Positions 1 through 64,000 of a stretch of 64,000 bases of DNA are shown piece by piece (position 1 is the first letter of the stretch; the number at the start of each line of letters is the position of its first letter). This DNA is from Halopiger goleimassiliensis. Its GTDB lineage: Archaea; Halobacteriota; Halobacteria; Halobacteriales; Natrialbaceae. A program made the position numbers and the translations under genes. The stretch spans positions 2,952,339 through 3,016,338 of the forward strand of contig NZ_HG315690.1 in assembly GCF_000455345.1 (NCBI RefSeq), written 5' to 3'. The notes below the pieces were generated by a model. The model was not told the origin of the DNA. It saw only the letters and a list, made by a program, of their open reading frames with translations, and did no database searches.

Positions 1-1
1 C

Positions 2-175
2 GACCACGGCCACGACGCCTTCCTCGTCGAACCCGAAAAAGTGGGACCGCCGCTCTCGGCATTCCTCGAGACCGGCCTCGAGGGACGGACCATCACCGAT
101 ACGACGACCGAGGGACGCGAGTCGTCCTCCTCGGAGACGTTCGCGCCGGTCCACACGAGCCTCTTTTCGGAGTGA
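2..175 (+). CDS. metX: Homoserine O-acetyltransferase, C-terminal end (partial)
   Basis: Only the last 57 codons are in the window, read in frame from base 2 to the TGA at 173-175. The fragment starts DHGHDAFLVEP, which matches the end of the alpha/beta-hydrolase fold of MetX, where the His of GHDAF is the catalytic histidine. It closes with FAPVHTSLFSE, a tail I recall from haloarchaeal MetX proteins. The enzyme acetylates homoserine with acetyl-CoA in methionine synthesis. The start and the nucleophile Ser lie upstream of the window. Other acyltransferases of the same fold are possible but less likely. Confidence 0.7.
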   Translation, partial: DHGHDAFLVEPEKVGPPLSAFLETGLEGRTITDTTTEGRESSSSETFAPVHTSLFSE

Positions 176-278
176 CGGGGCCGCGGCTCGAGGCGGTGAC
201 TGCCGTCTCCCGGGAGGTCCCGAAAAGAGGAGGAGCGAAAGCGAACACGCCGGAAACGAACGGAGAGAGCCGAAGCGC

Positions 279-644
279 CTAGCGGTTGCCGTGGTTGTCG
301 ACGGAGACGTACTGGTCGGCGAGCGCGTGTCCGGAGCGTCGGCGGGCGGCCCAGCGCTGGACGTCGCTGGCGAACAGGGCGAGGCCGGTCGATTCCGCGA
401 AGCGTCGGGCGGTCGGCGAGCGGAACATCGCGATGAGCGCCCACATCGAACCCGCCGAGAGCGCGCCGGCCGCGGAGAACGTCATCCCGAGGGTGAAGAA
501 CGTGAAGCCGTAGACGAACCCGATGGCCATCGAGGGGAGGCTCGTACCCAGCGGGACGCGAGCGCTCGCATCGCGCAGGGTCGGCGCGAGGAACACGATC
601 GAGAGGCCGCTTCCAACCATGAAGACGAAATCTTGCCACATCAT
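279..644 (-). CDS. Small membrane protein, function unknown
   Basis: About 121 aa. I start it at the ATG at 644 (a second ATG follows at 641) because the reading frame upstream looks non-coding and a TTATTAAC element lies about 30 nt before it. The protein has two or three hydrophobic segments (about residues 5-22, 38-62 and 66-80) and then a basic, soluble tail of about 40 residues with FRSPTARRFAES and WAARRRSGHALADQ. No family is recognised. It faces metX tail to tail. Confidence 0.55.
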   Translation of the reverse strand: MMWQDFVFMVGSGLSIVFLAPTLRDASARVPLGTSLPSMAIGFVYGFTFFTLGMTFSAAGALSAGSMWALIAMFRSPTARRFAESTGLALFASDVQRWAARRRSGHALADQYVSVDNHGNR

Positions 645-666
645 CGTACAACACCTTACTCGGCCT

Positions 667-681
667 CGAGTTAATAACTCG
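667..681 (-). promoter_or_regulatory. Inverted repeat over the putative TATA region
   Basis: CGAGTTA and TAACTCG form 7-bp arms with a 1-nt spacer. The centre is about 30 nt upstream of the ATG at 644 on the minus strand, so it coincides with the expected TATA position. It may be the promoter itself, an operator, or both. Confidence 0.35.
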
Positions 682-862
682 TTCGGTGCTGAAATCGGTT
701 CTTGGCGGTTATATTCACTGTTTCCGGGCAATTAGGATGTTGACTGTTCGCACGCCCGGTGCGAGCGGCGGACGGACGATCAACGAGGGGTTACCGGTCG
801 CCGGTCCCGACAACGGATCGGTCCACGCGCGGTAGCGGAAGATTTCGAACGCGGTGCCGAAA

Positions 863-2347
863 CTACCGCTCGAGGACGCCGCCGCGCTCGAGCACCCGAC
901 GGCCGGAGCGGACGAGTTGCTCCCGACGGGTTCGACCGGTCTCGTTGCGAAGGTCGCCGTGGCGTTTGCGAATCTCGCCGTCGACCAGCACGGTGTCGAC
1001 GGCGGCGACGCTCGCCTGGAAGACGAGCGTTTCGACCGGGTCGTGAACCGGCGTCGTGTTGACGTCGCCCGTACGGACGAGGACGACGTCCGCGCGCTTG
1101 CCGGGCGTCAGCGAGCCGATTTCGTCCTCGAGGCCGAGCGCTCGTGCGCCGTCGATGGTGGCGAACTCGAGGGCCTGGCGGGCGGTCAGCGACACGTCTT
1201 CGAGCTGTTCACCCGCCTCGACGGTCGGCTGGTTGTCCAGCGCCCGCTGGGTCTGCAGAGCGAACCGCGTCTGCGTGAACATGTCGCCGCTGACGTTCGA
1301 GACGATGTCGACGCCGATCGAGGGGATCGCGCCGGCCTCGAGGGTCTCCCGCAGCGGCGGCATCCCCATTCCCATCTGCATCTCGACCTCGGGCGTGGTC
1401 GTCACCGAGCCGCCCGACTCGCCGATCAGCGCGAACTCCTCGGCGGTGAGGCGATTGCCGTGGACGTAGTTGAGGTCCGGACCGAGTAGGTCGAGTTCCT
1501 CGAGGGTCTCGACGCCGCCTGGGCCGAGCGAGCCGATGTGCATCGACGCCGGAACGCCGAGTTCGCGGGCGAGTTCGATATCGTGGGCGGTTACCTCCGC
1601 GGTCGAGTAGTCGGGGCCGCGGATCCCCAGCGCCAGGGTGAGCAGGCCGTCGTCGGTCGGGAACCGCTCGTCGGCGAGTCGGCGGACGTCGTCGGGGTGG
1701 GGCTCCGTGCTCTCCTCCCACCACAGATCGCTGTCGTCGCCCGGCGGTCCGTGCGCGAAGACGGCGCGAATGCCGGCGTCCTCGAGCGCGTCGATCGCCC
1801 GGTTCGTGTGGCCCGGCGAATTGGCGACGTGGAACCAGTCCAGAATCGTCGTCACGCCGGCGTTCAGCTGCTCGAGCGCCCCGAAGAGGTTGCCCAGGTA
1901 GACGTCGGCGGGTTCGTAGTGGGCGCTGACCTCGCCGAGCATCAGGTCGAGGTACTCCATGAACGACCAGTCGCTGGCGACGCCGCGGACGCCGGCCTGC
2001 CAGGCGTGCAGGTGGGCGTCGACGAATCCCGGGGCGACGATCGCGTCGCTGGCGTCGATCCGCTCGACGCCCTCGGCGTCGATCCCCCTGTCGACGGCCT
2101 CGATTCGCCCGTCCTCGATCAGCACGTCGGCGTCCTCGAGGGTACCGAGGTCCGGATCGACAGTCACGACCGTCCCGTTCTCGATCAGGATCCGGTCGGA
2201 CGAGTCGGCGGGTCGCCCCCGTTCGTCCCCTCGATCGTCGGCCGCGCCGCCGACCGGGGCGAACGACAGCGCCGCCAGTGCGCCGCCCACACCCAGGTAG
2301 CTTCGCCGCGAGACGTCCGCGTCGGTTCGATAGGATTCCTCCGGCAT
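863..2347 (-). CDS. Tat-exported amidohydrolase (metal-dependent deaminase/hydrolase family)
   Basis: 494 aa from the ATG at 2347. The N-terminus has a twin-arginine motif SRRSYLG followed by a hydrophobic stretch, so export by Tat is expected. An amidohydrolase fold follows: the metal site VDAHLHAW (HxH) after an N-terminal beta-sandwich, then His in MHIGSLG, His in VHGNRL and the metal Asp in GVDIVS. The C-terminus has the usual LTPGKRADVVLV strand. The family includes AtzB/TrzA-like, guanine and hydroxy-triazine hydrolases. The substrate cannot be read from sequence. An exported member of this usually cytoplasmic family is somewhat unusual. Confidence 0.85.
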   Translation of the reverse strand: MPEESYRTDADVSRRSYLGVGGALAALSFAPVGGAADDRGDERGRPADSSDRILIENGTVVTVDPDLGTLEDADVLIEDGRIEAVDRGIDAEGVERIDASDAIVAPGFVDAHLHAWQAGVRGVASDWSFMEYLDLMLGEVSAHYEPADVYLGNLFGALEQLNAGVTTILDWFHVANSPGHTNRAIDALEDAGIRAVFAHGPPGDDSDLWWEESTEPHPDDVRRLADERFPTDDGLLTLALGIRGPDYSTAEVTAHDIELARELGVPASMHIGSLGPGGVETLEELDLLGPDLNYVHGNRLTAEEFALIGESGGSVTTTPEVEMQMGMGMPPLRETLEAGAIPSIGVDIVSNVSGDMFTQTRFALQTQRALDNQPTVEAGEQLEDVSLTARQALEFATIDGARALGLEDEIGSLTPGKRADVVLVRTGDVNTTPVHDPVETLVFQASVAAVDTVLVDGEIRKRHGDLRNETGRTRREQLVRSGRRVLERGGVLER

Positions 2348-2444
2348 CGGTCCGCCCGAGCGAACCACACGAGCGAAGTTGGACGTTGGTGTAGCATACT
2401 CCGGGACGGTACCGTTCCAGCCCATCGGACAGCGACGACGCGGA

Positions 2445-3089
2445 CTACCCGTCGGGATCGATGGCGCTCTCGATCGGGGTGTCGCCGCCGAAGAGCCTGA
2501 TCGTCTCGCCGACCGCCTCGTCGGTCTCGAGGCAGGCGACGACCGTCGCGGCGACGTCCGCGCGCGGAATCGCGTGCTCGCCCGCCTCGCGGTGCTCGAA
2601 GGTCGCCGCGATCCGACCCGTCCCCTCGTCGTCGGTCAGCGCCGTCGGGCGGAGGATCGTCGCCTCGAGCGGCGACTGCTCGAGGAAGTCGTCGGCACAG
2701 CGTTTGGCGACCCAGTACGGGCGCATCTCTTCGGGGTCGCCCAGGGGCTCGCTCGCGCCGAACGCGCTGATCATCACGTAGCGGTCGACGCCGCGCTCGA
2801 CGCAGGCGTCGACGGTGCGTCGCGCTCCCCAGAGGTCGATCAACAGCGTCTTGCCCCAGTCCGTGTCACCGCCGGAGCCCGCCGTGAACACGACCGCGTC
2901 GACCCCCTCGAGCGCCGACTCGAACGCGCCCTCGAGGTCGCCCAGCCGCGGCTCCCCGCCGCGCTCGCGCACGGCGTCGAACTGGGACTCGTCGCGGACG
3001 ACCCCGATCGGCTCGTGGTCGGCCTCGGCGAGTCTGGGGAGTAGTTCGCGACCGATGCCGCCGTTCGCACCGAAGACTGCGACGCGCAT
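2445..3089 (-). CDS. NAD(P)-binding atypical SDR (SDR_a5-like)
   Basis: 214 aa. The N-terminal MRVAVFGANGGIGRELL carries the GxxGxxG dinucleotide loop of atypical short-chain dehydrogenases. VDAVVFTAG and YWVAKRCADDFL (Y-x3-K) match the family's cofactor and catalytic regions. ATILRPTALTDDEGTG and RADVAATVVACL are typical of the NAD(P)H-binding SDR_a5 group. Such proteins act as NAD(P)H sensors or reductases, and the substrate is unknown. Divided by about 70 nt from serB on the same strand, so co-transcription is possible. Confidence 0.8.
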   Translation of the reverse strand: MRVAVFGANGGIGRELLPRLAEADHEPIGVVRDESQFDAVRERGGEPRLGDLEGAFESALEGVDAVVFTAGSGGDTDWGKTLLIDLWGARRTVDACVERGVDRYVMISAFGASEPLGDPEEMRPYWVAKRCADDFLEQSPLEATILRPTALTDDEGTGRIAATFEHREAGEHAIPRADVAATVVACLETDEAVGETIRLFGGDTPIESAIDPDG

Positions 3090-3161
3090 GGCAGGGGCGA
3101 CGACGGCCGACGCAAAAGTGGTGGGGACGGCACCCGCCGTGTGGCGCGCGTCGTGATCGGC

Positions 3162-3812
3162 TCAGTCGTCCTCGAGGACGCCCCGGTCGACCAGGACGTC
3201 GCGCGCCTCGGCCATCGAGGTGACGACGACCTCGCAGTGGGGTTCGACGGCCGGTTTCGGGTCGAAGCCGATCGAGAGGCCGGCGACCCGCAGCATCGGG
3301 AGGTCGTTGGCCCCGTCGCCGACGGCGACCGTCTCGGAGAGGTCGACGCCGACGTCGTCCGCGAGGTCCTCGAGCGCGTCGTCCTTCGTGCCCTCGATGA
3401 GCGGTCCCTCGACCTCGCCCGTCAGTTCCGAGCCGTCCTCGGTCCGGGGCAGGCGGTTGGAGACGATGTGGTCGACCGAGACCCCCTCGCGCTCGAGGGC
3501 GGCCGCGACGCCGCGTTCGAAGCCGCCGGTGAGGATGGCGGTGGTGACCCCCGCCGCGTCGAGGTCGGCGATGAGATCGGCCGCGCCCTCGCGGAGTACG
3601 ACTTCGTCGAAGGCGGCGTCGGCTTCCGCGGCCGAGAGCCCCTCGAGCAGGGCCGCCCGCTGGCGCAGGCTCTCGGCGTAGTCGATCTCGTCGTTCATCG
3701 AGCGTTCCGTGATCGCGGCCATCTCGTCGGCGACCCCGCAGCGGTCGCCGAGCAACACGGTCATCTCCGAGTCCGAGAGCGTCCCGTCGAAGTCGAAGGC
3801 GACGACTGTCAT
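3162..3812 (-). CDS. serB: Phosphoserine phosphatase
   Basis: 216 aa, the normal size for the short archaeal SerB. HAD motifs are complete: DFDGTLSDSE (nucleophile Asp7 and Asp9) at the N-terminus, ILTGGF (motif II), the Lys in GTKDDAL, and GDGANDLPML (motif IV). The cap contains the E-rich helix NDEIDYAESLRQR expected for L-phosphoserine binding. It performs the last step of serine synthesis in the cytoplasm. The start is at MTVVAFDFDG because residues upstream are not conserved-looking. Confidence 0.92.
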   Translation of the reverse strand: MTVVAFDFDGTLSDSEMTVLLGDRCGVADEMAAITERSMNDEIDYAESLRQRAALLEGLSAAEADAAFDEVVLREGAADLIADLDAAGVTTAILTGGFERGVAAALEREGVSVDHIVSNRLPRTEDGSELTGEVEGPLIEGTKDDALEDLADDVGVDLSETVAVGDGANDLPMLRVAGLSIGFDPKPAVEPHCEVVVTSMAEARDVLVDRGVLEDD

Positions 3813-3959
3813 GCGCCTCGATTGCGGCCCGCCGGATAACCCAGTTCTGGTTTTCGCTCGAGCAGATCCCCGTTGCCGCCACCCCAACGTTCACCCGGTC
3901 GCTGCCCGCAACTACGGTGAGACGATGACGTGGGATCGACGCGCCCGTGACCGGCCGCG

Positions 3960-4856
3960 ATGACGAGCGCCACGCTCGAGGTCGTCGCCTTGGCGCTCGT
4001 CCCGGCGGTCCTGTGGGGGCTGACGCCCATCTTCGACAAACGCGGGATGGCGGCCGGCGGCGGCTCCGTCCAGGCCTCGCTGGTCGTCGTGGTCGTCGAC
4101 TCGGCGATCTACTGGCTCGTCATCGCCGCGCTCTACGGCTCGAGTGCGTTCGCGGGGCTCACGCTCGAGGTGCTCGCGGTCTTCGTCTTCGCGGGCGTCG
4201 TCGGGACGGCCCTGGGACGGATCACCATCTTCGTCGGCGTCGACAGGGTCGGCGCGAGTCTCAACAGCACGATCCTGAGCACGCGGCCGCTGTTCGCGAC
4301 CGCCGTCGCGCTGGCCGTGCTCGGCGAGCCGCTGGGACCGGTGACCGGTCTCGGCGTCGTCGTCCTCGTGGTGGGCCTCTCGATCCTGACGGTCTCGCAG
4401 GGCGGCGACCGCGAGGGCTGGGAGCCGCGGGACCTGCTGTGGCCGCTCGCGGCCGCCGCCACCTTCGCCGTCGCCAACGTCGCCCGCCGGTACGGCATGC
4501 TCGAGACGCCGATCTCCGCGCTCGAGGCCGTTGCGATCAACGAGACGGCCGGTCTCGTCGCGCTCGCGGCCTACGTCGCGGCCGTCGGCGGTCGGGACGC
4601 CCTCGCGAAACCCAGGTCGTCGTACCGGTACTTCGCCGTCAGCGGCGTCCTGACGACCGCCGCGATGCTCGGCCTGATGGCCGCGCTGGGTCTCGAGGGC
4701 GGTCGCATCGCCATCGTCGACCCCCTCGTGGCGACCGCGCCGTTTTTCACGCTGGTGTTCGCCGCCGTCCTCCTGCGGGATCTCGAGCGGGTAACCCGCG
4801 GCGTCGTCGCGGGTGCCGTCCTCGTAGTCGTCGGGGCCGTCCTGATCACGCTCTGA
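3960..4856 (+). CDS. EamA/DMT-superfamily transporter
   Basis: 298 aa, with about ten hydrophobic helices in two similar halves (about residues 1-140 and 150-298), the classic drug/metabolite transporter layout. VLWGLTPIFDKRG begins the first half, and GRITIFVGVDRVGASLNSTI and the second-half helix starting AIVDPLVATAPFFTLVFA resemble EamA domains. It is probably an exporter of small metabolites; the substrate is unknown. It diverges from serB with a 147-nt gap. Confidence 0.85.
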   Translation: MTSATLEVVALALVPAVLWGLTPIFDKRGMAAGGGSVQASLVVVVVDSAIYWLVIAALYGSSAFAGLTLEVLAVFVFAGVVGTALGRITIFVGVDRVGASLNSTILSTRPLFATAVALAVLGEPLGPVTGLGVVVLVVGLSILTVSQGGDREGWEPRDLLWPLAAAATFAVANVARRYGMLETPISALEAVAINETAGLVALAAYVAAVGGRDALAKPRSSYRYFAVSGVLTTAAMLGLMAALGLEGGRIAIVDPLVATAPFFTLVFAAVLLRDLERVTRGVVAGAVLVVVGAVLITL

Positions 4857-4951
4857 TTTCTCCGGCCGTCTACAGGTCGCCGGTCGAACCCTGCGGCGAG
4901 AACCGGCCGAAATGGGCGCGTTTTTTGAGACCGGTTCCCTAATTGGGTGAT

Positions 4952-6163
4952 GTGACGGAAGTACTCCTTATCGTAGGGATCGCCGTCGCGATCTTCGTCG
5001 GCTACAACATCGGCGGCGCGACGGCCGGGGTCTCGTTCGGCCCAGCAGTTGGGGCACACGTCCTCTCGAAACTCGGCGCAGCGGTACTGATGTCGATCTT
5101 CTTCTTCGTTGGCGGCTGGCTCATCGGACCGGCGGTCGTGGAAACTCTCGGCGAGGACATCATCGAGGCCGAGGGGATGCTCACCCTCGAGACCGGCATC
5201 GCGATCCTGTTTTTCATCGGCGCGGCCCTTTTCTTCGGGAACTTCTTCGGCGTGCCGGCGTCGACGTCGATGACCGCCGTCGGCGCGATCGCCGGCCTCG
5301 GCCTCGCGACGGGAACGCTCAACTGGGCGCAGATGGGCGAGATCGTCTCCTGGTGGGTCGTCGCGCCGATCGTCGCCTTCTGGGTCAGCGGCGTCATCGG
5401 CCGCTACTTCTACCCGCGGATCAACCAGTGGGTCGCCATCTCGCGGCGCGAGACGCACCTCTGGGTGGTCGATCGCTCCTCGACCATTCCCCGTGTGAGC
5501 GCCGTCGAAGGGACCGAGCGACGCGAGGTCGTCGGCTCGCTGATCGTCGTCGCCATCGGCTGTTACATGGCGTTCAGTTCGGGCGCATCGAACGTCGCGA
5601 ACGCGGTCGCCCCGCTGGTCGGCAGCAACGCCCTCGCGTTCGAGGAGGGCGTCCTGACGACCTTCTCGAACATGGAGTGGGGCGTCATCATCGCGGGCGT
5701 GGCCGTCACGATCGGCGCGTTCACGATCGCCCGCCGGACGCTCGAGACGATGGGCAACGACATCACGAACCTGCCGCTGACGGCCGCAGTCATCGTGATG
5801 ACCGTCTCGGCGACCATCGTCAGTCTGCTGTCGGCGATCGGCATCCCCGTCCAGCTGGTGATCGTCGCGACCATGAGCATCATCGGCCTCGGCTGGGGCC
5901 GAGCGACCCGAACGACGACCGTCTCGGACGCCGTCCGCGGCAAGGAGAAAACCGCCGTCTCCGTCGGGGCGCTGACCGCCGAGGAGGAGGGTGAACAGGC
6001 CCCCGCGATCGGCGAGGAGGCCGTCGAGGACATCCCGAAGGCCTCGGAACTGTTCGATCCCTCGACGACCGCCCGCGTGATCCTCATCCAGAACTTCGTC
6101 CCCGTGTTGGCGACGATCGGCGCGTATCTCACGTTCCGGTTCGTCCCCATCTTCGGATTCTAA
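4952..6163 (+). CDS. Inorganic phosphate transporter, PiT family
   Basis: 403 aa from a GTG. A TTG at 4943 is also in frame, but a T-rich box at 4917-4927 sits about 28 nt before the GTG and family members usually begin close to [13 protein letters not shown]. The two family signatures are present: GYNIGG near residue 17 and [16 protein letters not shown] in the second repeat, with about ten membrane helices around a hydrophilic loop ending near LFDPST. It imports phosphate, coupled to Na+ or H+. No PhoU-like partner lies next to it. Confidence 0.88.
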
Positions 6164-6387
6164 GGCAGACCCAGCTTCGCACACGCGAGACGGCGAGTTC
6201 GGCCCCCACCGGCAACACCTGCGGCTGTCAGGGCGGAATCGGGAGATCCCACCAGTCCAACCCCGAATATGGCGGGAAATTCTCACACACGTGGACAGTA
6301 TTTCCTCCAAACTGCTCGATTCTGGCTCAAAAACAATTTAGGACCGAACAGCAAGCTATACCAGTACGGGACGTGAACCCTCGAGTG

Positions 6388-6777
6388 ATGCCCACGGTAG
6401 AATACCTCAACTACGAAGTAGTGGACGACCAGGGATGGGACATTTACGATCCCGACGTCTTCGAGAAGGCTGCCGACGAAGGCCTCGACGACGAGGACTA
6501 CGGCACGCTCGACGTCGCCGAGGGCGAGTACATCCTCGAGGCGGCCGAGGCACAGGGCTACGACTGGCCCTTCTCGTGCCGTGCGGGTGCCTGTGCGAAC
6601 TGCGCCGCCATCGTCGTCGAGGGCGAGATCGACATGGACATGCAGCAGATCCTCTCGGACGAGGAGGTCGAGGAGAAGAACGTCCGCCTGACCTGCATCG
6701 GCTCCCCGGAGACCGACGAGGTCAAGATCGTCTACAACGCGAAGCACCTCGACTACCTGCAGAACCGCGTCATCTAA
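6388..6777 (+). CDS. fer: Halophilic plant-type [2Fe-2S] ferredoxin
   Basis: 129 aa, the size of the abundant ferredoxin of Halobacterium/Haloarcula. It has the acidic N-terminal insertion (about residues 10-40) seen in halophilic ferredoxins. The cluster ligands are Cys64, Cys69 and Cys72 in [10 protein letters not shown] and Cys103 in LTCIG. It is the electron acceptor of 2-oxoacid:ferredoxin oxidoreductases in the cytoplasm. The ATG at 6388 is preferred over an in-frame ATG 15 nt upstream. AAGCTATAC at 6353-6361 lies about 30 nt before the start and may be its TATA box. Confidence 0.93.
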
Positions 6778-6921
6778 ACTGGCTCCGACTCCAACGCGAT
6801 TTTTTGGACGGTTCGTACGAGGTCGACGGTCGTTCCTCGAGTCGCGCTGCCGTGGCCCAGCGGAGCCGCCGCCACGCCGGGAGCCGAAAGCGTAAGGAGA
6901 CCCCGCTTCCCACCAAGAGGT

Positions 6922-7911
6922 GTGACACTCGCGTTCGCGTCGGTTCCCGACCTCCTGCGGCTCGTCGCCCTGCCCGTCTTCGCCTGGATCGCCGTCCGCG
7001 ATATCAAGACCCGACGGGTTTCGGGCGAGGTCTGGATCCCGCTCGCCCTGCTCGGGGCCGCCCTCCTGGTCTGGGAGGGCTGGCTCGCCAGCAACGCCGG
7101 CGGGACCGTCTGGACGCACGAGTTCCTGCTACCGGCGGCGATCAGCGTCGGGTTCGTCGTCCCCATCGCCTACCTGTTCTGGTGGGTCGGCGGCTTCGGC
7201 GGTGCCGACGCGAAGGCCCTGATGGTGCTCGCGGTGCTGTTCCCGACGTTTCCCCAGTACGCCGTCGGCGACTGGACGCTGCCCCTCTCGACGCCGCCGA
7301 TCGGCGCGTTCTCCTTTACGATCCTGACGAACGCCGTCATCGGCGGCATGCTCATTCCCGTCGCCCTCGCGCTCCGAAACGCCGCGGCGGGCCGGTTCGG
7401 CACCGTGATGGTCATCGGCTGGCCCATCTCGTGGGAGCAGGTTCCCGAAACCCACGGCACGCTGCTCGAGTCGCCCGACGGCGTCTCCCGGAGCGGCCTC
7501 GACCTCGACGCGCTCCGGATGTACCTCCGCTGGCGCGGCCTCTCGCTGGCCGACGTCCGCGAGGCTCCCGACCGCTTTCGGGATCCGGCCACGCTCCCCG
7601 AGGAGCCGAACCCGCCGACCGACGGCGCGGTGACGGCCGACGTCCGCGTCGACGGCGGCGCGACGGCCGAAACCGAGCGCACGGACGGAGACGCAGCGTA
7701 CGACGATCCCTGGGGTGCCGAGGCGTTCCTCGACGACATCGATCACGGCGCGTACGGAACGACGCCCGAAGAACTCCGGGAGGGCCTCGAGACGCTCGTA
7801 CAGAAAGAGACCGTCTGGATCTCCCCCGGCATGCCGTTTCTCGTCCCCGTCTTCCTGGGGATGGTGATCGCGTTCACCTACGGCGATCTGCTGCTGGGGC
7901 TGGTGCTGTAG
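6922..7911 (+). CDS. pibD: Archaeal prepilin/archaellin peptidase PibD
   Basis: 329 aa from a GTG; GCGTAAGG about 29 nt upstream fits a leaderless TATA box. It is an A24-family aspartyl protease with several membrane helices. Catalytic Asp candidates are in WIAVRDIKTRRV and GGFGGADAKALM (the GxGD-type site). A long acidic, soluble insertion (about residues 215-300) precedes the last helix, a feature of haloarchaeal PibD. It removes class III signal peptides from archaellins and type IV pilins, so the pilin-like protein at 52113 is an expected substrate. Confidence 0.88.
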   Translation: MTLAFASVPDLLRLVALPVFAWIAVRDIKTRRVSGEVWIPLALLGAALLVWEGWLASNAGGTVWTHEFLLPAAISVGFVVPIAYLFWWVGGFGGADAKALMVLAVLFPTFPQYAVGDWTLPLSTPPIGAFSFTILTNAVIGGMLIPVALALRNAAAGRFGTVMVIGWPISWEQVPETHGTLLESPDGVSRSGLDLDALRMYLRWRGLSLADVREAPDRFRDPATLPEEPNPPTDGAVTADVRVDGGATAETERTDGDAAYDDPWGAEAFLDDIDHGAYGTTPEELREGLETLVQKETVWISPGMPFLVPVFLGMVIAFTYGDLLLGLVL

Positions 7912-8012
7912 CAAAACACCCGTCGAACCGAATTTCAGGACTGTCGCTACGTACTCGTTAGATTTTGGGTGGTGAGTCCGTATCGCAGCCATCGGTAGAA
8001 CTAACCGAGTTC

Positions 8013-8049
8013 GGATACTCTCAATAACCATGGATACCCTCAGTAACCA
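8013..8049 (+). promoter_or_regulatory. Tandem direct repeat, putative operator of the MNT/HEPN operon
   Basis: Two 18-bp copies, GGATACTCTCAATAACCA (8013-8030) and GGATACCCTCAGTAACCA (8032-8049), differ at two positions and repeat with a 19-bp period. They span the first possible ATG (8030) and lie just upstream of the next one (8069). The downstream gene encodes a wHTH protein, so autoregulatory binding is likely. Confidence 0.45.
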
Positions 8050-8707
8050 CTTCGGAACGACAATCGCGATGCCGGTACCCGTCACCCATCCGGAGATCTT
8101 CCGTCACGAAGCGACGGCGGCCGTCCTCTCGGTGCTCGCGGATCGTCCCGACTCGGAGTACGGCATTCGGGAACTCGCTAGAATCATCGACACGACGCAC
8201 AAGACGGTCTCGTCGGCGGTCGACGATCTGGAAGCCGTCGACCTCGTCACCTCCACCTACGAGGGTCCGAAACGACTCGTCCGGATCAATACCGATCGGT
8301 TGGACAAACCCGACGATCCAGTGCTCTCGATCCCGCAATCGGAGTTTCACGAACCCGTTCGGGACCTCGTGACCGAACTCACCGAGACGATCGATGAGGT
8401 TCTCGGAGTCGTCGTCTTCGGGAGCGTCGCTCGAGGGGAGGCAGACCGGCAGAGCGATATCGATTGCTTCGTACTCGTCGAATCGACCCAGGCAACTGCG
8501 CAAAAAGCGGCCCACGAAGTCGTCGATGAACTCAACGAACGTACGTACGACGGTGATCGGTACGGTTTCCACGTTCTCGTCGAGTCAGTCGACACTGCCG
8601 GCCAGTATGGCAGCCGGCTGCGAGAGATCTTCACCGAAGGGATTACGGTTCGAAGATCGCCGGAGCTCCAGCAACTCCAGGACGAGGTGCTCACCGATGG
8701 ACGATAG
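8030..8707 (+). CDS. wHTH-MNT nucleotidyltransferase, antitoxin of a MNT/HEPN pair
   Basis: 225 aa from the first ATG; an ATG at 8069 (MPVPVTHPEIF) would give 212 aa and leave the direct repeats entirely upstream. The N-terminal winged helix (about residues 25-85, RELARIIDTTHKTVSSAVDDL) is followed by a minimal nucleotidyltransferase domain with GSVARGEADRQSDID, the GSx10DxD motif that binds ATP and metal. In MntA/HepT systems this protein AMPylates and silences the HEPN toxin, and the wHTH suggests it also represses the operon. It overlaps the HEPN gene by 11 nt. A diverged paralogue lies at 33924-34613. Confidence 0.82.
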   Translation: MDTLSNHFGTTIAMPVPVTHPEIFRHEATAAVLSVLADRPDSEYGIRELARIIDTTHKTVSSAVDDLEAVDLVTSTYEGPKRLVRINTDRLDKPDDPVLSIPQSEFHEPVRDLVTELTETIDEVLGVVVFGSVARGEADRQSDIDCFVLVESTQATAQKAAHEVVDELNERTYDGDRYGFHVLVESVDTAGQYGSRLREIFTEGITVRRSPELQQLQDEVLTDGR

Positions 8708-9191
8708 CTACGTCGACGACTCGTTGACGGCCGCCGAGCAGGCGTTCCGGGAGACGCGAGGACAGACGGTCGAAACGGGACTAGACGTCGAGGACGAGGC
8801 GACGATTCAGTTGCGAAAGGCCTGCCGATTACTGACGGCGGCGCGGACGCTACGGGAACGAAACGGGTACTACACCGTCGTCATCGAAGCGTCCTTCGTC
8901 GCCGTTGAGCGGAGTATTCAAGCGTTCCTGCTGGAACGGGGCTACGCGGAAGCACGGGACCCCAGATACGGGCATACGAAAGCGTACGAACGTGCCGCGG
9001 AAGTCAACCTCTTCAGCCGCGAGTTCGCCGATCGGTTAGCCGAGCATTGGGCCCAAAACCGCGCCGCTGTCTACTATCGGGATGCCCCGGCGAGTTCGAA
9101 ACAAGCGACGACGATGCTCTCGTTCGCCGAAGACGTCCACCAGTACATTCTGGATTTCGCTTCGCTCTCGTCGGACTGTTGTTGTGAGTAA
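8697..9191 (+). CDS. HEPN-domain protein, putative toxin of the MNT/HEPN pair
   Basis: 164 aa, starting inside the end of the MNT gene. The protein is helical; IQLRKACRLLTAARTL and ASFVAVERSIQAFLLERG match HEPN-like helices. Where HepT toxins carry R-x4-H-x-Y, this protein reads NRAAVYYRD, so the expected catalytic His is a Tyr. The C-terminus ends in a Cys cluster (DCCCE), shared in modified form (RCSCSE) by the paralogue at 33434-33934. It may be a weak or differently acting RNase, or a non-catalytic partner. The identification rests on gene order and helix pattern. Confidence 0.7.
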   Translation: MDDSYVDDSLTAAEQAFRETRGQTVETGLDVEDEATIQLRKACRLLTAARTLRERNGYYTVVIEASFVAVERSIQAFLLERGYAEARDPRYGHTKAYERAAEVNLFSREFADRLAEHWAQNRAAVYYRDAPASSKQATTMLSFAEDVHQYILDFASLSSDCCCE

Positions 9192-9391
9192 CAGGAAACT
9201 CAACAACCTCGGGCGCCTCCGAGTTTCAGTCACCTGCTGAACTCGCGGGATCCGTCGGTCGTTTCGGCGAGACCGATCACGTCCGCGCACCCGAGTCGCT
9301 CGAGAACGACCGCCGATCGGTTCGTCTACCGACAGGGCGTGTGGGAGTCGAAGGACAGTCGATGCCGTCCCGATTGTTCGTACTTACCCGG

Positions 9392-9616
9392 TTACAGCAG
9401 TCGGTCGTACAACGGCACCAGCGCCGTCCAGAAGACGACGAAAAACGCCCCGATGCCGACGAGGACGAGCCACGGCTCGCCGGACCCTCTCGGCGGCCCG
9501 GTCGCGAGCAACCCGACCGTCGCGACGAAGAGGAAGACACAGACGCAGACGCTCCCGAGTTCGAGCGCCGTGGCGACGGGGTGGGCGCGAAACCGGGCGA
9601 CGATACTGGCGATCAT
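9392..9616 (-). CDS. Small two-helix membrane protein
   Basis: 74 aa. A short basic start (MIASIVARFRAHP) leads to two hydrophobic helices (about residues 15-40 and 49-72) split by a polar loop PPRGSGEPW. This is a common layout for small haloarchaeal membrane proteins. No family is recognised. It lies upstream of the HIT gene with the same orientation but 200 nt from the HEPN gene. Confidence 0.5.
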   Translation of the reverse strand: MIASIVARFRAHPVATALELGSVCVCVFLFVATVGLLATGPPRGSGEPWLVLVGIGAFFVVFWTALVPLYDRLL

Positions 9617-9764
9617 ACCCGAGCGTCACGTGGAGCCGACAAAACGCTCACGGTGGCGCTCGAGTAGTCGCGACCTCGCGCGTCCGCCTCGACTCGAGTC
9701 GGCCAGCGACTCCCTCGAACGGTCGCCTCCGTTCGAGCGACGAGCACCCCACGAGCCGGCGGGA

Positions 9765-10184
9765 TCAGGCTCGAGACTCGATCTCCGAGGCGATCTCGTC
9801 GAGTTCGTCGTCCGGGAGGTCCTCGGGCGCGCCGAACAGCCCGTGGATGGGGCCAGCGCCGTCGTCGTCGAAGCGGGGGACGATGTGACAGTGGACGTGG
9901 GGCACCTCCTGGCCGGCCTCCTCGCCGTTGTTGAACGCGACGGTCGTCGCGTCGGCGTCGACGGCGTCCTCGACGGCGGGCACCAGCCGGTGGATCGTCG
10001 CGTAGAGGTCCGCGGCGACGTCCTCGGGGAGGTCGTTCAGCCGTTCGTACTCCTCCTTGGGGATCACGAGGGTGTGCCCCGGTGCCAGCGGGTTGGCGTC
10101 GAGGAAGGCGATCGTCGTCTCGTCTTCGTACACGATCCGGGCGGGGATCTCCCCCTCGACGATCTGGCTGAAGATCGTACTCAT
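9765..10184 (-). CDS. HIT-family nucleotide hydrolase/transferase
   Basis: 139 aa from the ATG at 10184; TTCTTACGG at 10208-10216 lies about 28 nt upstream and supports this start. The histidine triad is PHVHCHIVPR (HxHxH). IFSQIVEGEIPARIVYEDE and LAPGHTLVIPKEEYE are typical of the bacterial/archaeal HIT (Hint-like) group that hydrolyses AMP-linked substrates such as phosphoramidates. It is cytoplasmic and highly acidic. Confidence 0.9.
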   Translation of the reverse strand: MSTIFSQIVEGEIPARIVYEDETTIAFLDANPLAPGHTLVIPKEEYERLNDLPEDVAADLYATIHRLVPAVEDAVDADATTVAFNNGEEAGQEVPHVHCHIVPRFDDDGAGPIHGLFGAPEDLPDDELDEIASEIESRA

Positions 10185-10265
10185 ACGCGAGTGTGTGTCG
10201 GCTCGCCGTAAGAAGGTTACTCGCGACGGCTCCGTCCCACCTGCCCTCACCCGTGTGCCGCGTCG

Positions 10266-10937
10266 TCACGCCGACTCGAGGCAACTCGCGAGCGTCTCCG
10301 CGACGGCCTCGCGATACGAGTCGGCGTCGTAGCCCAGCCGACCGATCCAGACGTCCTGGTAGGAGGGATGCAGGATCGGCAGGAGTGCGACGTCGAGGCG
10401 ATCGCAGTCGATCGGCTCGAGGACGGTCTCGAGGAACCCCTCGAGGTCCCGTCCCTCGGCCGCGAGGACCGTGGTCGTGGCGTGTTTTCCGGTCGCGAGG
10501 ACGACCGCGGGCTCGACGGTCTCGAGTTCGGTCAGCAGGTGCGTGCGGCAGTTCGTCCGCTCTGCGGGAGTCGGCTCGCGGTTGCTCGTCGGCTCGTCCG
10601 GATCGGCCGGATAACACTTCACCGCGTTCGTGTAGTAGGCCTCGTCGCCGTAGCCGACCGTCTCGAGCAGCCGGCGAATCCGCCGGCCGGAGTGACGGGA
10701 GGTGTAGGCCTTGCCCGTCCAGTTGCCGCCCTGCCAGCGATCGGCGTCGGGGTTGCCGTAGCCCGGGGCTTCGCCGACGACGACGATCGACGCGTCCGAG
10801 GGACCGGTCCCCCAGGAGATGCAGTTGCGGGACTCGACGAGCCCCGGACAGCGATCGCACCCGGGCTCGAGGACGTGCCGTTCGGCCGGAAACGACGGCT
10901 CCGCCGACCCGTCGGCGTTCGATGGAGGTGGGGACAC
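10266..10937 (-). CDS. Uracil-DNA glycosylase superfamily protein (Fe-S type)
   Basis: About 223 aa from a GTG at 10937. The frame stays open to an ATG at 11087, but that extension looks non-coding and would run into the divergent gene's promoter. Four Cys in the places expected for a 4Fe-4S cluster of family 4/5 enzymes are visible: CDRC, KCYPAD and NCRTH. VVVGEAPGYGNPD is motif A and LLPILHPSY the C-terminal HPS loop. The segment GGNWTGKAYTSRHSGRR differs from ordinary family 4, so its specificity may be shifted. It removes uracil or related bases from DNA. Confidence 0.82.
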   Translation of the reverse strand: MSPPPSNADGSAEPSFPAERHVLEPGCDRCPGLVESRNCISWGTGPSDASIVVVGEAPGYGNPDADRWQGGNWTGKAYTSRHSGRRIRRLLETVGYGDEAYYTNAVKCYPADPDEPTSNREPTPAERTNCRTHLLTELETVEPAVVLATGKHATTTVLAAEGRDLEGFLETVLEPIDCDRLDVALLPILHPSYQDVWIGRLGYDADSYREAVAETLASCLESA

Positions 10938-11096
10938 GCCCGACGGAAGGGCCGCGAGCGATTTAGGTCGGCCGGTTCGGCCCGACGACACGCGGGATCG
11001 GGTCGTTGCGGTATCGCGGCTCCGACTCGTTTCAGCCGGGAGACAGGTCCCGGGCGGAGGGACAAATTTACCTTCGCTGGCGAGCATCTATCGCTA

Positions 11097-11330
11097 ATGA
11101 CGCTCAACCCGGAACTGCTCGTGGAATCGATTACCCTACTGCTGTATACCGCAGTCGCAGCCGCGCTTACCGGCGGCGGTCTCATCGCCGAGTACTCCGG
11201 CATCCAACAACTCGGCGGCGGCGAGATGACCGTCGGTCTCTGGCTCGCCGGTATCGGCTGCGTGATGCTGTATGCCGGCGTCTACGGCATCGGCTACCAG
11301 AAGCTGCTGACGCGCGTTCTGACCCAGTAG
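11097..11330 (+). CDS. Small two-helix membrane protein
   Basis: 77 aa. It starts at the ATG at 11097, about 29 nt after AAATTTACC, a good leaderless promoter. The helices span about residues 8-33 (with a GGG) and 42-66, the latter beginning TVGLWLAGIGCVMLYAGVYG, followed by a short basic end. It resembles conserved haloarchaeal small membrane proteins; no function is known. It is transcribed divergently from the uracil-DNA glycosylase. Confidence 0.6.
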   Translation: MTLNPELLVESITLLLYTAVAAALTGGGLIAEYSGIQQLGGGEMTVGLWLAGIGCVMLYAGVYGIGYQKLLTRVLTQ

Positions 11331-11450
11331 TCGGCCGCTGATCGAGCCGAGAAACGGTCGGAACGATCCGCGTTCGGGAGCGTCTCCTTCTTCGCAGAAC
11401 GGACAGTTACCTCCAGACCGGGGCGACGGACTTTGCAACCGGCGGACGCG

Positions 11451-12737
11451 TTACCCGTCGAGGACGAGCCCCCGCCGGATCGCGACCCCGAGGAGGACCA
11501 ATCCGACGCCGATCGCGACGAGAACGACCGATTGGATCGTGATCGCGTCGAGGAAGCCGCCGACTACCTCGAGGAAGAACGCGGCCATCCGATCGCCCTC
11601 CGCGTCGGCCATCGACTGGAGTTCAGCGCTGGCGAGGTGGGCACCGACGAGACCGATCGAGCCGGAGAGTAGCGAACTCGCACCGACCGTTAGCGCCGCT
11701 GTCGACGCCGACGCCAGCCAGGTGACGATGCCGGCGACGGCGAGTGCCACCGCCGGAACGACGAACACGAGCGTCCCGACGATCGAGACGGCGTCCCGAG
11801 CGTCCTCGAGTGGTTCCTCGTCGAAGCCCTCCTCCTCGGTCAGGTCGATCGTCGCGGGAAGCTCCGCCTCGAGTTCCGCCTCGAACGTCGACACGATGGC
11901 GTCGCCGAGGTCAGCTTTCGCGTCCTCGACCTGACTGACGTACTCGTCGTACCCGATCAGTTCCGTCCGGGCGTCGACGTACGCCCGGCCGAGGTCGCGA
12001 ATCGGCTCCTCGAGTGCGGCCCGGTCGTCGCCGAGTTCGGACGCGATGCGCTCGTCCATCTCCGCGTAGAGTTCCTCGCGGATAGTGGGTAGTTGCTCGT
12101 CGACGTACTGGTCGAACTCCTCGTCGTCGAACTCCTCCTGGAACGCCCGCTCGAGTTCGTCCTCGGTTAACTCCCGGTCGGTCTCGGCCTGGATCTCCGC
12201 TTTCGCGGTCGCTTTCGCCTCGGCTTCGATCTCCTCGCGGGCCTCGGACTGGTGGTGCTCGAACTGCTGTTCGCTCGCGGCCATTGCCTCGATAGCCCCG
12301 GCATCGGGCACGTCGAAGGTCTCGAGGTCGATCTCCTCGGTCTCCGCCTCGAGTTCGGAGACGAGCGCCTCCCGGACCGGCTCCATCCGCAACTCGAGTC
12401 GGAGCTCCTCGGCGTCACCGTGGAGGTAGTCGTAGGCCCGCCGGATGTTTGCCTCCATCTGCTCCTGAACGTACGCCTCGTCGAAGGCCTCGGCGGCGAG
12501 GTCGGCCTGTGACCGCTCGAGGGGCCACTCGTCGCTCCCCGCCGCCATATCCTGCTCGAGGTCCGCGTGGAGTTGCGCCGTCAGTTCCTCGTAGATGCCC
12601 TCCTCCTCGGCGGTATCGGCCACGTGATCGGCGTCGAGGACCGTCCGATCCATCGCGACCGCCGCGCTCGCGGAGACCAGCGACGCCGCGAGGACGATCC
12701 CCAGAATGGTAACTGCCACCGTCCGTGCAACACTCAT
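11451..12737 (-). CDS. Haloarchaeal membrane protein with long acidic helical ectodomain
   Basis: 428 aa. An N-terminal signal-like helix (about residues 5-28) is followed by about 280 residues rich in Glu, Ala and Gln that should form long helices or coiled coil. Three hydrophobic segments close the protein (about residues 325-355, 360-380 and 400-420), ending in a basic tail RRGLVLDG. It looks like an outside-facing helical domain anchored at both ends. AAATTTGA about 29 nt upstream supports the start. No family is recognised with certainty. Confidence 0.7.
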   Translation of the reverse strand: MSVARTVAVTILGIVLAASLVSASAAVAMDRTVLDADHVADTAEEEGIYEELTAQLHADLEQDMAAGSDEWPLERSQADLAAEAFDEAYVQEQMEANIRRAYDYLHGDAEELRLELRMEPVREALVSELEAETEEIDLETFDVPDAGAIEAMAASEQQFEHHQSEAREEIEAEAKATAKAEIQAETDRELTEDELERAFQEEFDDEEFDQYVDEQLPTIREELYAEMDERIASELGDDRAALEEPIRDLGRAYVDARTELIGYDEYVSQVEDAKADLGDAIVSTFEAELEAELPATIDLTEEEGFDEEPLEDARDAVSIVGTLVFVVPAVALAVAGIVTWLASASTAALTVGASSLLSGSIGLVGAHLASAELQSMADAEGDRMAAFFLEVVGGFLDAITIQSVVLVAIGVGLVLLGVAIRRGLVLDG

Positions 12738-13002
12738 ACCCGTTCAGAGGCAACCAGGCTGTCAAATTTCTTCCCCTGAGATCCGTTCGAACGAGACGAT
12801 CGTTTAATTCCTTGGACAGTAATACCAAGTTTATAGTTCGCCGAACCGACAAGTGTTCGTACGGGAGATCCGGAAGCTGGCTGCTGGCGTCGGCTTCGGA
12901 CTGCCGTTCGCGACGCCCGACGACTGTGACGATCGGTTCGAATCGTCGCGATCCGTCCCCTGGCCGATCGACCTCGAGAAACGGCCCCACAGGACCGATT
13001 CC

Positions 13003-13010
13003 CCTTTAAT
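13003..13010 (+). promoter_or_regulatory. TATA box of ileS
   Basis: CCTTTAAT is centred 26 nt before the ATG at 13033, the spacing expected for a leaderless haloarchaeal transcript. It argues for that ATG over the longer in-frame start at 12853. Confidence 0.55.
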
Positions 13011-13032
13011 GACGGAGCGAATCACACCAGGT

Positions 13033-16000
13033 ATGAGCAGGTTCGCCGAGGTCGACGACCAGTACGCACCCCACGAACTCGAGCAGCGGGTGTTCGAGTA
13101 CTGGGACGAGGTCGACGCCTACGAAAAGACCGTCGAGCACCGATCGGACGGGGACCCCTTGTTCTTCGTCGACGGGCCGCCGTACACCTCCGGATCGGCC
13201 CACATGGGGACCACCTGGAACAAGACGCTGAAGGACGTCTACCTCCGATTCTTCCGGATGCAGGGGTACGACGTCACCGACCGGCCGGGCTACGACATGC
13301 ACGGGCTCCCCATCGAGACCCGCGTCGAGGAGGAACTCGGCTTCGAGAACAAGAAGGACATCGAGGAGTTCGGCGAGGAGAACTTCATCGAGGCCTGCAA
13401 GGAGTACGCCGAGGAGCAACTCGAGGGCCTGCAGGCGGACTTCCAGGACTTCGGCGTCTGGATGGACTGGTCGGATCCCTACAAGACGGTCCGGCCGGAG
13501 TACATGGAGGCCGCCTGGTGGGGCTTCTCCAAGGCCGCCGAGCGCGGCTTGGTCGAGAAGGGACATCGCTCGATCTCGCAGTGTCCCCGCTGTGAAACCG
13601 CGATCGCGAACAACGAGGTCGAGTACGAGGACGTCGAGGACCCCTCGATCTACGTGAAGTTCGACCTCGAGGATCGCGAGGGTTCGATCGTCATCTGGAC
13701 GACCACGCCGTGGACGATCCCCGCGAACACCTTCGTCGCCGTCGACGAGGAGGGCGACTACGTCGGCGTCCGCGCTGAGAAAGAGGACGAGGAAGAACTC
13801 CTCTATATCGCTGAGGCCAAACACGAAGAAGTCCTCCGCGAGGGCCGCTACGAGGACTACGAGATCGTCGAGGAGCTGACCGGCGAGGAACTGATCGGCT
13901 GGTCCTACGAGCACCCCCTCGCCGAGGAGGTCCCCGACCACGTCGACGCGGCGGGCACGCTCGAGGTCTACGCCGGCGACTACGTCGACACCCACGGCGA
14001 CGGCACCGGCCTCGTCCACTCCGCGCCGGGCCACGGTGAGGAGGACTTCGAGCGCGGGCAGGAACTGGGCTTCCCGATCTTCTGTCCCGTCGGCGGCGAC
14101 GGCGTCTACACCGAGGAGGCCGGCAAGTACGAGGGCCAGTTCGTCAAAGACGCCGACGACGAGATCATCTCGGACTTAGACGAGAACGGCGCGCTGCTCG
14201 CGTCGGGCACCGTCCACCACAGCTACGGCCACTGCTGGCGCTGTGACACGGGCATCGTCCAGATCGTCACCGACCAGTGGTTCATCACGATCACGGACAT
14301 CAAGGACGAGCTGCTCGAGAACATCGAGGACAGCGAGTGGAGTCCCGACTGGGCCCGCGATAATCGCTTCCGGGACTTCGTCGAGGAAGCGCCCGACTGG
14401 AACGTCTCGCGCCAGCGCTACTGGGGTATCCCGCTGCCCGTCTGGACGCCCGAGGATCGGGACGACGACGGGGCGGCTACCGCCGGCAGTCCAGAGCGCG
14501 CCGGCGGGCGCGCGGACGAGGACATGATCGTTATCGGCGACCGCGAGGAACTCGCCGAGCGAGTCGACCAGGACGTCGATCCCGAGGAGGTCGACCTCCA
14601 CAAGGACACGGTCGACGAACTCACGATCACCGAGGACGGCACCACCTACACCCGCGTTCCCGACGTCTTCGACGTCTGGCTCGACTCCTCGGTCGCCTCC
14701 TGGGGCACCCTGAACTACCCCGAGGACGACAGCCGGTTCGACGAGCTCTGGCCCGCGGACTTCATCCTCGAGGCCCACGACCAGACGCGGGGCTGGTTCT
14801 GGTCGCAGCTGGGCATGGGCAGCGCCGCGCTCGGCGAGATCCCCTACGAGGAGGTCCTGATGCACGGCCACGCGCTCATGCCCGACGGGCGCGCGATGAG
14901 CAAGTCCAAGGACATCCTCATCGACCCCCACGAGGCCATCGACCGCCACGGCCGCGACGTCATGCGAATGTTCCTCCTCTCGAACAACCCGCAGGGCGAG
15001 GACATGCGCTTCGACTGGGACGGGATGCAGACGATGGAGAACCACCTCCGCACCCTGTGGAACGTCTTCCGGTTCCCGCTTCCCTACATGCGGTTGGACG
15101 ACTTCGACCCGCAGGAGACGACGCTCGAGGACGTGGATTCGGACCTCGAACTCGTCGACGAGTGGGTGCTGGCCCGCCTGCAGTCCACGAAGGCCGAGAT
15201 GACCGAGCACTTCGAGGACCGCCGCCAGGACAAGGCCGTCGACGCCCTCATCGACTTCGTCGTCGAGGACGTCTCCCGGTTCTACGTCCAGGCCGTCCGC
15301 GAGCGCATGTGGGAGGAAGAGGACAGCGCCTCCAAGGAGGCCGCCTACGCGACGATCTACCGCGTGCTCCGCGAGACCGTTGCGCTACTCGCGCCCTACG
15401 CGCCCTTCATCAGCGAGGAGATCTACGGCACCCTCACGGGCGACGCCGAACACGACACCGTCCACATGTGCGACTGGCCTGCGATCGAGGAGTACTGGCA
15501 GGACGAGCAACTCGAGGAAGACGTCGCCTTCCTGCGGGCCATCGAGGAAGCGGGCGCGAACGCCCGTCAACAGGCCGGTCGCAAACTGCGCTGGCCGGTT
15601 CCGCGCGTCGTCGTCGCCGCCGACGACGAGCGCGTCGCCGCGGCCGTCGAGCGCCACACCGCCCTGCTCGAGGATCGGCTCAACGCCCGCGAGATCGAAC
15701 TCGTCTCCGCCGACGACCGCTGGGAAGAACTGCAGTACAGCGCCGAGGCCGACATGAGCGAACTCGGCCCCGCGTTCGGCGACCGGGCCGGGCAAGTCAT
15801 GAACGCGCTCAACGAGGCCCGGATCGACGAGCCCTCGCTCGAGGCCCTCGAGGAGGCCGTCTCGGACGTGCTCGAGGAGGGCGCGGAGCAACGCTCCGCG
15901 GAAGACGCGAGCGGCGACGAGCCGCGAGCGGCGCTCGAGGAGTCGATGGTTTCCTTCGTCACCGAGACGCCGGACGACGTCGCCGGCACCGCGTTCGGCC

Positions 16001-16332
16001 TCGACGGCGACGACCGCGGCGTCGCCTACGTCGACGCCTCGCTGACCGAAGACATCGAGAGCGAGGGCTACGCCCGCGAGGTCATCCGCCGCGTTCAGGA
16101 GATGCGCAAGGACCTCGATCTCGACGTCGAGGAGCGCATCGCCCTGGACCTCGAGATCGAGGACGACCGCGTGGCCGACCTCGTTTCCGACCGCGAGGAC
16201 CTGATCCGCGAGGAAGTCCGCGCGGACGAACTCCGCGCCGTCGACGACGGCCACCGCAAGGAGTGGGAGGTCGAAGGCGTTGCGATGGAGATCGCGATCG
16301 AGCCGCTGGCGGCCGCTGAAGCGTCGGACTGA
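13033..16332 (+). CDS. ileS: Isoleucyl-tRNA synthetase
   Basis: 1099 aa, normal for archaeal IleRS. It charges tRNA-Ile and edits misactivated valine. The class I signature appears as SGSAHMGTTW (HIGH-type, His57) and the KMSKS loop as AMSKSKDIL (near residue 622). The CP1 editing domain lies between (about 190-400), followed by WNVSRQRYWGIPLPVW and the anticodon-binding helices (from about 690). A short hydrophilic insertion around residues 476-495 (DDDGAATAGSPERAGG) is a halophile-type addition. The ATG at 13033 begins MSRFAEVDDQYAPHELEQ, the usual N-terminus. Confidence 0.97.
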   Translation: MSRFAEVDDQYAPHELEQRVFEYWDEVDAYEKTVEHRSDGDPLFFVDGPPYTSGSAHMGTTWNKTLKDVYLRFFRMQGYDVTDRPGYDMHGLPIETRVEEELGFENKKDIEEFGEENFIEACKEYAEEQLEGLQADFQDFGVWMDWSDPYKTVRPEYMEAAWWGFSKAAERGLVEKGHRSISQCPRCETAIANNEVEYEDVEDPSIYVKFDLEDREGSIVIWTTTPWTIPANTFVAVDEEGDYVGVRAEKEDEEELLYIAEAKHEEVLREGRYEDYEIVEELTGEELIGWSYEHPLAEEVPDHVDAAGTLEVYAGDYVDTHGDGTGLVHSAPGHGEEDFERGQELGFPIFCPVGGDGVYTEEAGKYEGQFVKDADDEIISDLDENGALLASGTVHHSYGHCWRCDTGIVQIVTDQWFITITDIKDELLENIEDSEWSPDWARDNRFRDFVEEAPDWNVSRQRYWGIPLPVWTPEDRDDDGAATAGSPERAGGRADEDMIVIGDREELAERVDQDVDPEEVDLHKDTVDELTITEDGTTYTRVPDVFDVWLDSSVASWGTLNYPEDDSRFDELWPADFILEAHDQTRGWFWSQLGMGSAALGEIPYEEVLMHGHALMPDGRAMSKSKDILIDPHEAIDRHGRDVMRMFLLSNNPQGEDMRFDWDGMQTMENHLRTLWNVFRFPLPYMRLDDFDPQETTLEDVDSDLELVDEWVLARLQSTKAEMTEHFEDRRQDKAVDALIDFVVEDVSRFYVQAVRERMWEEEDSASKEAAYATIYRVLRETVALLAPYAPFISEEIYGTLTGDAEHDTVHMCDWPAIEEYWQDEQLEEDVAFLRAIEEAGANARQQAGRKLRWPVPRVVVAADDERVAAAVERHTALLEDRLNAREIELVSADDRWEELQYSAEADMSELGPAFGDRAGQVMNALNEARIDEPSLEALEEAVSDVLEEGAEQRSAEDASGDEPRAALEESMVSFVTETPDDVAGTAFGLDGDDRGVAYVDASLTEDIESEGYAREVIRRVQEMRKDLDLDVEERIALDLEIEDDRVADLVSDREDLIREEVRADELRAVDDGHRKEWEVEGVAMEIAIEPLAAAEASD

Positions 16333-16509
16333 CGGGATAGGCTCGAGAAAGGGTATTTTCGCGTTTCAGTAGCGGTCCAGTCACCCGTCGGCCATCCACC
16401 GTAGAGACACGTCTCGACTCCGTGCGGAGAACTCGTCGCCAGCGTTAGTGTTGGCCTTCGAGAACGATCCGGTTCGCTGACGGTCAATCGACCACAAAAG
16501 TCATGCCGA

Positions 16510-18651
16510 GTGATTGGCGAAGAACGGGTAGTGATTCGACGGGTCGGACTCCTCGCGGTCGTGGCGCTTCTGTTCGCGAGCCTCCCGCTGGGAATCGGCA
16601 CCGCGGCGATAGCGGCGAGTAGCGGGCCAGTGTCCGGGGTCGGTGACGGAGGAAGCGGAGTCGTCGACTCGAGCGCGTTCCTCGAGCCGTCGACGGCAAG
16701 CGTGGCCGGACGTGCGGCAAGCAACAGGGAGGATATCCTCCACCGGACGACGACCCTGCGGCGGCTCCCCGACGAACCGGGAACGTTCGAGACCGAGATG
16801 ACGTTCGACGTCCCGGGATCGATGCTGGAGTTCGACGTTCGGCTGGCCGACGGGGCGACGGTCGAGTCGATGGACGGCTTCGAGCCGAACGGGGACGGAA
16901 CCTACGAGTGGACCAGGGATACCGACGCCCCGTCGATCCGGTTCTCGATGCCGGCCAATCGGACGGGCCAGGTCGGTCACGCGTCGGGAGCCGACACTGA
17001 GGGCGTGGCGGCCACGACGACGGGCTCGACGGCGGGTTCCGAGCGCGACTACACGTTCGTCGACACCGGCGAGTGGGGGATCGTCCAGGTTCCGGGGGTC
17101 GGCATCTCGGTGCGTGGCACGACGTCGATCGGCGTCGACGAGACGGTGACCGTCGACGGCCCCGGAGCGGCGGGCAACGACATCGCCTTCCTCGGCGAGG
17201 TCACCGTCTTCGAGCGAACGGTCGGCACCGAGACGATCGAACTCGCCGTCCCCGAGGCCGCCGACCTCGAACCCGACCCGGAAGCGATCCTCGAGACCCT
17301 GGCCTGGAGCAGTCATCGCCTCGACGTCGGCGCGAGCAGCGAGGAGACGTTCTTCGTCGCCGCGCCCACCACCGTCGACTGGGAGCCGCGTGGCCTCCAG
17401 TTGGGTAAGGGTGACGCCTGGGTCCGTGCGGACGCGCCGCTCGAGGCGGCGGACAACGCCTGGATCCACGAGTACGTCCACGTCCACCAGCCCTACGTCG
17501 AGGGCGTCGGGACGACGACCGAAGCCGAGTGGCTCGTCGAGGCACAGGCGGACTACTACGCCGCGACGCTCACCCTCGAGAAGGGGCTGATCGCGTTCGA
17601 CGACTATCGCGAGTTCTTCGAGCGCGGCGAACGCTCCTTCTACGCCGACGGCGTCCTCACCGATCCCGCGACGTGGGACAGCCCCAATACGAACTACGTC
17701 AAGGGGCGGCTCGTCTACGGCGAACTCGACCGACAGCTCCGTCTCGCGACCGACGGCGATCGCACGCTCGAGGACGTGTTCCGGCAGTTCAACGCCGCGG
17801 ACGAACGGATCACCGAGGAGACGTTCCTCGGTGCCCTCGAGCAAGCAGGCGGCGAGGACCTCCGGGACCTCGCAGAGGAGTACACGAGGACGGACGCGAC
17901 GCCCGAGATGTGGGACCGGAAGGCCCACGAGGAAGCGTTCGACCTGCAACGCGCGACGTTCGAGTACGGACTGGCCGCCGACAGCCTCGAGGCCGGCGAC
18001 GAGTCGTGGCCGTTCCTCGAGCGCGACGGGGAGTCGGTGACGGCGGTTCCAGCCGACGAGACCGTGACAGTTGCGGCGAGCGTCGTCAACACCGGTGATC
18101 GAAACGGCACCGCCGACGCGACGCTCACGGTCGACGGCCAGGCCGTCGACACGGCCTCGATCGACCTCGCGGTCGACGACGAGACGGTGGTCGACCTCGA
18201 GTGGACGCCGCCCGAACCGGGCGAGTACACCCTCCGGATCGGCTCCGAGACGGTGACGGCGTTCGTCACGACCGACTCGTGGGTGACCGTCACGTCGGTG
18301 TCGTTCGACCCCGAGCAGGCCCGTCCCGGCGAGCCGATCACCGCCACGGCCACCGTGGAGAACCCCGGCGAGGACCCCGCGGCGGCCGTCCTCCACGTAC
18401 GGACCTACGAGGGGAGCGTCGGCGAACACCCGGTGTTGCTGGCGGGCGGCGAGACGACGACGATCGAGCAGGAACTGCGGTTCGACTCGACGGCCGAGTA
18501 CGAGGTCGGGATCGCCGACGCGACGGCTTCCGTCACCGTCGAGTCGCCGCCCCCGCCGGCCGAACTCGAGGAGGTTCCCGGGTTCAGCCTCGCTACGGCG
18601 CTTGCAGGACTCCTGTTCGCAGCACTGCTGCTCGGATCGCGACGACAGTAA
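16510..18651 (+). CDS. Secreted gluzincin-type metalloprotease with PGF-CTERM-like anchor
   Basis: 713 aa from a GTG (a second GTG at 16531 gives a shorter signal peptide). The N-terminal hydrophobic segment (about 12-35) is a Sec signal. The zinc site is HEYVH (His320, Glu321, His324) with the likely third ligand Glu344 in WLVEAQADYY, a gluzincin spacing as in M61/M1 peptidases. Residues about 520-665 form two CARDB-like beta domains. The end, VPGFSLATALAGLLF followed by LLLGSRRQ, is a PGF motif, helix and basic tail, the sorting signal cut by archaeosortase ArtA. It is expected on the cell surface, lipid-linked. Confidence 0.75.
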   Translation: MIGEERVVIRRVGLLAVVALLFASLPLGIGTAAIAASSGPVSGVGDGGSGVVDSSAFLEPSTASVAGRAASNREDILHRTTTLRRLPDEPGTFETEMTFDVPGSMLEFDVRLADGATVESMDGFEPNGDGTYEWTRDTDAPSIRFSMPANRTGQVGHASGADTEGVAATTTGSTAGSERDYTFVDTGEWGIVQVPGVGISVRGTTSIGVDETVTVDGPGAAGNDIAFLGEVTVFERTVGTETIELAVPEAADLEPDPEAILETLAWSSHRLDVGASSEETFFVAAPTTVDWEPRGLQLGKGDAWVRADAPLEAADNAWIHEYVHVHQPYVEGVGTTTEAEWLVEAQADYYAATLTLEKGLIAFDDYREFFERGERSFYADGVLTDPATWDSPNTNYVKGRLVYGELDRQLRLATDGDRTLEDVFRQFNAADERITEETFLGALEQAGGEDLRDLAEEYTRTDATPEMWDRKAHEEAFDLQRATFEYGLAADSLEAGDESWPFLERDGESVTAVPADETVTVAASVVNTGDRNGTADATLTVDGQAVDTASIDLAVDDETVVDLEWTPPEPGEYTLRIGSETVTAFVTTDSWVTVTSVSFDPEQARPGEPITATATVENPGEDPAAAVLHVRTYEGSVGEHPVLLAGGETTTIEQELRFDSTAEYEVGIADATASVTVESPPPPAELEEVPGFSLATALAGLLFAALLLGSRRQ

Positions 18652-18679
18652 CGAGGGAGGGAGCAGCCGCGGGAAGCGG

Positions 18680-19222
18680 TCACTCCCCGTCGTCTCTGGA
18701 AACGCGGAACGTACAAGCGTCGGCCCCGTCGTCCACGCACTCGAGTTTCGAGACCGTCGCGGTCGCGTCCGCGGCGTCGGTAAGTCCCAGCAACACCCCG
18801 TGAGCGATCGCACAGTAGGGCCGTTCCGAGCGGTAGGTAACCACCACCTCGTCGCCGTCGCGGTGCCCGGAGACCGCCGGAAGGGACGTCTCCGCAGTGG
18901 CCGCATCGACGTCCGCGACGACCTCGTCGATCTCGGCGAGCAACTCCAGTAGCGTCCAGTCGTCCGCGACGTGCGCGCCGAACGTCGAGAGCAGTTCCGG
19001 CGCGAGGCGGCGTCCGAAGCCGCGTTCGATCTGGCGACGATCCTGGACCGCCATCTCGGACAGCGACGCCAGGATCGCCTCGAGTTCCGCGTCGTCGTAG
19101 AACGAGACCGGCAGGTACAGCGTGGCCTCGACGTCGGCCTGCTCGAGGATCGCCTCCCAGGTGTCCTCGTCGCTCCGGTCGACGACGTATTCCTCGAGGG
19201 TCTTGTGGACGATTCCGTGCAT
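18680..19222 (-). CDS. HNOB (H-NOX-like) domain protein, probably heme-free
   Basis: 180 aa, a stand-alone domain. The start MHGIVHKTLEEYVVDR and TWEAIL match the opening of heme-NO-binding domains, and TYRSER (Tyr130, Ser132, Arg134) is the YxSxR motif that holds heme propionates in H-NOX. The helix that should carry the proximal heme His, about residues 93-105 (ELLAEIDEVVADV), has no His. The nearest are His84 and His120. It may bind another ligand or act as a redox-blind structural homologue. No kinase or transducer partner is adjacent. Confidence 0.7.
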   Translation of the reverse strand: MHGIVHKTLEEYVVDRSDEDTWEAILEQADVEATLYLPVSFYDDAELEAILASLSEMAVQDRRQIERGFGRRLAPELLSTFGAHVADDWTLLELLAEIDEVVADVDAATAETSLPAVSGHRDGDEVVVTYRSERPYCAIAHGVLLGLTDAADATATVSKLECVDDGADACTFRVSRDDGE

Positions 19223-19350
19223 GGGCGATGGTGGGACGCTATCGACTCGGGTGGTCGGAGTAGCGGTCGATACGGACGTAACGCTTGTGGCAACTTATAG
19301 GGTTCGTTACAGAAACGACGGCCGGGATGCCTTCGCCGACGGCGCTACAG

Positions 19351-20208
19351 TTACAGTTCTCGAGCGAGCGCAGGCGCGACGGAGACCGCGCTCGTCGGCC
19401 GTTCGATGGTGTCGGTACCGTAGATCGCCTCGACGCCGGCCCGCGCGAGTTTCGTCGCCGCGTTGCGGACCAGCAGGGGATGGACGCAGGTGACGACGAC
19501 GCGACCGACGCCCCGATCGGAGAGGACGCCGACGGCCTCGCTCATCGTCGATCCGGTCGCGATGATGTCGTCGACGACGACCACGTCCCGGTCCGCGACG
19601 TCGACGTCGCTGGGCGAGATCTCGACCTCCGTCCCCGAGTGACGCGTCTTCTCGAAGTAGTCCGTCGTCCCGGCCCCGTACGCGTCTCGGACCGTCTCGG
19701 CCAGCTCGATCGCCCCCGCGTCGGGCGCGAGAAAGACCGGGTCCGCAAGGTCCGCCGGCAGCGGCTCCGCGAGGCGGCCCGCCGCGTCCACGGCCGTCGC
19801 CGTCGGCTCGAAGAACTCACAGACGGACTCTTCGTGCGGGGTAACCGTCAGGACGCGATCGGTACCGGTCGAGATCGCCCGCGCGACCGCGCGAGCCGAG
19901 ATCGGCTGGCCGGCTTCGAACGCCTCGTCCTGGCGTCCGTAGCCCAGGTACGGGATCACGGTGACGACCTCGTCGACGCCGGCCTCGCGGGCCGCATCCT
20001 GCAGTTGCAACAGTTCGAGGTGGGCGTCGCTCGAGACCGTCGAGGCGACGACGATGGCCCGATCGACGTCCCGGTCGGCCAGTTCGGGGACGGTCACGAG
20101 CAGTTCGCCGTCGGGGAAGCGGTCGTAGTCGGCGACGGCGAGCGGTTCCTCGAGTTCGGCCGCGAGGGCCGCGGCGAGAGACTGCGACGCGGATCCGCTG
20201 ACGATCAT
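19351..20208 (-). CDS. prs: Ribose-phosphate pyrophosphokinase
   Basis: 285 aa, the size of archaeal class I/III PRPP synthases. It makes PRPP from ribose 5-phosphate and ATP for nucleotide, histidine and tryptophan synthesis. Seen: FPDGELLVTVPE near residue 32, VIPYLGYGRQDEAF (flexible loop region), FLAPDAGAIELA and the PRPP loop VVVDDIIATGSTMSEA. The ATG at 20208 has GTTTACC about 26 nt upstream; the frame upstream is not coding-like. Confidence 0.95.
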   Translation of the reverse strand: MIVSGSASQSLAAALAAELEEPLAVADYDRFPDGELLVTVPELADRDVDRAIVVASTVSSDAHLELLQLQDAAREAGVDEVVTVIPYLGYGRQDEAFEAGQPISARAVARAISTGTDRVLTVTPHEESVCEFFEPTATAVDAAGRLAEPLPADLADPVFLAPDAGAIELAETVRDAYGAGTTDYFEKTRHSGTEVEISPSDVDVADRDVVVVDDIIATGSTMSEAVGVLSDRGVGRVVVTCVHPLLVRNAATKLARAGVEAIYGTDTIERPTSAVSVAPALAREL

Positions 20209-20327
20209 ATGCGAGCCCACAGCGTGTGGGGTAAACCCCTTTTCGTTCTCCGGATCGCCAGTCCTTCGGCGACTCCGTCGCGGAGTCGACTCGGTCCTCG
20301 GTGCGTCGGCCCGGTTGCGGTTCCGTC

Positions 20328-20888
20328 TCAGTCCTCGGTGGTACCGCAGTGCGTCCCGTCGTTGTCGACGAGGAACCGCAACTCGCCGTCGCGGCCGATG
20401 AACGCGACCAGGTCGAGGCAATCGTGATCGTTCCAGCGGTCCGGTTCGACCTGCGTGAGTTCGTCGCCGCGACGGGCCAACAGTCGGAACGAGCCCGGTT
20501 CGGTCGGCCAGTCGCGCTCGAGGGTCACCCCCGAACTCGGCTCGAGGTCGTGGGTCGTCCAGTGTTCGACGTGGCCGTCGAACTCCACGATGACGTCGAC
20601 CGTGTGGGCCCGGTCGTGGACGTTCTCGAGGCTTACCTCGCCGAGGACGGTGCCGTCCGCTGCGTCCGAGGAGTCCCCGTCCGTCGACGCATCGTCGTCG
20701 GCCACGTCCGACTCGTGGCCCGTCGCCGGGGACGCCTCGTCGTCGGCGTCCCGCTCGTCGTCCGTAGCGTTTTCGTCCGTCCCATCCTCCCCGTTTCCGC
20801 CGTCGTCTCCGCCCGAGCAGCCGGCGAGCACCCCCGCGAGGGCGGTGCCGGTCCCGGCGAGCAAGCGTCGACGCGCAATCCCGGTCAT
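20328..20888 (-). CDS. Tat-dependent lipoprotein, function unknown
   Basis: 186 aa. The N-terminus IARRRLLAGTGTALAGVLAGC has an RR pair and an LAGC lipobox, so a Tat-exported lipid-anchored protein is expected. An Asp/Glu/Ser-rich linker (about residues 25-78) leads to a beta-rich domain with EVSLENVHDRAHTVDVIVEF and Cys pair CLDLVAF...HCGTTED. This resembles small haloarchaeal immunoglobulin-like lipoproteins. No ligand can be named. Confidence 0.75.
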   Translation of the reverse strand: MTGIARRRLLAGTGTALAGVLAGCSGGDDGGNGEDGTDENATDDERDADDEASPATGHESDVADDDASTDGDSSDAADGTVLGEVSLENVHDRAHTVDVIVEFDGHVEHWTTHDLEPSSGVTLERDWPTEPGSFRLLARRGDELTQVEPDRWNDHDCLDLVAFIGRDGELRFLVDNDGTHCGTTED

Positions 20889-20985
20889 CTCGTTCGGTGA
20901 CAGGCGTCGGTCCCAGTTAATCCTCCGTCAGACGCGCGTCTGACGGCACTTCGATCGCGCTTATCGGACCCCGGCCCGAACGCGG

Positions 20986-21882
20986 TCAATCGGATCGTCG
21001 ACGCGTCGGGATCGCGAGCCCGGAGACGTCGGTGACGCCGAGGGCTCGAGTCCGCGGGTTCGCGTCCGTGGCGAACGGGTCGCCGTCGTCCGAGGAGCGG
21101 AAGGAGCCGTCCGCGGTGACGGCGTAGACGCCGCCGCCGTAGCCGATGCCGACGATCTCGGCGTTCGATTCGAATCCGGGCGTCCACTCGTCGTCGTTGG
21201 CCGCGTAGACCGTGCCGTCCTCGGAAACGGCGTGGGCGCGGGTCAGCCGTCCCGGCTCCGACCGTGGGTCGGCGGCGACGACCGAGAACGGCCCCTCGCG
21301 GATCGTCATCCAGCCGTTGCCGAGTTTGTACAGTCCCTCCGCGGTCGCCGCGAGCGGAACGCTCCCCGCCGCGACGTCGCGGACGTCGGTCAGGCCGGCG
21401 TGGTCTAGCCCGCCGTCGTGGACGCGGTAGACCCCGCTGTCGGTCCCCACCAGGTCGCCGTCGATCGCGGTGACCGTCGCGACGCCGTCGCTGGCGAGGT
21501 CCGACCACTCCGCAGCGTCGGCGGCCCGACAGGCGATCCGCCCCCCGTCGTCGGCCGCCAGCAGATCGTTCCCGTCGTAGCCGACCGCGACCGCCGGACC
21601 GAACCCCGTCTCGGTGAACGTCGGCTCCCCGCTCGAGCCCTCCCCGTCGGCGTCCCCGGAGCCGTCGGGGAGTTCGAGTACGCGGACGTCCTCGTCGGTC
21701 GCGACGGCGACGCGATCGGCCGTCGCGGCGACGTCCCGTGCCCGGCAGCGTGCACAGAGACCGAACTCGCCGACGGTGGTGCCGGCGACGCGCACCCGGA
21801 CGACCCCCATGGAACTCGCGACGAAGGCGTCGATCGCGCCCTGTCGGTCGCCGTAGACGCGCTTTTCCTCGATCGTGAGCAT
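20986..21882 (-). CDS. HVO_0234-family beta-propeller protein
   Basis: 298 aa. It consists of repeated short blade motifs (GLYKLGNGW, GTVYAANDDEW, GVYAVTADGSF, GVYRVHDGG) typical of a beta-propeller. It begins MLTIEEKRVYGDRQG, as I recall from the haloarchaea-only HVO_0234 family. A CARCRARD pair of cysteines sits in the first blade. There is no signal peptide, so it should be cytoplasmic. Function unknown. It diverges from glmM. Confidence 0.8.
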   Translation of the reverse strand: MLTIEEKRVYGDRQGAIDAFVASSMGVVRVRVAGTTVGEFGLCARCRARDVAATADRVAVATDEDVRVLELPDGSGDADGEGSSGEPTFTETGFGPAVAVGYDGNDLLAADDGGRIACRAADAAEWSDLASDGVATVTAIDGDLVGTDSGVYRVHDGGLDHAGLTDVRDVAAGSVPLAATAEGLYKLGNGWMTIREGPFSVVAADPRSEPGRLTRAHAVSEDGTVYAANDDEWTPGFESNAEIVGIGYGGGVYAVTADGSFRSSDDGDPFATDANPRTRALGVTDVSGLAIPTRRRSD

Positions 21883-22096
21883 ACCTCGACCGACGGGGGC
21901 TGTCGCCGAAAGCGTTCCGTCTGCGGTACACCTGGTCGTGGCCCAGTCACAGGTCTCGTGGACGGACCTGCAGGACGAACGCGTCTCGGGACCCCGTCTG
22001 ACACCCGAGCGGTGAACGAATCACGACCAGGTGGAGGCCTGCAGGAATCGAACGGCTTCGGAATCCCTTTGAGGTGGCCCCGTAGACTAGCGTGTG

Positions 22097-23461
22097 ATGG
22101 AAGTGTTCGGATCCAGCGGGACGCGCGGCGTCGCGAACGAGGAGCTGACGCCCGCGTTCGTCCTGCGCGTCGTGAAAGCGGCGGGGACGGCCTGGGGGGC
22201 CGACCGGGTCGCCATCGCGCGCGACACGCGATACACCGGTCGGATGCTGGCCGACGCGGCCGCCAGCGGACTCGCGAGCACGGGTACCGACGTGGACCGC
22301 CTCGGGATCGTTCCCACGCCGGGAGCACAGTTCTACGCCGAACGCGAGGGCGTCCCGGTGATCGTCGTCACGGCCTCGCACAACCCGCCACAGTACAACG
22401 GCATCAAACTCGTCGGCAACGACGGCGTCGAACTCGCCGTCTCGGACCTAGAGGAGATCGAGGAGACGTTACTGGCCGAAGCCTTCGCCAAAGCCGCCTG
22501 GGACGAGACCGGACGCGTGCGAACCGTCGACGGCGTCGGCCGCGACTACGTCGACGCGCTGCTCGAGGCCGCGAACCGGGAACCGATCGCCGACGCCGAC
22601 CTCACCGTCGCGCTCGATCCCGGCCACGGCGCGGGCGCGCTCACCAGCCCCGAGTTCTTCCGCGAACTCGGCTGTCGCGTCGTCACCGTCAACGGCCAGC
22701 CCGACGGTCACTTCCCCGGACGCGACCCCGAACCCGTTCCCGACAACCTCGCGGATCTGGGTCGGCTGGTCCGGGCGACCGACGCCGACGTCGGTATCGC
22801 CCACGACGGCGACGCCGACCGCGCGATCTTCTTCGACGAACACGGCGAGTACGTCGAGGGCGACGCCACCCTCGCCGCGCTGGCCGCCGCCGAACTCGAG
22901 GCCGGCGACACCGCCGTCTCCGCGGTCAACGTCTCCCAGCGGCTGGTCGACGTCGCCGACGAGGTCGGTGCGGACCTCGAACTGACGCCGATCGGCTCGA
23001 CGAACATCATCACCCGGATCCGCGAACTCGAGGCCGACGGCCGCGCGGTGCCGATCGCCGGCGAGGGCAACGGTGGGATCTTCTTCCCCGACTACCGCCT
23101 CTCGCGCGATGGGGCCTTCACCGCCGCGCGATTCCTCGAGTTGGTCGCCGAACGCCCCGTCAGCGAGATCGTCGCCCCCTACGACGGCTACGCCAACGTT
23201 CGCCGCAACCTCGAGTACGAGTCGACCGCCGAACGTGACGCCATGCTCGACGCCGCCGCGAACCACGCCCACGCCGCCGACGCCGACCTCAACACGCGCG
23301 ACGGTTACCGCCTCGATTACGGCGACGCCTGGGTGCTCGCCCGTCCCTCCGGTACGGAACCGCTCGTACGAGTTTACGCAGAGGCCCGCGACGCCGACCG
23401 CGCTGACGCCCTCGCCGAGGAGATGTACGAGACGCTCGTCGATGCGCGGTCGAACGCCTGA
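22097..23461 (+). CDS. glmM: Phosphoglucosamine mutase / phosphohexomutase
   Basis: 454 aa. The alpha-D-phosphohexomutase signature is complete: MEVFGSSGTRG at the start, catalytic Ser in VTASHNPPQYNG (about residue 96), metal loop HDGDADRAIFFDE, sugar loop IAGEGNGGIFFPDY and phosphate loop RPSGTEPLVRVYAEA. It interconverts hexosamine or hexose 1- and 6-phosphates for surface glycans. The substrate (GlcN or Glc/Man) is not certain. The ATG at 22097 follows an in-frame GTG by one codon. Confidence 0.9.
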   Translation: MEVFGSSGTRGVANEELTPAFVLRVVKAAGTAWGADRVAIARDTRYTGRMLADAAASGLASTGTDVDRLGIVPTPGAQFYAEREGVPVIVVTASHNPPQYNGIKLVGNDGVELAVSDLEEIEETLLAEAFAKAAWDETGRVRTVDGVGRDYVDALLEAANREPIADADLTVALDPGHGAGALTSPEFFRELGCRVVTVNGQPDGHFPGRDPEPVPDNLADLGRLVRATDADVGIAHDGDADRAIFFDEHGEYVEGDATLAALAAAELEAGDTAVSAVNVSQRLVDVADEVGADLELTPIGSTNIITRIRELEADGRAVPIAGEGNGGIFFPDYRLSRDGAFTAARFLELVAERPVSEIVAPYDGYANVRRNLEYESTAERDAMLDAAANHAHAADADLNTRDGYRLDYGDAWVLARPSGTEPLVRVYAEARDADRADALAEEMYETLVDARSNA

Positions 23462-23466
23462 GGAGG
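23462..23466 (+). promoter_or_regulatory. Shine-Dalgarno site of the GrpB gene
   Basis: GGAGG begins one base after the glmM stop and ends 5 nt before the ATG at 23472. As the second gene of an apparent operon, this start is served by a ribosome site, unlike most first genes here that look leaderless. Confidence 0.6.
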
Positions 23467-23471
23467 ACCGA

Positions 23472-23990
23472 ATGGTTGGGTTAGAGCGCGGCACCGTCGA
23501 ACTCGAGCCCCACCAGGAATCGTGGCGAGAGAAGTACGACGAGGAAATCGCGCGGCTGCAGGGTATCGTCGGTGACGCAGTTCTCGCGTTCGAGCACGTC
23601 GGGAGCACCGCCGTCGAGGGACTCCCTGCGAAACCGGTGATCGATATCCTCGCAGTCGTCGAGGAACTGGACGAGGTGGACGACCTCCGCCCGGTCCTCG
23701 AGTCTCACGGGTACGAATACCGCCAGGAAGACGTCGACGGACGGGTGTTTTTCGCCAGGGGACCGCGGACGAACCGCACGCACTACCTTTCGATCACGGA
23801 ACGGGAGACTCAGTTTTACGAGGAGACGATCGCCTTTCGGGATTACCTCCGGAACAACCCCGAAGCCGCCGAGCGGTACGCGGCGGTGAAACGACGGCTG
23901 GCCGAGAAATACCCGGACGACAGGGCGGCCTACACCGCCGAGAAAGGCGACGTGATTCAGGACATCCTCGAGCGAGCGCTGGCCGACTGA
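23472..23990 (+). CDS. GrpB/UPF0157-family protein
   Basis: 172 aa, the usual length. The family core is clear: FEHVGSTAVEGLPAKPVIDILAVV, a nucleotidyltransferase-like GS...D.D arrangement, then RTHYLSITE and FRDYLRNNPEAAERYAAVKR. The family is related to nucleotidyltransferases and is sometimes fused to CoaE; its reaction is not settled. It follows glmM by 10 nt. Confidence 0.9.
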   Translation: MVGLERGTVELEPHQESWREKYDEEIARLQGIVGDAVLAFEHVGSTAVEGLPAKPVIDILAVVEELDEVDDLRPVLESHGYEYRQEDVDGRVFFARGPRTNRTHYLSITERETQFYEETIAFRDYLRNNPEAAERYAAVKRRLAEKYPDDRAAYTAEKGDVIQDILERALAD

Positions 23991-24073
23991 TCCGTGCTCG
24001 AGGCGTCCGGCGATCGAGACTCTCGAGAGCGGGGAGCGTGGCCGTTTTACGCCCGCCGCCCGTCCGCTCGAGT

Positions 24074-24508
24074 ATGGGATACGCCTGCCCGGTCTGTGGT
24101 GCCGAACAGGCCGACGCCGAACACCTGGCGAACCACCTCGCCGTCACCGCCTCACTGGGCCGGGAGGAGCACGAGTCCTGGCTCGAGGAACACGCCCCCG
24201 ACTGGGCCGATCGCTCGCCGGCGGAACTCGGTGCGATCGTCAGCGAGCACGCCGAGGAGATCGACACCCCCGAGTTCGAAGGTGGACACGCACACGGCCA
24301 CGAACCCGGCCGTCCGGGCGGTCTCGAGGACGGGATCGCCCAGCAGAGCCGCGGGCCCGGTCGCGGTTCGCTGACCGCCGAGGCCGAGGACGTCCTCCAG
24401 GAAGCGCGGGAACTGACGCGACGGATGCAGTCCGACGCATCGGACGACGCGGCGAGCGATGCGCACGACGCCGCCGCGGAAGACGCCGACGGAAACGAAA
24501 ACGCGTAA
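24074..24508 (+). CDS. Zinc-finger protein, DUF5810-like
   Basis: 144 aa. The N-terminus MGYACPVCGAEQADAEHLANH forms a C2H2-type zinc site (CxxC...HxxxH). The middle is acidic with a His/Gly-rich segment (GGHAHGHEPGRPGG), then a helix LTAEAEDVLQEARELTRRM and a disordered Asp/Ala tail. The layout matches the haloarchaeal DUF5810 family, as I recall it, and the gene is followed by a DUF5809-like gene, a pairing I recall as common. CGTTTTACG about 29 nt upstream supports the start. Function unknown. Confidence 0.75.
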   Translation: MGYACPVCGAEQADAEHLANHLAVTASLGREEHESWLEEHAPDWADRSPAELGAIVSEHAEEIDTPEFEGGHAHGHEPGRPGGLEDGIAQQSRGPGRGSLTAEAEDVLQEARELTRRMQSDASDDAASDAHDAAAEDADGNENA

Positions 24509-24533
24509 CTACGCGTCGCTCGAGCCTTCGGGT

Positions 24534-24944
24534 ATGAAGACGACGGGGCAGTTTTCCTTCGCGTCGGTCGAGGAGGCCCGCGAGACGTACGAATCGGTCG
24601 GCCCGGCCGCCCAGACGGTCGTCCGGGAGGTCGCCCGCGCCATGGAGTTCGACCGTGAGGAGTACGACGAGCGCGTCACCGGCGACGTCGTCGAGACGGC
24701 CCGCGACGCCTTGTTCGCGAGCCTGCTCGAGGTGCGGGTCGGCTCCCGGGAGGCGTTCGAGGAGTGGCGCGAGGCGTTCGACGGCGAAGTGACGGTCACG
24801 GGCCACGAGAACGTCGATCGAGTCGTCTGGCACGTCGGGCCGACGGACGAGGCCGTCGCCGCGACCTTCCAGAACGAGGAGGAGGCCGCGGTCGCCACCC
24901 TGCGCCGGCAGGCGTTCGGGCGGCTGTATCGAGATCTCGTGTAG
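24534..24944 (+). CDS. DUF5809-like conserved haloarchaeal protein
   Basis: 136 aa, 25 nt after the DUF5810-like gene. It is a soluble alpha/beta protein with MKTTGQFSFASVEEARETYE, FDREEYDERVTGDVVETARD and HVGPTDEAVAATFQNE. No catalytic motif is evident. The constant neighbour suggests the two act together; what they do is not known. Confidence 0.75.
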   Translation: MKTTGQFSFASVEEARETYESVGPAAQTVVREVARAMEFDREEYDERVTGDVVETARDALFASLLEVRVGSREAFEEWREAFDGEVTVTGHENVDRVVWHVGPTDEAVAATFQNEEEAAVATLRRQAFGRLYRDLV

Positions 24945-24961
24945 GCCCACCGGCTTTGTTC

Positions 24962-24981
24962 GTTCCCACCGTAGTGGGAAC
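24962..24981 (+). promoter_or_regulatory. Inverted repeat abutting the vapB start, putative operator
   Basis: GTTCCCAC (24962-24969) and GTGGGAAC (24974-24981) are perfect 8-bp arms with a 4-nt spacer. The right arm ends one base before the ATG at 24983. AbrB-type antitoxins repress their own operons, and binding here would block a leaderless start. Confidence 0.55.
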
Positions 24982-24982
24982 C

Positions 24983-25258
24983 ATGAACGCCGACGGCGAC
25001 GACCGACGAATCGACGACAAGGGACGGATCACGATCCCACAGCGGATGCGAGAACGATTGAACCTCGAGGAGTGCGAACGAGTCTCCGTCGAACTCGAGG
25101 ACGGCGCTATCGTCGTCCGGCCACGGGTCTCTCGGTCCGCGTTTGTCGATGCGATGGAGGGGTGTCTCACGGCGGAGACGAAATCGACGGACGCACCGAC
25201 GGTCGCGCCGGCGGACCTGAAAGCCGACTGGACGTCCGATCTACCGGACGGATCGTAG
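24983..25258 (+). CDS. vapB: AbrB/MazE-fold antitoxin (VapB-like)
   Basis: 91 aa. RRIDDKGRITIPQRMRERLNL and VSVELEDGAIVVRPR form the swapped-hairpin AbrB DNA-binding fold. The C-terminal half (AFVDAMEGCLTAETKS to the end at LPDGS) is the flexible part that usually wraps the toxin. The next gene, one base after the stop, is a PIN-domain toxin that is frameshifted, so this antitoxin may now be an orphan. Confidence 0.85.
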   Translation: MNADGDDRRIDDKGRITIPQRMRERLNLEECERVSVELEDGAIVVRPRVSRSAFVDAMEGCLTAETKSTDAPTVAPADLKADWTSDLPDGS

Positions 25259-25259
25259 G

Positions 25260-25693
25260 ATGTACTGTCTCGACGGAACGTCTGGATTTACTACCTCGAC
25301 CGGACGCTCGAGGAACACGACGCCGTCGCCCGTTCCGTGCGGTCGATTCTCGAGGAAAAACCGCTGTTCACGGCGACGGTGTTCCAGATTGAAGTCGTTC
25401 ACTACCTCCACACGCAACTGTCGAATCCTGAAGAGCCAATCGATCGGTTTCTCGCCTTCGAGGGTGTCTCGGTCGCCGACCTCACGCCGGTGGACGTCGA
25501 CCGCGCGGTAACGCTCCTCGAAGACCATCCGACCGCCGGAATCGGTGGTCGAGACGCGACCGTTATCGCAGCGATGCGACGGTACGACGTGTCGCGCTCG
25601 TGGACCTACGATGGCGGATTGAAACGGCTCGGCGACGAACTCTCGTGGCTCGAGGTCACCGATCCGGTCGAGGCGTCGCCGGAGTCGACGTGA
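25260..25693 (+). pseudogene. vapC: VapC PIN-domain toxin, frameshifted near codon 5
   Basis: The ATG at 25260 reads MYCLD and then loses frame. The frame beginning at 25274 continues RNVWIYYLDRTLEEH and runs to the stop at 25691-25693. Joined, they give MYCLD-RNVWIYYLD, the PIN opening DxNVWxYYLD, with the other acidic residues in FQIEVVHYL, GIGGRDATVI and TYDGGLKRLG. A single missing base between 25274 and 25275 explains this. The longest start in the downstream frame is a GTG at 25337, which would lack the first catalytic Asp. Alternatives are sequencing error or programmed frameshifting. Confidence 0.7.
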
Positions 25694-25741
25694 GATCGCG
25701 AAAACGCCACCTATTCCACGCTCCGAATCGAGATTCCGTGC

Positions 25742-26329
25742 ATGACCGATCCCGACGAGTGGACGCTCCGCGAGGCGGTCACCGAGTACGAGACCCCCTG
25801 GTACGTGGGCGGCTACGACCGCCTCGAGCAGCCCGACGGCACCGAGAAACGCTACTACTGGGCCGAGTTACCGCCCGCGGTCGTGGTCGTCGCCCGCCTC
25901 GACGGGACGGCGGTCGCCTCGCTCGAGGACGCCGAGACGAGCGGAAGCGACGAGGACCACCTCCTGTTCGTCGAGCAGTACCGGCCGACGGTCCGCGAGA
26001 CGCACCTCGAGTTACCCGCTGGCATCGTCGAAGACGGCGAGTCCTACACCGAGGCCGCCGCACGGGAACTCGAGGAGGAGACCGGCTTCCGGCCCTCGAG
26101 TACCGCCCTGCTCCAGGAGTACGCGGTCGCAACCGGCGTCATGCGCCACGACCGGGGCGTCGTCTACGCCGAGGGGCTGGAACCCGGCGAACGCGAACTC
26201 GACAACAACGAGTTCCTCGAGGTGACGACGGTCCCCGTCGACGACGCGCTCGAGCGCGCCCGCGAACAGCCGGCCAACGACTCGACCATCTCGGCGCTGT
26301 TGCTGGCGACGGAAGACGGCTTCCTGTAG
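25742..26329 (+). CDS. NUDIX hydrolase (ADP-ribose pyrophosphatase-like)
   Basis: 195 aa. The Nudix box GIVEDGESYTEAAARELEEE-TGF matches GX5EX7REUXEEXGU in full. LFVEQYRPTVRETHLELPAG before it and the VATGVMRHDRGVVYAEGLE loop after it resemble ADP-ribose and nucleotide-sugar hydrolases. Cytoplasmic. It starts 48 nt after the vapC remnant with no sign of linkage. Confidence 0.88.
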   Translation: MTDPDEWTLREAVTEYETPWYVGGYDRLEQPDGTEKRYYWAELPPAVVVVARLDGTAVASLEDAETSGSDEDHLLFVEQYRPTVRETHLELPAGIVEDGESYTEAAARELEEETGFRPSSTALLQEYAVATGVMRHDRGVVYAEGLEPGERELDNNEFLEVTTVPVDDALERAREQPANDSTISALLLATEDGFL

Positions 26330-26521
26330 GCCCGCTTCGGGGGAGTACGCTCGAGTCGTCTCCTCACTGATCCACACCAAACTCCACGAACGCTTTTGGA
26401 GAAAAATTTCTATCCGCCGATCAGTTTCGTTATCGAAATACGCGCGGTCGAATACCCGTAGTTCTGTAAGGACAAACCGCTTGAAGTAGCACTCCCTACT
26501 AGCCACCACGGTGAGACAATC

Positions 26522-29143
26522 GTGAAATCCACGCTCTCTATTTCGGGCATGTCCTGCGCCACGTGTTCGGCGACGGTCGAGGAGGCCGTCGGCGACCTCG
26601 AGGGGGTCGCGGACGTCGACGTCAACTTCGCGACCGACGAGGGGGTCGTGGAATACGACCCCGAGACCGTCTCGCTCGCCGAAATCTACGCGGCGATCGA
26701 GGACGCCGGCTACGAACCCGACCGGACGAAGACGACCGTCGAGGTCGCGGGGATGTCCTGTGCGACCTGTTCGGCGACCGTCACCGAGGCGCTCGAGGAC
26801 GTCCCGGGCGTCCTCGAGGCGGACGTCAACGTCGCGACCGACGAGGCGACGGTCGCGTTCAACCCCCAGGACACGTCGCTGTCGGAACTGTACGACGCGA
26901 TCGAAGCTTCGGGGTACGAACCCGAGCGAGGGGGCGACGACGAGGGGCTGACCGAGGAACGGGAGACGGCCGTCGAGCGCGAACTGCGGACGAAGCGTCG
27001 CTGGACGATCGTCGGCGGCCTGCTGGCCGCGCCCTTCCTGCTGGTGATGGCCGAGATGTTCACGGTGGAGTTTCTCCCGGCGTGGTTCGACTGGGTAGAG
27101 TTCGCCTTCGCGACGGCCCTAATGGCTACGCTCGGCAGGCACTTCATCGAGGGCGCGTACACGTCCCTGGTCAACAACCACCAGGCGAACATGGACACCC
27201 TCGTGGCGCTCGGTTCCTCGACGGGCTACGTCTACAGCACGGCGGCACTGTTCGGCCTCATCACCAGCGAGGGGCTGTACTTCGAGGCCGTCGCCTTCAT
27301 CCTCTGGTTCATCTACGTCGGCGTCTGGCTCGAGGCCCGCTCGAAGGCCCGCGCGAGTTCCGCGCTCCGGGAACTGCTCGAGATGCAGGCCGAGGAGGCC
27401 ACCCTCGTTCGCGACGGCGAGGAAGTCGTCGTCCCGCTCGAGGAGGTCGAACCCGGCGACGTGATGAAGGTCCGACCGGGCGAGAAGATCCCCACGGACG
27501 GCGTGGTCGTCGACGGCCAGAGCGCGGTCGACGAGTCGATGGTCACCGGCGAGTCGGTGCCCGTCGAGAAAGGAGAGGGCGACGAGGTCGTCGGCTCGAC
27601 GATCAACGAGAACGGCGTCCTCCGCGTCGAGGCGACCAACGTCGGCGAGAAGACGGCGATCCAGCAGATCGTCGAACGGGTCAAGGAGGCCCAGGCGCGC
27701 CAGCCCGACGTCCAGCGGCTGGTCGACAGGGTCAGCGCGTACTTCGTCCCCGCGGTGATCGTCAACGCCGTCGTCTGGGCGATCCTGTGGTTCCTCTTCC
27801 ACGACGCGCTGTACCCCATCGCCTCGTCGCTGGGCGGCTGGCTGCCCCTGCTCGAGCCGGTTGGCGGCGGCCCGGTCGGCCCCGAACTCGGCGGCGTGCC
27901 CGTCGTCGAGTTCTCGATCATCGTGCTCGCCTCCGCCCTGTTGATCGCCTGTCCCTGCGCGCTGGGGCTGGCGACGCCGATGGCGACGATGGTCGGCTCG
28001 ACGATCAGCGCGAAAAACGGCGTCCTCTACAAGGGCGCGGACGTCCTCGAGAAGGCCCGCGGCATCGACGCCGTCGTCTTCGACAAGACGGGGACGCTCA
28101 CCCACGGCGACATGCAGCTGACCGACGTCGTCCCGATCGAGGAGGCGCTCGAGACGGACGGAGGAACGCCGGCCGCCGACGGGGGCGTCCTCGAGGAAGT
28201 CGACGAACCGACCGCCGACGAGGAGCGCTTGCTGTCCGTCGCGGCGAGCGCCGAATCCGGCTCCGAACACCCGCTCGCCCAGGCGATCGTCGAAGGGGCC
28301 GAGGACCGTGGCCTCGACCTCGCGGAGCCGTCCGCGTTCGAGAACGTCCCCGGCCACGGGATTCGCGCGACGGTTCCCGAGGGCGAGGTGCTCGTCGGGA
28401 ACCGCAAGCTCATGCGGGACAACGGGATCGACCCGTCGCCCGTCGCGGCGACGATGGAGCGCCTCGAGCGCGAGGGCAAGACCGCGATGCTGGTCGCGCT
28501 CGAGGGCCACCTGCTGGGCGTCGTCGCCACCGCCGACACGGTCCGTGACAGCGCCAGGGAGACGGTCGCCGAACTCCAGCGCCGAGGCTACGACGTCATG
28601 ATGCTCACCGGCGACAACGAGCGCACGGGCCGGGCGATCGGCGAGCAACTCGGAATCGACCCCGAGAACGTCCACGCCGAGGTCCTGCCGGAGGACAAGG
28701 CCGACGAGATCGAGGCGATCCAGGCGGACGGCTCGCGGGCGATCATGGTCGGCGACGGCGTCAACGACGCGCCGGCGCTGACCAGCGCCCACGTCGGCAT
28801 CGCCATCGGGTCGGGCACCGACGTCGCCATCGAGAGCGCCGACGTCACCCTGATGCGGGACGACCCCGCGGACGTGCTCAAGGCGATGCGGGTCGCCGAC
28901 GCCACCATCTCGAAGGTGCGCCAGAACCTCTTCTGGGCGCTCGTCTACAACGCGACGCTGATTCCGATCGCCTCGATCGGGCTGCTCAATCCCGCACTGG
29001 CGGGGCTGGCGATGGCGTTCTCGAGCGTCTCGGTCGTCTCGAACAGCCTCTCGTTCATGCAGTGGGACCCCCACGAGGACTACGTCTTCCTGCCGTTCCG
29101 GCCGTTCGTCTGGCTCTCCGAACGAGTGGGAGCCGGTAGCTGA
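26522..29143 (+). CDS. copA: Copper-transporting P1B-type ATPase with two metal-binding domains
   Basis: 873 aa from a GTG. Two HMA domains carry GMSCATC (Cys12/Cys15 and Cys77/Cys80). Membrane helices surround the transport motif CPC (Cys477-Pro-Cys479). The actuator has [10 protein letters not shown], phosphorylation Asp521 is in [10 protein letters not shown], and the nucleotide and hinge motifs [17 protein letters not shown] and [10 protein letters not shown] are present. It exports Cu(I) from the cytoplasm. No CopY/CopZ-type regulator or chaperone lies beside it. Confidence 0.95.
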
Positions 29144-29158
29144 ACGGAGAACGGCGGG

Positions 29159-29575
29159 CTAGACGCCGGGGACGCCCACCGCGTCGAACGCGGTCACGCC
29201 GAGGGCCGCGAGGACGTACAGCACGGCCAGCACGGTGACCCAGGCGACGAGGCCGATCATCGCCGCCGCGGTCCAGTCGCCGGGGTAGCGGAAATTGATG
29301 ACGGCGACGTACGCGAGCAGTGCGAGCAACGGTCCCAACAGCGGGATCCAGCCCACGAAGAAGCCGACGACCGCCCAGATGACCGCGCCGATGAGGGCGG
29401 TGACGATGGCGTGATCGTAATCGCCCGCGCCGACGATGGCTCGAGCGCCGACGTAGATGCCGGCCGCGCCGATCAACAGGCTGACGATGAAGACGATCGC
29501 TGATGCGACGACCATGACGTTCGAAAACACGTCAGTAGCGCGGAACAGTTCATAGCTTGCACGTTCCGTCGTCAT
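29159..29575 (-). CDS. Four-helix membrane protein, function unknown
   Basis: 138 aa. Hydrophobic segments lie at about residues 18-42, 52-80, 76-95 and 105-130, with little outside the membrane and a Gly-rich second helix. The soluble N-terminus is MTTERASYELFRATD. It converges on copA with a 15-nt gap. No family is recognised. Confidence 0.65.
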   Translation of the reverse strand: MTTERASYELFRATDVFSNVMVVASAIVFIVSLLIGAAGIYVGARAIVGAGDYDHAIVTALIGAVIWAVVGFFVGWIPLLGPLLALLAYVAVINFRYPGDWTAAAMIGLVAWVTVLAVLYVLAALGVTAFDAVGVPGV

Positions 29576-29731
29576 TTCACGGGCACCGGGTCACTCGGTT
29601 TCTCGGGCTTTCATCGGGCCGGCGTCGGGCGGTTCGTCGCCGGTTCGCCGGATGGCGACGGTCGGCAGCGCGCGGCGGCGAGATTTCTGGTACCACGAGG
29701 TTGATACGGGAGCGGCGGCTGTAGTGGCTAT

Positions 29732-31255
29732 ATGGCGACAGATCAGGCCCGGAGCGAGGCCGACAGCGCAGACAGCTACGAGGAGTTCGAATCGCGCGTC
29801 GAACGCATCTCGAACGTCGGCAACGCGGCCGGCATCCTCCGGTGGGACCAGGAGGTCGTGATGCCCGACGACGGGACGCCCGCCCGCGCACAGCAACTGT
29901 CGACGCTCTCGTCGATCAGCCACGAACTGCTGACCGCCGACGAGACCGGCGCGTTGCTCGAGGAACTCGAGGACGCCGACCTCGACGAAGCGCAGGCGGC
30001 CGTCGTCCGCGAGATTCGGCGACAGTACGACCGGGAGACGAGCGTCCCGCAGGAACTCGTCGAGGAGCTCTCCGAGACGACCGCCAACGCCCACCCCAAG
30101 TGGAAGCAGGCCAAGGAGAACGACGACTTCGAGACGTTCGCCCCGACCCTCGAGAAACTGGTCGAACTCAAACGGGAGTACGCCGAACACATCGACCCCG
30201 ACGCCGACCCCTACGAGGTGCTGTTCGCCGAGTACGAGCCCTACCTCGACCTCGAGACGGCCGAACGGGTCCTCGAGCGCCTGCGGGACGAACTCGTCCC
30301 GCTGATCGACGCGATCGACGAGAGTGACGCCGATCTCACGACCGACGCGTTCTCCGGATCGTTCGACGACGACGATCAGGAGGCGTTGGCCCGCGACGTC
30401 CTCGACTCGCTGGGGTACGACTGGTCTCGCGGCCGCCTCGACACCGCGCCCCACCCCTTCTCCTCGGGGACGCAGTTCGACGCCCGCGTGACGACCCGCT
30501 TCGACGAGGAGGACCTGCTGGGGTCGATCACGTCGGTCATCCACGAGTTCGGCCACGCCAACTACACGCTCGGCCTGCCCGACGAGGCGTACGGCACGCC
30601 GCTGGGCGAGGCCCGGGACCTCTCGGTCCACGAGTCCCAATCGCGCCTGTGGGAGAACCACGTCGGTCGCTCCCGCGCGTTCTGGGAGCACTTCCTGCCG
30701 ATCGCCCGCGAACGGTTCCCCGAACTCGAGGGCGTCACGCCCGAAGAAGCGTACGAGGCCGCCAACCAGGTCTACGACGACAACCTCATCCGCGTCGAGG
30801 CGGACGAACTCACCTACCACCTCCACATCGTCATCCGGTTCGAGGTCGAGCGCGACCTGATCCGGGGCGACCTCGCGGTCGAAGACGTCCCCGAAGTCTG
30901 GAACGACAAGTACGAGGAGTATCTGGGCGTCCGCCCCGAGACCGACGCGGAGGGCTGTCTACAGGACATCCACTGGAGCCACGGCTCGTTCGGCTACTTC
31001 CCCACCTACTCGCTGGGGTCGGTGCTGGCGGCGCAGTTGTACGCCGCCGCCGAGGACGACCTCGGCGACCTCTCGGCTGACGTCAGCGAGGGCGACTTCG
31101 AGGCGCTGAACGGCTGGCTCCGCGAGAACGTCCACCAGCACGGCAAGCGCTACACCACGCCCGACCTGATCGAGCGCGCGACCGGCGAGGCGTTCACCGC
31201 GGACTACTTCCTCGAGTACGTCGACGAGAAGTACGGCGAACTGTACGACCTCTAG
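29732..31255 (+). CDS. M32-family metallocarboxypeptidase (carboxypeptidase Taq type)
   Basis: 507 aa, the usual family length. The zinc site HEFGH (His271, Glu272, His275) sits in SVIHEFGHANYTLGLP, and the third ligand is expected in DLSVHESQSRLWEN. WDQEVVMPDDGTPAR near the N-terminus and HPFSSGTQFDARVTTR are family hallmarks. It removes C-terminal residues from peptides in the cytoplasm. GTTGATACG about 28 nt upstream supports the start. Confidence 0.93.
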   Translation: MATDQARSEADSADSYEEFESRVERISNVGNAAGILRWDQEVVMPDDGTPARAQQLSTLSSISHELLTADETGALLEELEDADLDEAQAAVVREIRRQYDRETSVPQELVEELSETTANAHPKWKQAKENDDFETFAPTLEKLVELKREYAEHIDPDADPYEVLFAEYEPYLDLETAERVLERLRDELVPLIDAIDESDADLTTDAFSGSFDDDDQEALARDVLDSLGYDWSRGRLDTAPHPFSSGTQFDARVTTRFDEEDLLGSITSVIHEFGHANYTLGLPDEAYGTPLGEARDLSVHESQSRLWENHVGRSRAFWEHFLPIARERFPELEGVTPEEAYEAANQVYDDNLIRVEADELTYHLHIVIRFEVERDLIRGDLAVEDVPEVWNDKYEEYLGVRPETDAEGCLQDIHWSHGSFGYFPTYSLGSVLAAQLYAAAEDDLGDLSADVSEGDFEALNGWLRENVHQHGKRYTTPDLIERATGEAFTADYFLEYVDEKYGELYDL

Positions 31256-31278
31256 ACTGACGCCGCCGGTTTTCGCAG

Positions 31279-32430
31279 TTACATCGCGGTTCGCTCGAAC
31301 GGCCCGGGAGCGCCGAGTTCGCGACGCAGTTGCATGACGTCCCCGAGGTCCCGTCGGGAGACGGTGCCGACGAGGTCGTCGTCGTCCTCGAGGACCACGA
31401 CCAGCGGTGCCTGGCCCATCACCCGAAGGACCTCGAAGGCCGGCGTCTCGAGGTCGACGCGCGCGACCTCGTCGGTCATGACCTCGCGGACGGTCGTCGC
31501 CTCGAAATCCGAGCGGTCGACCCGGCCCAGATCCGACAGGGTCACCAGCCCGACGACCGCCTCGCCGTCGGTGACGACGAACTCGCTCCGACGGTTCTCG
31601 AACAGGGTGGACGCGACGTCCGAAAGGGTCGCGTCGGCCGACACCGTCCGCGCGGGCCCGTCCATCACGTCGGCGGCGATCACGCCGCGCAGCAGTTCCT
31701 CGAGCACGATCGTTCTCGACTCGGTCGTCGCCGCGGCGTAGACGAACAGGGCGACGAGCACGAGGATGGGGTTCCCGCCCATGACGCCGACGACGGCGAA
31801 CAGCAGCGCGAAGATCGTCCCGATCCGGGCGGCGATCCGCGTCGCCGACACGTACGAGCGACGGCGGCCCAGCAACGCCCGGAGGACGCGCCCGCCGTCC
31901 ATCGGGAACGCCGGGAGCATGTTGAAGACGGCCAGCACGACGTTGATCAGCGCGAGCCAGCCGACGACGAAGAGCACGATCGGCAACTCCCCCGGCACCA
32001 CCTGGAGGATCCCGGCGAAGAGGCCGGCCAGCAGAACGCTCGTGATCGGCCCGGCGAGGGCGATCCAGAACTCCCGGTTCCACTCCCGGGGCATCGACTC
32101 GAGGGCGGCCAGCCCGCCGAAGATCCAGAGGGTGATCGACTCGGTGCCGATGTCGTACCGGCGGGCGGCGTAGGCGTGGCCGAGTTCGTGAGCGGCGACG
32201 CTGACGAACAGCCCGATCGCCCCCGCGAGGCCGATCAGCCACGGCGTCGATCCCTCCCGGAGCGCGGCGAGATCGAGCGCTGCCGGCGCGAGCGCGTCGA
32301 TCGGCCCGGCGTAGAGGTCGATCTGCCCGCCCGCTGCGATCGCCCAGACGAGGACCGGCAACAACACCAGCAACGAGACGTGGATCCGGATCGGAATGCC
32401 CCAGATCGTCGTGAGGTGAAAATTGCGCAT
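31279..32430 (-). CDS. Site-2-type M50 metalloprotease with CBS domains
   Basis: 383 aa. About six membrane helices hold the intramembrane zinc site AAHELGHAYAARR (HEXXH), a further ligand in MLPAFPMDGGRVLR (the DG motif), and then two CBS domains (about residues 250-370: MDGPARTVSADATLSDV and MTDEVARVDLETPAFEV). The order M50 then CBS is common in archaea; CBS domains may sense adenine nucleotides. It cleaves membrane-spanning substrates, here unknown. Confidence 0.92.
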   Translation of the reverse strand: MRNFHLTTIWGIPIRIHVSLLVLLPVLVWAIAAGGQIDLYAGPIDALAPAALDLAALREGSTPWLIGLAGAIGLFVSVAAHELGHAYAARRYDIGTESITLWIFGGLAALESMPREWNREFWIALAGPITSVLLAGLFAGILQVVPGELPIVLFVVGWLALINVVLAVFNMLPAFPMDGGRVLRALLGRRRSYVSATRIAARIGTIFALLFAVVGVMGGNPILVLVALFVYAAATTESRTIVLEELLRGVIAADVMDGPARTVSADATLSDVASTLFENRRSEFVVTDGEAVVGLVTLSDLGRVDRSDFEATTVREVMTDEVARVDLETPAFEVLRVMGQAPLVVVLEDDDDLVGTVSRRDLGDVMQLRRELGAPGPFERTAM

Positions 32431-32581
32431 TCAGGCGGACAGACGAACGGATGCCACTTGAGTGTCAGCGTCGAGGAACGGCTCAAGAGGAGTGAACAGG
32501 CGTCAGCAGGACCGCCGTCGGCCGGGGATCGACACCACGCCGGCACAACACCGACGGTTCTGGACACCCCACGCTCGAGAT

Positions 32582-33328
32582 ATGGCCACGGACCGTCCAC
32601 TCGAGGAGCAGGTAGCGATCGTCACCGGCGCGAGTTCGGGCATCGGCGCGGCGACCTGCCGCGCGTTCGCCGCCGACGGCGCGAGCGTCGTGCTCGCCGC
32701 GCGCAGCGAGGGGAGCCTGCGGGAGCTCGCCGACGAACTCGAGGCCGAGCACGGCGTCGAGACGCTGGTCGTCCCGACGAACGTCCGCGAGGAGGAGCAG
32801 GTCGACGCGCTGATCGACGAGACGGTCGAGACCGTCGGCGGCATCGACGTGCTGGTGAACAACGCGGGCCTCTCGCGGGGGAGCGACGTCGAGTCGATGT
32901 CGACCGACGACTACGAGACGATGCAGGAGACCAACGTCGACGGGATCTTCTACGCGACGCGGGCGGCGATCCCCCACGTCCGCGAGCGCGACGGCCACCT
33001 GATCTTCGTCGCGAGCTTCGCCGGCAAGTACCCCCGGTCGTTCAACCCGGTCTACGCCGCGACCAAGTGGTGGACCCGCGGCTTCGCCAAGAGCGTCGCC
33101 GCACAGGTCGGCGACGACGACGTCGGCGTCACGATCGTCAACCCCGCCGAGGTCCGCTCGGCCTTCGAGACCTCCGACGGCCGCACCTTCGAGGAGGCCT
33201 TCGCGGAAGGCGAGGCCAGCGAACCCGAGGAGATCGCCGACGCGATCCACTTTGCGGCGACGCGCGAGGGCTCGAGCGTCAGCGAGATCGACGTCAACCG
33301 CCGCGACAAGTACGCGGACGGCTTCTGA
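32582..33328 (+). CDS. Classical short-chain dehydrogenase/reductase
   Basis: 248 aa. TGASSGIGAAT (cofactor loop), NNAGLS, and the catalytic YAATKWW (Tyr-x3-Lys) with Ser in VASFAGKY are all present. The acidic residue pattern after the first strand (AARSEGSL) suggests NADP preference. It starts at the ATG at 32582 after a non-coding stretch. Substrate unknown. Confidence 0.9.
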   Translation: MATDRPLEEQVAIVTGASSGIGAATCRAFAADGASVVLAARSEGSLRELADELEAEHGVETLVVPTNVREEEQVDALIDETVETVGGIDVLVNNAGLSRGSDVESMSTDDYETMQETNVDGIFYATRAAIPHVRERDGHLIFVASFAGKYPRSFNPVYAATKWWTRGFAKSVAAQVGDDDVGVTIVNPAEVRSAFETSDGRTFEEAFAEGEASEPEEIADAIHFAATREGSSVSEIDVNRRDKYADGF

Positions 33329-33433
33329 GCGGGTTGCGCTACGCAGTCGCGACTCGGGACGGATTCTCGTCGCAGGTCGCCCCCTCGTGCAGGCCGGGAT
33401 CGATCACGACCCCGTACCCTCCCGTCGTACCAC

Positions 33434-33934
33434 TTACTCCGAGCAGCTACACCGAGACTGCGCATCCGCGAACTCGACGACGTACTGATGGACCGCTTCG
33501 GCTAAATCGTGCATTCCGAGCGCGAGATCACGCCCTGGCCGTTCGATGTCGTAATAGATTCGAGCCCGGTGGTCAGTTCGGAAACTATCGATCCGTTCAG
33601 CAACGTTCTCGGTGGAGAATACGCCACGACTCTCGATATCTTCGAATACGGCCCCGTGCTCGTGATAGTCCGACGACTCCGCGGCAGTCATCTCGACCAA
33701 GTAAAACTGGAACGACCGCTCGATCGCGTTGAACGACAGTTCGACGATACTGACGTTATTGTTCGTTCCTCGACGGAGCTGGCGACAGGTACCGAGCATC
33801 GCACACGCTTTTCCCAACTGGATATCGGCGTCCCGTTCCTGCCAGGAGAGGGAGTCCTGAACCGGACCAGTCTCCCCATCCGCTAACAACGACTCGACGT
33901 GATCGACGGCGTCGACGACGGCTTCAAGGTCCAT
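33434..33934 (-). CDS. HEPN-domain protein, toxin-like partner of the second MNT gene
   Basis: 166 aa, starting within the end of the MNT gene by the same 11-nt overlap as the first pair. It aligns by eye with the protein at 8697-9191: DIQLGKACAMLGTCRQL, SFNAIERSFQFYLVEM, MHDLAEAVHQYVVEFA and a Cys-containing end RCSCSE. At the catalytic site it reads HRARIYYDI, again Tyr where HepT has His. The shared replacement argues that it is a stable feature of this lineage and not decay. Confidence 0.7.
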   Translation of the reverse strand: MDLEAVVDAVDHVESLLADGETGPVQDSLSWQERDADIQLGKACAMLGTCRQLRRGTNNNVSIVELSFNAIERSFQFYLVEMTAAESSDYHEHGAVFEDIESRGVFSTENVAERIDSFRTDHRARIYYDIERPGRDLALGMHDLAEAVHQYVVEFADAQSRCSCSE

Positions 33935-34613
33935 TCTCGAACACCGCCGTTTTGACCGCCTCGAGCGCGTCCGTTTCGTGGAGCGTAATCCCTTCGGCCA
34001 AGATCGTAGCGATGCGATCGTGATCCGGTGCAGACGACCTCGTTTCGACGAGGATATGTGATTCGTATCGGTCGCCATCGAATCGCTCCGAGGCGACGTC
34101 CGACTCGATCGTGTGTGCTCGCCGTTGTGCTTCCATCCGACCGTCTTCCACGACGACGAATAGATCGATATCACTCGCACGGTCGGCGTTACCGCGGGCA
34201 ACACTCCCGAACAGGACGATACCCGCATCAGCACTGATTTGGTCCGTGATACGGGAAACGAGTTCCCGGACCGGGGGATGAAACGTCTCCTGTGGAACCG
34301 TCGTGACCGGGTCAGCCGGGTTGTGGAGACGTTTCGAATCGATCCGAACGTCGTTGGCCCGACCGTGACGCCCAACTCGGACGACACCTAACCCTTCCAG
34401 GGCTCGAACGGCCGAATTTACGTTTCCCATTCCCTTCCCGGTTAATCGCTGGAGTTCACGATTACTGAACGATCGCCCCGGATGCTCCGAGAGCAGATGG
34501 AGGATTTCGGCGGTCGCGTCGTTACTGAACGCTTCGGGGTCGCCGACCGGTACGGGCAGACGCACGTATTTCCCCTCAGTACCGTGCTCTGACTGAACTG
34601 CTTCGCTGTTCAT
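33924..34613 (-). CDS. wHTH-MNT nucleotidyltransferase, antitoxin of the second MNT/HEPN pair
   Basis: 229 aa from the ATG at 34613, chosen because an inverted repeat abuts it and the upstream frame is not coding-like. Winged helix at about residues 30-85 (NRELQRLTGKGMGNVNSAVRAL), then the nucleotidyltransferase motif GSVARGNADRASDIDLFVVV with GSx10DxD intact. Same architecture as 8030-8707 but clearly diverged. It lies at the left edge of the accessory region. Confidence 0.82.
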   Translation of the reverse strand: MNSEAVQSEHGTEGKYVRLPVPVGDPEAFSNDATAEILHLLSEHPGRSFSNRELQRLTGKGMGNVNSAVRALEGLGVVRVGRHGRANDVRIDSKRLHNPADPVTTVPQETFHPPVRELVSRITDQISADAGIVLFGSVARGNADRASDIDLFVVVEDGRMEAQRRAHTIESDVASERFDGDRYESHILVETRSSAPDHDRIATILAEGITLHETDALEAVKTAVFENGP

Positions 34614-34630
34614 GAACAGGTATCCTGTTC
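34614..34630 (-). promoter_or_regulatory. Inverted repeat abutting the second MNT start, putative operator
   Basis: GAACAGG and CCTGTTC are perfect 7-bp arms with a TAT spacer, directly next to the start codon (CAT at 34611-34613 on the plus strand). It differs in sequence and symmetry from the direct repeat of the first MNT operon, so the two regulators should not cross-bind. Confidence 0.5.
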
Positions 34631-34838
34631 GTCCTTGCCTAAGCATTACGCATTTACTCATGGCTAAAGCAGCGAAATAATTCGTCGCTTCGGCCTCCGC
34701 GCATAGAACTGGATCGTGGTGTGCCACCGTCCAAACGCCACTGTCTTCGCAGTCACAGACGGAGGCGCTACGGACGGAACCCATTCAAAGGAGGTTCTCC
34801 TCGAGTCCCAGCCAACGTGGGCCGTGACCCGCTACCGA

Positions 34839-35205
34839 TCACGCTCGAGCAACGTCATCTCGAGCGGGTCGAGCGTCGGGGACCGCCACCTCGAGCGGCC
34901 CCGATCCCCTCCTCGGAGCCGCGTCCGCGAAGCGGCCGGTGCCGTCCGGGGTCGACTCGAGCGGCGTCGGCAGCGCGCCGGGATCGACGGCCTCGGACGG
35001 CCCCAGGGCGGTCCGCTCCCGGCCCTCACGGACCGCGATACGATCGAGTGCCGTGACGAGCGCCGGGTGCGTGGTCACCGTCGGGGTGTTCGACGAGCGC
35101 GAGTTCGAAGGCCGTCTCGCAGTCGGGACACCTCGCCGGGTCGGTCGTCGTCGCGATACGGATCGCCGTGCCACAGTCGCAGTGGATGGTGATGCTCGAG
35201 ACCAT
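34839..35205 (-). pseudogene. Small zinc-ribbon gene, apparently frameshifted
   Basis: The frame from the ATG at 35205 reads MVSSITIHCDCGTAIRIATT then CPDCETAFELALVEHPDGD, a compact CxCG/CPDC zinc ribbon, but runs into poor sequence. A second frame, overlapping near 35080-35090 and ending at 34839, reads HPALVTALDRIAVREGRER and on to a haloarchaea-like acidic/Pro tail. Skipping one C would join them as one protein of about 120 aa. If the frames are separate, the first is a 59-aa protein. Identity is unknown. Confidence 0.35.
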
Positions 35206-35298
35206 GTCTGGTGTCGTCTCGTGGCCCCGGCGTCGCAGGAACACTCCCTCGAGCGACTCAGCGGCAGCCTCGACTGGATCGGCGGGACGTCGGCAGGT

Positions 35299-35306
35299 CT
35301 TTATTT
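35299..35306 (+). promoter_or_regulatory. TATA-like box before the structured region
   Basis: CTTTATTT lies about 25 nt before the first hairpin of the candidate RNA at 35324 and does not precede any plausible start codon at leaderless distance. Confidence 0.3.
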
Positions 35307-35323
35307 CGCCAACGTCAATGGTG

Positions 35324-35434
35324 GATTGCTCCCGCTACGCGGGGGCGAATCGTTGAGCCGGAGCGCGTGGTTGGCGCCTTGGGCTCCGGCTCAGCGCACT
35401 TTCGTGCGCGTCTGCACGGTACGCAATCTACCGT
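35324..35434 (+). ncRNA. Candidate structured RNA with four consecutive hairpins
   Basis: Four stems follow each other with almost no linker. Hairpin 1: GCTCCCGC/GCGGGGGC with loop TAC (35328-35346, one G-U). Hairpin 2: GAGCCGGAGC/GCTCCGGCTC, 10 perfect pairs (35355-35392). Hairpin 3: GCGCAC/GTGCGC with a TTTC loop (35394-35409). Hairpin 4: ACGGTA/TACCGT (35416-35434). No reading frame across it looks real. The strand is inferred from the TATA-like box at 35299. It could also be an element end or a regulatory leader. Confidence 0.4.
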
Positions 35435-35684
35435 AAAGAACGTTAGGATGCTGACTGGTTAGTACCGTGTCCCGCTCTGGGAAAGAGGAAACAAGGTCTA
35501 AATCAACCGCTCCGATTCCGCAGTGTCCCCAAGGGGACAAAAGCGAAAAAATACAGCACCCGCCCCTCCTTCTGCGGGGTTCCACTCGAACCTCCTGTTC
35601 CACGAGAAACAGTCGAAACGGTGGTCCAATAGGATTCCATTTCAGGGGAAATCGGTATAGAGTAGCTGTGCCATCATTTCACAT
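35435..35684. other. Intergenic stretch with one short hairpin
   Basis: No convincing gene. A 73-codon open frame (35467-35688) exists but has no recognisable composition or start signal. TGTCCCC/GGGGACA at 35524-35539 is a 7-bp hairpin with a 2-nt spacer. From about 35600 the base composition becomes AT-rich, marking the entry into the island. Confidence 0.4.
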
Positions 35685-35987
35685 ATGAGGGGCTGCTATT
35701 TCTGCGGAAATAGGTTTAAGCCTAGTACTGGAAATAAACCACAGTATAGAGTCGAAGAAATGGAGTCGACCAAAGAGATGGGTCGCGCTTGCCCATCTTG
35801 TGGACCTCGTCTTTTTCAGAAAGGTCTTTCTGGCCCTGGATGTATAGAACCAGGCTGTAATTCTTCAGAAGATATTAAAATTACCGAATATAAACCGGAA
35901 AAGAACCTCAGTGGAGAAATAACATGGAGAGCCGGAAAATGGTCTCCAATCTATTGTCAGAACCACGCTCCGTCCGCAAGCCCCTAG
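35685..35987 (+). CDS. Small Cys-rich, probably zinc-binding protein
   Basis: 100 aa. The cysteines come in metal-site pairs: Cys4/Cys7 (CYFC), Cys36/Cys39 (CPSC), Cys53/Cys58 (CIEPGC) and Cys91 with His94 (YCQNH), enough for two zinc sites. Codon use (ATA, AGA, TTT) is unlike the chromosomal genes, so it seems imported together with the following operon. The frame ends at a TAG at 35985. No known family is recognised; a nucleic-acid or protein-binding ribbon is plausible. Confidence 0.5.
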   Translation: MRGCYFCGNRFKPSTGNKPQYRVEEMESTKEMGRACPSCGPRLFQKGLSGPGCIEPGCNSSEDIKITEYKPEKNLSGEITWRAGKWSPIYCQNHAPSASP

Positions 35988-36189
35988 GGAACAGGGCAAT
36001 TGCGCTGCGCGTAGAGTACGCGCCGCGCTCGAGTTGGCAGACGAGATAGCCGAACAACACGTATTGACGGCAGCTAAAGCAATTCGACAATGCAACAGTC
36101 GAACTCCAAATAAAGAACTTGAAACAGGGGTTATAGCGGAAATATCGGATTATCCGTTCCAGGGGAAGGTTCAAATAGATCCCAAATAA
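35923..36189 (+). pseudogene. Coding-like remnant without a start codon
   Basis: A frame with no ATG or GTG runs from just after a TAA at 35920 to a TAA at 36187-36189. Its second half reads like helical protein: ARRVRAALELADEIAEQHVL, then TAAKAIRQCNSRTPNKELE. A TTG at 36034 would give only 52 aa. It overlaps the end of the Cys-rich gene in another frame. It may be the tail of a gene truncated when the island formed. The origin is not recognised; a AAA+/Orc1-type C-terminal helix was considered but not supported. Confidence 0.25.
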
Positions 36190-36200
36190 TAGATGCATCC

Positions 36201-37223
36201 ATGTCAGTTGATAAGGACAAGATCAGGAACATTTTGGAAAGCGATTCTATCAAAGCTTCTCATCTAAAAGAGTTAGTTGATAAAAGAGGGTTGGATGTTC
36301 ACCCGCGAACGATTGATAATATGATCACTGCTCTTCTTTCAGAAAAATGGACTGAGGATGAATTTGACGAGTTGAAGAAAATGCTCGTCATGATCCAGAA
36401 GGAGTCATCTCCACATGGATACTATGTCGGAACGATTGAAGGTTTACCCGACGCTACTCCTCAGGAGGATCACGAAGAACTCCAAGAAGCCCTCCGGATT
36501 AATGAGGCTAGTTTTGATGGAGATGAATTAATTGAGCCTGGTTTTAAAGTGAATAAATCATCGCCGAAACTGGTCACTGGTATCTATTGGACTCAGACCA
36601 CTACCTATGAATCAGACCCATTCGATAATTTAAGAACAAGAACTAAATTATATGACTTTGGATTCGAATTCCATCTTGATGAGGGCATTGTGCACATAAT
36701 CGGCGACAATTTTGGGAAATTAGGAGAAGTGATGTCGGCACTTGAAGAAGTTGGTGTCGATATCGAGGGTGTAGGCCATGACGGCGTTCATCCAGACGAT
36801 GCAAAAACATATGTGAAAGGATTCATAGATGATCTATCATCTGGGTTAGCAGATAAGCGCGCTCAGCAAAGCCTTACGAACTACGGTTCAGGAAGTCATA
36901 ATCCTCTAATTAGCGTCCATACCGTACATATTCGTCTATCTGGTGGCGCTCTTCAAAAAGCAGATCTTGAAGGAAACCAGGATATCTTCGATAATGACAC
37001 AGTGAAGACTCTAACAGAAGATAAGAATGGGAAAATTGCTCAAATGAAGGGTGATCTCATCTATAAAGACACAAACTTCGGATTTAATATCGGATATAAT
37101 GAAAGGCTCGGCAGGATTAGGATTAAAAAGAAAACGGGAAAGGATGGTGACGTGGATATTGTTGAGGAAGCTTTTGAATTCGTGTATTCTTATTACAAAG
37201 AGTATTATATTGATAAGCTATAA
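36201..37223 (+). CDS. Unrecognised soluble protein, first gene of AT-rich operon
   Basis: 340 aa, with AT-rich codon use sharply unlike its surroundings (22 G+C in the 60-base line at 36241). No signal peptide or membrane segment. The N-terminal 70 residues are helical and HTH-like (IRNILESDSIKASHLKELVD). A middle domain (about 110-235) contains VTGIYWTQTTTYESDPFDNL and the alpha/beta segment IVHIIGDNFGKLGEVMSALE. A C-terminal domain (about 240-340) has VHTVHIRLSGGALQK, FGFNIGYNERLGRIRIKKK and an aromatic end. No catalytic motif is seen. Its stop overlaps the next start (TAATG). Confidence 0.75.
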   Translation: MSVDKDKIRNILESDSIKASHLKELVDKRGLDVHPRTIDNMITALLSEKWTEDEFDELKKMLVMIQKESSPHGYYVGTIEGLPDATPQEDHEELQEALRINEASFDGDELIEPGFKVNKSSPKLVTGIYWTQTTTYESDPFDNLRTRTKLYDFGFEFHLDEGIVHIIGDNFGKLGEVMSALEEVGVDIEGVGHDGVHPDDAKTYVKGFIDDLSSGLADKRAQQSLTNYGSGSHNPLISVHTVHIRLSGGALQKADLEGNQDIFDNDTVKTLTEDKNGKIAQMKGDLIYKDTNFGFNIGYNERLGRIRIKKKTGKDGDVDIVEEAFEFVYSYYKEYYIDKL

Positions 37224-37975
37224 TGGGGAGAAAGTTCCAATTTGAGGTCCAATATACCCTTTCGCTTATTGTTGGTGTTTTGGGGTTAATCGGAACAGAG
37301 ACCCTTAACGGCTATATCCGCTTAGAAGTAGGATTAGCGTTCTTGGTTATTGGCGGAGTTCATTTAATTCTTTTATCTATTGTATATAGTTTTGAGAAAA
37401 CTGTGTCTATACCAATACCCTTGGTTGTTAGAATAGAGGAAATTAGTGTGTGGACATTGCGATTAGCAACACTATTCTTCGTGTACTTGCTATCTCATGG
37501 CTTGAGTAAGAGTCTCTTACCTACTGTAGATCCTGAAACAAACCGAGGTCTTATTGTGTTTGGGTTACCACTTCTACCTGTTGTGATCATCGTGATGGTG
37601 TACATCCTCAGCATCTTACCTTTCAAGAGATTTTCTGATGATGTCTCCATCACGATCGTTCCAGATGGTCTTACGATATTCGAGAATTACGAGGAAGGAA
37701 GACCAGGGCATATCGAAGTAGTAAATGATAGTGAACGGGCTCACGAGTTTGAAATAGTCATTGACCTTCCAGAGAATGTATATGCCCGCTACAAAGGAGA
37801 GGAATATGCTGACGAGATTATAGAGACTCTTTCATTTTCAGGAAAAGGTCTCCAAACTATGGATCTACAATTTCGTCATGACTCTTCAACACAAAAAATG
37901 GCGTTGACCAAAGTGCAGGTCGACTATAAGGAGTCCACCAGAGAGATCGAATGGGAAACTCTGTTAGCGCTTTGA
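37223..37975 (+). CDS. Four-helix membrane protein with C-terminal beta domain, second gene of AT-rich operon
   Basis: 250 aa, starting on the last base of the upstream stop (TAATG), so the two are translationally coupled. Four hydrophobic helices lie at about residues 9-27, 32-55, 73-96 and 108-132, followed by a soluble domain of about 110 residues rich in beta strands (VSITIVPDGLTIFE, GHIEVVNDSERAHEFEIVID). The topology resembles membrane effectors or anchors paired with cytoplasmic sensors, but no known family is recognised. Codon use matches its partner and not the chromosome. Confidence 0.75.
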   Translation: MGRKFQFEVQYTLSLIVGVLGLIGTETLNGYIRLEVGLAFLVIGGVHLILLSIVYSFEKTVSIPIPLVVRIEEISVWTLRLATLFFVYLLSHGLSKSLLPTVDPETNRGLIVFGLPLLPVVIIVMVYILSILPFKRFSDDVSITIVPDGLTIFENYEEGRPGHIEVVNDSERAHEFEIVIDLPENVYARYKGEEYADEIIETLSFSGKGLQTMDLQFRHDSSTQKMALTKVQVDYKESTREIEWETLLAL

Positions 37976-38034
37976 GGGACGCTATTGATCTGCTCCCCAG
38001 GGGTTGCACATCTCGAATACTAATTTCCCGAATA

Positions 38035-38063
38035 TGAACACGAAGGCGCTTTAGCCGTGTTCA
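38035..38063. repeat. Short inverted repeat TGAACACG/CGTGTTCA
   Basis: 8-bp perfect arms (38035-38042 and 38056-38063) around a 13-nt loop. It may be a terminator-like hairpin for the AT-rich operon or the left subterminal hairpin of a decayed element whose other end is at 38373-38456. Confidence 0.4.
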
Positions 38064-38372
38064 CCTCCGCGGAATCGACATCGAATTGCATCAACCCGGC
38101 GTGTATTCCCTCCCTGAACCCACGATCCAGGAGCCAGTACTGACCAGTGGGTGAACGGAAGACAGCGAAAATAACGGCTCGTGTTCACAACAGTCGGGTG
38201 GAGATCTCGAGTTCACCCTCGTCGTTCCGGAACCAGATAGCAAGCCTTCGGCTCGCTCAACGATCCGCAATCCACTGGCGTGCCACGGCCGGGAGATCGA
38301 GGCCGCGGACCACGCGCGGCCTCGAGCGACCCGGGGAAGGGCAGGCCCCTCCCTGGTGGACTGAAAGGGCGA

Positions 38373-38456
38373 GCCGCTGTCGCGTTTACTGTAGTCGTCT
38401 CAGCGACCCCTATCCGCGCTTGCGCGGATATGTCGCTGAGCGACCGCGACAGCGGC
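38373..38456. repeat. Large nested palindrome
   Basis: Three nested pairs of perfect arms share one axis: GCCGCTGTCGCG/CGCGACAGCGGC (38373-38384 and 38445-38456), CTCAGCGAC/GTCGCTGAG (38399-38407 and 38432-38440) and TATCCGCGC/GCGCGGATA (38411-38419 and 38422-38430, loop TT). Thirty paired bases per strand is far beyond chance. It could be an element end, a strong hairpin RNA or a protein-binding site. Confidence 0.55.
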
Positions 38457-38604
38457 GAGGGCTTTCGAGGTGTTCGCGGTCACGTACACCCACGACTGAA
38501 TATCCGCAGAATCTCCCCTCGAGCAGAAAACACCCACTCGAACGTAAAAGGACCGTGGCAGTGCCAGGTGTGTACTCACCAGTGGTCGGTGACTCCTACC
38601 GGAT

Positions 38605-39168
38605 ATGCGAGTCTCGATCCCCGCGCTGCCGGGCGTCTACTACGATACCGACACCGGATCGACGGCTATCGGCGTCGCCGCGACGGCCATCGGCCGCAAG
38701 GCACCGAAACCGAAGGGGTACGCCATCCAGCTACTCCCCTATCTCTGGTCGTTCGAGGTCGACCTCCGCGAGGTGCCGACCGATCACCCGATCCAGTACC
38801 TCCACCCCGAGGGGGCACAGAGCATCGGCGAACTCGCGACCCAGCGACCCCTCCGCGAGGCCGGCACCGAACTCGAGTCGGTCCTCCGGTTCGTCCTCTC
38901 GGTCAACCAGACCGTCGAGTCGACGGCCAACCGCGCGCTCGGCCGGTCGCCGGACGCCGAGGGCGTCACCATCGAGATCCAGGACGGCGCGATCAGCGTC
39001 GACGGCGAGGACCTCGCGACCGACGAGTTCGACCTCGAGTCGGGCGCTGACCCGGGGATCGACCGGGATTCAGATCCGCTCGAGGACGACGATTTCGGCG
39101 GGGCCGACCGCGACTCGGAGACGTTCGGGGACAACCGCGACGGAATCGACGGCGACGACGAGTCCTGA
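38605..39168 (+). CDS. Conserved haloarchaeal hypothetical protein
   Basis: 187 aa with ordinary GC-rich codons. The N-terminal 70 residues look folded (SIPALPGVYYDTDTGSTAIG, YLWSFEVDLREVPTDHP), a helix follows (LREAGTELESVLRFVLSVNQ) and the last 55 residues are acidic and disordered. No signal peptide. It faces hisG tail to tail. No function can be assigned. Confidence 0.65.
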   Translation: MRVSIPALPGVYYDTDTGSTAIGVAATAIGRKAPKPKGYAIQLLPYLWSFEVDLREVPTDHPIQYLHPEGAQSIGELATQRPLREAGTELESVLRFVLSVNQTVESTANRALGRSPDAEGVTIEIQDGAISVDGEDLATDEFDLESGADPGIDRDSDPLEDDDFGGADRDSETFGDNRDGIDGDDES

Positions 39169-39196
39169 CAGTCTCACTCGACGAACGCTAACAAAC

Positions 39197-40057
39197 TCAC
39201 TCGACGAGTCGTTCGATCTCCGTAACCAGCACGTCGCTCGCGCCGGCCTTCTTGACCTCGGTGATCGTCTCGAAGACGTCGCGCTCGTCGACGACGGCGT
39301 GGACGGCCACCTTCCCCTCGCCGGCCTCCTCCCCGGCGATGTCCATCACCGTCGGCCCGCCCATCCCGGGGATGACGTCGCGGACGTCCTCGAGGCGGGA
39401 CTCGGGGACGTTCATCATCAGGTAGCGCTTCCCCTCGGCCTGTTTGACCGACGACAGCGCGGTCCGGACCTCCTCGACCTTGGGATCGTCGAGGACGTCA
39501 TCGCGGCCGAATAGCCGGACGGAACTCGCGAGGACCTCCTCGACCACCGCGAGTCGGTTCATCTTCAGCGTGGTGCCGGTCGAGGTGATGTCGACGATGG
39601 CGTCGGCCATCTCGACGTGCGGCGTCAGCTCCGTCGCGCCCGAAACCTCGACGATGTCGGGCTCGACGCCCGTCTCCGCGAAGAACTCGCGCGTAATGTT
39701 CGGGAACTCGGTGGCGACGGTGCCGCCCTCGAGGTCCGCGACCGACTCGATGTCGCCGTCCTCGGGGGCCGCGAGGACGAGGCGACAGCGACCGAACTCC
39801 AGGTCCAGCAGTTCCGAGACGTTGTCGACGCGCGCTTCGCGGACCTGGTCGTAGCCCGTGATCCCCAGGTCGGCCGCGCCGTCGGCGACGTACTCCGGGA
39901 TGTCCGCCGCGCGGGCGAACAGCACCGAGACGTCGGGGTCGACGGTGTCGGCGTAGAGTTTGCGGTCGGCACCGTTCTCGAGGTGCAGGCCCGCCCGCTC
40001 TAAGAGGTCGATCGTCGGCTCGTGCAGGCGGCCCTTGTTGGGAACGGCGATTCGCAT
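39197..40057 (-). CDS. hisG: ATP phosphoribosyltransferase, long form
   Basis: 286 aa, the long (hexameric, self-regulated) form, so no HisZ is needed. It joins ATP and PRPP in the first step of histidine synthesis. [32 protein letters not shown] and the PRPP-binding [14 protein letters not shown] are family signatures. The C-terminal 75 residues ([20 protein letters not shown] and on) form the ferredoxin-like histidine-binding regulatory domain. Confidence 0.95.
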
Positions 40058-40166
40058 TGACAGGGGGTTGGGCGTCGGCGCGGAACTGTCTTTTCATCGG
40101 GGCTATTCCTTCACCCCAGGGACGTACACCAACAGCCGTATCGTCGAGACCCTTAAACGAGACCGT

Positions 40167-40370
40167 ATGTCGCGTAACCGCGAGGACGATGGCCGGTTCA
40201 CCGATTCGGCCACGCTGGCCGACGTCCTCCGATCGTTCCCGAAGACACGGGCGAGCCGTAACCACCGCTTCGAGCCTCGGACGCCGCGGTACGCTCCGCC
40301 CCCTCGGCGGAGGAGTCGGTCACCGGTACTCACCCCGCTCGAGGGCGCTCGCGTGGCCATCGGACGGTAG
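40167..40370 (+). pseudogene. Short wHTH-like gene, probably truncated
   Basis: 67 codons from the ATG at 40167. The first 28 residues, MSRNREDDGRFTDSATLADV-LRSFPKTR, resemble the opening of small haloarchaeal HTH proteins (DxGRFxxxxTLxDVLxxF), but the recognition helix and wing do not follow; the rest is Arg/Pro-rich and looks out of frame. CTTAAA lies just upstream. Probably a remnant. Confidence 0.3.
40295..40313. repeat. Hairpin CTCCGCC/GGCGGAG
   Basis: 7-bp perfect arms (40295-40301 and 40307-40313) with a 5-nt loop between the hisG promoter region and the MBL gene. The rest of 40371-40495 shows nothing except a TATA-like GGTTTTTG at 40466-40473, about 27 nt before the MBL start. Confidence 0.35.
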
Positions 40371-40495
40371 TCCTCTCCGATCGGACTACGTTCCCGGGCC
40401 GGCTTCCGCCGTGACGGAACGCCTCGAGAAAACGGGTTACATCGGCGACTGTGCGAGAGCTCGAGGTTTTTGAACCGCGGGCGCCAACGGCGGAT

Positions 40496-41251
40496 ATGGC
40501 CATCGATTACGGCGACCTGACGCTCGAGTGGCTCGGCTACGCGACCGCCCGCATCGAAGCCGCAGACGGCACCGTCGTCTACACCGATCCCGGCCGGTAC
40601 GGGACGCTCGACGGTACCTGGGGCGAACGGTACGGCGAGGCCGCCCATCCGGACAACGAGCCCTACGACGCGCGGGACGGCGACCTCGTGGTCGTCACCC
40701 ACGACCACCACTACGACGACGACGGGATCGACCGGGTCGCGAGCGAGGACGCGACGCTGGTCGTCTACGAGGACGTCTCCGCCGACCGGATCTCGGCCGG
40801 GGGCCGGGACGTCGTCGCGCCGGAGGAACTCCCGTACGACGTGCGACGCGTCGGCTACGGCGACGAACTGACCGTCGCCGGCGTCGACGTCGAGGTCGTG
40901 CCGGCCTACAACCACCCCGACGGGCCGAACGCGACCGACGGCGAGCCACTCCATCCGGAGGGGTTCGGCTGCGGCTTCGTGCTGACCGTCGACGGCGTGC
41001 CCTGCTTCTGGACCGGCGACTCGGACGTCATCGACGCACACGACGACCTCGAGGTGTCGGTGTTGCTCCCCTCCATCGCGCAGCACTTCACGATGGACCG
41101 CCACGACGCGGCCGTCCTCGCCGAGCGCCTCGCACCCGACCTCGTGGTGCCGATCCACTACAACACCTTCCCCGACCTCGAGGCCGACTCGCGGGCCTTC
41201 GCGGGCGACGTCGCGAGCCGCGGCGTGCCCGTCGCGCTCGACGAAAATTAA
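40496..41251 (+). CDS. MBL-fold metal-dependent hydrolase (UlaG/YycJ-like)
   Basis: 251 aa from the ATG at 40496, supported by a T-rich box 27 nt upstream. The metal site is VVTHDHHYDDDGIDR (HxHxxD-type), with His in AYNHPDG, Asp in FWTGDSDV and His in VPIHYNTFP. The compact fold without large insertions resembles L-ascorbate-6-phosphate lactonase-like (UlaG) proteins of archaea. Substrate unknown, cytoplasmic. Confidence 0.88.
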   Translation: MAIDYGDLTLEWLGYATARIEAADGTVVYTDPGRYGTLDGTWGERYGEAAHPDNEPYDARDGDLVVVTHDHHYDDDGIDRVASEDATLVVYEDVSADRISAGGRDVVAPEELPYDVRRVGYGDELTVAGVDVEVVPAYNHPDGPNATDGEPLHPEGFGCGFVLTVDGVPCFWTGDSDVIDAHDDLEVSVLLPSIAQHFTMDRHDAAVLAERLAPDLVVPIHYNTFPDLEADSRAFAGDVASRGVPVALDEN

Positions 41252-41384
41252 CAGTCGAACGAGAGTGGTATCGCACGATTCTCAGGAGTGGGTTCAGTCC
41301 CGTTCCAGTAACCCAACAGGGGACTCGGTATACTGATTGGCCAGACCGATTGGACAGGGTGCTCGAGGGAGTGGATGACGGAAG

Positions 41385-41590
41385 AAAGCGTCCTGCTATC
41401 GTGGACTCGAGGAGTGGCCACGCCCTCCCCATCCGATTCGCTCCCTCCGGTCGCTCATCCCTCGCGCGACTACGTCGATCGGCCTCGCGGTCGCTCGCCC
41501 GATCGACAGCGCACGCCACCGCACGACGAATGATGGCGAACGGAACGACAACTACACGGCCGATACTCACCGTTCGCCGACATTCCCCTC
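41385..41590 (+). repeat. Dispersed noncoding repeat, copy 1
   Basis: About 200 bp matching, in inverted orientation, 47050-47255. The best-conserved core starts GGAGTGGCCAC and includes ATTCGCT and TCGCTCATCCCTCGCGCG. It contains a stem-loop: TCGATCGGCC (41475-41484) with GCCCGATCGA (41497-41506), 12-nt loop. The other copy has the same stem with a compensatory pair change. The whole gap 41252-41685 has no gene. Confidence 0.65.
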
Positions 41591-41685
41591 AGAGGGGTAA
41601 GAGCCGCTTCCAGACTATCCAGGGACCGGATTGTTTCACCCGAATCCGGTCAAGAGTTATCCGGGTCGACGACCTTTACCCGATA

Positions 41686-42069
41686 ATGGGATTCTTCGAG
41701 AACCTCGGCCGAAAGGTCGGCGAGTTCACGCACGAGGCGAAGCAGGCGGCCGACGAGGAGGCGACCCACGCTTGCGAGAACTGCGGCGCGCGCTTCTACA
41801 CGGCCCGGGAGGAGTGTCCCGACTGCGGCAGTCCGTCGATCTTCGCCCTCGAGGACGCGTCGGAAGACGGAACGGACGCGGGCGAGGGGAGCGACCTCGA
41901 GGCGGCCCGGGACGAGTCCGAAGGGACCGACGCCGCCGCTGACGGGACTGGCGACGCGGCCGTCGAATCGCCCGCCGGCGAGAGGGGCGAATCGGCCGAC
42001 GGGGACGATACGGACGCGTTGATCGACGATCCCGAGTCGGACGCGAGCGCCGATCGGAACCGCGACTGA
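41686..42069 (+). CDS. Zinc-ribbon protein with acidic tail
   Basis: 127 aa. MGFFENLGRKVGEFTHEAKQ is an amphipathic helix, followed by a zinc ribbon CENCGARFYTAREECPDCGS (CxxC...CxxC, about residues 30-50) and a long disordered acidic tail. GAGTTATCC about 29 nt before the ATG fits a leaderless promoter. The layout is frequent in haloarchaeal small zinc-ribbon proteins; function unknown. It is convergent with the M20 peptidase, 3 nt apart. Confidence 0.7.
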   Translation: MGFFENLGRKVGEFTHEAKQAADEEATHACENCGARFYTAREECPDCGSPSIFALEDASEDGTDAGEGSDLEAARDESEGTDAAADGTGDAAVESPAGERGESADGDDTDALIDDPESDASADRNRD

Positions 42070-42072
42070 GCG

Positions 42073-43152
42073 CTATCGCGGCCAGTTCGACGCGATCGCG
42101 CGGTAGGTCTCGTAGCAGCACTCGAGGATCTCGATCGAGACGCTCTCGTCGGCCGTGTGGGCCTCGCCGGGTTCGGCGGGACCACAGACCACGCACTCGG
42201 TGCCGGCTTCCGAGAGCCAGCCGGCGTCCGTCGCGTGGGGTTTCGTCACGAGGTCGGGCGATTCCGGCTGGGCGGCGTCGGCCGCCTCGAGCACCCGCTC
42301 GGCGAACGCCGCGTCCTCACACTGCATCGGTGGCAGATCCTGGTCGACGGTCCACTCGACGCCCGAAATCTCCTCGACGCGCTCGAGCGACGCCCGCTCG
42401 CCTGGGACCGTCCGTTCGTCGACGGTGAGCTCGCAGCGATCCGGGACGACGTTCCACGCGGTGCCGCCCTCGATTTCGGTGACGACGACGCTCCCCTCGA
42501 GTCGCTCGCCCGCGACCTCCACTGTGGGCGGCTCGAGGTCGCGAACGACGTCGACGGCGTCGGTCGCCCGGTAGATCGCGTTCTCGCCGGCCTCGGCCTC
42601 GCTCGCGTGGGCCGCGCTGCCGACGGCGGTGATCGTGCTCCCGCGTCTACCCTTGTGGGCGACGGCAACGTCCGTGACGCCGGGGCTCGAGTAGCCGGTC
42701 GATCCCTCCCCGACGACGGCGTAGTCAGGGGCAAAGCCCTCGTCGATGGCGTGGCGCGCGCCGACGCCGCCGACCTCCTCGCCGACGAAACTCGCGAACA
42801 CCAGTTCGCCCGCCGGATCGGCGTCGGCGAACGCCCGCATGGCGGCCGCGACCGCTCCCTTCATGTCGGCCGTGCCGCGTCCGTAGAGGCGGCCGTCCCG
42901 TTCCTCGAGGCAGTACTCGGTGCCGTCCTCGGCGACCTGACTCTCGTCGGGCGCGACGACGTCGTGGTGACCGACGAGGGCCAGCGACGACTCGCCGCTG
43001 CCACGGCGGGCGATCACGTTGCCGACGGCGTCCCGTCGAACGTCGGCGTCCGTTTCGCGCTCGAGCCACGACTCGACGTAGTCCCCCGCGGCCGTCTCGT
43101 CCTCGTGGCTGGGGATCGAGACGAGGTCGCGGGTTACCTCGCGGATGCTCAT
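42073..43152 (-). CDS. M20-family metallopeptidase (ArgE/DapE-like)
   Basis: 359 aa. Zinc ligands are visible in LALVGHHDVVAPDE (HxD), RGTADMKGAVAAAM and FASFVGEEVGGVGARH (the EE pair with catalytic Glu). The dimerisation insert (about 170-270) precedes the C-terminal ligand region with TKPHATDAGWLSEAG. It may act as acetyl-lysine/acetyl-ornithine deacetylase, succinyl-diaminopimelate desuccinylase or dipeptidase. No lys or arg genes lie nearby to decide. Confidence 0.88.
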   Translation of the reverse strand: MSIREVTRDLVSIPSHEDETAAGDYVESWLERETDADVRRDAVGNVIARRGSGESSLALVGHHDVVAPDESQVAEDGTEYCLEERDGRLYGRGTADMKGAVAAAMRAFADADPAGELVFASFVGEEVGGVGARHAIDEGFAPDYAVVGEGSTGYSSPGVTDVAVAHKGRRGSTITAVGSAAHASEAEAGENAIYRATDAVDVVRDLEPPTVEVAGERLEGSVVVTEIEGGTAWNVVPDRCELTVDERTVPGERASLERVEEISGVEWTVDQDLPPMQCEDAAFAERVLEAADAAQPESPDLVTKPHATDAGWLSEAGTECVVCGPAEPGEAHTADESVSIEILECCYETYRAIASNWPR

Positions 43153-43250
43153 GGGGACCGCTACGGGATCGATGCTGTTGTGTCCATCGCGCGAGTCGAC
43201 GCTGATCCCCTCGCCGAGAACCGACGCGGACGAGTCGATTCGCGTCGGGC

Positions 43251-44888
43251 CTACGAAACGCGTTCGTAGACCGGTGTGTGATCGGCGTCCTCGTCGTCCG
43301 CAGTGAGCCGCCGGACCGTCTCGCTGACGGTTCGGAGGCTCGCGGTCTGTTCCTCGCTCGCGGCCGCCAGCGACTCGGCGGCCGCCGCGACCCGGTCGGC
43401 CGTCTCGGCGACGTCCTCGACGGTCTCGGCGGTCGCGTCGACGCTCCGGGCCTGCTGGTCGGTCGCGGCGGAGACGTCGCCCATCCCCGCGGCGGTCGTC
43501 CGGGCGGCGTCGTGGATCCCCTCGAGCGAGTCGACCGTCTCCCGGACGCTATCCGTGCCGTCTTCGACGCGGTCGACCACCTCAGTCGTCGCCTCGACGG
43601 TTTCGGCGGCGTCCTCGCGAACGGCCTCGACCGCGGTTTCGATCGCCGAGACGTCGGCTTTCGTCCGCTCGGCGAACGATCGCACCTCGTCGGCGATGAC
43701 CTCGAGCGTCGCGTCGTCGACCCCCGTTCGGGAGGACTCGATCTTCGCGTTCGTCGCCAGGAGAGACGTTCGCTCGGCGAGGTCGTCGAGTCGTTCGAGG
43801 GTCTCGTCGACCTCGTCGATCCGCGACTCGAGGTCGGCGACGGCCGCGGCGGCCCGGTCGGTCGCTTCCTCGATCGCCGCGAGGTCGTCGAGCGCGTCGT
43901 CGGCCGACTCGACGCCCGCGGCCGCGAGCCGTTCGGTCCGATCGCTCTCGGCCTCGACCTCGTCGGCGACGCTCGAGACCTCCTCGACGGCCGCGCTGAT
44001 CTCCTGGAGTTCGCCGGCCGCGCGTTCGATCGCCGCGGCCTGGGTCGCGGTGTGGTCGCTGATCGCCTCGGCACGGTTGGCGACCACCTCGCTCGTCTCG
44101 TGGAGTTCCTCGATCGGTTCCTGGACGTCGGCCTCGACCTCGTGGGCCAGCCGTCGACGCCGCTCGATCGACCGCTCGAGCCGCTGTGCGTACGAGTCGA
44201 CGTACGTGTCCACCGCGACCTGTACGTCGAGGGTAACGACCCGCAGTAGCGAGAGCACGTCGGCCATCGCGTCGTCGATCGCCCCCCTGAGCGTCGCCTC
44301 GAACGACGCCTCGAGCGACGGGGCCTCGGGGTCGCTCCCGCCGAACCCGAGCGCGTCGGCGATCCCCTCGAGACCGCCGCCGTCGGCCTCGCGGTCGGCG
44401 GCCCACTCCGTGACGGCGTCGACGACCTGTCGCTGGGCGCGCTCGTTCAGTCGCTCGAGGAGCAACTGGTAGTAGACGCCGTACTGCCCGATGTAGTGTT
44501 TCAGCGGCATATCGAGCAGTTCGTGGAGTTTGCCGATCCGGGCGCGGGTCGCGAAGTAATCCCGGTCGTAGTCGCCGGTAGCCAGCGAGACGAGGTAGGC
44601 CCGCTGGGTCTCCTTCAGCGCCTCGACGCTTTTGGGCGAGCGCTCGATGACCGCCCGCGTCTCCTCGTGCTCGAGGAGGTTCTCGTAGAAGTCGTCGGCG
44701 ATCCGATCCTGCTCGTCGCGAAGCAACGGCTCGAGGGCCGACAGCCGCCGTTCGTCCTCGGCGTCGAAGCCCAGAAACGCCTTCCGCCAGGCGATCTCCT
44801 CGTCGTCGAGACCGATGCGGTCGGTCAGTTCGTCGGGGTCGACGAACGCGTTCAGTCCGCCGTGTCCGAACGTCTCCGCCGGATCCAT
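43251..44888 (-). CDS. hemAT: Globin-coupled chemotaxis transducer HemAT
   Basis: 545 aa, soluble. An N-terminal globin-like sensor (about 1-190) has the proximal heme His122 in IGKLHELLDMPLKHYIGQY, followed by a coiled-coil signalling region whose hairpin tip DLAERTSLLATNAKIESSR and IADEVRSFAERTK match MCP domains. It senses oxygen and controls CheA for aerophobic/aerophilic movement. The start at 44888 is favoured by a TATA box exactly 26 nt upstream. No che genes are in the window. Confidence 0.92.
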   Translation of the reverse strand: MDPAETFGHGGLNAFVDPDELTDRIGLDDEEIAWRKAFLGFDAEDERRLSALEPLLRDEQDRIADDFYENLLEHEETRAVIERSPKSVEALKETQRAYLVSLATGDYDRDYFATRARIGKLHELLDMPLKHYIGQYGVYYQLLLERLNERAQRQVVDAVTEWAADREADGGGLEGIADALGFGGSDPEAPSLEASFEATLRGAIDDAMADVLSLLRVVTLDVQVAVDTYVDSYAQRLERSIERRRRLAHEVEADVQEPIEELHETSEVVANRAEAISDHTATQAAAIERAAGELQEISAAVEEVSSVADEVEAESDRTERLAAAGVESADDALDDLAAIEEATDRAAAAVADLESRIDEVDETLERLDDLAERTSLLATNAKIESSRTGVDDATLEVIADEVRSFAERTKADVSAIETAVEAVREDAAETVEATTEVVDRVEDGTDSVRETVDSLEGIHDAARTTAAGMGDVSAATDQQARSVDATAETVEDVAETADRVAAAAESLAAASEEQTASLRTVSETVRRLTADDEDADHTPVYERVS

Positions 44889-44910
44889 ACGGGAACGTGT
44901 TCGCACCGTC

Positions 44911-44917
44911 GTATAAG
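44911..44917 (-). promoter_or_regulatory. TATA box of hemAT
   Basis: CTTATAC on the minus strand, centred about 26 nt upstream of the start at 44888. The divergent PINc-KH gene has the same TTATAC box on the other strand, about 145 nt away, so the two promoters are separate. Confidence 0.55.
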
Positions 44918-45056
44918 GTATCGTGAGTGTTCCCGGCCGATAGGAACGTCCGACAACGGCCGGAAACGAGCGCCGGTGGCGACCGATCCAACGTCGCCGG
45001 TAGCGGTCGATCCCTGCTACGGCTGTGAGAACCGGCCGCGATCGTCTCCCGCAGCC

Positions 45057-45062
45057 TTATAC
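45057..45062 (+). promoter_or_regulatory. TATA box of the PINc-KH ATPase gene
   Basis: TTATAC centred 26 nt before the ATG at 45086, fitting a leaderless transcript. Confidence 0.55.
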
Positions 45063-45085
45063 ACGCGGATGGCCAACGTTTCGGC

Positions 45086-46954
45086 ATGAACGTCGTGCCG
45101 GATACGAGCGTGGTCATCGACGGCCGCGTCTCGGCGACGATCGACGACGGGCAGTTCGAGGGAGCGACGATTTCGGTGCCGGAAGCCGTCGTCGCGGAAC
45201 TCGAGGCACAGGCCAACGACGGCATCGAGAGCGGCTGGGACGGACTCGAGGAACTCCAGCGCCTCGCCGAGTTGGCCGACGAGGGCGTCATCGACCTCGA
45301 GTACGTCGGCGAGCGGCCCAACGCCATCGAGCGGGGCCACGCCTCCGAGGGAGAAATCGACGCTCTCATCCGCGACCTCGCGGAGGACCTCGAGGCCACG
45401 TTCCTCACCAGCGACGTCGTCCAGGCCGAAGTCGCCCGGGCGAAGGGGCTGGACGTCGAACACGTCTCCCCCGAGGTCCGCGAGGTGGGGGCGCTCACCG
45501 TCGAGAACTACTTCGACGAGCAGACGATGAGCGTCCACCTCAAGACGGGGGCCGTGCCGAAGGCCAAACGCGGCGAACTCGGCGACATGCACTACCAGGC
45601 CATCGCCGACGACCCACTCGACGAGGAGACGATGGACGAGTACGCCCGGGAGATCGTCGACGCCGCGAAGGAGTCCTCCGACGGGTTCCTCGAGCTCTCC
45701 CAGCCAGGGATGAAGATCGTCCAGTTCCGGGACTTCCGGATCGCGGTCGGTCGCCCGCCGTTCTCCGACGGCATCGAGATCACCGCCGTCCGCCCGATCG
45801 CCCAGACCGACATCGAGGACTACGAGAACGCCGAGGAGCTGAAAGACCGCCTTCTGGAGCGCCAGCGCGGCGTCCTCATCTCGGGGGCTCCCGGAGCGGG
45901 GAAGTCGACGTTCGCGCAGGCGGTCGCGCGGTTCATCTCCGATCACGACTACGCGGTCAAGACGATGGAGAAACCGCGGGACCTGCAGGTCGGCCCGGAG
46001 ATCACCCAGTACACCGAACTCGGCGGCGAGATGGCCAACACGGCCGACGCTCTGCTGATGGTCCGGCCGGACTACACGATCTACGACGAGGTCCGCAAGA
46101 CCGACGACTTCGAGGTCTTCGCGGACATGCGACTCGCGGGCGTCGGCATGATCGGCGTCGTCCACGCGACGCGCGCGATCGACGCCCTCCAGCGCCTCGT
46201 GGGACGGGTCGAACTCGGGATGATCCCCCAGGTCGTCGACACCGTCGTCTACATCGAGGCCGGCGAAGTCGACACCGTCTACGACGTGAAAACGGAGGTC
46301 AAGGTCCCTGCGGGCCTCACGGAGGAGGACCTCGCGCGGCCGGTCATCCAGGTCACCAACTTCGAGACCGGTGAACCCGAGTACGAGATCTACACCTTCA
46401 ACCGGCAGGTCGTCACCGTCCCCCTCAAAGAGGAGGAGGGCGGCCCCGGCAGCGAGTCCGGCGTCGACCGCATCGCCAAACAGGAGATCGAACGCGAGAT
46501 CCGCTCGATCGCCCGGGGCTACGTCGACGTCGAACTCCGGAGCCAGGATAAGGCCGTCGTCTACGTCGAGGAGGACGACATCTCGAGCGTCATCGGCAAG
46601 GGCGGCGGCCGCATCACGGACGTCGAGAACCGCCTCGGGATCGACATCGACGTCCGGACCCACGACGAGAACCCCAACTACGGCGCGGGCGGCGGAAGCG
46701 CCGGCGCGAGCAGCGACGGCGGCCAGGCCGCCGGGCAGATGGTCACGCCGGAAGTGACCTCGCGACACATCGTGATCCCGGTCGACGGCAACCACGGCGA
46801 AACCGTCGAAGTCCAGGCCGGCGGCGACTACCTCTTCACCGCGACGGTCAGCCGCGGCGGGGAAATCCAGGTGTCTCGAGGCAGTGCGATCGCCGACGAA
46901 CTCGAGCAGGCGATCGATCGAAAGGATCCGATTACTGTCGTCCCGTCGTCGTAG
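45086..46954 (+). CDS. PIN-domain/secretion-type ATPase/KH-domain protein (PINc/VapC family ATPase)
   Basis: 622 aa. An N-terminal PIN nuclease domain (about 1-140: VPDTSVVIDGRV, FLTSDVVQAEVARAKG) is joined to an ATPase resembling type II/IV secretion ATPases (Walker A GAPGAGKST at about residue 267, GVVHATRAIDALQRL), and then a KH RNA-binding domain (about 490-540: VIGKGGGRITDVENRLG) and a C-terminal TRAM-like segment (about 555-615). This fused architecture is conserved in archaea and is thought to act on RNA. Its substrate is unknown. A Gly/Ser-rich linker (about 530-550) follows the KH domain. Confidence 0.9.
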   Translation: MNVVPDTSVVIDGRVSATIDDGQFEGATISVPEAVVAELEAQANDGIESGWDGLEELQRLAELADEGVIDLEYVGERPNAIERGHASEGEIDALIRDLAEDLEATFLTSDVVQAEVARAKGLDVEHVSPEVREVGALTVENYFDEQTMSVHLKTGAVPKAKRGELGDMHYQAIADDPLDEETMDEYAREIVDAAKESSDGFLELSQPGMKIVQFRDFRIAVGRPPFSDGIEITAVRPIAQTDIEDYENAEELKDRLLERQRGVLISGAPGAGKSTFAQAVARFISDHDYAVKTMEKPRDLQVGPEITQYTELGGEMANTADALLMVRPDYTIYDEVRKTDDFEVFADMRLAGVGMIGVVHATRAIDALQRLVGRVELGMIPQVVDTVVYIEAGEVDTVYDVKTEVKVPAGLTEEDLARPVIQVTNFETGEPEYEIYTFNRQVVTVPLKEEEGGPGSESGVDRIAKQEIEREIRSIARGYVDVELRSQDKAVVYVEEDDISSVIGKGGGRITDVENRLGIDIDVRTHDENPNYGAGGGSAGASSDGGQAAGQMVTPEVTSRHIVIPVDGNHGETVEVQAGGDYLFTATVSRGGEIQVSRGSAIADELEQAIDRKDPITVVPSS

Positions 46955-47049
46955 AGGGGCGAGCGCGGCGACTCGCTCGTTTCGGCGTCGTCGCGATGAA
47001 GGAGTGTCTGGTGGAAACCGTCAGAGAACGGGTCCCGCACCTTCTTTCC

Positions 47050-47255
47050 AACCGCTCGCAAACGGCACGTATAGACCGTATAGGTATCGTTCCGTCCATA
47101 CCGTTCCAGTTTGCGGTGGCGCGTGCTGTCGAGCGGCCGACCGAAAGGGAGGCCGCTCGATGAAACCGCGCGAGGGATGAGCGAACGGAGTGAGCGAATC
47201 GGCTGGGGAGGGTGTGGCCACTCCCCGTGTCCACGAGAGCAGGAACGCTTCATTT
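47050..47255 (-). repeat. Dispersed noncoding repeat, copy 2
   Basis: Inverted relative to the copy at 41385-41590. The stem is TCGAGCGGCC (47129-47138) and GGCCGCTCGA (47151-47160), all ten pairs formed, 12-nt loop. The fifth pair is G-C here and T-A in copy 1. The GAGCGAA half of the core occurs twice, either side of CGGAGT. The full gap 46955-47411 carries no gene. Confidence 0.65.
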
Positions 47256-47411
47256 CGACAGCTTCCGTGCGAACTCACTGTTCAGTTGGCAACTCTACTG
47301 ATCAGCCGGTTCGTCCGATAGCTACTCGAGACCAATACCGCGAGAACGGACCGCATCCACCGTGGCCGGCGTCGAAACGCCACAGTCGCACTCGAGCGAA
47401 CCGAGACCACA

Positions 47412-48302
47412 CTACGGCTCGAGGAACGACGGCCCCGGAACCGACTCGGCTTCGGCCGTCTCCCAGGTGTGGTCGGGCTCCCACCCCAGCTCCCGGCGGG
47501 CCTTCGCCGTCGAGAAGGCGGCCTCCGTGCCCGAGAGGTCGCAGGGCGAGGGCAGATTCCCGAAGGCGGCGTCGATCGTCTCCGCTGTCGGCCGACCCAG
47601 GTAGTTGTCCTCGGCGACCGCGAGGTAGGGCTCGTGGCCCTCGACGTCGGCCTCGAGGGCGCGTTCGACCAGCGAGACCACGTCGCGGACGTCGATGTAC
47701 GACCAGAAGTGACCCACCGGTTCGGGGTCGTCGGGGTCGAACGCCTCCCGGACCGCGGCCACCTCGTACGCACCCGGGTAGTTCACCCACGACGGCCGGA
47801 GCGAGACGACGGAGATGCCCGCCCGGCGGACGATCATCTCGGCGAGTTCCTCGCCGACCAGTTTCGAGGTTCCGTAGGGATCCTCCGGCTCGAGGGGGTG
47901 TTCCTCGTCGATCGGCAGGTACGCGGGGAGCCTGGGTTCCGCGGCGAAGGGCATGCCGTAGATGCTCTCGCTCGAGGTCCAGACGACGTCCGCGCCGACG
48001 GACCCGGCGGCGTCGAACACGTTGTACGTACAGGCGACGTTCGTGTGGAACGTCTCGCTGCCGGGTCGAATTCCCATCCGCGGGATCGAGGCGCAGTGGA
48101 CGACCGCGTCGGGTCGTTCGGCCCGCACGACGTCGATCGCCTGGCCGTAGTCGGTGAGATCCGCGGCGTAGAAACTGGCGTTCTCGAGGCGACCGGCCGG
48201 TCGCTCGAGGTCGACGCCGACGACCTCGTGACCTGTCGTCGCGAGCCGTTCGACGACCCAGCTACCGATGCCGCCCGTCGCACCCGTGACGAGAACGTTC
48301 AT
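47412..48302 (-). CDS. NAD-dependent epimerase/dehydratase
   Basis: 296 aa. MNVLVTGATGGIGSWVVERL carries the GxxGxxG loop; the catalytic Tyr-x3-Lys is PYGTSKLVGEE and the Ser/Thr is in WTSSESIYG. An extended SDR acting on a nucleotide sugar or a sugar lactone/acid is likely, and GIRPGSETFHTNVACTYNVF is typical. A TTTGATAC box 27 nt upstream supports the ATG at 48302. It is not in a sugar-metabolism cluster here. Confidence 0.88.
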   Translation of the reverse strand: MNVLVTGATGGIGSWVVERLATTGHEVVGVDLERPAGRLENASFYAADLTDYGQAIDVVRAERPDAVVHCASIPRMGIRPGSETFHTNVACTYNVFDAAGSVGADVVWTSSESIYGMPFAAEPRLPAYLPIDEEHPLEPEDPYGTSKLVGEELAEMIVRRAGISVVSLRPSWVNYPGAYEVAAVREAFDPDDPEPVGHFWSYIDVRDVVSLVERALEADVEGHEPYLAVAEDNYLGRPTAETIDAAFGNLPSPCDLSGTEAAFSTAKARRELGWEPDHTWETAEAESVPGPSFLEP

Positions 48303-48448
48303 GGTGGTGCTGGCCCGCTGGCCCGTATCAAACTGCCGATATCGTGAGCGTCTCGAGACGGTTCGGCCGACGCACTCGATCCCTCGAGCGGACCGGTGGA
48401 CGAGAGGCAGGGCGTCGAACGACGAGTATCCCGAATCGAGCGGGCGGC

Positions 48449-49117
48449 CTACGGCTCCTCGCGACGATCCTGGAACCGCCGCGCGATCACCACGAAGACG
48501 CCGGTCAGGACGAGGTAGAGTTCCCAGCCGTTCTCTGCGATCGGCAGCAGGATCGGATCGTCGGAGTCGGGATCCTCGGAGAGTTCGACCGGGTTCGCGA
48601 CGTGGGTGTCCTCGGTGGTCCCGACCGCACCGGCGTCGATAACCTGCTCGCCGGTCTCGGGATCCGTGCCGAACTCGACGAACGTCTGGACGAGGCCGTC
48701 GGCCGTCGAGAGGAGCAGTTCGCCCTCGAGGCGGACGAATCGATCGATCGCCGGATAGAGGGCGTTGATCCCCTCGAGGTGGGCGTAATCGAGCAGGAGG
48801 TGGGCGAAGACGTGGACGAACAGGACGACCCAGGCGACGCGGACGCCCCGGCCGCCCCAGCGACCGCGGAGCCACGAGTCGTCGGGGTCGCGCAGGCGGG
48901 TGTCCCAGTAGAGCCACACCCCGACGAGGAGCGGAATCGTCAGGGTGTGCAAGACGGTCCGGTGAGCGCCGTCGACGACGGGACCGAGCAGGGCGTCTGC
49001 CTCCGGAAGTGCGACCACGACGAGGAGGAGGGCGAGCACGCGCCGATCGTAGGCCCCTCGCAACAGCCCGGCCGCGAGCAGGAGGGCGACGCCCGCGTGG
49101 ACGACCGTCGACGGCAT
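48449..49117 (-). CDS. YdjM/DUF457-like membrane-bound hydrolase
   Basis: 222 aa with about five membrane helices. MPSTVVHAGVALLLAAGLLRG and LPEADALLGPVVDGAHRTVLHTL match the LexA-regulated YdjM-type family, whose His and Asp (PEAD, HRxxxH) are thought to bind metal. An extracytoplasmic loop lies before the last helix. Its start overlaps the stop of the upstream paralogue by one base, so the two are coupled. Confidence 0.75.
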   Translation of the reverse strand: MPSTVVHAGVALLLAAGLLRGAYDRRVLALLLVVVALPEADALLGPVVDGAHRTVLHTLTIPLLVGVWLYWDTRLRDPDDSWLRGRWGGRGVRVAWVVLFVHVFAHLLLDYAHLEGINALYPAIDRFVRLEGELLLSTADGLVQTFVEFGTDPETGEQVIDAGAVGTTEDTHVANPVELSEDPDSDDPILLPIAENGWELYLVLTGVFVVIARRFQDRREEP

Positions 49118-49758
49118 CAGCGATCACCTCTCTCGCGAAGCCGGACTGCGGCGGCGACCGCCGCCGTCGCGACGACGACCAGTTGCCAGCCCGACGTGAC
49201 CAGGTGCAGTTCGCGCTCGAGTCCCGTCTCGAGGCCCGTCCCCGGCGTCGGGTTCACCCACGTCGCGACGTGGTGCTCCGCCGTCGTCCCCGGCGACTCG
49301 AGCGGGAGGAGTTCGCCGCTGTCGACGAACGTGAGGATCACGCCCTCGTCGCTCGAGAGGAGGAACCTGCCGGCGACCGTGTAGAACCGATCGTGCAGGG
49401 GATAGAGGAGGGCGACGCCCGCGGACCCGAAGAGGTCCAGTCCGATACCGGCGACGACGAACGCGGCCAGGGTGACCCACGCGACCCGCACGCCGTACCA
49501 GCCGTAACGGGCCGCGAGCCAGGAGCGGTCGCGGTACCGGGTATCCCAGTAGAGGACGACGAACGCGAAACCGGGCAACAACAGGGTGTGGAGGAGGGCG
49601 TTGGTCGTGCCGTGGACGACGAGGCTCGCGACCGCGTCGAGGTCCGGGAGCGCGGCCGCGAGGGCGACGACCAGTACGGATCGTCGGTCGGCCGCTGCAC
49701 CGAGCAGCGCCAGCCCCAGCAGGACGCCCACCGCGACGTTCACGAGCGTCGGTGCCAT
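49117..49758 (-). CDS. YdjM/DUF457-like membrane protein, paralogue of the next gene
   Basis: 213 aa, the first gene of the pair. The layout matches 48449-49117: LALLGAAADRRSVLVVALAAA, LPDLDAVASLVVHGTTNALLHTLLLP, a long extracytoplasmic loop with FLLSSDEGVILTF, and a last helix near the end. The HR pair of its partner is replaced (TTNALLH), so the metal site may be altered. AAATAAA at 49781-49787 (minus TTTATTT) about 26 nt upstream fits its promoter. Confidence 0.75.
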   Translation of the reverse strand: MAPTLVNVAVGVLLGLALLGAAADRRSVLVVALAAALPDLDAVASLVVHGTTNALLHTLLLPGFAFVVLYWDTRYRDRSWLAARYGWYGVRVAWVTLAAFVVAGIGLDLFGSAGVALLYPLHDRFYTVAGRFLLSSDEGVILTFVDSGELLPLESPGTTAEHHVATWVNPTPGTGLETGLERELHLVTSGWQLVVVATAAVAAAVRLRERGDR

Positions 49759-49780
49759 ACCGATTTCTCAGAGGTACCGA

Positions 49781-49787
49781 AAATAAA
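49781..49787 (-). promoter_or_regulatory. TATA box of the YdjM-like pair
   Basis: TTTATTT on the minus strand, 23-29 nt before the start at 49758. Confidence 0.5.
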
Positions 49788-49991
49788 CGTATCGTCGCCG
49801 ACGCCGGTCGCCGTCGTCTTCGGACGACCGGTCACGGAGCGACCGACGCCGGCCGACGACCGCCTCTTCGACTCGGAGTGTCCGTTCGATCGCCAACCGT
49901 CGTTTCTCGAGACAGCTAGTTGTGTAAGGATTAGGCATAAATAGCAGACAGTTGCTTCGATAAGTAGAGATATGGTTGGTGATAGAACCAT

Positions 49992-50903
49992 ATGAGTATC
50001 GAGGACAGCACGTTCGTCTACTCGGAGGTCGAACGCGAGACCGGATCGGCTCTCACGGATCCAACCACCCTCGAGCGAGTCCGGACGCGCATCGTCGACG
50101 CGATCCGGACGGCCGTCGACGACGCGAGCGCGGAGGGCCTCGTCGTGGCGATGAGCGGCGGCCTCGATTCGACCGTGACCGCGATGCTCGCCGTCGAGGC
50201 GGTAGGCAGCGATCGCGTGCTGGGTCTCGGACTTCCCTGTGACGAGCCCGACGAACGCACCGTTAGCGAGGCCCGCACGATGGCCGACGGACTCGGGATC
50301 GAGTTCCACGAGCTCCAGCTCCGGCCCGTTCTCGAGGCGTTCGAGGCAGCCGTTACGCCCGACCTCGAGCCGTCAGATACCGACGCCGGAGTGTCGGACG
50401 ATCGCACCAGAACGCGAGGCAACGCGATCGCTCGACTGCGGATGGCCTGTGCGTACTACGCGGCGAACCGCCGCTCGCGGCTCGTCCTCGGGACCGCGAA
50501 CCGGTCGGAACTACTGGTCGGCTACGTCACGAAGTACGGGGACGCCGCGGCCGACGTCTACCCCCTGGGCGACCTCTACAAGACGGAAGTGCAGGCGCTG
50601 GCCGAGTGGATCGGCATCCCCCGTCGGATCGTCAGCAAGGAGCCGAGCGCGGGCTTCAGGGAGGGGCAGCGGGACGCCGACGACCTCGGCGCACCGTACG
50701 AGGAAATCGACCCGCTGTTACGGCGGATCGTCGACGAGGGTGCGTCGATCACCGACGCGGCGGACGAACTGGGCATCGACCGGACCACGGCGCGAACGAT
50801 CGCCTGGCTCGTCGCGGAAACGGCCCACAAGCGGACAGTCCCCCCGACGCCCGGCGTCGGCGATCGACCGCCGTTCGACCGTGCGGTCGACCTGTCAGGG
50901 TGA
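49992..50903 (+). CDS. nadE: NAD+ synthetase
   Basis: 303 aa. VVAMSGGLDSTVTAML is the PP-loop (SGGxDS) of the adenylating domain; LVLGTANRSELLVGYVTKYG and YPLGDLYKTEVQALAEW with IVSKEPSAGF are NadE signatures. There is no nitrilase domain, so it uses ammonia. It converts nicotinate adenine dinucleotide to NAD+. CATAAATA at 49936-49943 is a candidate TATA box with a short leader. Confidence 0.9.
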   Translation: MSIEDSTFVYSEVERETGSALTDPTTLERVRTRIVDAIRTAVDDASAEGLVVAMSGGLDSTVTAMLAVEAVGSDRVLGLGLPCDEPDERTVSEARTMADGLGIEFHELQLRPVLEAFEAAVTPDLEPSDTDAGVSDDRTRTRGNAIARLRMACAYYAANRRSRLVLGTANRSELLVGYVTKYGDAAADVYPLGDLYKTEVQALAEWIGIPRRIVSKEPSAGFREGQRDADDLGAPYEEIDPLLRRIVDEGASITDAADELGIDRTTARTIAWLVAETAHKRTVPPTPGVGDRPPFDRAVDLSG

Positions 50904-50933
50904 GGTCCCCGCTCCGTCGCGAGCGATCGGTGC

Positions 50934-51341
50934 TCACCGCCCGGAGTCCTCCCGGTAGAGTTCCGGGTTGCGCCACCAGAACAGCCCCCAGCCGAACGCG
51001 AAGCCGCCAGCCATCGCGACGATTTCTTCCAGGATCCACGGTAACGTGCCGAGCAACGCGAGCAGTACCAGCGCGGACCCGGCCAGCGCGCCCAGCAGGA
51101 CGAACACGAGATCCCCGAGAATACGAATGGTCGAGTGCTCCCAGTAGTGCTGGCGGTCGTCGTCGTACCAGACGCCGACGTAGATCAACACCGGTGCCAT
51201 CGCCGTGATGACCGTGATCGCGTGATATTCCTCGGAGAAGCCGTACTGCGAGAGGATCGCGTTGACGACGCTCGCCAGAATCGTGGCGGCCAACAACCCG
51301 ACGAGCAACCACCCCGTCCGCGGGACCGTCTCCTTGTCCAT
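50934..51341 (-). CDS. Membrane protein, function unknown
   Basis: 135 aa from the ATG at 51341; ATTATTTTG about 28 nt upstream favours this start over an ATG 24 nt further on. Four hydrophobic segments (about 10-30, 40-58, 73-95, 98-120) and an aromatic end WGLFWWRNPELYRE. Between helices 2 and 3 lies VGVWYDDDRQHYWEHS. No family is recognised. Confidence 0.65.
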   Translation of the reverse strand: MDKETVPRTGWLLVGLLAATILASVVNAILSQYGFSEEYHAITVITAMAPVLIYVGVWYDDDRQHYWEHSTIRILGDLVFVLLGALAGSALVLLALLGTLPWILEEIVAMAGGFAFGWGLFWWRNPELYREDSGR

Positions 51342-51363
51342 ACCAGGGGTGGCCGAGGCCGTC

Positions 51364-51372
51364 AAAATAATC
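51364..51372 (-). promoter_or_regulatory. TATA box of the gene at 50934-51341
   Basis: ATTATTTTG on the minus strand, centred about 27 nt upstream of the start at 51341. Confidence 0.45.
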
Positions 51373-51407
51373 CTACCGCTCTGTTCGCGACCCGCTCCGG
51401 CGGGCGG

Positions 51408-51701
51408 TTATTCGGCACAGCAGGCGTCTTTCTTCGCCGCCTCGTCGACGCCGTTGCCGTCCGCCGCGACCGGCTCCTTCAGCCGGTAGAGGCTCTGTCG
51501 AGCGTCCGCAAAGTAGATGTCCTCGTCGACGATACCGATCTCTTCGAGGCGCTCGAGGGCGTACCGGACCGTCCGGGCCGACAGCATCGATTCCTCGACG
51601 ATCTGTTTCTGGGTCAGCGGCCCGTCGTACTCGAGAACCTTGAAAACCAGTTTCGCGCTCGGTGGAAGGTCTTCGATCTCCTCCCCGTCAGTCTCTTCCA
51701 T
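51408..51701 (-). CDS. Small wHTH transcription regulator (MarR/ArsR-like)
   Basis: 97 aa. LPPSAKLVFKVLEYDGPLTQ, KQIVEESMLSARTVRYALER and LEEIGIVDEDIYF form a complete winged helix. The tail ends DACCAE with a Cys pair that could bind metal or respond to redox. The arrangement matches small haloarchaeal MarR-type proteins. Its promoter is a textbook leaderless box. It is divergent from the giant pilin-like gene, so it is a candidate regulator of it. Confidence 0.82.
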   Translation of the reverse strand: MEETDGEEIEDLPPSAKLVFKVLEYDGPLTQKQIVEESMLSARTVRYALERLEEIGIVDEDIYFADARQSLYRLKEPVAADGNGVDEAAKKDACCAE

Positions 51702-51726
51702 GTTACGAATCGAAATTCCCCAGCAG

Positions 51727-51733
51727 TATAAAA
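51727..51733 (-). promoter_or_regulatory. TATA box of the wHTH gene
   Basis: TTTTATA on the minus strand, 26-32 nt upstream of the start at 51701. Confidence 0.6.
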
Positions 51734-51831
51734 GTTGAGCCTTACCCGTCGCAGATGTAATGAAAGATTACGTGGATGCTCGACGAGTAATGTGGCGTCT
51801 GCGGCCTCGAGTGGCCGAATGTTAACCTGAT

Positions 51832-51841
51832 TAACCGGTTA
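51832..51841. promoter_or_regulatory. Palindrome TAACCGGTTA, possible operator
   Basis: A perfect 10-bp palindrome preceded by a near copy of one half (GTTAACC at 51821-51827). It sits in the 411-nt gap between the wHTH gene and the pilin-like gene. No coding sequence is supported in that gap. Confidence 0.25.
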
Positions 51842-52081
51842 GTCAGACGGTCGTACTGTCGGTTCGGTCCCTACATTTCGATCCAGTTGTGAGTCGAGCG
51901 TTCGGCGTACGATCCGGTACTGACTCGCTCACAGACCGACGGGATCCGGCCGACCCGGGTGGCCCCATCGTATCACCAGCGCCCCCGGTCCGAACCGGAC
52001 GGTCCGTCATCGGGTGAAATCGTGCCTCGAGTTCGCAAAGATCGCTAGATCCCTTGTTTGACCTCACAGACATCGTGAAAG

Positions 52082-52090
52082 TTTTTATAT
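52082..52090 (+). promoter_or_regulatory. TATA box of the pilin-like gene
   Basis: TTTTTATAT lies 23-31 nt before the ATG at 52113. It supports that ATG over a TTG four codons upstream. Confidence 0.65.
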
Positions 52091-52112
52091 GTAGAGTTCG
52101 TTGAATGAGAAA

Positions 52113-55100
52113 ATGGCAGGGGAGAATCGTCCTGGGTTGCCGGACTCGTCGGATCGGGGACTGAGTCCGGTCGTCGCGGTGGCGTTGTTGTTTACGATGG
52201 TGCTCATCGGGGCGGGACTCGTCTTCGTCACGGGGTCCGAGATGATCGCCGCCTTCGAATCCAACATCAACAACGAGAAGGTCGACCTCTGTGTCGACGA
52301 ATCCGACCACCGCCTCGGAACCGTCGTTGGTACAGGTTCCGAACGGTCGCTCGAGTTCGACGATCCTAACTGTCAGCCACAGGTGGCCGGCGACGGATCG
52401 ATCTCGGTCACGGCATACAACAGTTCGATCGAAGACCCACAGTGGAGCGATCCGGATCGAACCGTCACCGAAGAACTCGGCGCGCTCGAGTTCGACGCCA
52501 ACGACCGACGGATCGCCCACCAGGGCGGCGGAATCTTCGAACTCACTGACTCCGGTGCACGCACCGTGGAGTCACCTGAGATCGGCTTCGGCAGGAACGA
52601 CACGCTCAACCTGGAGTTCATGCAGGTCAGTTCGGGCAACGGCCCGGGAGCGCGATCGATCGCCCAACAGGACCCCGATGGCGCATCGCAGGCGGCAGCG
52701 AACCTCAGTTCGGTCGTCGAGAACGCTACTAACGACGTCGCCATCAAGATCGAAAGCCAGTACGCCGACGGCTGGGAACGCCACCTCGAGAGCGAAATCG
52801 AGCAGGTCGACACGTTCGCCGTCGACGTAGACCGACCGTCGAACGACGAGGTCGTGATGACGATCGAGGAGATCGGCGAAGCCCCGATCGACCCACACTT
52901 CCTGATCGACGAGGATCACGGACTATCGCCACATAGCAACGGACACACAATCGCCGGCAACATCCTCGAACATGGCACTGACTTCTACATTAACACGACG
53001 CTGACCAACTACGGAGACGAGGCGGACCACGTCACTGCCACCATCACGATCTGGAACGAATCAGGGGCGGTCGTCGAGACACGTCAACTCACGTCGAACG
53101 ACGAAATCGCTCCCGGCGAATCCATTCGAACAGACGGTGACTACGACTGGGCCTGGGGCGGATCAAACGCGAATCACCGCTTCGTGACAAAGAGCGGAAA
53201 TACCGGAAACGGAAACGGCGCTGGGAACGGGAACCAACCGATCGGGGTCGAACCGGGAGAGACCTACGAGTACCAGGTCGAAACCGATCCCGGCGACGAC
53301 TCGTTGACCGATCGAGGATCCTTCCTCGTCGATGAGAACCCGCCCGAGTTCAGTATCGAGTGGACGAACGTCGTCGGCGAGCCGATTACCCCGCGAGAGA
53401 CGGTTACCGTCGAAGCCGAAATCGAAAACCAGGGCGAAGAAGACACCCAGTACGTCTGGCTCGGCGGATTCGACGGCAACGTGGTCGACATCGGCGAACT
53501 ACACCTCGACAGGCACGACAGCAAGACGGTGACGTTCGAATGGGGGACTGCACCCATCCCCTCCGACTCCGACCCCGAGTTGACCGTCGGGACGCAAGCC
53601 AACACGGAGACGGTCGACGTCGACGTCGAGCCATTGCTCGAGATCACCGACGTCGAGGTGCTCGAGGACTCCGTCGAGGAAGGCGATACGGTGTCGGTCG
53701 AGGCCAACCTCGAAGCACTCGGCGGTCAGACGAGACAGAGCGTCGTGCTCGAGGGGTTCGACGGCGGGGTCGTCGATCGAGAAACCGTCACCGTGTCGGG
53801 TGACAGAACCATCACACTCGACTACCCCGGCGTCGGGGAACGAACCGATCGCGTCACGGTGAGAACCGACGACGACGAGGCGGAAGCAGTCGTCGTCGTC
53901 GAACGGGAGGGCCCGGTCTGCCGAGAAGTCAGTTACGACGGAAGCGGAACGTCATCGGATCCGTACCAGGTGGGCAACGTCGATCAACTCCAGTGTATCA
54001 ACGACCAGGGTCTCGACGCCCACTACGAACTCGTCGACGACATCGACGCCCACGGGACGAAGTTCTGGAACAGCGGAACGACGGCGATACACGAAGAGGC
54101 AGAGACCGACGACGGGACGGATTTCACCTATGGCGACCGGATCAATCTCAGTAAGACGTCCGTCGTCGATGGATCGGTTCACGTCGACGGTGGCGGTTAC
54201 TATGGTACTGGTCCCGACTTCGAACTCGTCGATCCGGAGAACGGAATTATCGAGATTCGGGACTCGCCCGGATACTTCGACGATTGGTCGGAGCTAGAGA
54301 TCACCTACGAGCGAAGCAGTCCGCAGGGATTCGAGCCGATCGGTCAAGACGGAAATAACTATCCGAACAAGAACGATATTTCCAACTGGGACGGTGACGC
54401 GTTCAGCGGAGAGTTCGACGGGAACGGGAACGAGATCAGGGGGCTGTATATCGATCGGCCGAACGAACGGTTCGTCGGGCTGTTCGGAGCAACCAACTAC
54501 CCGTCAAATGACGCACCCGTCGGCTGGGGGTCCACGATACAGAACGTCCGACTCACTGATGTCTACGTACACGGCCAGCAACACGTCGGTGCCCTCGCCG
54601 GACAAGCTGGCGGGACCGTAGAAAACGCGAGAAGTGAAGGGTACGTCGAGGGAGAGGAGCAACTCGTAGGGGGACTGATCGGCGACGGAGCACACGCCAA
54701 CATCGACAACCGCCTCGTCGCGGAAGGCACCGTCGTCGGCGGAGAGATTGCAGTTACCGGTCGCAACAAACTGAACCACGAAGGAATCGGCGGACTGGTC
54801 GGCCGGGCGACCTGGGAAACCCAGGTGTCGACGGCCTACACGCAAACCGACGTCAGCGGCTCCAAATACGTCGGTTCCATCGTCGGCACCTCCTCCTACG
54901 TCGACTCGGAGTTCGAGCAGATGTACACCACCGGCACCGCCAGCGGCAGCGACTCCGACGCCGGTGCCATCGTCGGCCACGTCCTCTCCGGCGGCGACCG
55001 CTTCGCCGACAGCGTCTACTGGGACGAAACGATCGAGTCCGATCCCTACGGAGAGGTCGGCAACTGGTACAGGGATCGTCTCGACCCCAGCGACATCCAG

Positions 55101-55658
55101 GGTGACTGGATCGGCCGCACGACAGCCGAAATGCAGGGCCTCGACGTCACCGATCCCGGTCGAATGGACAACCTCGAGTACGAAGACGAGGGCGGCCCCT
55201 GGGTCGCCATCCCCGAGGACTACCCGCGGTTCGCCTGGGAACTCGAGGCCGAGGGCGTCTTCGAGGTCGATATCGACGACGTCGAGAACGTGACGGCCGG
55301 CGAAGCCGCCACGGTCGAGGTCACGGTGACGAGCCGATACCAGGACCGCAACGAGGAAGACGTCACGCAGACGATCACGCTCACGGACCCCGACGGCCAG
55401 ATCGTCGATACGAAGCAGGTGACCCTTGAAAGTAGCCTGGACGACGACGAGTCGACGACGATCGACCTCGTCTGGCAGACCGGCTTCGACGACGACGGCG
55501 TCGGCGAGGTGACCGTCCGGAGCGAGGACCGGGAGGATTCGGCGACGATCGAGGTCGATTCCGTCGACGACAGGACCGGCAACGCCGGCAGTTCGCCGGA
55601 AGACATCATCGCCGACTCGGCGGTCGACATCGACGTCGACGCGGTCCAGGTCGGCTGA
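52113..55658 (+). CDS. Giant type IV pilin-like surface protein with GLUG repeats
   Basis: 1181 aa. The N-terminus DSSDRGLSPVVAVALLFTMV is a haloarchaeal class III signal: PibD would cut after the Gly, leaving a pilin-type helix (about residues 16-40). A long beta-rich ectodomain follows with CARDB-like units (about 400-590), a second block from about 600, and GLUG repeats at about 785-965 (FVGLFGAT, VGALAGQAGG, VGGLIGDG, IGGLVGRA, VGSIVGTS, AGAIVGHV). A last beta domain ends near 1150. Ordinary pilins are 130-200 aa, so this is probably an adhesin tip or surface fibre. Confidence 0.8.
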   Translation: MAGENRPGLPDSSDRGLSPVVAVALLFTMVLIGAGLVFVTGSEMIAAFESNINNEKVDLCVDESDHRLGTVVGTGSERSLEFDDPNCQPQVAGDGSISVTAYNSSIEDPQWSDPDRTVTEELGALEFDANDRRIAHQGGGIFELTDSGARTVESPEIGFGRNDTLNLEFMQVSSGNGPGARSIAQQDPDGASQAAANLSSVVENATNDVAIKIESQYADGWERHLESEIEQVDTFAVDVDRPSNDEVVMTIEEIGEAPIDPHFLIDEDHGLSPHSNGHTIAGNILEHGTDFYINTTLTNYGDEADHVTATITIWNESGAVVETRQLTSNDEIAPGESIRTDGDYDWAWGGSNANHRFVTKSGNTGNGNGAGNGNQPIGVEPGETYEYQVETDPGDDSLTDRGSFLVDENPPEFSIEWTNVVGEPITPRETVTVEAEIENQGEEDTQYVWLGGFDGNVVDIGELHLDRHDSKTVTFEWGTAPIPSDSDPELTVGTQANTETVDVDVEPLLEITDVEVLEDSVEEGDTVSVEANLEALGGQTRQSVVLEGFDGGVVDRETVTVSGDRTITLDYPGVGERTDRVTVRTDDDEAEAVVVVEREGPVCREVSYDGSGTSSDPYQVGNVDQLQCINDQGLDAHYELVDDIDAHGTKFWNSGTTAIHEEAETDDGTDFTYGDRINLSKTSVVDGSVHVDGGGYYGTGPDFELVDPENGIIEIRDSPGYFDDWSELEITYERSSPQGFEPIGQDGNNYPNKNDISNWDGDAFSGEFDGNGNEIRGLYIDRPNERFVGLFGATNYPSNDAPVGWGSTIQNVRLTDVYVHGQQHVGALAGQAGGTVENARSEGYVEGEEQLVGGLIGDGAHANIDNRLVAEGTVVGGEIAVTGRNKLNHEGIGGLVGRATWETQVSTAYTQTDVSGSKYVGSIVGTSSYVDSEFEQMYTTGTASGSDSDAGAIVGHVLSGGDRFADSVYWDETIESDPYGEVGNWYRDRLDPSDIQGDWIGRTTAEMQGLDVTDPGRMDNLEYEDEGGPWVAIPEDYPRFAWELEAEGVFEVDIDDVENVTAGEAATVEVTVTSRYQDRNEEDVTQTITLTDPDGQIVDTKQVTLESSLDDDESTTIDLVWQTGFDDDGVGEVTVRSEDREDSATIEVDSVDDRTGNAGSSPEDIIADSAVDIDVDAVQVG

Positions 55659-55713
55659 ACGGAGCCACGACGAACCCGAACACCTTTTCACGCCCGACGA
55701 CAGAGGTTCTCCC

Positions 55714-56061
55714 ATGTCGACCGAATCGATCAGTGACCGACGCGAGCACATCCGCTCGATCAGCGTGACGGCGCTGGCAGCGCTGCTCGGCGTCGGTGCA
55801 GCACTCGCGTCCATGTCGATGACGGGCGAGATCACGTCGCTCGAGACGGCGAACGAGGTCGCGAGTGATACCACGGCGCTCATGCTCGTCGCCGGGGCGA
55901 TTCTCGTGCAGTTCATCCTCTACGACTTCACGGACATCTACAGCGACGACGAATTCAGCGTGAAAAACTACCTGTACATCGTGTTCATGACGTTCGCGTT
56001 CTGGTTCGTGACGTGGGGAATCCTCCTGACCTCCGAAGCCGCTGACTACCTCCCAGCCTAA
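55714..56061 (+). CDS. EMC6-like membrane protein
   Basis: 115 aa. A polar N-terminus (MSTESISDRREHIRSIS) and three helices (about 17-37, 50-72 and 85-106), with GVGAALASMSMTGEI and LYDFTDIYSDDEFSVKNYL. Size and pattern fit the archaeal EMC6-like family, a possible ancestor of the EMC insertase subunit. CACCTTTTCAC lies 27 nt upstream. RLI/ABCE1 starts 2 nt after its stop, so they form an operon that links membrane insertion with ribosome recycling. Confidence 0.75.
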   Translation: MSTESISDRREHIRSISVTALAALLGVGAALASMSMTGEITSLETANEVASDTTALMLVAGAILVQFILYDFTDIYSDDEFSVKNYLYIVFMTFAFWFVTWGILLTSEAADYLPA

Positions 56062-56063
56062 CC

Positions 56064-57878
56064 ATGGCAGACGACAGTATCGCCGTCGTAGACCTCGATC
56101 GGTGCCAGCCCGACCGGTGTAGCTACGAGTGCAAGAACTACTGCCCGCCCAATCGCACCGGCAAGGAGTGTATCACCCTCCGGGGCGAGGAAACCGAGGA
56201 GGGCCAGCCCGAGCAGATTCAGATCTCCGAGGAGATCTGTCTGGGCGAAAGCTGTGGGATCTGCGTCGAGAAGTGTCCCTTCGACGCCATCGAGATCATC
56301 AACCTGCCGAAGGAACTGCAGGACGATCCCGCCCACCGCTACGGGGAGAACGCCTTCTCGCTGTACGGCCTCCCCGCGCCACAGGAGGGGCAGGTGACGG
56401 GCATCCTCGGCCCCAACGGGATCGGGAAGACGACGGCCGTCCGCATCCTCGCGGGCGAACTCGAGCCGAACCTCGGCCGCCACGAGGAAGAAATCGACTG
56501 GGACGACGTCCTCGAGGCCTACCGTGGAACCGAATTGCAGGACTACATCGCGGACGTCCGGGACGGCGAGGTGACCGTCGCCCGCAAACCCCAGTACGTC
56601 GACCAGATCCCCGATACGTTCGACGGCAACACCCGCGAGTTGCTCGAGCGGACGGACGAGCGGGGCGCGCTCGAGTCACTGGTCGAACGGCTCTCGATCG
56701 AACCCGTCATGGAGCAGTCGATCGACGACCTCTCCGGCGGCGAACTCCAGCGGGTCGCGCTGGCGGCTACCCTCGCGCGGGATACGGACTTTTACTTCCT
56801 CGACGAGATCACGCCCTACCTCGACATCGGCCAGCGCGTGACGGCGGCGCGGTTGATCCGCGAACTCGCCGAGGAGGAGGACAAGTCGATGCTCGTCGTC
56901 GAGCACGACCTGGCGATCCTCGACCTGCTGGCGGATACGCTACACGTCGCCTACGGTGAGCCGGGTGCCTACGGCGTTGTCACCTCGCCCAAGTCGGTTC
57001 GCAACGGGATCAACGAGTACCTCGCGGGCTACCTCGACAACGAGAACATGCGGATCCGGCCGGACCCGATCGAGTTCGAAGAACACGCGCCACGGACCGA
57101 CGTCCACGGCGACGTACTCGTGGAGTATCCCGACCTCACCAAGAGCTACGGCGACGGCGAGTTCTCGCTCGAGGTCGAGAGCGGCCAGATCCACGAGAAC
57201 GAAGTCCTGGGGATCGTCGGCCCCAACGGGATCGGGAAGTCCACCTTCGCGAAACTGCTGACCGGGAATCTGGACCCCGACGAGGGCGACGCGGACCTGG
57301 ATCTGGACATCTCGTACAAACCCCAGTACGTCACCATCGACCAGCACATGCGGGTCGACGCGTTCCTCTCCTCGATCACGGACCAGTTTGGCTCCTCCTA
57401 CTGGAACACCGAGATCGCGAAACCGCTCCAGCTCGAGCAAATCATGGAGCAGAACCTCTCGGACCTCTCGGGTGGGGAACGACAGCGCGTCGCCATCGCT
57501 GCCTGTCTCTCCGATTCGGCGGATCTCTACCTGCTCGACGAGCCCTCCGCACACCTCGACGTCGAACAGCGGGTGCAGGCCACGAGCGCCATCCGGCGCT
57601 ACGCCGAACAGCAGGACGCGACGGTCATGGTCATCGACCACGACATCTACATGATCGACCTGCTCGCGGATCGGCTGATGGTCTTCGACGGCGAACCCGC
57701 CGTCCACGGGCACGCCGGCCAGCCCCAGTCGATGCGCGAGGGCATGAACGAGTTCCTCGCGAACCTCGAGGTCACGTTCCGCCGCGACGAGCGCACCTCG
57801 CGCCCACGGATCAACAAGCCCGACTCGCAACTCGACAAACAGCAGAAAGCGGACGGCGAGTACTACTACGCGCCCTGA
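56064..57878 (+). CDS. RLI/ABCE1 ribosome-recycling ATPase
   Basis: 604 aa. The Fe-S domain has eight ligand cysteines in two blocks (Cys14, 19, 23, 27 and Cys59, 64, 67, 71; Cys36 is extra). Two ABC domains follow: Walker A GPNGIGKTTAVRI and GPNGIGKSTFAKL, signature LSGGELQRV and LSGGERQRV, and Walker B FYFLDEITPYLD and LYLLDEPSAHLD. It splits ribosomes after termination with aRF1/aPelota and is essential in archaea. The last 15 residues are Lys/Gln-rich. Confidence 0.96.
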   Translation: MADDSIAVVDLDRCQPDRCSYECKNYCPPNRTGKECITLRGEETEEGQPEQIQISEEICLGESCGICVEKCPFDAIEIINLPKELQDDPAHRYGENAFSLYGLPAPQEGQVTGILGPNGIGKTTAVRILAGELEPNLGRHEEEIDWDDVLEAYRGTELQDYIADVRDGEVTVARKPQYVDQIPDTFDGNTRELLERTDERGALESLVERLSIEPVMEQSIDDLSGGELQRVALAATLARDTDFYFLDEITPYLDIGQRVTAARLIRELAEEEDKSMLVVEHDLAILDLLADTLHVAYGEPGAYGVVTSPKSVRNGINEYLAGYLDNENMRIRPDPIEFEEHAPRTDVHGDVLVEYPDLTKSYGDGEFSLEVESGQIHENEVLGIVGPNGIGKSTFAKLLTGNLDPDEGDADLDLDISYKPQYVTIDQHMRVDAFLSSITDQFGSSYWNTEIAKPLQLEQIMEQNLSDLSGGERQRVAIAACLSDSADLYLLDEPSAHLDVEQRVQATSAIRRYAEQQDATVMVIDHDIYMIDLLADRLMVFDGEPAVHGHAGQPQSMREGMNEFLANLEVTFRRDERTSRPRINKPDSQLDKQQKADGEYYYAP

Positions 57879-57913
57879 AGTCGCCGTTTTCCCGGGGTCA
57901 ATCGCCGTTTCTC

Positions 57914-57995
57914 ATACGGTTTACTGTAAGTCATTTCCGGCGCACCCGCCGCTCCGGTCGCGGGTGCGCCGGTAAATCGTTACAGTAATCCGTAT
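57914..57995. repeat. 36-bp-arm imperfect palindrome between convergent genes
   Basis: The outer parts ATACGGTTTACTGTAA and TTACAGTAATCCGTAT are near complements and the inner arms CCGGCGCACCCGC/GCGGGTGCGCCGG are perfect (13 bp), separated by a 10-nt loop. The element fills the gap between RLI and the minus-strand gene whose stop it touches. It can act as a two-way terminator, or be a mobile palindromic element of the kind scattered in haloarchaeal genomes. Confidence 0.6.
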
Positions 57996-58828
57996 CAATG
58001 CTCGCGCCGACTCCGGAAGACCACGCCGAGCCCCAGCGTTACGATCAGCAGTCCGAGCAGGACCGCTCCGACGACGCCGCTCGAGAGGACGAGGCCGCCG
58101 GTCGCCCCGATCACGGCACCGACGGCCGCGATCACCACCCCGAAAACGACGATGCCAGCCCCGAGGAGGGCTTCGCGCGGGGTGGCGGCGGCGTCGCCGT
58201 CCGTCCGGTGGGGGCGCTCGAGCGGGTCCACGAGTCGCCACTCCGGGCCCGTCTCGCGCTCGAGTCGGTAGCGGCCGCCCGACAGCGACGACAGCAGGGC
58301 GTCGCCCGCCGCCTGCAGTGATGGCGACCACCAGTCGTCCGCGTCGTCCTCCTCGAGATCCGTCCGCTGGAGGTAGACGGGTTCGCCGACGGCGTGATCG
58401 ATCGAGGCGGCGTCGTAGCCCGCGTCCTCGACGATCCGCGCGAGCAGGAACTCCCGGGACCACGGAATCGGCTTCTCGAGGGTAAAGGAGACGGTCTCGC
58501 CGTGGGGAAGCGACGCCGTCAGCCGGACGGTCGTCTCGTCGACCGTCGTGAGGTCGGTGATGCGGCCCTCGACGTACCCCTCCGGCGTGGTCATCACGTC
58601 GATCCGGCCGAGTTCGTCGGCGAGGTCGGTCTCGGGAGGATAGCGGGGGCGACGCGGCGAGACGTCGTCGTCGACAGAGCCGCCGCTGTCTCGTGAGCCT
58701 TCGCGGTCGGTGTCCCGATCGGGAGCGACGCCGCGGGTGATCTCGATCTCGACCTCGTCGCTCGAGCCGTCCTCGCGGTCGTCGATCGGATCGTCGTTCC
58801 GAGCGGGCGCGTCGGAGTCGTCGGTCAC
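57995..58828 (-). CDS. Membrane-anchored protein, function unknown
   Basis: 277 aa. An acidic disordered N-terminus (about 1-65), then a folded region beginning DLADELGRIDVMTTPEGYVEGRITDL with beta strands (RLTASLPHGETVSFTLEKP), and two C-terminal helices (about 220-245, 248-268) with a basic end FRSRREH. The soluble part should face the cytoplasm. The stop falls at the right edge of the palindrome. No family is recognised. Confidence 0.7.
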   Translation of the reverse strand: MTDDSDAPARNDDPIDDREDGSSDEVEIEITRGVAPDRDTDREGSRDSGGSVDDDVSPRRPRYPPETDLADELGRIDVMTTPEGYVEGRITDLTTVDETTVRLTASLPHGETVSFTLEKPIPWSREFLLARIVEDAGYDAASIDHAVGEPVYLQRTDLEEDDADDWWSPSLQAAGDALLSSLSGGRYRLERETGPEWRLVDPLERPHRTDGDAAATPREALLGAGIVVFGVVIAAVGAVIGATGGLVLSSGVVGAVLLGLLIVTLGLGVVFRSRREH

Positions 58829-58910
58829 GGCTCTGGTTCGCCGTCGGTACGGGATCGAGCGGCGTAAGTCGTTCCCCTGACCGACCCGTCGCGGGGGACG
58901 GTCGCCCCGC

Positions 58911-59567
58911 TCAGTTCCCGTCGGGGATCGCCTGGATCACCGCGAACAGGCCGTCGCCGTGGCCCTCGCGGACGTCCGCCGATCGCATCGCCTTCGCCTC
59001 GAGTTCGGCCGGATCGTCGAAGATCGTCTGGAGGCGCTGTTCGATCGCGAAGCCGGCGGCCTCGAGCGCCTCGCAGGCCTCGGCGGCGGTCAGAAACTCC
59101 GCGTGAGCGTAGAACGGATCCTCGTCTTTGGACTCCTGGTAGATCCGCCCCACGGGGCTCGAGCGATCGAGGACGGCGACGACGAGCGCCCCGTCGTCGG
59201 CGAGGACCCGACGGGCCTCCGCGAGCGTCGCCTCGACGTCGTCGACGAACGAGAGGACGGTCACGAGCGCGACGAGGGAGACGGCGTCGTCGGCGACCGG
59301 AAGCGACTCGGCGACGCCGCGAACGGGGTCGACTCCCCGGTCGGCGGCCCGCTCGAGTGCTCCGGCCGCGGGATCGACCCCGACGGAGAGATCCAGCGGG
59401 CCGGCGAACCGTCCCGTTCCGACGCCGATCGCCAGCCCGTCGGACCGGTCGAGGTCGTCCGGCACGGCGTGCTCGAGGGCGGTCTGCTCGGCACGGTAGG
59501 CTCCCCGGTGGGCGTCGAACCACGCCTCGTACTCCTCGACCTTCGTTTCGAAGGGAGAGCCAGCCAT
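58911..59567 (-). CDS. Class I SAM-dependent methyltransferase
   Basis: 218 aa. Motif I is LAIGVGTGRFAGPLDLSVGV, the acidic residue at the end of strand 2 is in VDPAAGALERA, motif post-I/II is VALVTVLSFVDD and LADDGALVVAVLD marks strand 5. YAHAEFLTAAEACEALEAAG is the usual C-terminal lid of UbiE/COQ5-like small-molecule methyltransferases. Substrate unknown; cytoplasmic. Confidence 0.87.
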   Translation of the reverse strand: MAGSPFETKVEEYEAWFDAHRGAYRAEQTALEHAVPDDLDRSDGLAIGVGTGRFAGPLDLSVGVDPAAGALERAADRGVDPVRGVAESLPVADDAVSLVALVTVLSFVDDVEATLAEARRVLADDGALVVAVLDRSSPVGRIYQESKDEDPFYAHAEFLTAAEACEALEAAGFAIEQRLQTIFDDPAELEAKAMRSADVREGHGDGLFAVIQAIPDGN

Positions 59568-59636
59568 TGTCCCAACACGCGTCGGCGACGAACAAAAAGA
59601 CTCGTGTGCCGGCCGGATCGGTACGTGGGCCGACGA

Positions 59637-60158
59637 TCAGCCGATACGGCGCTGACAGCTGCCACAGAGGTTCTCTTCCTTGATGTCGACTTCGCGGACG
59701 GTCGGCGAGAAGTTCATCACGCAGCGGTTGTTGTCGCAGTGCTCGAGGCCGTAGGTGTGGCCGATCTCGTGGACGATCTCCTTGCGGACGCGGTTCTCGA
59801 AGATCTCGTTGGCGCTTTTGTTCGAGAAGCCGCCGTCGCTCGAGGTCTGCAGGCGGTAGGTCGAGACGACGCTGCCGCTGCCGTCGAGGTACGCGAGGCC
59901 GAAGACGTAGTTCCGTCGCCGGTAGAAGAGGTCGTGGGGGGTGATCGCGATGTTCTTGTCGCCGCGGCCGACGCGTTCGGCCAACTGGATGAAGGGCTCG
60001 GCGGAGTACTGGTTGCGACCGGAGTCGTACGCGCCGTTGGGGACCGACTGCGCGTCGTTGACCGACACGTCGCAGTCGTAGACCGACCGCAACGCCCCCG
60101 AGGCCGCCCGCTTGACCTCCGCGGGGACGCTGCCGACCGGCACGATATCGACGAGCAT
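59637..60158 (-). CDS. Archaemetzincin (AmzA-type metalloprotease)
   Basis: 173 aa from the ATG at 60158; TTTATGC at 60182-60188 is centred 27 nt upstream. The extended zinc motif EIVHEIGHTYGLEHC then NNRCVMNFS (HExxHxxGxxHCx4CxMN) is diagnostic of archaemetzincins. Two further cysteines (LCGSCQRRIG) close the second zinc site. The shortened fold with MLVDIVPVGSVPAEV at the start is complete. It is divergent from UPF0146 with overlapping promoter regions. Confidence 0.93.
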   Translation of the reverse strand: MLVDIVPVGSVPAEVKRAASGALRSVYDCDVSVNDAQSVPNGAYDSGRNQYSAEPFIQLAERVGRGDKNIAITPHDLFYRRRNYVFGLAYLDGSGSVVSTYRLQTSSDGGFSNKSANEIFENRVRKEIVHEIGHTYGLEHCDNNRCVMNFSPTVREVDIKEENLCGSCQRRIG

Positions 60159-60197
60159 GGCAAACCATATGGACGCGGGGAGCATAAACGTCCCGCC

Positions 60198-60605
60198 GTG
60201 TCCGACTCTCGCCGGCCGTCTCCCGACCTGTTCGACCACCTCGTCGACTACGACCGCGTCGTCGAGGTGGGGATCGGCCGGCGACCAGACCTGGGCGCGC
60301 GACTCGCCCGGGCCGGCGTCGCCGTGACGGCCACCGACGTCCACCGTCGGCCGACGCCCGAGGGCGTGCGCTTCGTCCGCGACGACGTGCTCGAGCCGGA
60401 TCCGTCGGTCTACGCAGACGCCGACGCCGTCTACGCCCGGAACCTCCCGCCGGAGCTACATCGGCCGGCCCGCGACGTCGCCCGGGAGGCCGCGGCCGAC
60501 TTCCTGTTTACGACGCTCGGCGGGGACCAGCCCGCGGTGCCGGTCGAGCGACGGACGATCCGCGAGGGGACGCTGTACGTCGCAGCGGCCGCAGGTCCCC
60601 CGTGA
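60198..60605 (+). CDS. UPF0146-family protein
   Basis: 135 aa from a GTG. VVEVGIGRRPDLGARLARAG and VAVTATDVHRRPTPEGVRFV, DDVLEPDPSVYADADAVYAR and the proline-rich YARNLPPELHRP match the family, a degenerate Rossmann methyltransferase-like fold without known activity. Divergent from archaemetzincin. Confidence 0.88.
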   Translation: MSDSRRPSPDLFDHLVDYDRVVEVGIGRRPDLGARLARAGVAVTATDVHRRPTPEGVRFVRDDVLEPDPSVYADADAVYARNLPPELHRPARDVAREAAADFLFTTLGGDQPAVPVERRTIREGTLYVAAAAGPP

Positions 60606-60701
60606 GTTCCCTCACCCCCTCGAACGATCCCGACAGCCACTCGAGTCGTTCACTCAGCGAACGCGACGGGTCCGATACCGTGAAGGTCCCCCAGTGTGTG
60701 G

Positions 60702-61385
60702 ATGTCGAGCGACGTGCTCCCAGAATCGCTCTCGGATCCAGTCGTGCTCGCGGTCGTCGGGCTGGTCCTCGTGGCCGTGACCGTCGGCCTGCTCCTCCGG
60801 ATCGGTGCCCAACTCGTCGCGCTCCCCGGCGTCGTCGTCCACGAGTTCGCCCACGCGGTCGTCTGCCGGCTGCTCGGCGTGACGATCCACGAAGTCGCCT
60901 ACTTCCGGCTGGGTGATCCCCCGGGTTACGTGCGCCACGAGGAACCGGCCCGGTACCGACAGGCGTTCGCCATCGGCGTCGCGCCGTTCCTCGTCAACAC
61001 GATCGTCGCCTTCGCGGCGTTTCTGGGCCTGGCGTGGCTCTTCCCGACCGTCGACGACGTGCGGGCGGCGTCCCCGGAGGCGGCCGCGGTCGGCCTCCTG
61101 CTGGCCTGGATCGGGCTCTCGGTCGGCTCCTACGCGTTTCCGAGTACGGGCGACGCGAAGAGCCTCTGGAAGCAGGCCCGCACGCGGTGGCGTCGGTCGC
61201 CGCTGGTGTTGCTCGGTGTGCCGGTGGTCCTGCTCATCGTCGCCGTGAACCTGCTCTCCCGGCTGTGGGCGGATCTCCTGTATGCGATCGCGCTCGGCCT
61301 CGCCGCGTTCGTCCTCGTCACGGGCGAGCTACCGATCGGGGTCGAGGAACTGCCGCTCCTCGCCGGAGCCCTTCCCGTCGGCTGA
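60702..61385 (+). CDS. Membrane metalloprotease-like protein (HEFAH motif)
   Basis: 227 aa from an ATG at 60702 (a GTG at 60696 is in frame); CGATACC 28 nt upstream fits the ATG. The motif [17 protein letters not shown] is an HEXXH embedded in a membrane helix, as in M50-type or DUF3267 proteases. Five to six hydrophobic segments follow, with a charged loop [10 protein letters not shown]. The expected second Asp ligand is not obvious. It may be an S2P-like peptidase. Confidence 0.8.
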
Positions 61386-61432
61386 CGCAGGGAGCGGCGC
61401 ACGTTCGAGGGAAAGCCGACCGAATCCGCGAA

Positions 61433-61440
61433 CCTTTATC
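61433..61440 (+). promoter_or_regulatory. TATA box of the HAD gene
   Basis: CCTTTATC is centred 26 nt before the ATG at 61463. Confidence 0.5.
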
Positions 61441-61462
61441 CTGGGCGTCCGTGCGGACGGAT

Positions 61463-62338
61463 ATGAACGCAGACGCCGTCGTGCTCGACGTCGACGGGGT
61501 GCTCGTCGACGTCGCCGACTCCTACCGACGGGCGATCGTCGAGTCCGTCGACCACGTCTACGACCGGACGATCCGCAAGGACGACGTACAGCAGTTCAAG
61601 GACGCCGGCGGGTTCAACAACGACTGGGAACTCACCTACGCCGCGGCGCTGTACGTTCTGGCGACGGCGGAAGGGTATCGCGCCTCGATCGACGAGTACA
61701 CCGACGCCATCGCCGACGCAGGCGGCGGCCTCGAGGCCGCCGAAACCGTCGTCCGCGAGGCCATCGGCGCGCGGGCCACCCAGCGGGTACGCGACCGGTG
61801 GGACCGCGAGCGACTGCGCGACGTCTTCCAGCAACTGTACCTCGGCCCCGAACTCTACCGGGGCCTCGAGGGCGGCGACCCCGACCTCGCGACGCGCGGA
61901 TACATCCACGACGAACCCGTCCTGCTCTCGGCCGACGCCCGCGAGGCGCTGCTCGAGACCTACGACGTCGGGATCCTGACGGGGCGGCCGGCCGCCGAGG
62001 CCGAAATCGCGCTCGAGCGCGTCGGACTCGACGACGCGGTGGCGGCCGACCGCCGGTTCACGATGGACGACTGGGAGGAGGGGAAACCCCACCCACGGGC
62101 GCTCGTGACGCTGGCCGAGCGATTCGACGCCGAGACGGTCGTCTTCGTCGGCGACACGCTCGACGACGTGCGGACCGCGGTCAACGCGGCGGAGGCGGAC
62201 CCGGACCGGGAGTATCACGGCGTCGGCGTCCTGACCGGTGGCCTCACCGGCGAGGAGGGGAGACGGAAGTACGAGGCCGAAGGCGCGACGGCGGTTCTCG
62301 AGTCGGTCGACGACCTGCCGGCGTGGCTGGCGGACTGA
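61463..62338 (+). CDS. HAD hydrolase, TIGR01548-like
   Basis: 291 aa. The nucleophile motif is [18 protein letters not shown] (DVDG), motif II is [12 protein letters not shown], the Lys is in [10 protein letters not shown] and motif [17 protein letters not shown] large cap (about 30-150) with [18 protein letters not shown] is distinctive of this haloarchaeal and cyanobacterial group, as I recall it. It is a phosphatase or phosphatase-like enzyme of unknown substrate. Confidence 0.88.
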
Positions 62339-62414
62339 GCCGGGCTTCGACGACGGCCCGCCATCGTTCTTCCACAGGTACAACTATGGGGCGGCCGCGA
62401 GTTACGGCCGGTCG

Positions 62415-63149
62415 ATGACGATCTACGAACGCGGGCGGAGTCGCGACCTCGCGGTGATCGACGAATGGGAGGGCGGCTTCGGCTGGCTCGCCCACCCGCA
62501 CGAGCACGGACGACGGGCGAGCCACGCCGTCGACGGCCCCGGGGGAATCTGGCTGCTCGATCCGCTGTGGACCCCCGACGCCGTCGAGACGATCGACGAC
62601 CGCGGGGACGTGGCCGGCGTTGCCGTCTGTTTCAACTGGCACGCCCGGGACGCCGACCGGTTCGCCAGCCGGTACGACGTCCCCGTTACCATACCGGCCT
62701 GGTCCGGGATGGACCGCGCCGTCGACCGCCTCGAGGCACCCGTCGAACGCGTCACCGGCGGCCTCGGGGAGTCGGGGTTCGAGCTCCGGCGGTGTGAACC
62801 GATGCCAGGGTGGAGCGAAGCGTTCTGTTACCGCGAGCGCGACGACACGCTGTACGTTCCCGAGTCGCTCGCGACCGCTCCCGGCTACACCGTCGGCGAC
62901 GAACGCCTCGGGACCGGCGTCCTCCGCCGGCTCCAGCCACCGCGCGCGCACCTCCGCGACCTCGAGCCCGACCGCGTACTCGTCGGCCACGGGGCGGGCG
63001 TGCTCGAGGACGCGACCCGCGCGCTCGAGCACGCGCTCGCGGTCTCCCGGCGGCGGTTTCCCCGGGCCCTCCGGGAACACGGCGTCGAGCAGGCGCGGGC
63101 GCTGCTGGCGGCGATGCGGTCGGAAGGAGGATGCGCAACCACTACGTAG
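62415..63149 (+). CDS. Hypothetical protein, possibly a degenerate MBL fold
   Basis: 244 aa. MTIYERGRSRDLAVIDEWEG and GGIWLLDPLWTPDAVETIDD resemble haloarchaeal proteins of MBL-like shape: FNWHARDADRFASRY sits where HxHxDH would be, and VLVGHGAGVLEDATRALEHA matches a terminal GH(G) strand. Only some of the metal ligands are present, so hydrolase activity is doubtful. CAACTATGG 29 nt upstream supports the ATG. Confidence 0.65.
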   Translation: MTIYERGRSRDLAVIDEWEGGFGWLAHPHEHGRRASHAVDGPGGIWLLDPLWTPDAVETIDDRGDVAGVAVCFNWHARDADRFASRYDVPVTIPAWSGMDRAVDRLEAPVERVTGGLGESGFELRRCEPMPGWSEAFCYRERDDTLYVPESLATAPGYTVGDERLGTGVLRRLQPPRAHLRDLEPDRVLVGHGAGVLEDATRALEHALAVSRRRFPRALREHGVEQARALLAAMRSEGGCATTT

Positions 63150-63171
63150 CCGGACTGACAACGCTGGACCG

Positions 63172-63447
63172 ATGTCATCGATTCGCCGCCTGCTGAGCGG
63201 TCTCCTCGCGAGCGTCGTCGGCATCCTCGTCATCGGCCTCCTGGCGACGGTCGTGTTCGCGGTCGCCATCTTCGTCGTTTCGACCGGGGCCGGCCTCGCC
63301 GGCTACGAGCCAAGCGCCGACTACGTCGTCCTCGCGGCCGCGCTCATCGTCGTCGCCGTCATCCTCACCGGCGGCTTCACCCCGCGGCTCTCCAGCAACG
63401 ACGGGGACGACTCGAGCGATACCTTCGACGACCGGACCTACAACTGA
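63172..63447 (+). CDS. Small two-helix membrane protein
   Basis: 91 aa. Helices at about 8-38 (ASVVGILVIGLLATVVFAVA) and 48-68, then an acidic disordered tail SSNDGDDSSDTFDD. It starts 22 nt after the preceding gene's stop and is probably cotranscribed with it. No family recognised. Confidence 0.6.
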   Translation: MSSIRRLLSGLLASVVGILVIGLLATVVFAVAIFVVSTGAGLAGYEPSADYVVLAAALIVVAVILTGGFTPRLSSNDGDDSSDTFDDRTYN

Positions 63448-63503
63448 CCGGGCCGGGTTGCCGCGGCGGAGTCGTTTAACTGACAGGACTTCGAAGAACC
63501 GCT

Positions 63504-64000
63504 ATGAGTCTCTCCGACGTCGTCAGTGCCGCCGCGGCGGTCTTCCGTCGTCGCCCGAGCGATCTGCTCCCCTTCTACCTGCTCGGCGCGGCCATCCCCG
63601 CGATCGTTCGGATCGTCCCGTTTTTCGCCGGTGCCCTGGTCTACGCGTATCTCGCGGCGACCGGTCGGCTCGAGACCGCCCTCGCGGAACTGGACGGCCT
63701 CGAGCAGCCGATGCCGGATCCCCAGGACGCCGAGGCGCTCGAGGCCTGGCTGTCCGACCTCTGGCCCGTCCTCGACGCCGTCCTGACGCCGACGACGATC
63801 CTGCTCGTCCTCCTGACGATCCTCCTGGTGGTGCTCGGCTTCCTCGTGCTGGCCGCGCTCGTCTCGGCAGGACAACTCGCGGCCTGTTACGGCCGCCTCC
63901 GGGACGATCGCGGGCTGGTCACGGGAATCGCGGGTCTGCGACGGCACTGGCTCCGGTTTCTGGGCCTCTTTCTACTCGAGGTGGTGTGCTGGATCGGTGC
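63504..64000 (+). CDS. DUF7847-like membrane protein (partial)
   Basis: The first 165 codons; the gene runs off the window. MSLSDVVSAAAAVFRRRPSD is a short amphipathic start, followed by helices at about 22-48 and 95-130 separated by a soluble loop (LETALAELDGLEQPMPDPQD). The pattern fits haloarchaeal DUF7847-type proteins, as I recall them. CGTTTAACTG is centred 27 nt before the ATG. Confidence 0.65.
   Translation, partial: MSLSDVVSAAAAVFRRRPSDLLPFYLLGAAIPAIVRIVPFFAGALVYAYLAATGRLETALAELDGLEQPMPDPQDAEALEAWLSDLWPVLDAVLTPTTILLVLLTILLVVLGFLVLAALVSAGQLAACYGRLRDDRGLVTGIAGLRRHWLRFLGLFLLEVVCWIG

Follow-up and report, generated by a model that had tools for sequence, protein, structure and literature searches.

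A conserved three-hairpin RNA of haloarchaea encoded back to back with zinc-ribbon and HalOD1 genes

Introduction

Several small RNAs (sRNAs) are encoded divergently from a regulator, as in the pairs SgrR-SgrS, GcvA-GcvB, and OxyR-OxyS. Here we describe a putative RNA gene of Halopiger goleimassiliensis that resembles these pairs in its divergent position next to a small regulatory operon and in having a conserved promoter box between the two. It differs from them in that a 59-aa zinc ribbon and a HalOD1 protein take the place of a bacterial transcription factor of those families, and in that the module is multi-copy and haloarchaeal.

HalOD1 (PF18545) is a signal transduction domain reported in over 2,000 proteins, and a single genome can have as many as 49 stand-alone copies (Galperin 2018, PMC5847659). 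In Haloferax volcanii, the HalOD1 protein DdfA is required for disks to form (PMC10869688). The second protein of the module is of the same kind as these stand-alone proteins, for which the accessible parts of both papers mention no RNA partner (PMC5847659, PMC10869688); unlike the HalOD1 of the module, most HalOD1 genes that we tested lack the RNA. The zinc finger micro-proteins of H. volcanii are likewise single-domain zinc proteins under 70 aa, (PMC6562870), and the zinc ribbon described here differs from them in falling short of all Pfam and NCBIfam cut-offs and in being tied to an RNA gene.

Results

Hairpins and fold of the window copy

The window is the whole stretch of DNA that was analyzed, 64,000 nucleotides in length. 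A preliminary description made from its sequence had pointed to four successive stems in a gene-free stretch behind a TATA-like box. The features of this copy are as follows.

34839-35078, minus strand: decayed remnant of a HalOD1 (PF18545) gene, whose start overlaps the end of the zinc-ribbon gene
35026-35205, minus strand: zinc-ribbon gene, 59 aa, CxC...CPxC, divergent from the RNA
35288-35306, plus strand: promoter motif CGTCGGCAGGTCTTTATTT, a TATA-like box (35300-35306) plus an upstream box
35328-35460, plus strand: putative small RNA, ~133 nt, its start placed by TATA spacing and its end by the conservation edge
35328-35346, plus strand: hairpin H1, 8 bp, GCUCCCGC-UAC-GCGGGGGC
35355-35392, plus strand: hairpin H2, outer stem of 11 bp (GAGCCGGAG/CUCCGGCUC), internal loop, and variable apical loop
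35394-35409, plus strand: hairpin H3, 6 bp, GCGCAC-UUUC-GUGCGC
35416-35434, plus strand: fourth stem of the preliminary description, 6 bp, which folds in the window copy and is unconserved
35439-35460, plus strand: 3' tail AACGTTAGGATGCTGACTGGTT, sequence-conserved and partly recognizable in distant members

All four stems are present between 35324 and 35434, the second having an outer stem of 11 bp where 10 pairs had been claimed. The box TTTATTT (35300-35306) is centered 25 nt upstream of the first stem, as described, and no credible plus-strand gene overlaps the hairpins. The segment has a minimum free energy of -64.7 kcal/mol (z = -5.16), and none of 200 dinucleotide shuffles (mean -46.4, S.D. 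3.55) was as stable. For the putative transcript (35328-35460), the fold z score is -4.58. ARAGORN found no tRNA or tmRNA gene in the whole window, and Rfam 15 gave no match at the gathering threshold in the window and none at 35200-35560 even with E values up to 5. We also considered a closed four-way junction, in which GGTGGATTGC (35320-35329) could pair with GCAATCTACC. This model was rejected, as its pairs are often broken in relatives and GGTGGATTGC lies mostly upstream of the start proposed below.

Copies, unit, and host range

The RNA forms the last part of a sharp-edged repeated unit of ~650 bp (about 34800-35460), whose ends are placed approximately, short of base resolution. The genome of the window (G000) holds three copies, the other two being 89% and 87% identical to the window copy across ~175-180 nt. 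A DNA search across the family gave matches in 30 of 125 genomes, from which we assembled a comparison set of 77 distinct copies (later finds, e.g. L156 and L157, are outside this set). Seventeen of the 30 genomes are multi-copy, with up to seven copies per genome within the 77; these numbers per genome are lower bounds, since no more than 6 candidates were scored in each genome. Two or three units stand ~1.5-6 kb apart in the same genome in L037 (at 2601, 8291, and 9778), L045 (3001 and 5091), and L072 (1050 and 3001).

Flanking sequence sorts the copies into 29 classes by single linkage, some of which are possibly merged or split. At the window locus, genomes G079 and G083 likewise carry the unit between an SDR gene and the gene that corresponds to the one at 38605. 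The same two genes occur without the unit ~64 nt apart in L264 (G058) and ~90 nt apart in L268 (G085).

Exact pattern matches, in 40 stretches, have named hosts that include Natrinema, Natrialba, Natrarchaeobius, Halopiger, and Halobiforma. Within the order Halobacteriales, covariance model R1 matched 26 of 293 genomes, including four from other families, and model R2 matched 38 of 392, including nine from other families. Diverged members were found in three further families. The R2 match in G185 is weak (1.2e-5), and the weakest one, in G229 (8.7e-4), apparently lies within coding sequence and was treated as false. A draw from across the phylum gave matches in 7 of 246 genomes, all within the same order. 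The RNA pattern had no match in IMG/VR, nor did blastn find one among 72,556 plasmid and 50,697 phage records.

Conservation of the RNA structure

Across the 77 copies, all pairs of H1 are kept in 71, the first nine pairs of H2 in 74, and all pairs of H3 in 75; the fourth stem keeps all six pairs in 2, with 59.9% of its cells paired. The seven pairs of an alternative stem in the tail (ATCCTAA/TTAGGAT) are complete in 23 of 77 copies. The 77-copy alignment has 94.3% of cells paired and double changes at 7 pairs. In a set of 18 sequences that includes five diverged members, aligned by fitting to the model, double changes occur at 11 pairs (28 cells), H1 among the stems concerned, and covariation reaches 0.231 compared with 0.132 in shuffled alignments, and slid controls do not exceed 0.064; none of 500 shuffles scored as high. 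An unfitted MAFFT alignment analyzed with RNAalifold again yielded these three hairpins, and 10 of the 22 pairs show double changes. The GAGCCGGAG arm of H2 is swapped for GAGAGGGAG in distant members, with the 3' arm changed to match. At the paired sites of H1-H3, the 77 copies contain 119 G-T cells versus 11 A-C cells, indicating an RNA read from the plus strand and not a DNA hairpin or an RNA of the opposite strand.

These data show a conserved RNA structure, H1-H3, on the plus strand. The preliminary proposal of a candidate new structured RNA is supported for stems 1-3, with their compensatory and G-U changes, and is not supported for the fourth hairpin, complete in only two copies. Stem conservation in homologous sequences, whose absence was one half of the refutation test set by the same description, was found for stems 1-3 in the 77 close copies and in five distant ones. 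The copy number, the diverged relatives, and the divergent zinc-ribbon/HalOD1 genes go beyond that description.

Downstream of the hairpins, mean column identity is 0.92 across most of the 3' tail versus 0.75 in the preceding linker. The apical loop of H2 is of TTGG type in 58 copies, of CCAA type in 13, of both in 2, and of neither in 4. Once inverted, 12 of the 13 CCAA-type loops fit the TTGG set better, which suggests that the palindromic center flips. In all 17 multi-copy genomes, the loop differs among all copies of the same genome. It may act as a specificity element; the linker beside it is even more variable, which would point to relaxed constraint instead.

Promoter and putative transcript ends

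The TATA-like box is centered 25 nt before H1 in 75 of 77 copies and 24 nt before it in one, the last copy having no exact TTTAT. In diverged members a related motif, CGTCGNCACANCTWWA, is found at a similar position, displaced by one to three bases in a few cases; one of these members (L227) shows no clear promoter motif. The spacing between TATA box and transcription start is characteristic in archaea. The conserved spacing, together with this usual distance, makes the H1 base (near 35328) the probable 5' end. Similarity among copies falls sharply just past 35460, and we place the 3' end there because conservation stops. Judged from sequence, a small RNA of ~133 nt would thus be transcribed from its own promoter.

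Zinc-ribbon and HalOD1 partner genes

The zinc-ribbon gene is read from the opposite strand, and its start is ~95 bp away from the TATA box. In the window it is intact, with dN/dS of about 0.2 against the two other copies of its genome; the median over pairs of 57 copies is 0.50. The protein scores under every Pfam and NCBIfam cut-off, and its structure model is weak (pLDDT 70). The HalOD1 gene of the window has its conserved core replaced and no Pfam match, and aligns to intact homologues at 6.6e-15. Its decay implies that HalOD1 is not required in cis at every copy. In the same genome, HalOD1 is recognized above its cut-off (26.3 bits) in copies L177 (59.6 bits) and L179 (50.6 bits). A consensus sequence of the gene product matches Pfam HalOD1 at 1.2e-15 and NCBIfam DdfA at 1.5e-15, the latter under its cut-off. 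Median dN/dS for 31 HalOD1 genes is 0.44. The HalOD1 model (mean pLDDT 82) has two helices and three strands, and a fold search of the PDB gave nothing significant (best Foldseek E 0.5); a comparison with the WWE region of ZAP (best VIA Z 3.9) was set aside, and no inference was drawn.

The RNA is nearly always linked to these genes. Clean upstream sequence of 450 nt or more is available for 65 of the 77 copies (in the other 12 it is short or contains N), and among these 65 copies 62 have the zinc ribbon, 58 have HalOD1, 56 have both, and one has neither. Among 12 diverged candidates, seven have the zinc ribbon, three have HalOD1, and three (L152, L226, and L228, the last a false match) have no recognized partner; near-duplicates (L151/L222 and L154/L224/L225) make the independent cases fewer than 12. 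In L223 both partners are present and overlap as in the window. Conserved linkage to a small protein operon, as looked for in a divergent regulator/sRNA pair, is therefore seen in 64 of 65 clean copies and in 9 of 12 diverged candidates.

The reverse does not hold. The window's genome has 26 HalOD1 matches, and strong RNA matches lie at only 2 of 25 such loci (L177 and L179) and at none of 29 HalOD1 loci of other genomes. These counts rule out an RNA beside every HalOD1 gene and indicate that most HalOD1 proteins work without it. Nor is the zinc ribbon always accompanied by the RNA gene: a clear R2 match was found at 10 of 30 zinc-ribbon loci searched, and relatives without the RNA include L240, L243, L244, and L250.

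Surroundings of the window copy

On the far side of the partner genes, a minus-strand gene (33924-34784) combines a MarR-like helix-turn-helix with a nucleotidyltransferase (Pfam NTP_transf_2, 7.6e-11; PADLOC PDC-M05A, 3e-15). It is adjoined by an open reading frame that we named HEPN-like by eye and that has no family match (region 33434-34784); L033/L141 has a comparable pair downstream of its RNA copy. Beyond the RNA, an AT-rich island (35470-38000) falls to a G+C content of about 0.37-0.48. Its open reading frames of 340 and 250 aa match nothing in Pfam or PADLOC, and the longer one reaches NCBIfam GapS4b at only 0.0034. A G+C-rich stretch of 50 bp (35980-36029) recurs in L005, L021, and L024, ~236-292 nt past model position 1 in these copies and 690-739 nt past it in the window. 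Finally, segments of 37997-38475 are 69-89% identical to the region downstream of L005, a copy in the same genome, so the flanks of these two copies are partly duplicated.

Discussion

Our preferred interpretation, which we consider reasonably probable, is that the locus encodes a small RNA that acts in trans and either works with its zinc-ribbon/HalOD1 neighbor or is under the control of that neighbor, the three genes forming a haloarchaeal module. An RNA of ~133 nt would be transcribed from its own conserved promoter, starting at about 35328, and would fold into the three hairpins followed by the sequence-conserved 3' tail. The divergent operon would make the zinc-ribbon micro-protein and the HalOD1 signaling protein, one or both of which may act by binding the RNA or by switching the promoter of the RNA through the CGTCGGCA box that directly precedes the TATA element, as in divergent regulator/sRNA pairs such as SgrR-SgrS. 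Promoter control or RNA binding is suggested by the constancy of the partner and by the presence of a conserved box in the region that separates the divergent genes. The zinc ribbon would make the contact with RNA or promoter, and HalOD1 would serve as signal input or output.

Action in trans is proposed because the nearest downstream gene mostly lies on the other strand. A cis-acting 5' leader or riboswitch would likewise have a promoter upstream of a structured segment, and in the window the next open reading frame (35685-35987) lies on the same strand. Across the 26 flank classes with a heuristic gene call, however, the nearest downstream gene shares the strand of the RNA in 5 and runs against it in 21, and conservation ends abruptly near 35460; we therefore regard a leader as very improbable. 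The discreteness of the unit raises a different explanation, namely that it is a small mobile or recombination element, non-autonomous, with hairpins that function as DNA. Its dispersed copies with sharp edges, the orthologous site without it in L264 and the short intergenic gap in L268, and the occurrence of the H2 loop in both orientations would all fit such an element. The excess of G-T over A-C cells, however, fits RNA and not DNA hairpins, promoter spacing is fixed, and the unit has no transposase-like gene. Flanks common to several genera imply stable inheritance, and the plasmid and phage records gave no match. On balance, we think a DNA element unlikely.

Equally unlikely, in our estimate, is a toxin-antitoxin or defense module in which the RNA neutralizes, or is guarded by, small proteins. 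Multiple copies, a patchy distribution, and two tiny genes beside an RNA are in line with it, as is the HEPN/MNT-like pair adjoining the window copy and L033. That pair was seen in two loci only, however, and neither protein matches any toxin family. PADLOC returned nothing for the zinc ribbon and, for HalOD1, a match at only E 0.062.

A more specific form of the trans-acting small RNA reading is a dedicated ribonucleoprotein signaling module, in which the zinc ribbon would sit on the H1-H3 scaffold, HalOD1 would relay a signal, and paralogue-specific H2 loops would pick the targets. We offer it tentatively, as rather doubtful in its full form. If true, several copies of such a module would run in parallel in one genome, and the RNA would be the first RNA partner for any HalOD1 protein.

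With no match in Rfam and no description found in the literature, within which subscription papers were partly covered, we judge this to be an undescribed RNA family of haloarchaea with an unusual protein partnership. It adds a structured RNA family to the archaea, with covariance models R1 and R2 ready for curation, and the several RNA paralogues per genome make their comparison possible. HalOD1 is among the commonest haloarchaeal signaling domains, and a linked RNA gene provides a concrete, testable handle on one HalOD1 subfamily.

Follow-up and report, generated by a model that had tools for sequence, protein, structure and literature searches.

Pilin-type heads with exchangeable adhesin-like bodies and a conserved C-terminal tail in a family of giant haloarchaeal proteins

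Our comparison of sequences suggests that in archaea pilin subunits serve as carriers onto which interchangeable adhesins are built, since in a family of giant proteins a standard pilin end carries an exchangeable body and a tail is common to all giant relatives. The member from which we start, P0001, has 1181 aa and is encoded at 52113-55658 of the window, by which we mean the whole 64,000-nt stretch analysed, from contig NZ_HG315690.1 of Halopiger goleimassiliensis (all features given here by window position lie on the forward strand unless stated otherwise). We think it fairly likely that P0001 is a modular, minor pilin-like surface adhesin, processed by the prepilin peptidase PibD and entering a pilus as a probable tip subunit. 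A sequence-only reading had proposed a pilin N-terminus with an adhesin-like body as a PibD substrate, and this part is well supported, as a prediction, by conservation, by pilin homology, by a DUF7289 protein in the pil operon and by a single PibD, while its tip adhesin in pili is something we infer. What that reading missed is the haloarchaeal family, the swapping of bodies and the conserved C-terminal tail.

The open reading frame is genuine, with homologs present family-wide. Because a TATA-like box (TTTATA, 52084-52089) is centred about 26 bp 5' of the ATG at 52113, at what would be a haloarchaeal promoter spacing, we infer a leaderless start at 52113; an alternative in-frame TTG lies 12 bases upstream of this ATG. 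The gene apparently has its own promoter and stands alone, outside any pil operon, adjoining two downstream neighbours conserved in synteny, the EMC6-arch gene (55714-56061, Pfam PF19094) and the ABCE1/RLI gene (56064-57878, by domain match). The protein is acidic (D+E 21% vs K+R 5%), as is expected of haloarchaeal proteins. Elsewhere in the window lies a low-GC island (35300-38000, with 41% in 36001-38000 vs about 66% around it), probably recently acquired, whose frames 36201-37223 and 37223-37975 matched no Pfam family.

The N-terminus reads MAGENRPGLPDSSDRG and, after the predicted class III cut, LSPVVAVALLFTMVLIGAGLVFVTG. The n-region (aa 1-16, 52113-52160) ends in DSSDRG, so that the predicted PibD-type site, DRG/LSPVVAVALLF (the stroke marks the cut), consists of a charged and a small residue followed by a hydrophobic helix. 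This pilin alpha-1 helix (aa 17-74, 52161-52334), hydrophobic and then amphipathic, is the sole strongly hydrophobic segment of the protein: the maximal Kyte-Doolittle window is 2.74 at residue 20 and does not exceed 0.8 beyond residue 60, and the scan of the whole protein revealed no C-terminal or other membrane anchor. The pilin-type N-terminus claimed earlier for this 1181-aa protein is thus confirmed, in that the class III site DRG/LSPVV directly precedes the single strongly hydrophobic stretch. Moreover, the site is conserved. Among 50 machine-parsed giants, 48 have R and two have H at position -2, all 50 have G, A or S at -1, and P at +3 and G at +6 occur in 47 each, the n-region being mostly variable elsewhere; 40 further rows, judged by eye, are mostly class III-like. 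A strict FlaFind-like rule passes 32 of 46 family members; of 445 other gene calls it passes 14, roughly half of them pilin-type proteins themselves, and some relatives fall outside the strict rules through S at -1 or G at +1. General pilin models give P0001 sub-threshold matches (Pfam Pilin_N; the NCBIfam archaellin/pilin N-terminal model TIGR02537, 14.8 vs a cut-off of 20), and one relative passes Pilin_N (25.5 vs 25.2).

The helix leads into a DUF7289 head (aa 15-252, 52155-52868; Pfam PF23960, 50.3 bits vs a cut-off of 27), for which AF2, run on 47 sequences, gives one long helix (19-74) and a beta-rich head at pLDDT 86.7. When the head profile is compared with the PDB, solved archaeal pilins come out on top (9myg, E 1.5e-4; 8gi2, Natrinema PilA2, 4e-3; 8fj5, 5e-3), the matches being confined mainly to the conserved RAVSPVIG-type helix. 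Structure searches with the head gave no Foldseek match below 1e-3, a best VIA Z of 3.9 and a Z of 2.8 for the minor pilin FimU, and this missing structural match is uninformative on whether the fold is novel. As no convincing structural neighbour emerged, we base membership among the pilins on sequence, motif, helix and gene context, and not on the head fold.

The gene context comes from the small forms of DUF7289. In the genome of H. goleimassiliensis a DUF7289 protein of 258 aa closes a pil operon with the order pilB-pilC-DUF7287-DUF7288-DUF7261-DUF7266-DUF7289. The same operon is found in L148, L149, L151, L156, L157 and L158; in three of these a larger DUF7289 protein directly adjoins the operon, the one checked being of DUF7289-DUF7305 form. 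Partial versions of the operon occur in genomes further away within the phylum. We considered the stop-to-stop frames of L148, L149 and L151 as giants and rejected them: according to Pfam, DUF7289 begins at residue 467 of the L148 frame, the protein having about 630 aa and the DUF7289-DUF7305 form, which the similar L149 and L151 frames probably share. A tandem array of DUF7289 proteins at L152:6134-13973, three in number (frames of 876, 891 and 662 aa), lies beside small pilin-like genes of pil operon type; at least the first of the three has a C-terminal DUF7305, and its inserted body gives a weak Bactofilin match. As for the processing and assembly enzymes, the only Peptidase_A24 found in the genome, PibD, is encoded in this same window (6922-7911), and the genome encodes several T2SSF/PilC-type proteins. 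Since the site is conserved, the head profile matches archaeal pilins and the small form of DUF7289 sits in the pil operon, P0001 is, by its sequence, a pilin-type protein whose signal peptide is no chance occurrence.

Behind the head lies a body that is beta-rich by AF2, as the earlier reading had said. It begins with three Ig/CARDB-like domains (aa 261-600, 52893-53912; VIA-align Z up to 10.6 for 412-503, CARDB sub-threshold), followed by a GLUG N-cap running from GSGTSSDPYQVGNVDQLQCIND to YELVDDIDA (aa 601-656, 53913-54080), a cap seen again in GLUG proteins elsewhere in the genome. Before the first turn there follows an insert of 81 residues (aa 657-737, 54081-54323), delimited by alignment, most of which is missing from the consensus of aligned orthologs. 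Then come a GLUG-type beta-helix of six turns with its C-cap (aa 738-1048, 54324-55256; sequence, alignment, AF2 and regex), a fourth Ig-like domain recognised by its AF2 strands (aa 1049-1150, 55257-55562) and a disordered linker (aa 1151-1169, 55563-55619; pLDDT about 30). The claim of at least six GLUG-like repeats holds by eye, with turns at residues 788, 825, 852, 892, 920 and 950, and a strict regex finds five, vs 0.12 in shuffled sequence (maximum 2 among 2000 shuffles). The Pfam Glug model gives a single sub-threshold match on P0001 (E 0.71) and is passed by a relative (L057:9759-13760, 22.7 vs 20.5 bits).

Structure prediction, which had been proposed as a check, gave the long N-terminal helix with the beta head at pLDDT 86.7 and a body of Ig-like and beta-helix character. 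The full-length model (16 sequences; mean pLDDT 68.9, pTM 0.34) contains the Ig-like domains, a beta-helix of moderate confidence, the linker at 1152-1168 and a last strand at 1171-1180; with a pTM of 0.34 it does not establish how the domains are arranged or what the tail docks on. In the fold search with the full-length model the Ig-like domains dominate the matches, and the docking place of the tail is not visible from it.

GLUG is a general beta-helix repeat. The suggested kinship with IgA-protease-like adhesins turns out to be weak, the best PDB sequence match, to IgA1 protease, having E 0.17, and the genome encodes several other GLUG proteins that lack a pilin head. Two of these (L085:8506-10800 and L084:9471-10706) end in PGF-CTERM-like anchors, so that the GLUG module would be displayed through two different anchoring routes. 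Our literature search on GLUG together with pilins or archaea found nothing specific.

How widespread is this architecture? In this family group, 104 of 125 genomes contain a match to some part of P0001, and neighbourhood analysis of 35 loci reveals two fixed sites for DUF7289 giants: site A, just upstream of EMC6-arch and ABCE1, where the 1181-aa giant lies, and site B, between adk and the EMC3/TMCO1 gene. The genome studied has its GLUG giant at site A and a 531-aa DUF7289-DUF7305 protein at site B. Both loci thus border a homolog of the EMC insertase core, EMC6-arch (55714-56061) in one case and EMC3/TMCO1 (DUF106; L081:10538-11494) in the other, which may be due to chance, through the synteny of housekeeping genes, or may point to membrane insertion. 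Upstream at many site A loci, on the opposite strand, lie genes for a small winged-helix protein (here 51408-51701), a possible regulator, and for a membrane protein (50934-51365). Over the phylum as a whole, DUF7289-like heads occur in 109 of 247 genomes. Among the matches listed, frames of at least 775 aa are confined to the same order, and outside it DUF7289 proteins are predominantly of about 260-290 and 470-520 aa, often as direct neighbours, all these lengths being stop-to-stop frames and hence overestimates. The giants at sites A and B mostly have about 780-1400 aa.

Homologous heads in this family carry two types of body, GLUG and non-GLUG. P0001 and the site B protein of L052 have heads of 29% identity and GLUG bodies of 64%, whereas L055 and L070, both at site A, have heads of 52% identity and bodies without detectable similarity. 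On the starred branches of the head tree, body type must have changed at least twice. Judged by these comparisons, bodies are exchanged among homologous heads, as would be expected of a pilin head carrying exchangeable modules. At L115 (G064:C1:313000-324000) the giant gene is broken, with a 669-aa frame and the usual tail further downstream, so that either the assembly is wrong there or the gene has decayed.

While the bodies change, the type of C-terminus does not. The last strand of P0001, AVDIDVDAVQVG (55620-55655), belongs to a tail of about 12 aa, of the type VDVDxDxIVIG or G-V-D-V-D-T-D-H-I-V-I-G, that ends every complete giant examined at both loci and is common to GLUG and non-GLUG giants. 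Under a matrix built from non-GLUG tails, each of 535 control C-termini is outscored by the tail of P0001, and all or nearly all of them by most of the remaining GLUG-type tails. A strict 36-base DNA pattern of the tail has 15 matches in 125 genomes vs zero for the reversed control in the same 125 genomes, and coordinates place all 15 at or beside the 3' ends of DUF7289 giant genes, the match in G064 lying downstream of the frame broken in the assembly. At 20 additional loci every complete giant has the same general ending, with some divergence, for example FEFENDYIVIEN in L125; the DUF7305 forms have different C-terminal endings.

What might such a tail do? In the AF2 model pLDDT rises from about 30 in the linker to a mean of about 80 in the tail strand (1171-1180), so AF2 docks the strand confidently somewhere. 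Since a head strand that spans 165-167 in the isolated model lengthens to 165-174 in the full-length model, the modelling suggests that tail and head may pair in cis. Most likely the C-terminal strand folds back on the head, leaving the exchangeable body enclosed by two constant ends. More generally, we tentatively entertain, at somewhat less than even chances, a way of building adhesins specific to haloarchaea, in which a constant pilin head and a constant tail strand clamp the body between them, the tail docking back on the head or, as a donor strand, on the neighbouring subunit. If so, bodies could be swapped with the assembly surface untouched.

We can now sketch how P0001 would work. The protein would leave the cell through Sec, its N-terminus staying on the cytoplasmic side, and PibD would cut at DRG/LSP, after which the 56-residue alpha-1 helix would anchor it in the membrane. 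A type IV pilus machine of PilB-PilC type, encoded elsewhere, would incorporate it as a minor subunit, probably at the tip. The DUF7289 head would sit beside the alpha-1 helix, the Ig-like stalk would push the GLUG beta-helix, presumably a binding module, past the S-layer, and the conserved C-terminal strand would dock back onto the head.

From its sequence, P0001 most likely displays an adhesin either through a pilus or from the membrane, and the chief rival to the pilus route is accordingly a PibD-processed adhesin that never enters a filament, the helix being an anchor only and the protein standing alone in the S-layer space. The helix is indeed the sole anchor, the body is long enough to work from the membrane, and the gene stands by itself at fixed housekeeping loci with no pilus gene adjoining. 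However, cleavage site and helix are precisely conserved in nearly all relatives, and DUF7289 homologs sit in pil operons. Moreover, pilin genes distant from the assembly machinery are normal in haloarchaea (PMC4858521), and since the PilA pilins of Haloferax are likewise encoded apart from it (PMC4858521), a stand-alone gene is no argument against assembly. We therefore regard the purely membrane-anchored adhesin as unlikely, though a serious competitor.

Two further readings seem to us much less probable. In one, the giant would anchor or cap SipW/Taf-like donor-strand fimbriae, for which genes flank the locus in many relatives: of 20 loci linked to emc6/ABCE1, about 12 encode a SipW-type signal peptidase, a CARDB protein and TafE/TafA/TafC-like proteins near the giant (for example L055:5172-5750, L056:12019-12564, L063:13759-15000 and L077:1622-2791), the NCBIfam Taf-model matches all lying below cut-off. 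Yet these genes are absent at the P0001 locus and several others that still keep the giant, as well as at the second, adk-EMC3 locus, and P0001 has a class III site instead of a SipW-type signal peptide. We rejected a dependence on this system, as the genome of H. goleimassiliensis has no match to the SipW protein of the relatives at E 0.001, and we hold the fimbrial role to be quite improbable. A search of the literature on Taf fimbriae found nothing relevant. The other reading, which we consider the most improbable of all, is an uncleaved signal-anchor protein that is no pilin, its RG-LSP motif being incidental. It draws on the scores of P0001 by itself under the cut-offs of pilin models and on the meagre structural matches of the head, and it has against it the family-wide site, the profile matches to solved archaeal pilins and the DUF7289 proteins of pil operons.

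Modular pilins are well described in bacteria (PMC8179133; PMC10191384), among them PilB and PilC of Streptococcus sanguinis, ComZ and CofB (PMC8179133). There too a class III pilin module is joined to a grafted binding module not specific to pili, and ComZ is described with a beta-solenoid module (PMC8179133); P0001 is built in a similar way, its DUF7289 head being followed by Ig/CARDB domains and by a GLUG beta-helix as the presumed binding module. The bacterial survey used the motif IPR012902 and reached an extreme of 860 aa, whereas the giants here are archaeal, have a DUF7289 head and mostly measure about 780-1400 aa, and we noticed no description of a conserved C-terminal tail in that survey (PMC8179133). 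Size as such, contrary to what the sequence-only reading implied, is no anomaly, for predicted archaeal class III proteins range from below 150 to well over 1000 aa (PMC4371748). Among archaeal systems, the operon of the 258-aa DUF7289 protein resembles the PilB4 locus of euryarchaeal type IV pili (PMC4858521), whose minor pilins are small and, unlike the giants, without a grafted body. The major pilins PilA1-6 of Haloferax and Natrinema PilA2 share the class III site and SPVIG-type helix of the giants but are short, and the larger giant head has no clear match to theirs. GLUG surface proteins, such as the N-terminal region of pneumococcal IgA1 protease and those of the same genome, have a similar cap and turns and lack the pilin head.

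A literature search found no paper on DUF7289, and what is new, to the extent that our tools show, is an archaeal modular family with bodies swapped at fixed loci and a family-wide C-terminal tail. To our knowledge most predicted archaeal class III proteins lack an assigned role, so that the giants, with their clear modules and conserved site, are a good place to test function. Modular pilins, surveyed so far in bacteria, would extend to archaea in an extreme form, the Pfam family DUF7289, widespread in the phylum, gains a lead related to function, and the tail motif predicts a docking mechanism that can be tested.
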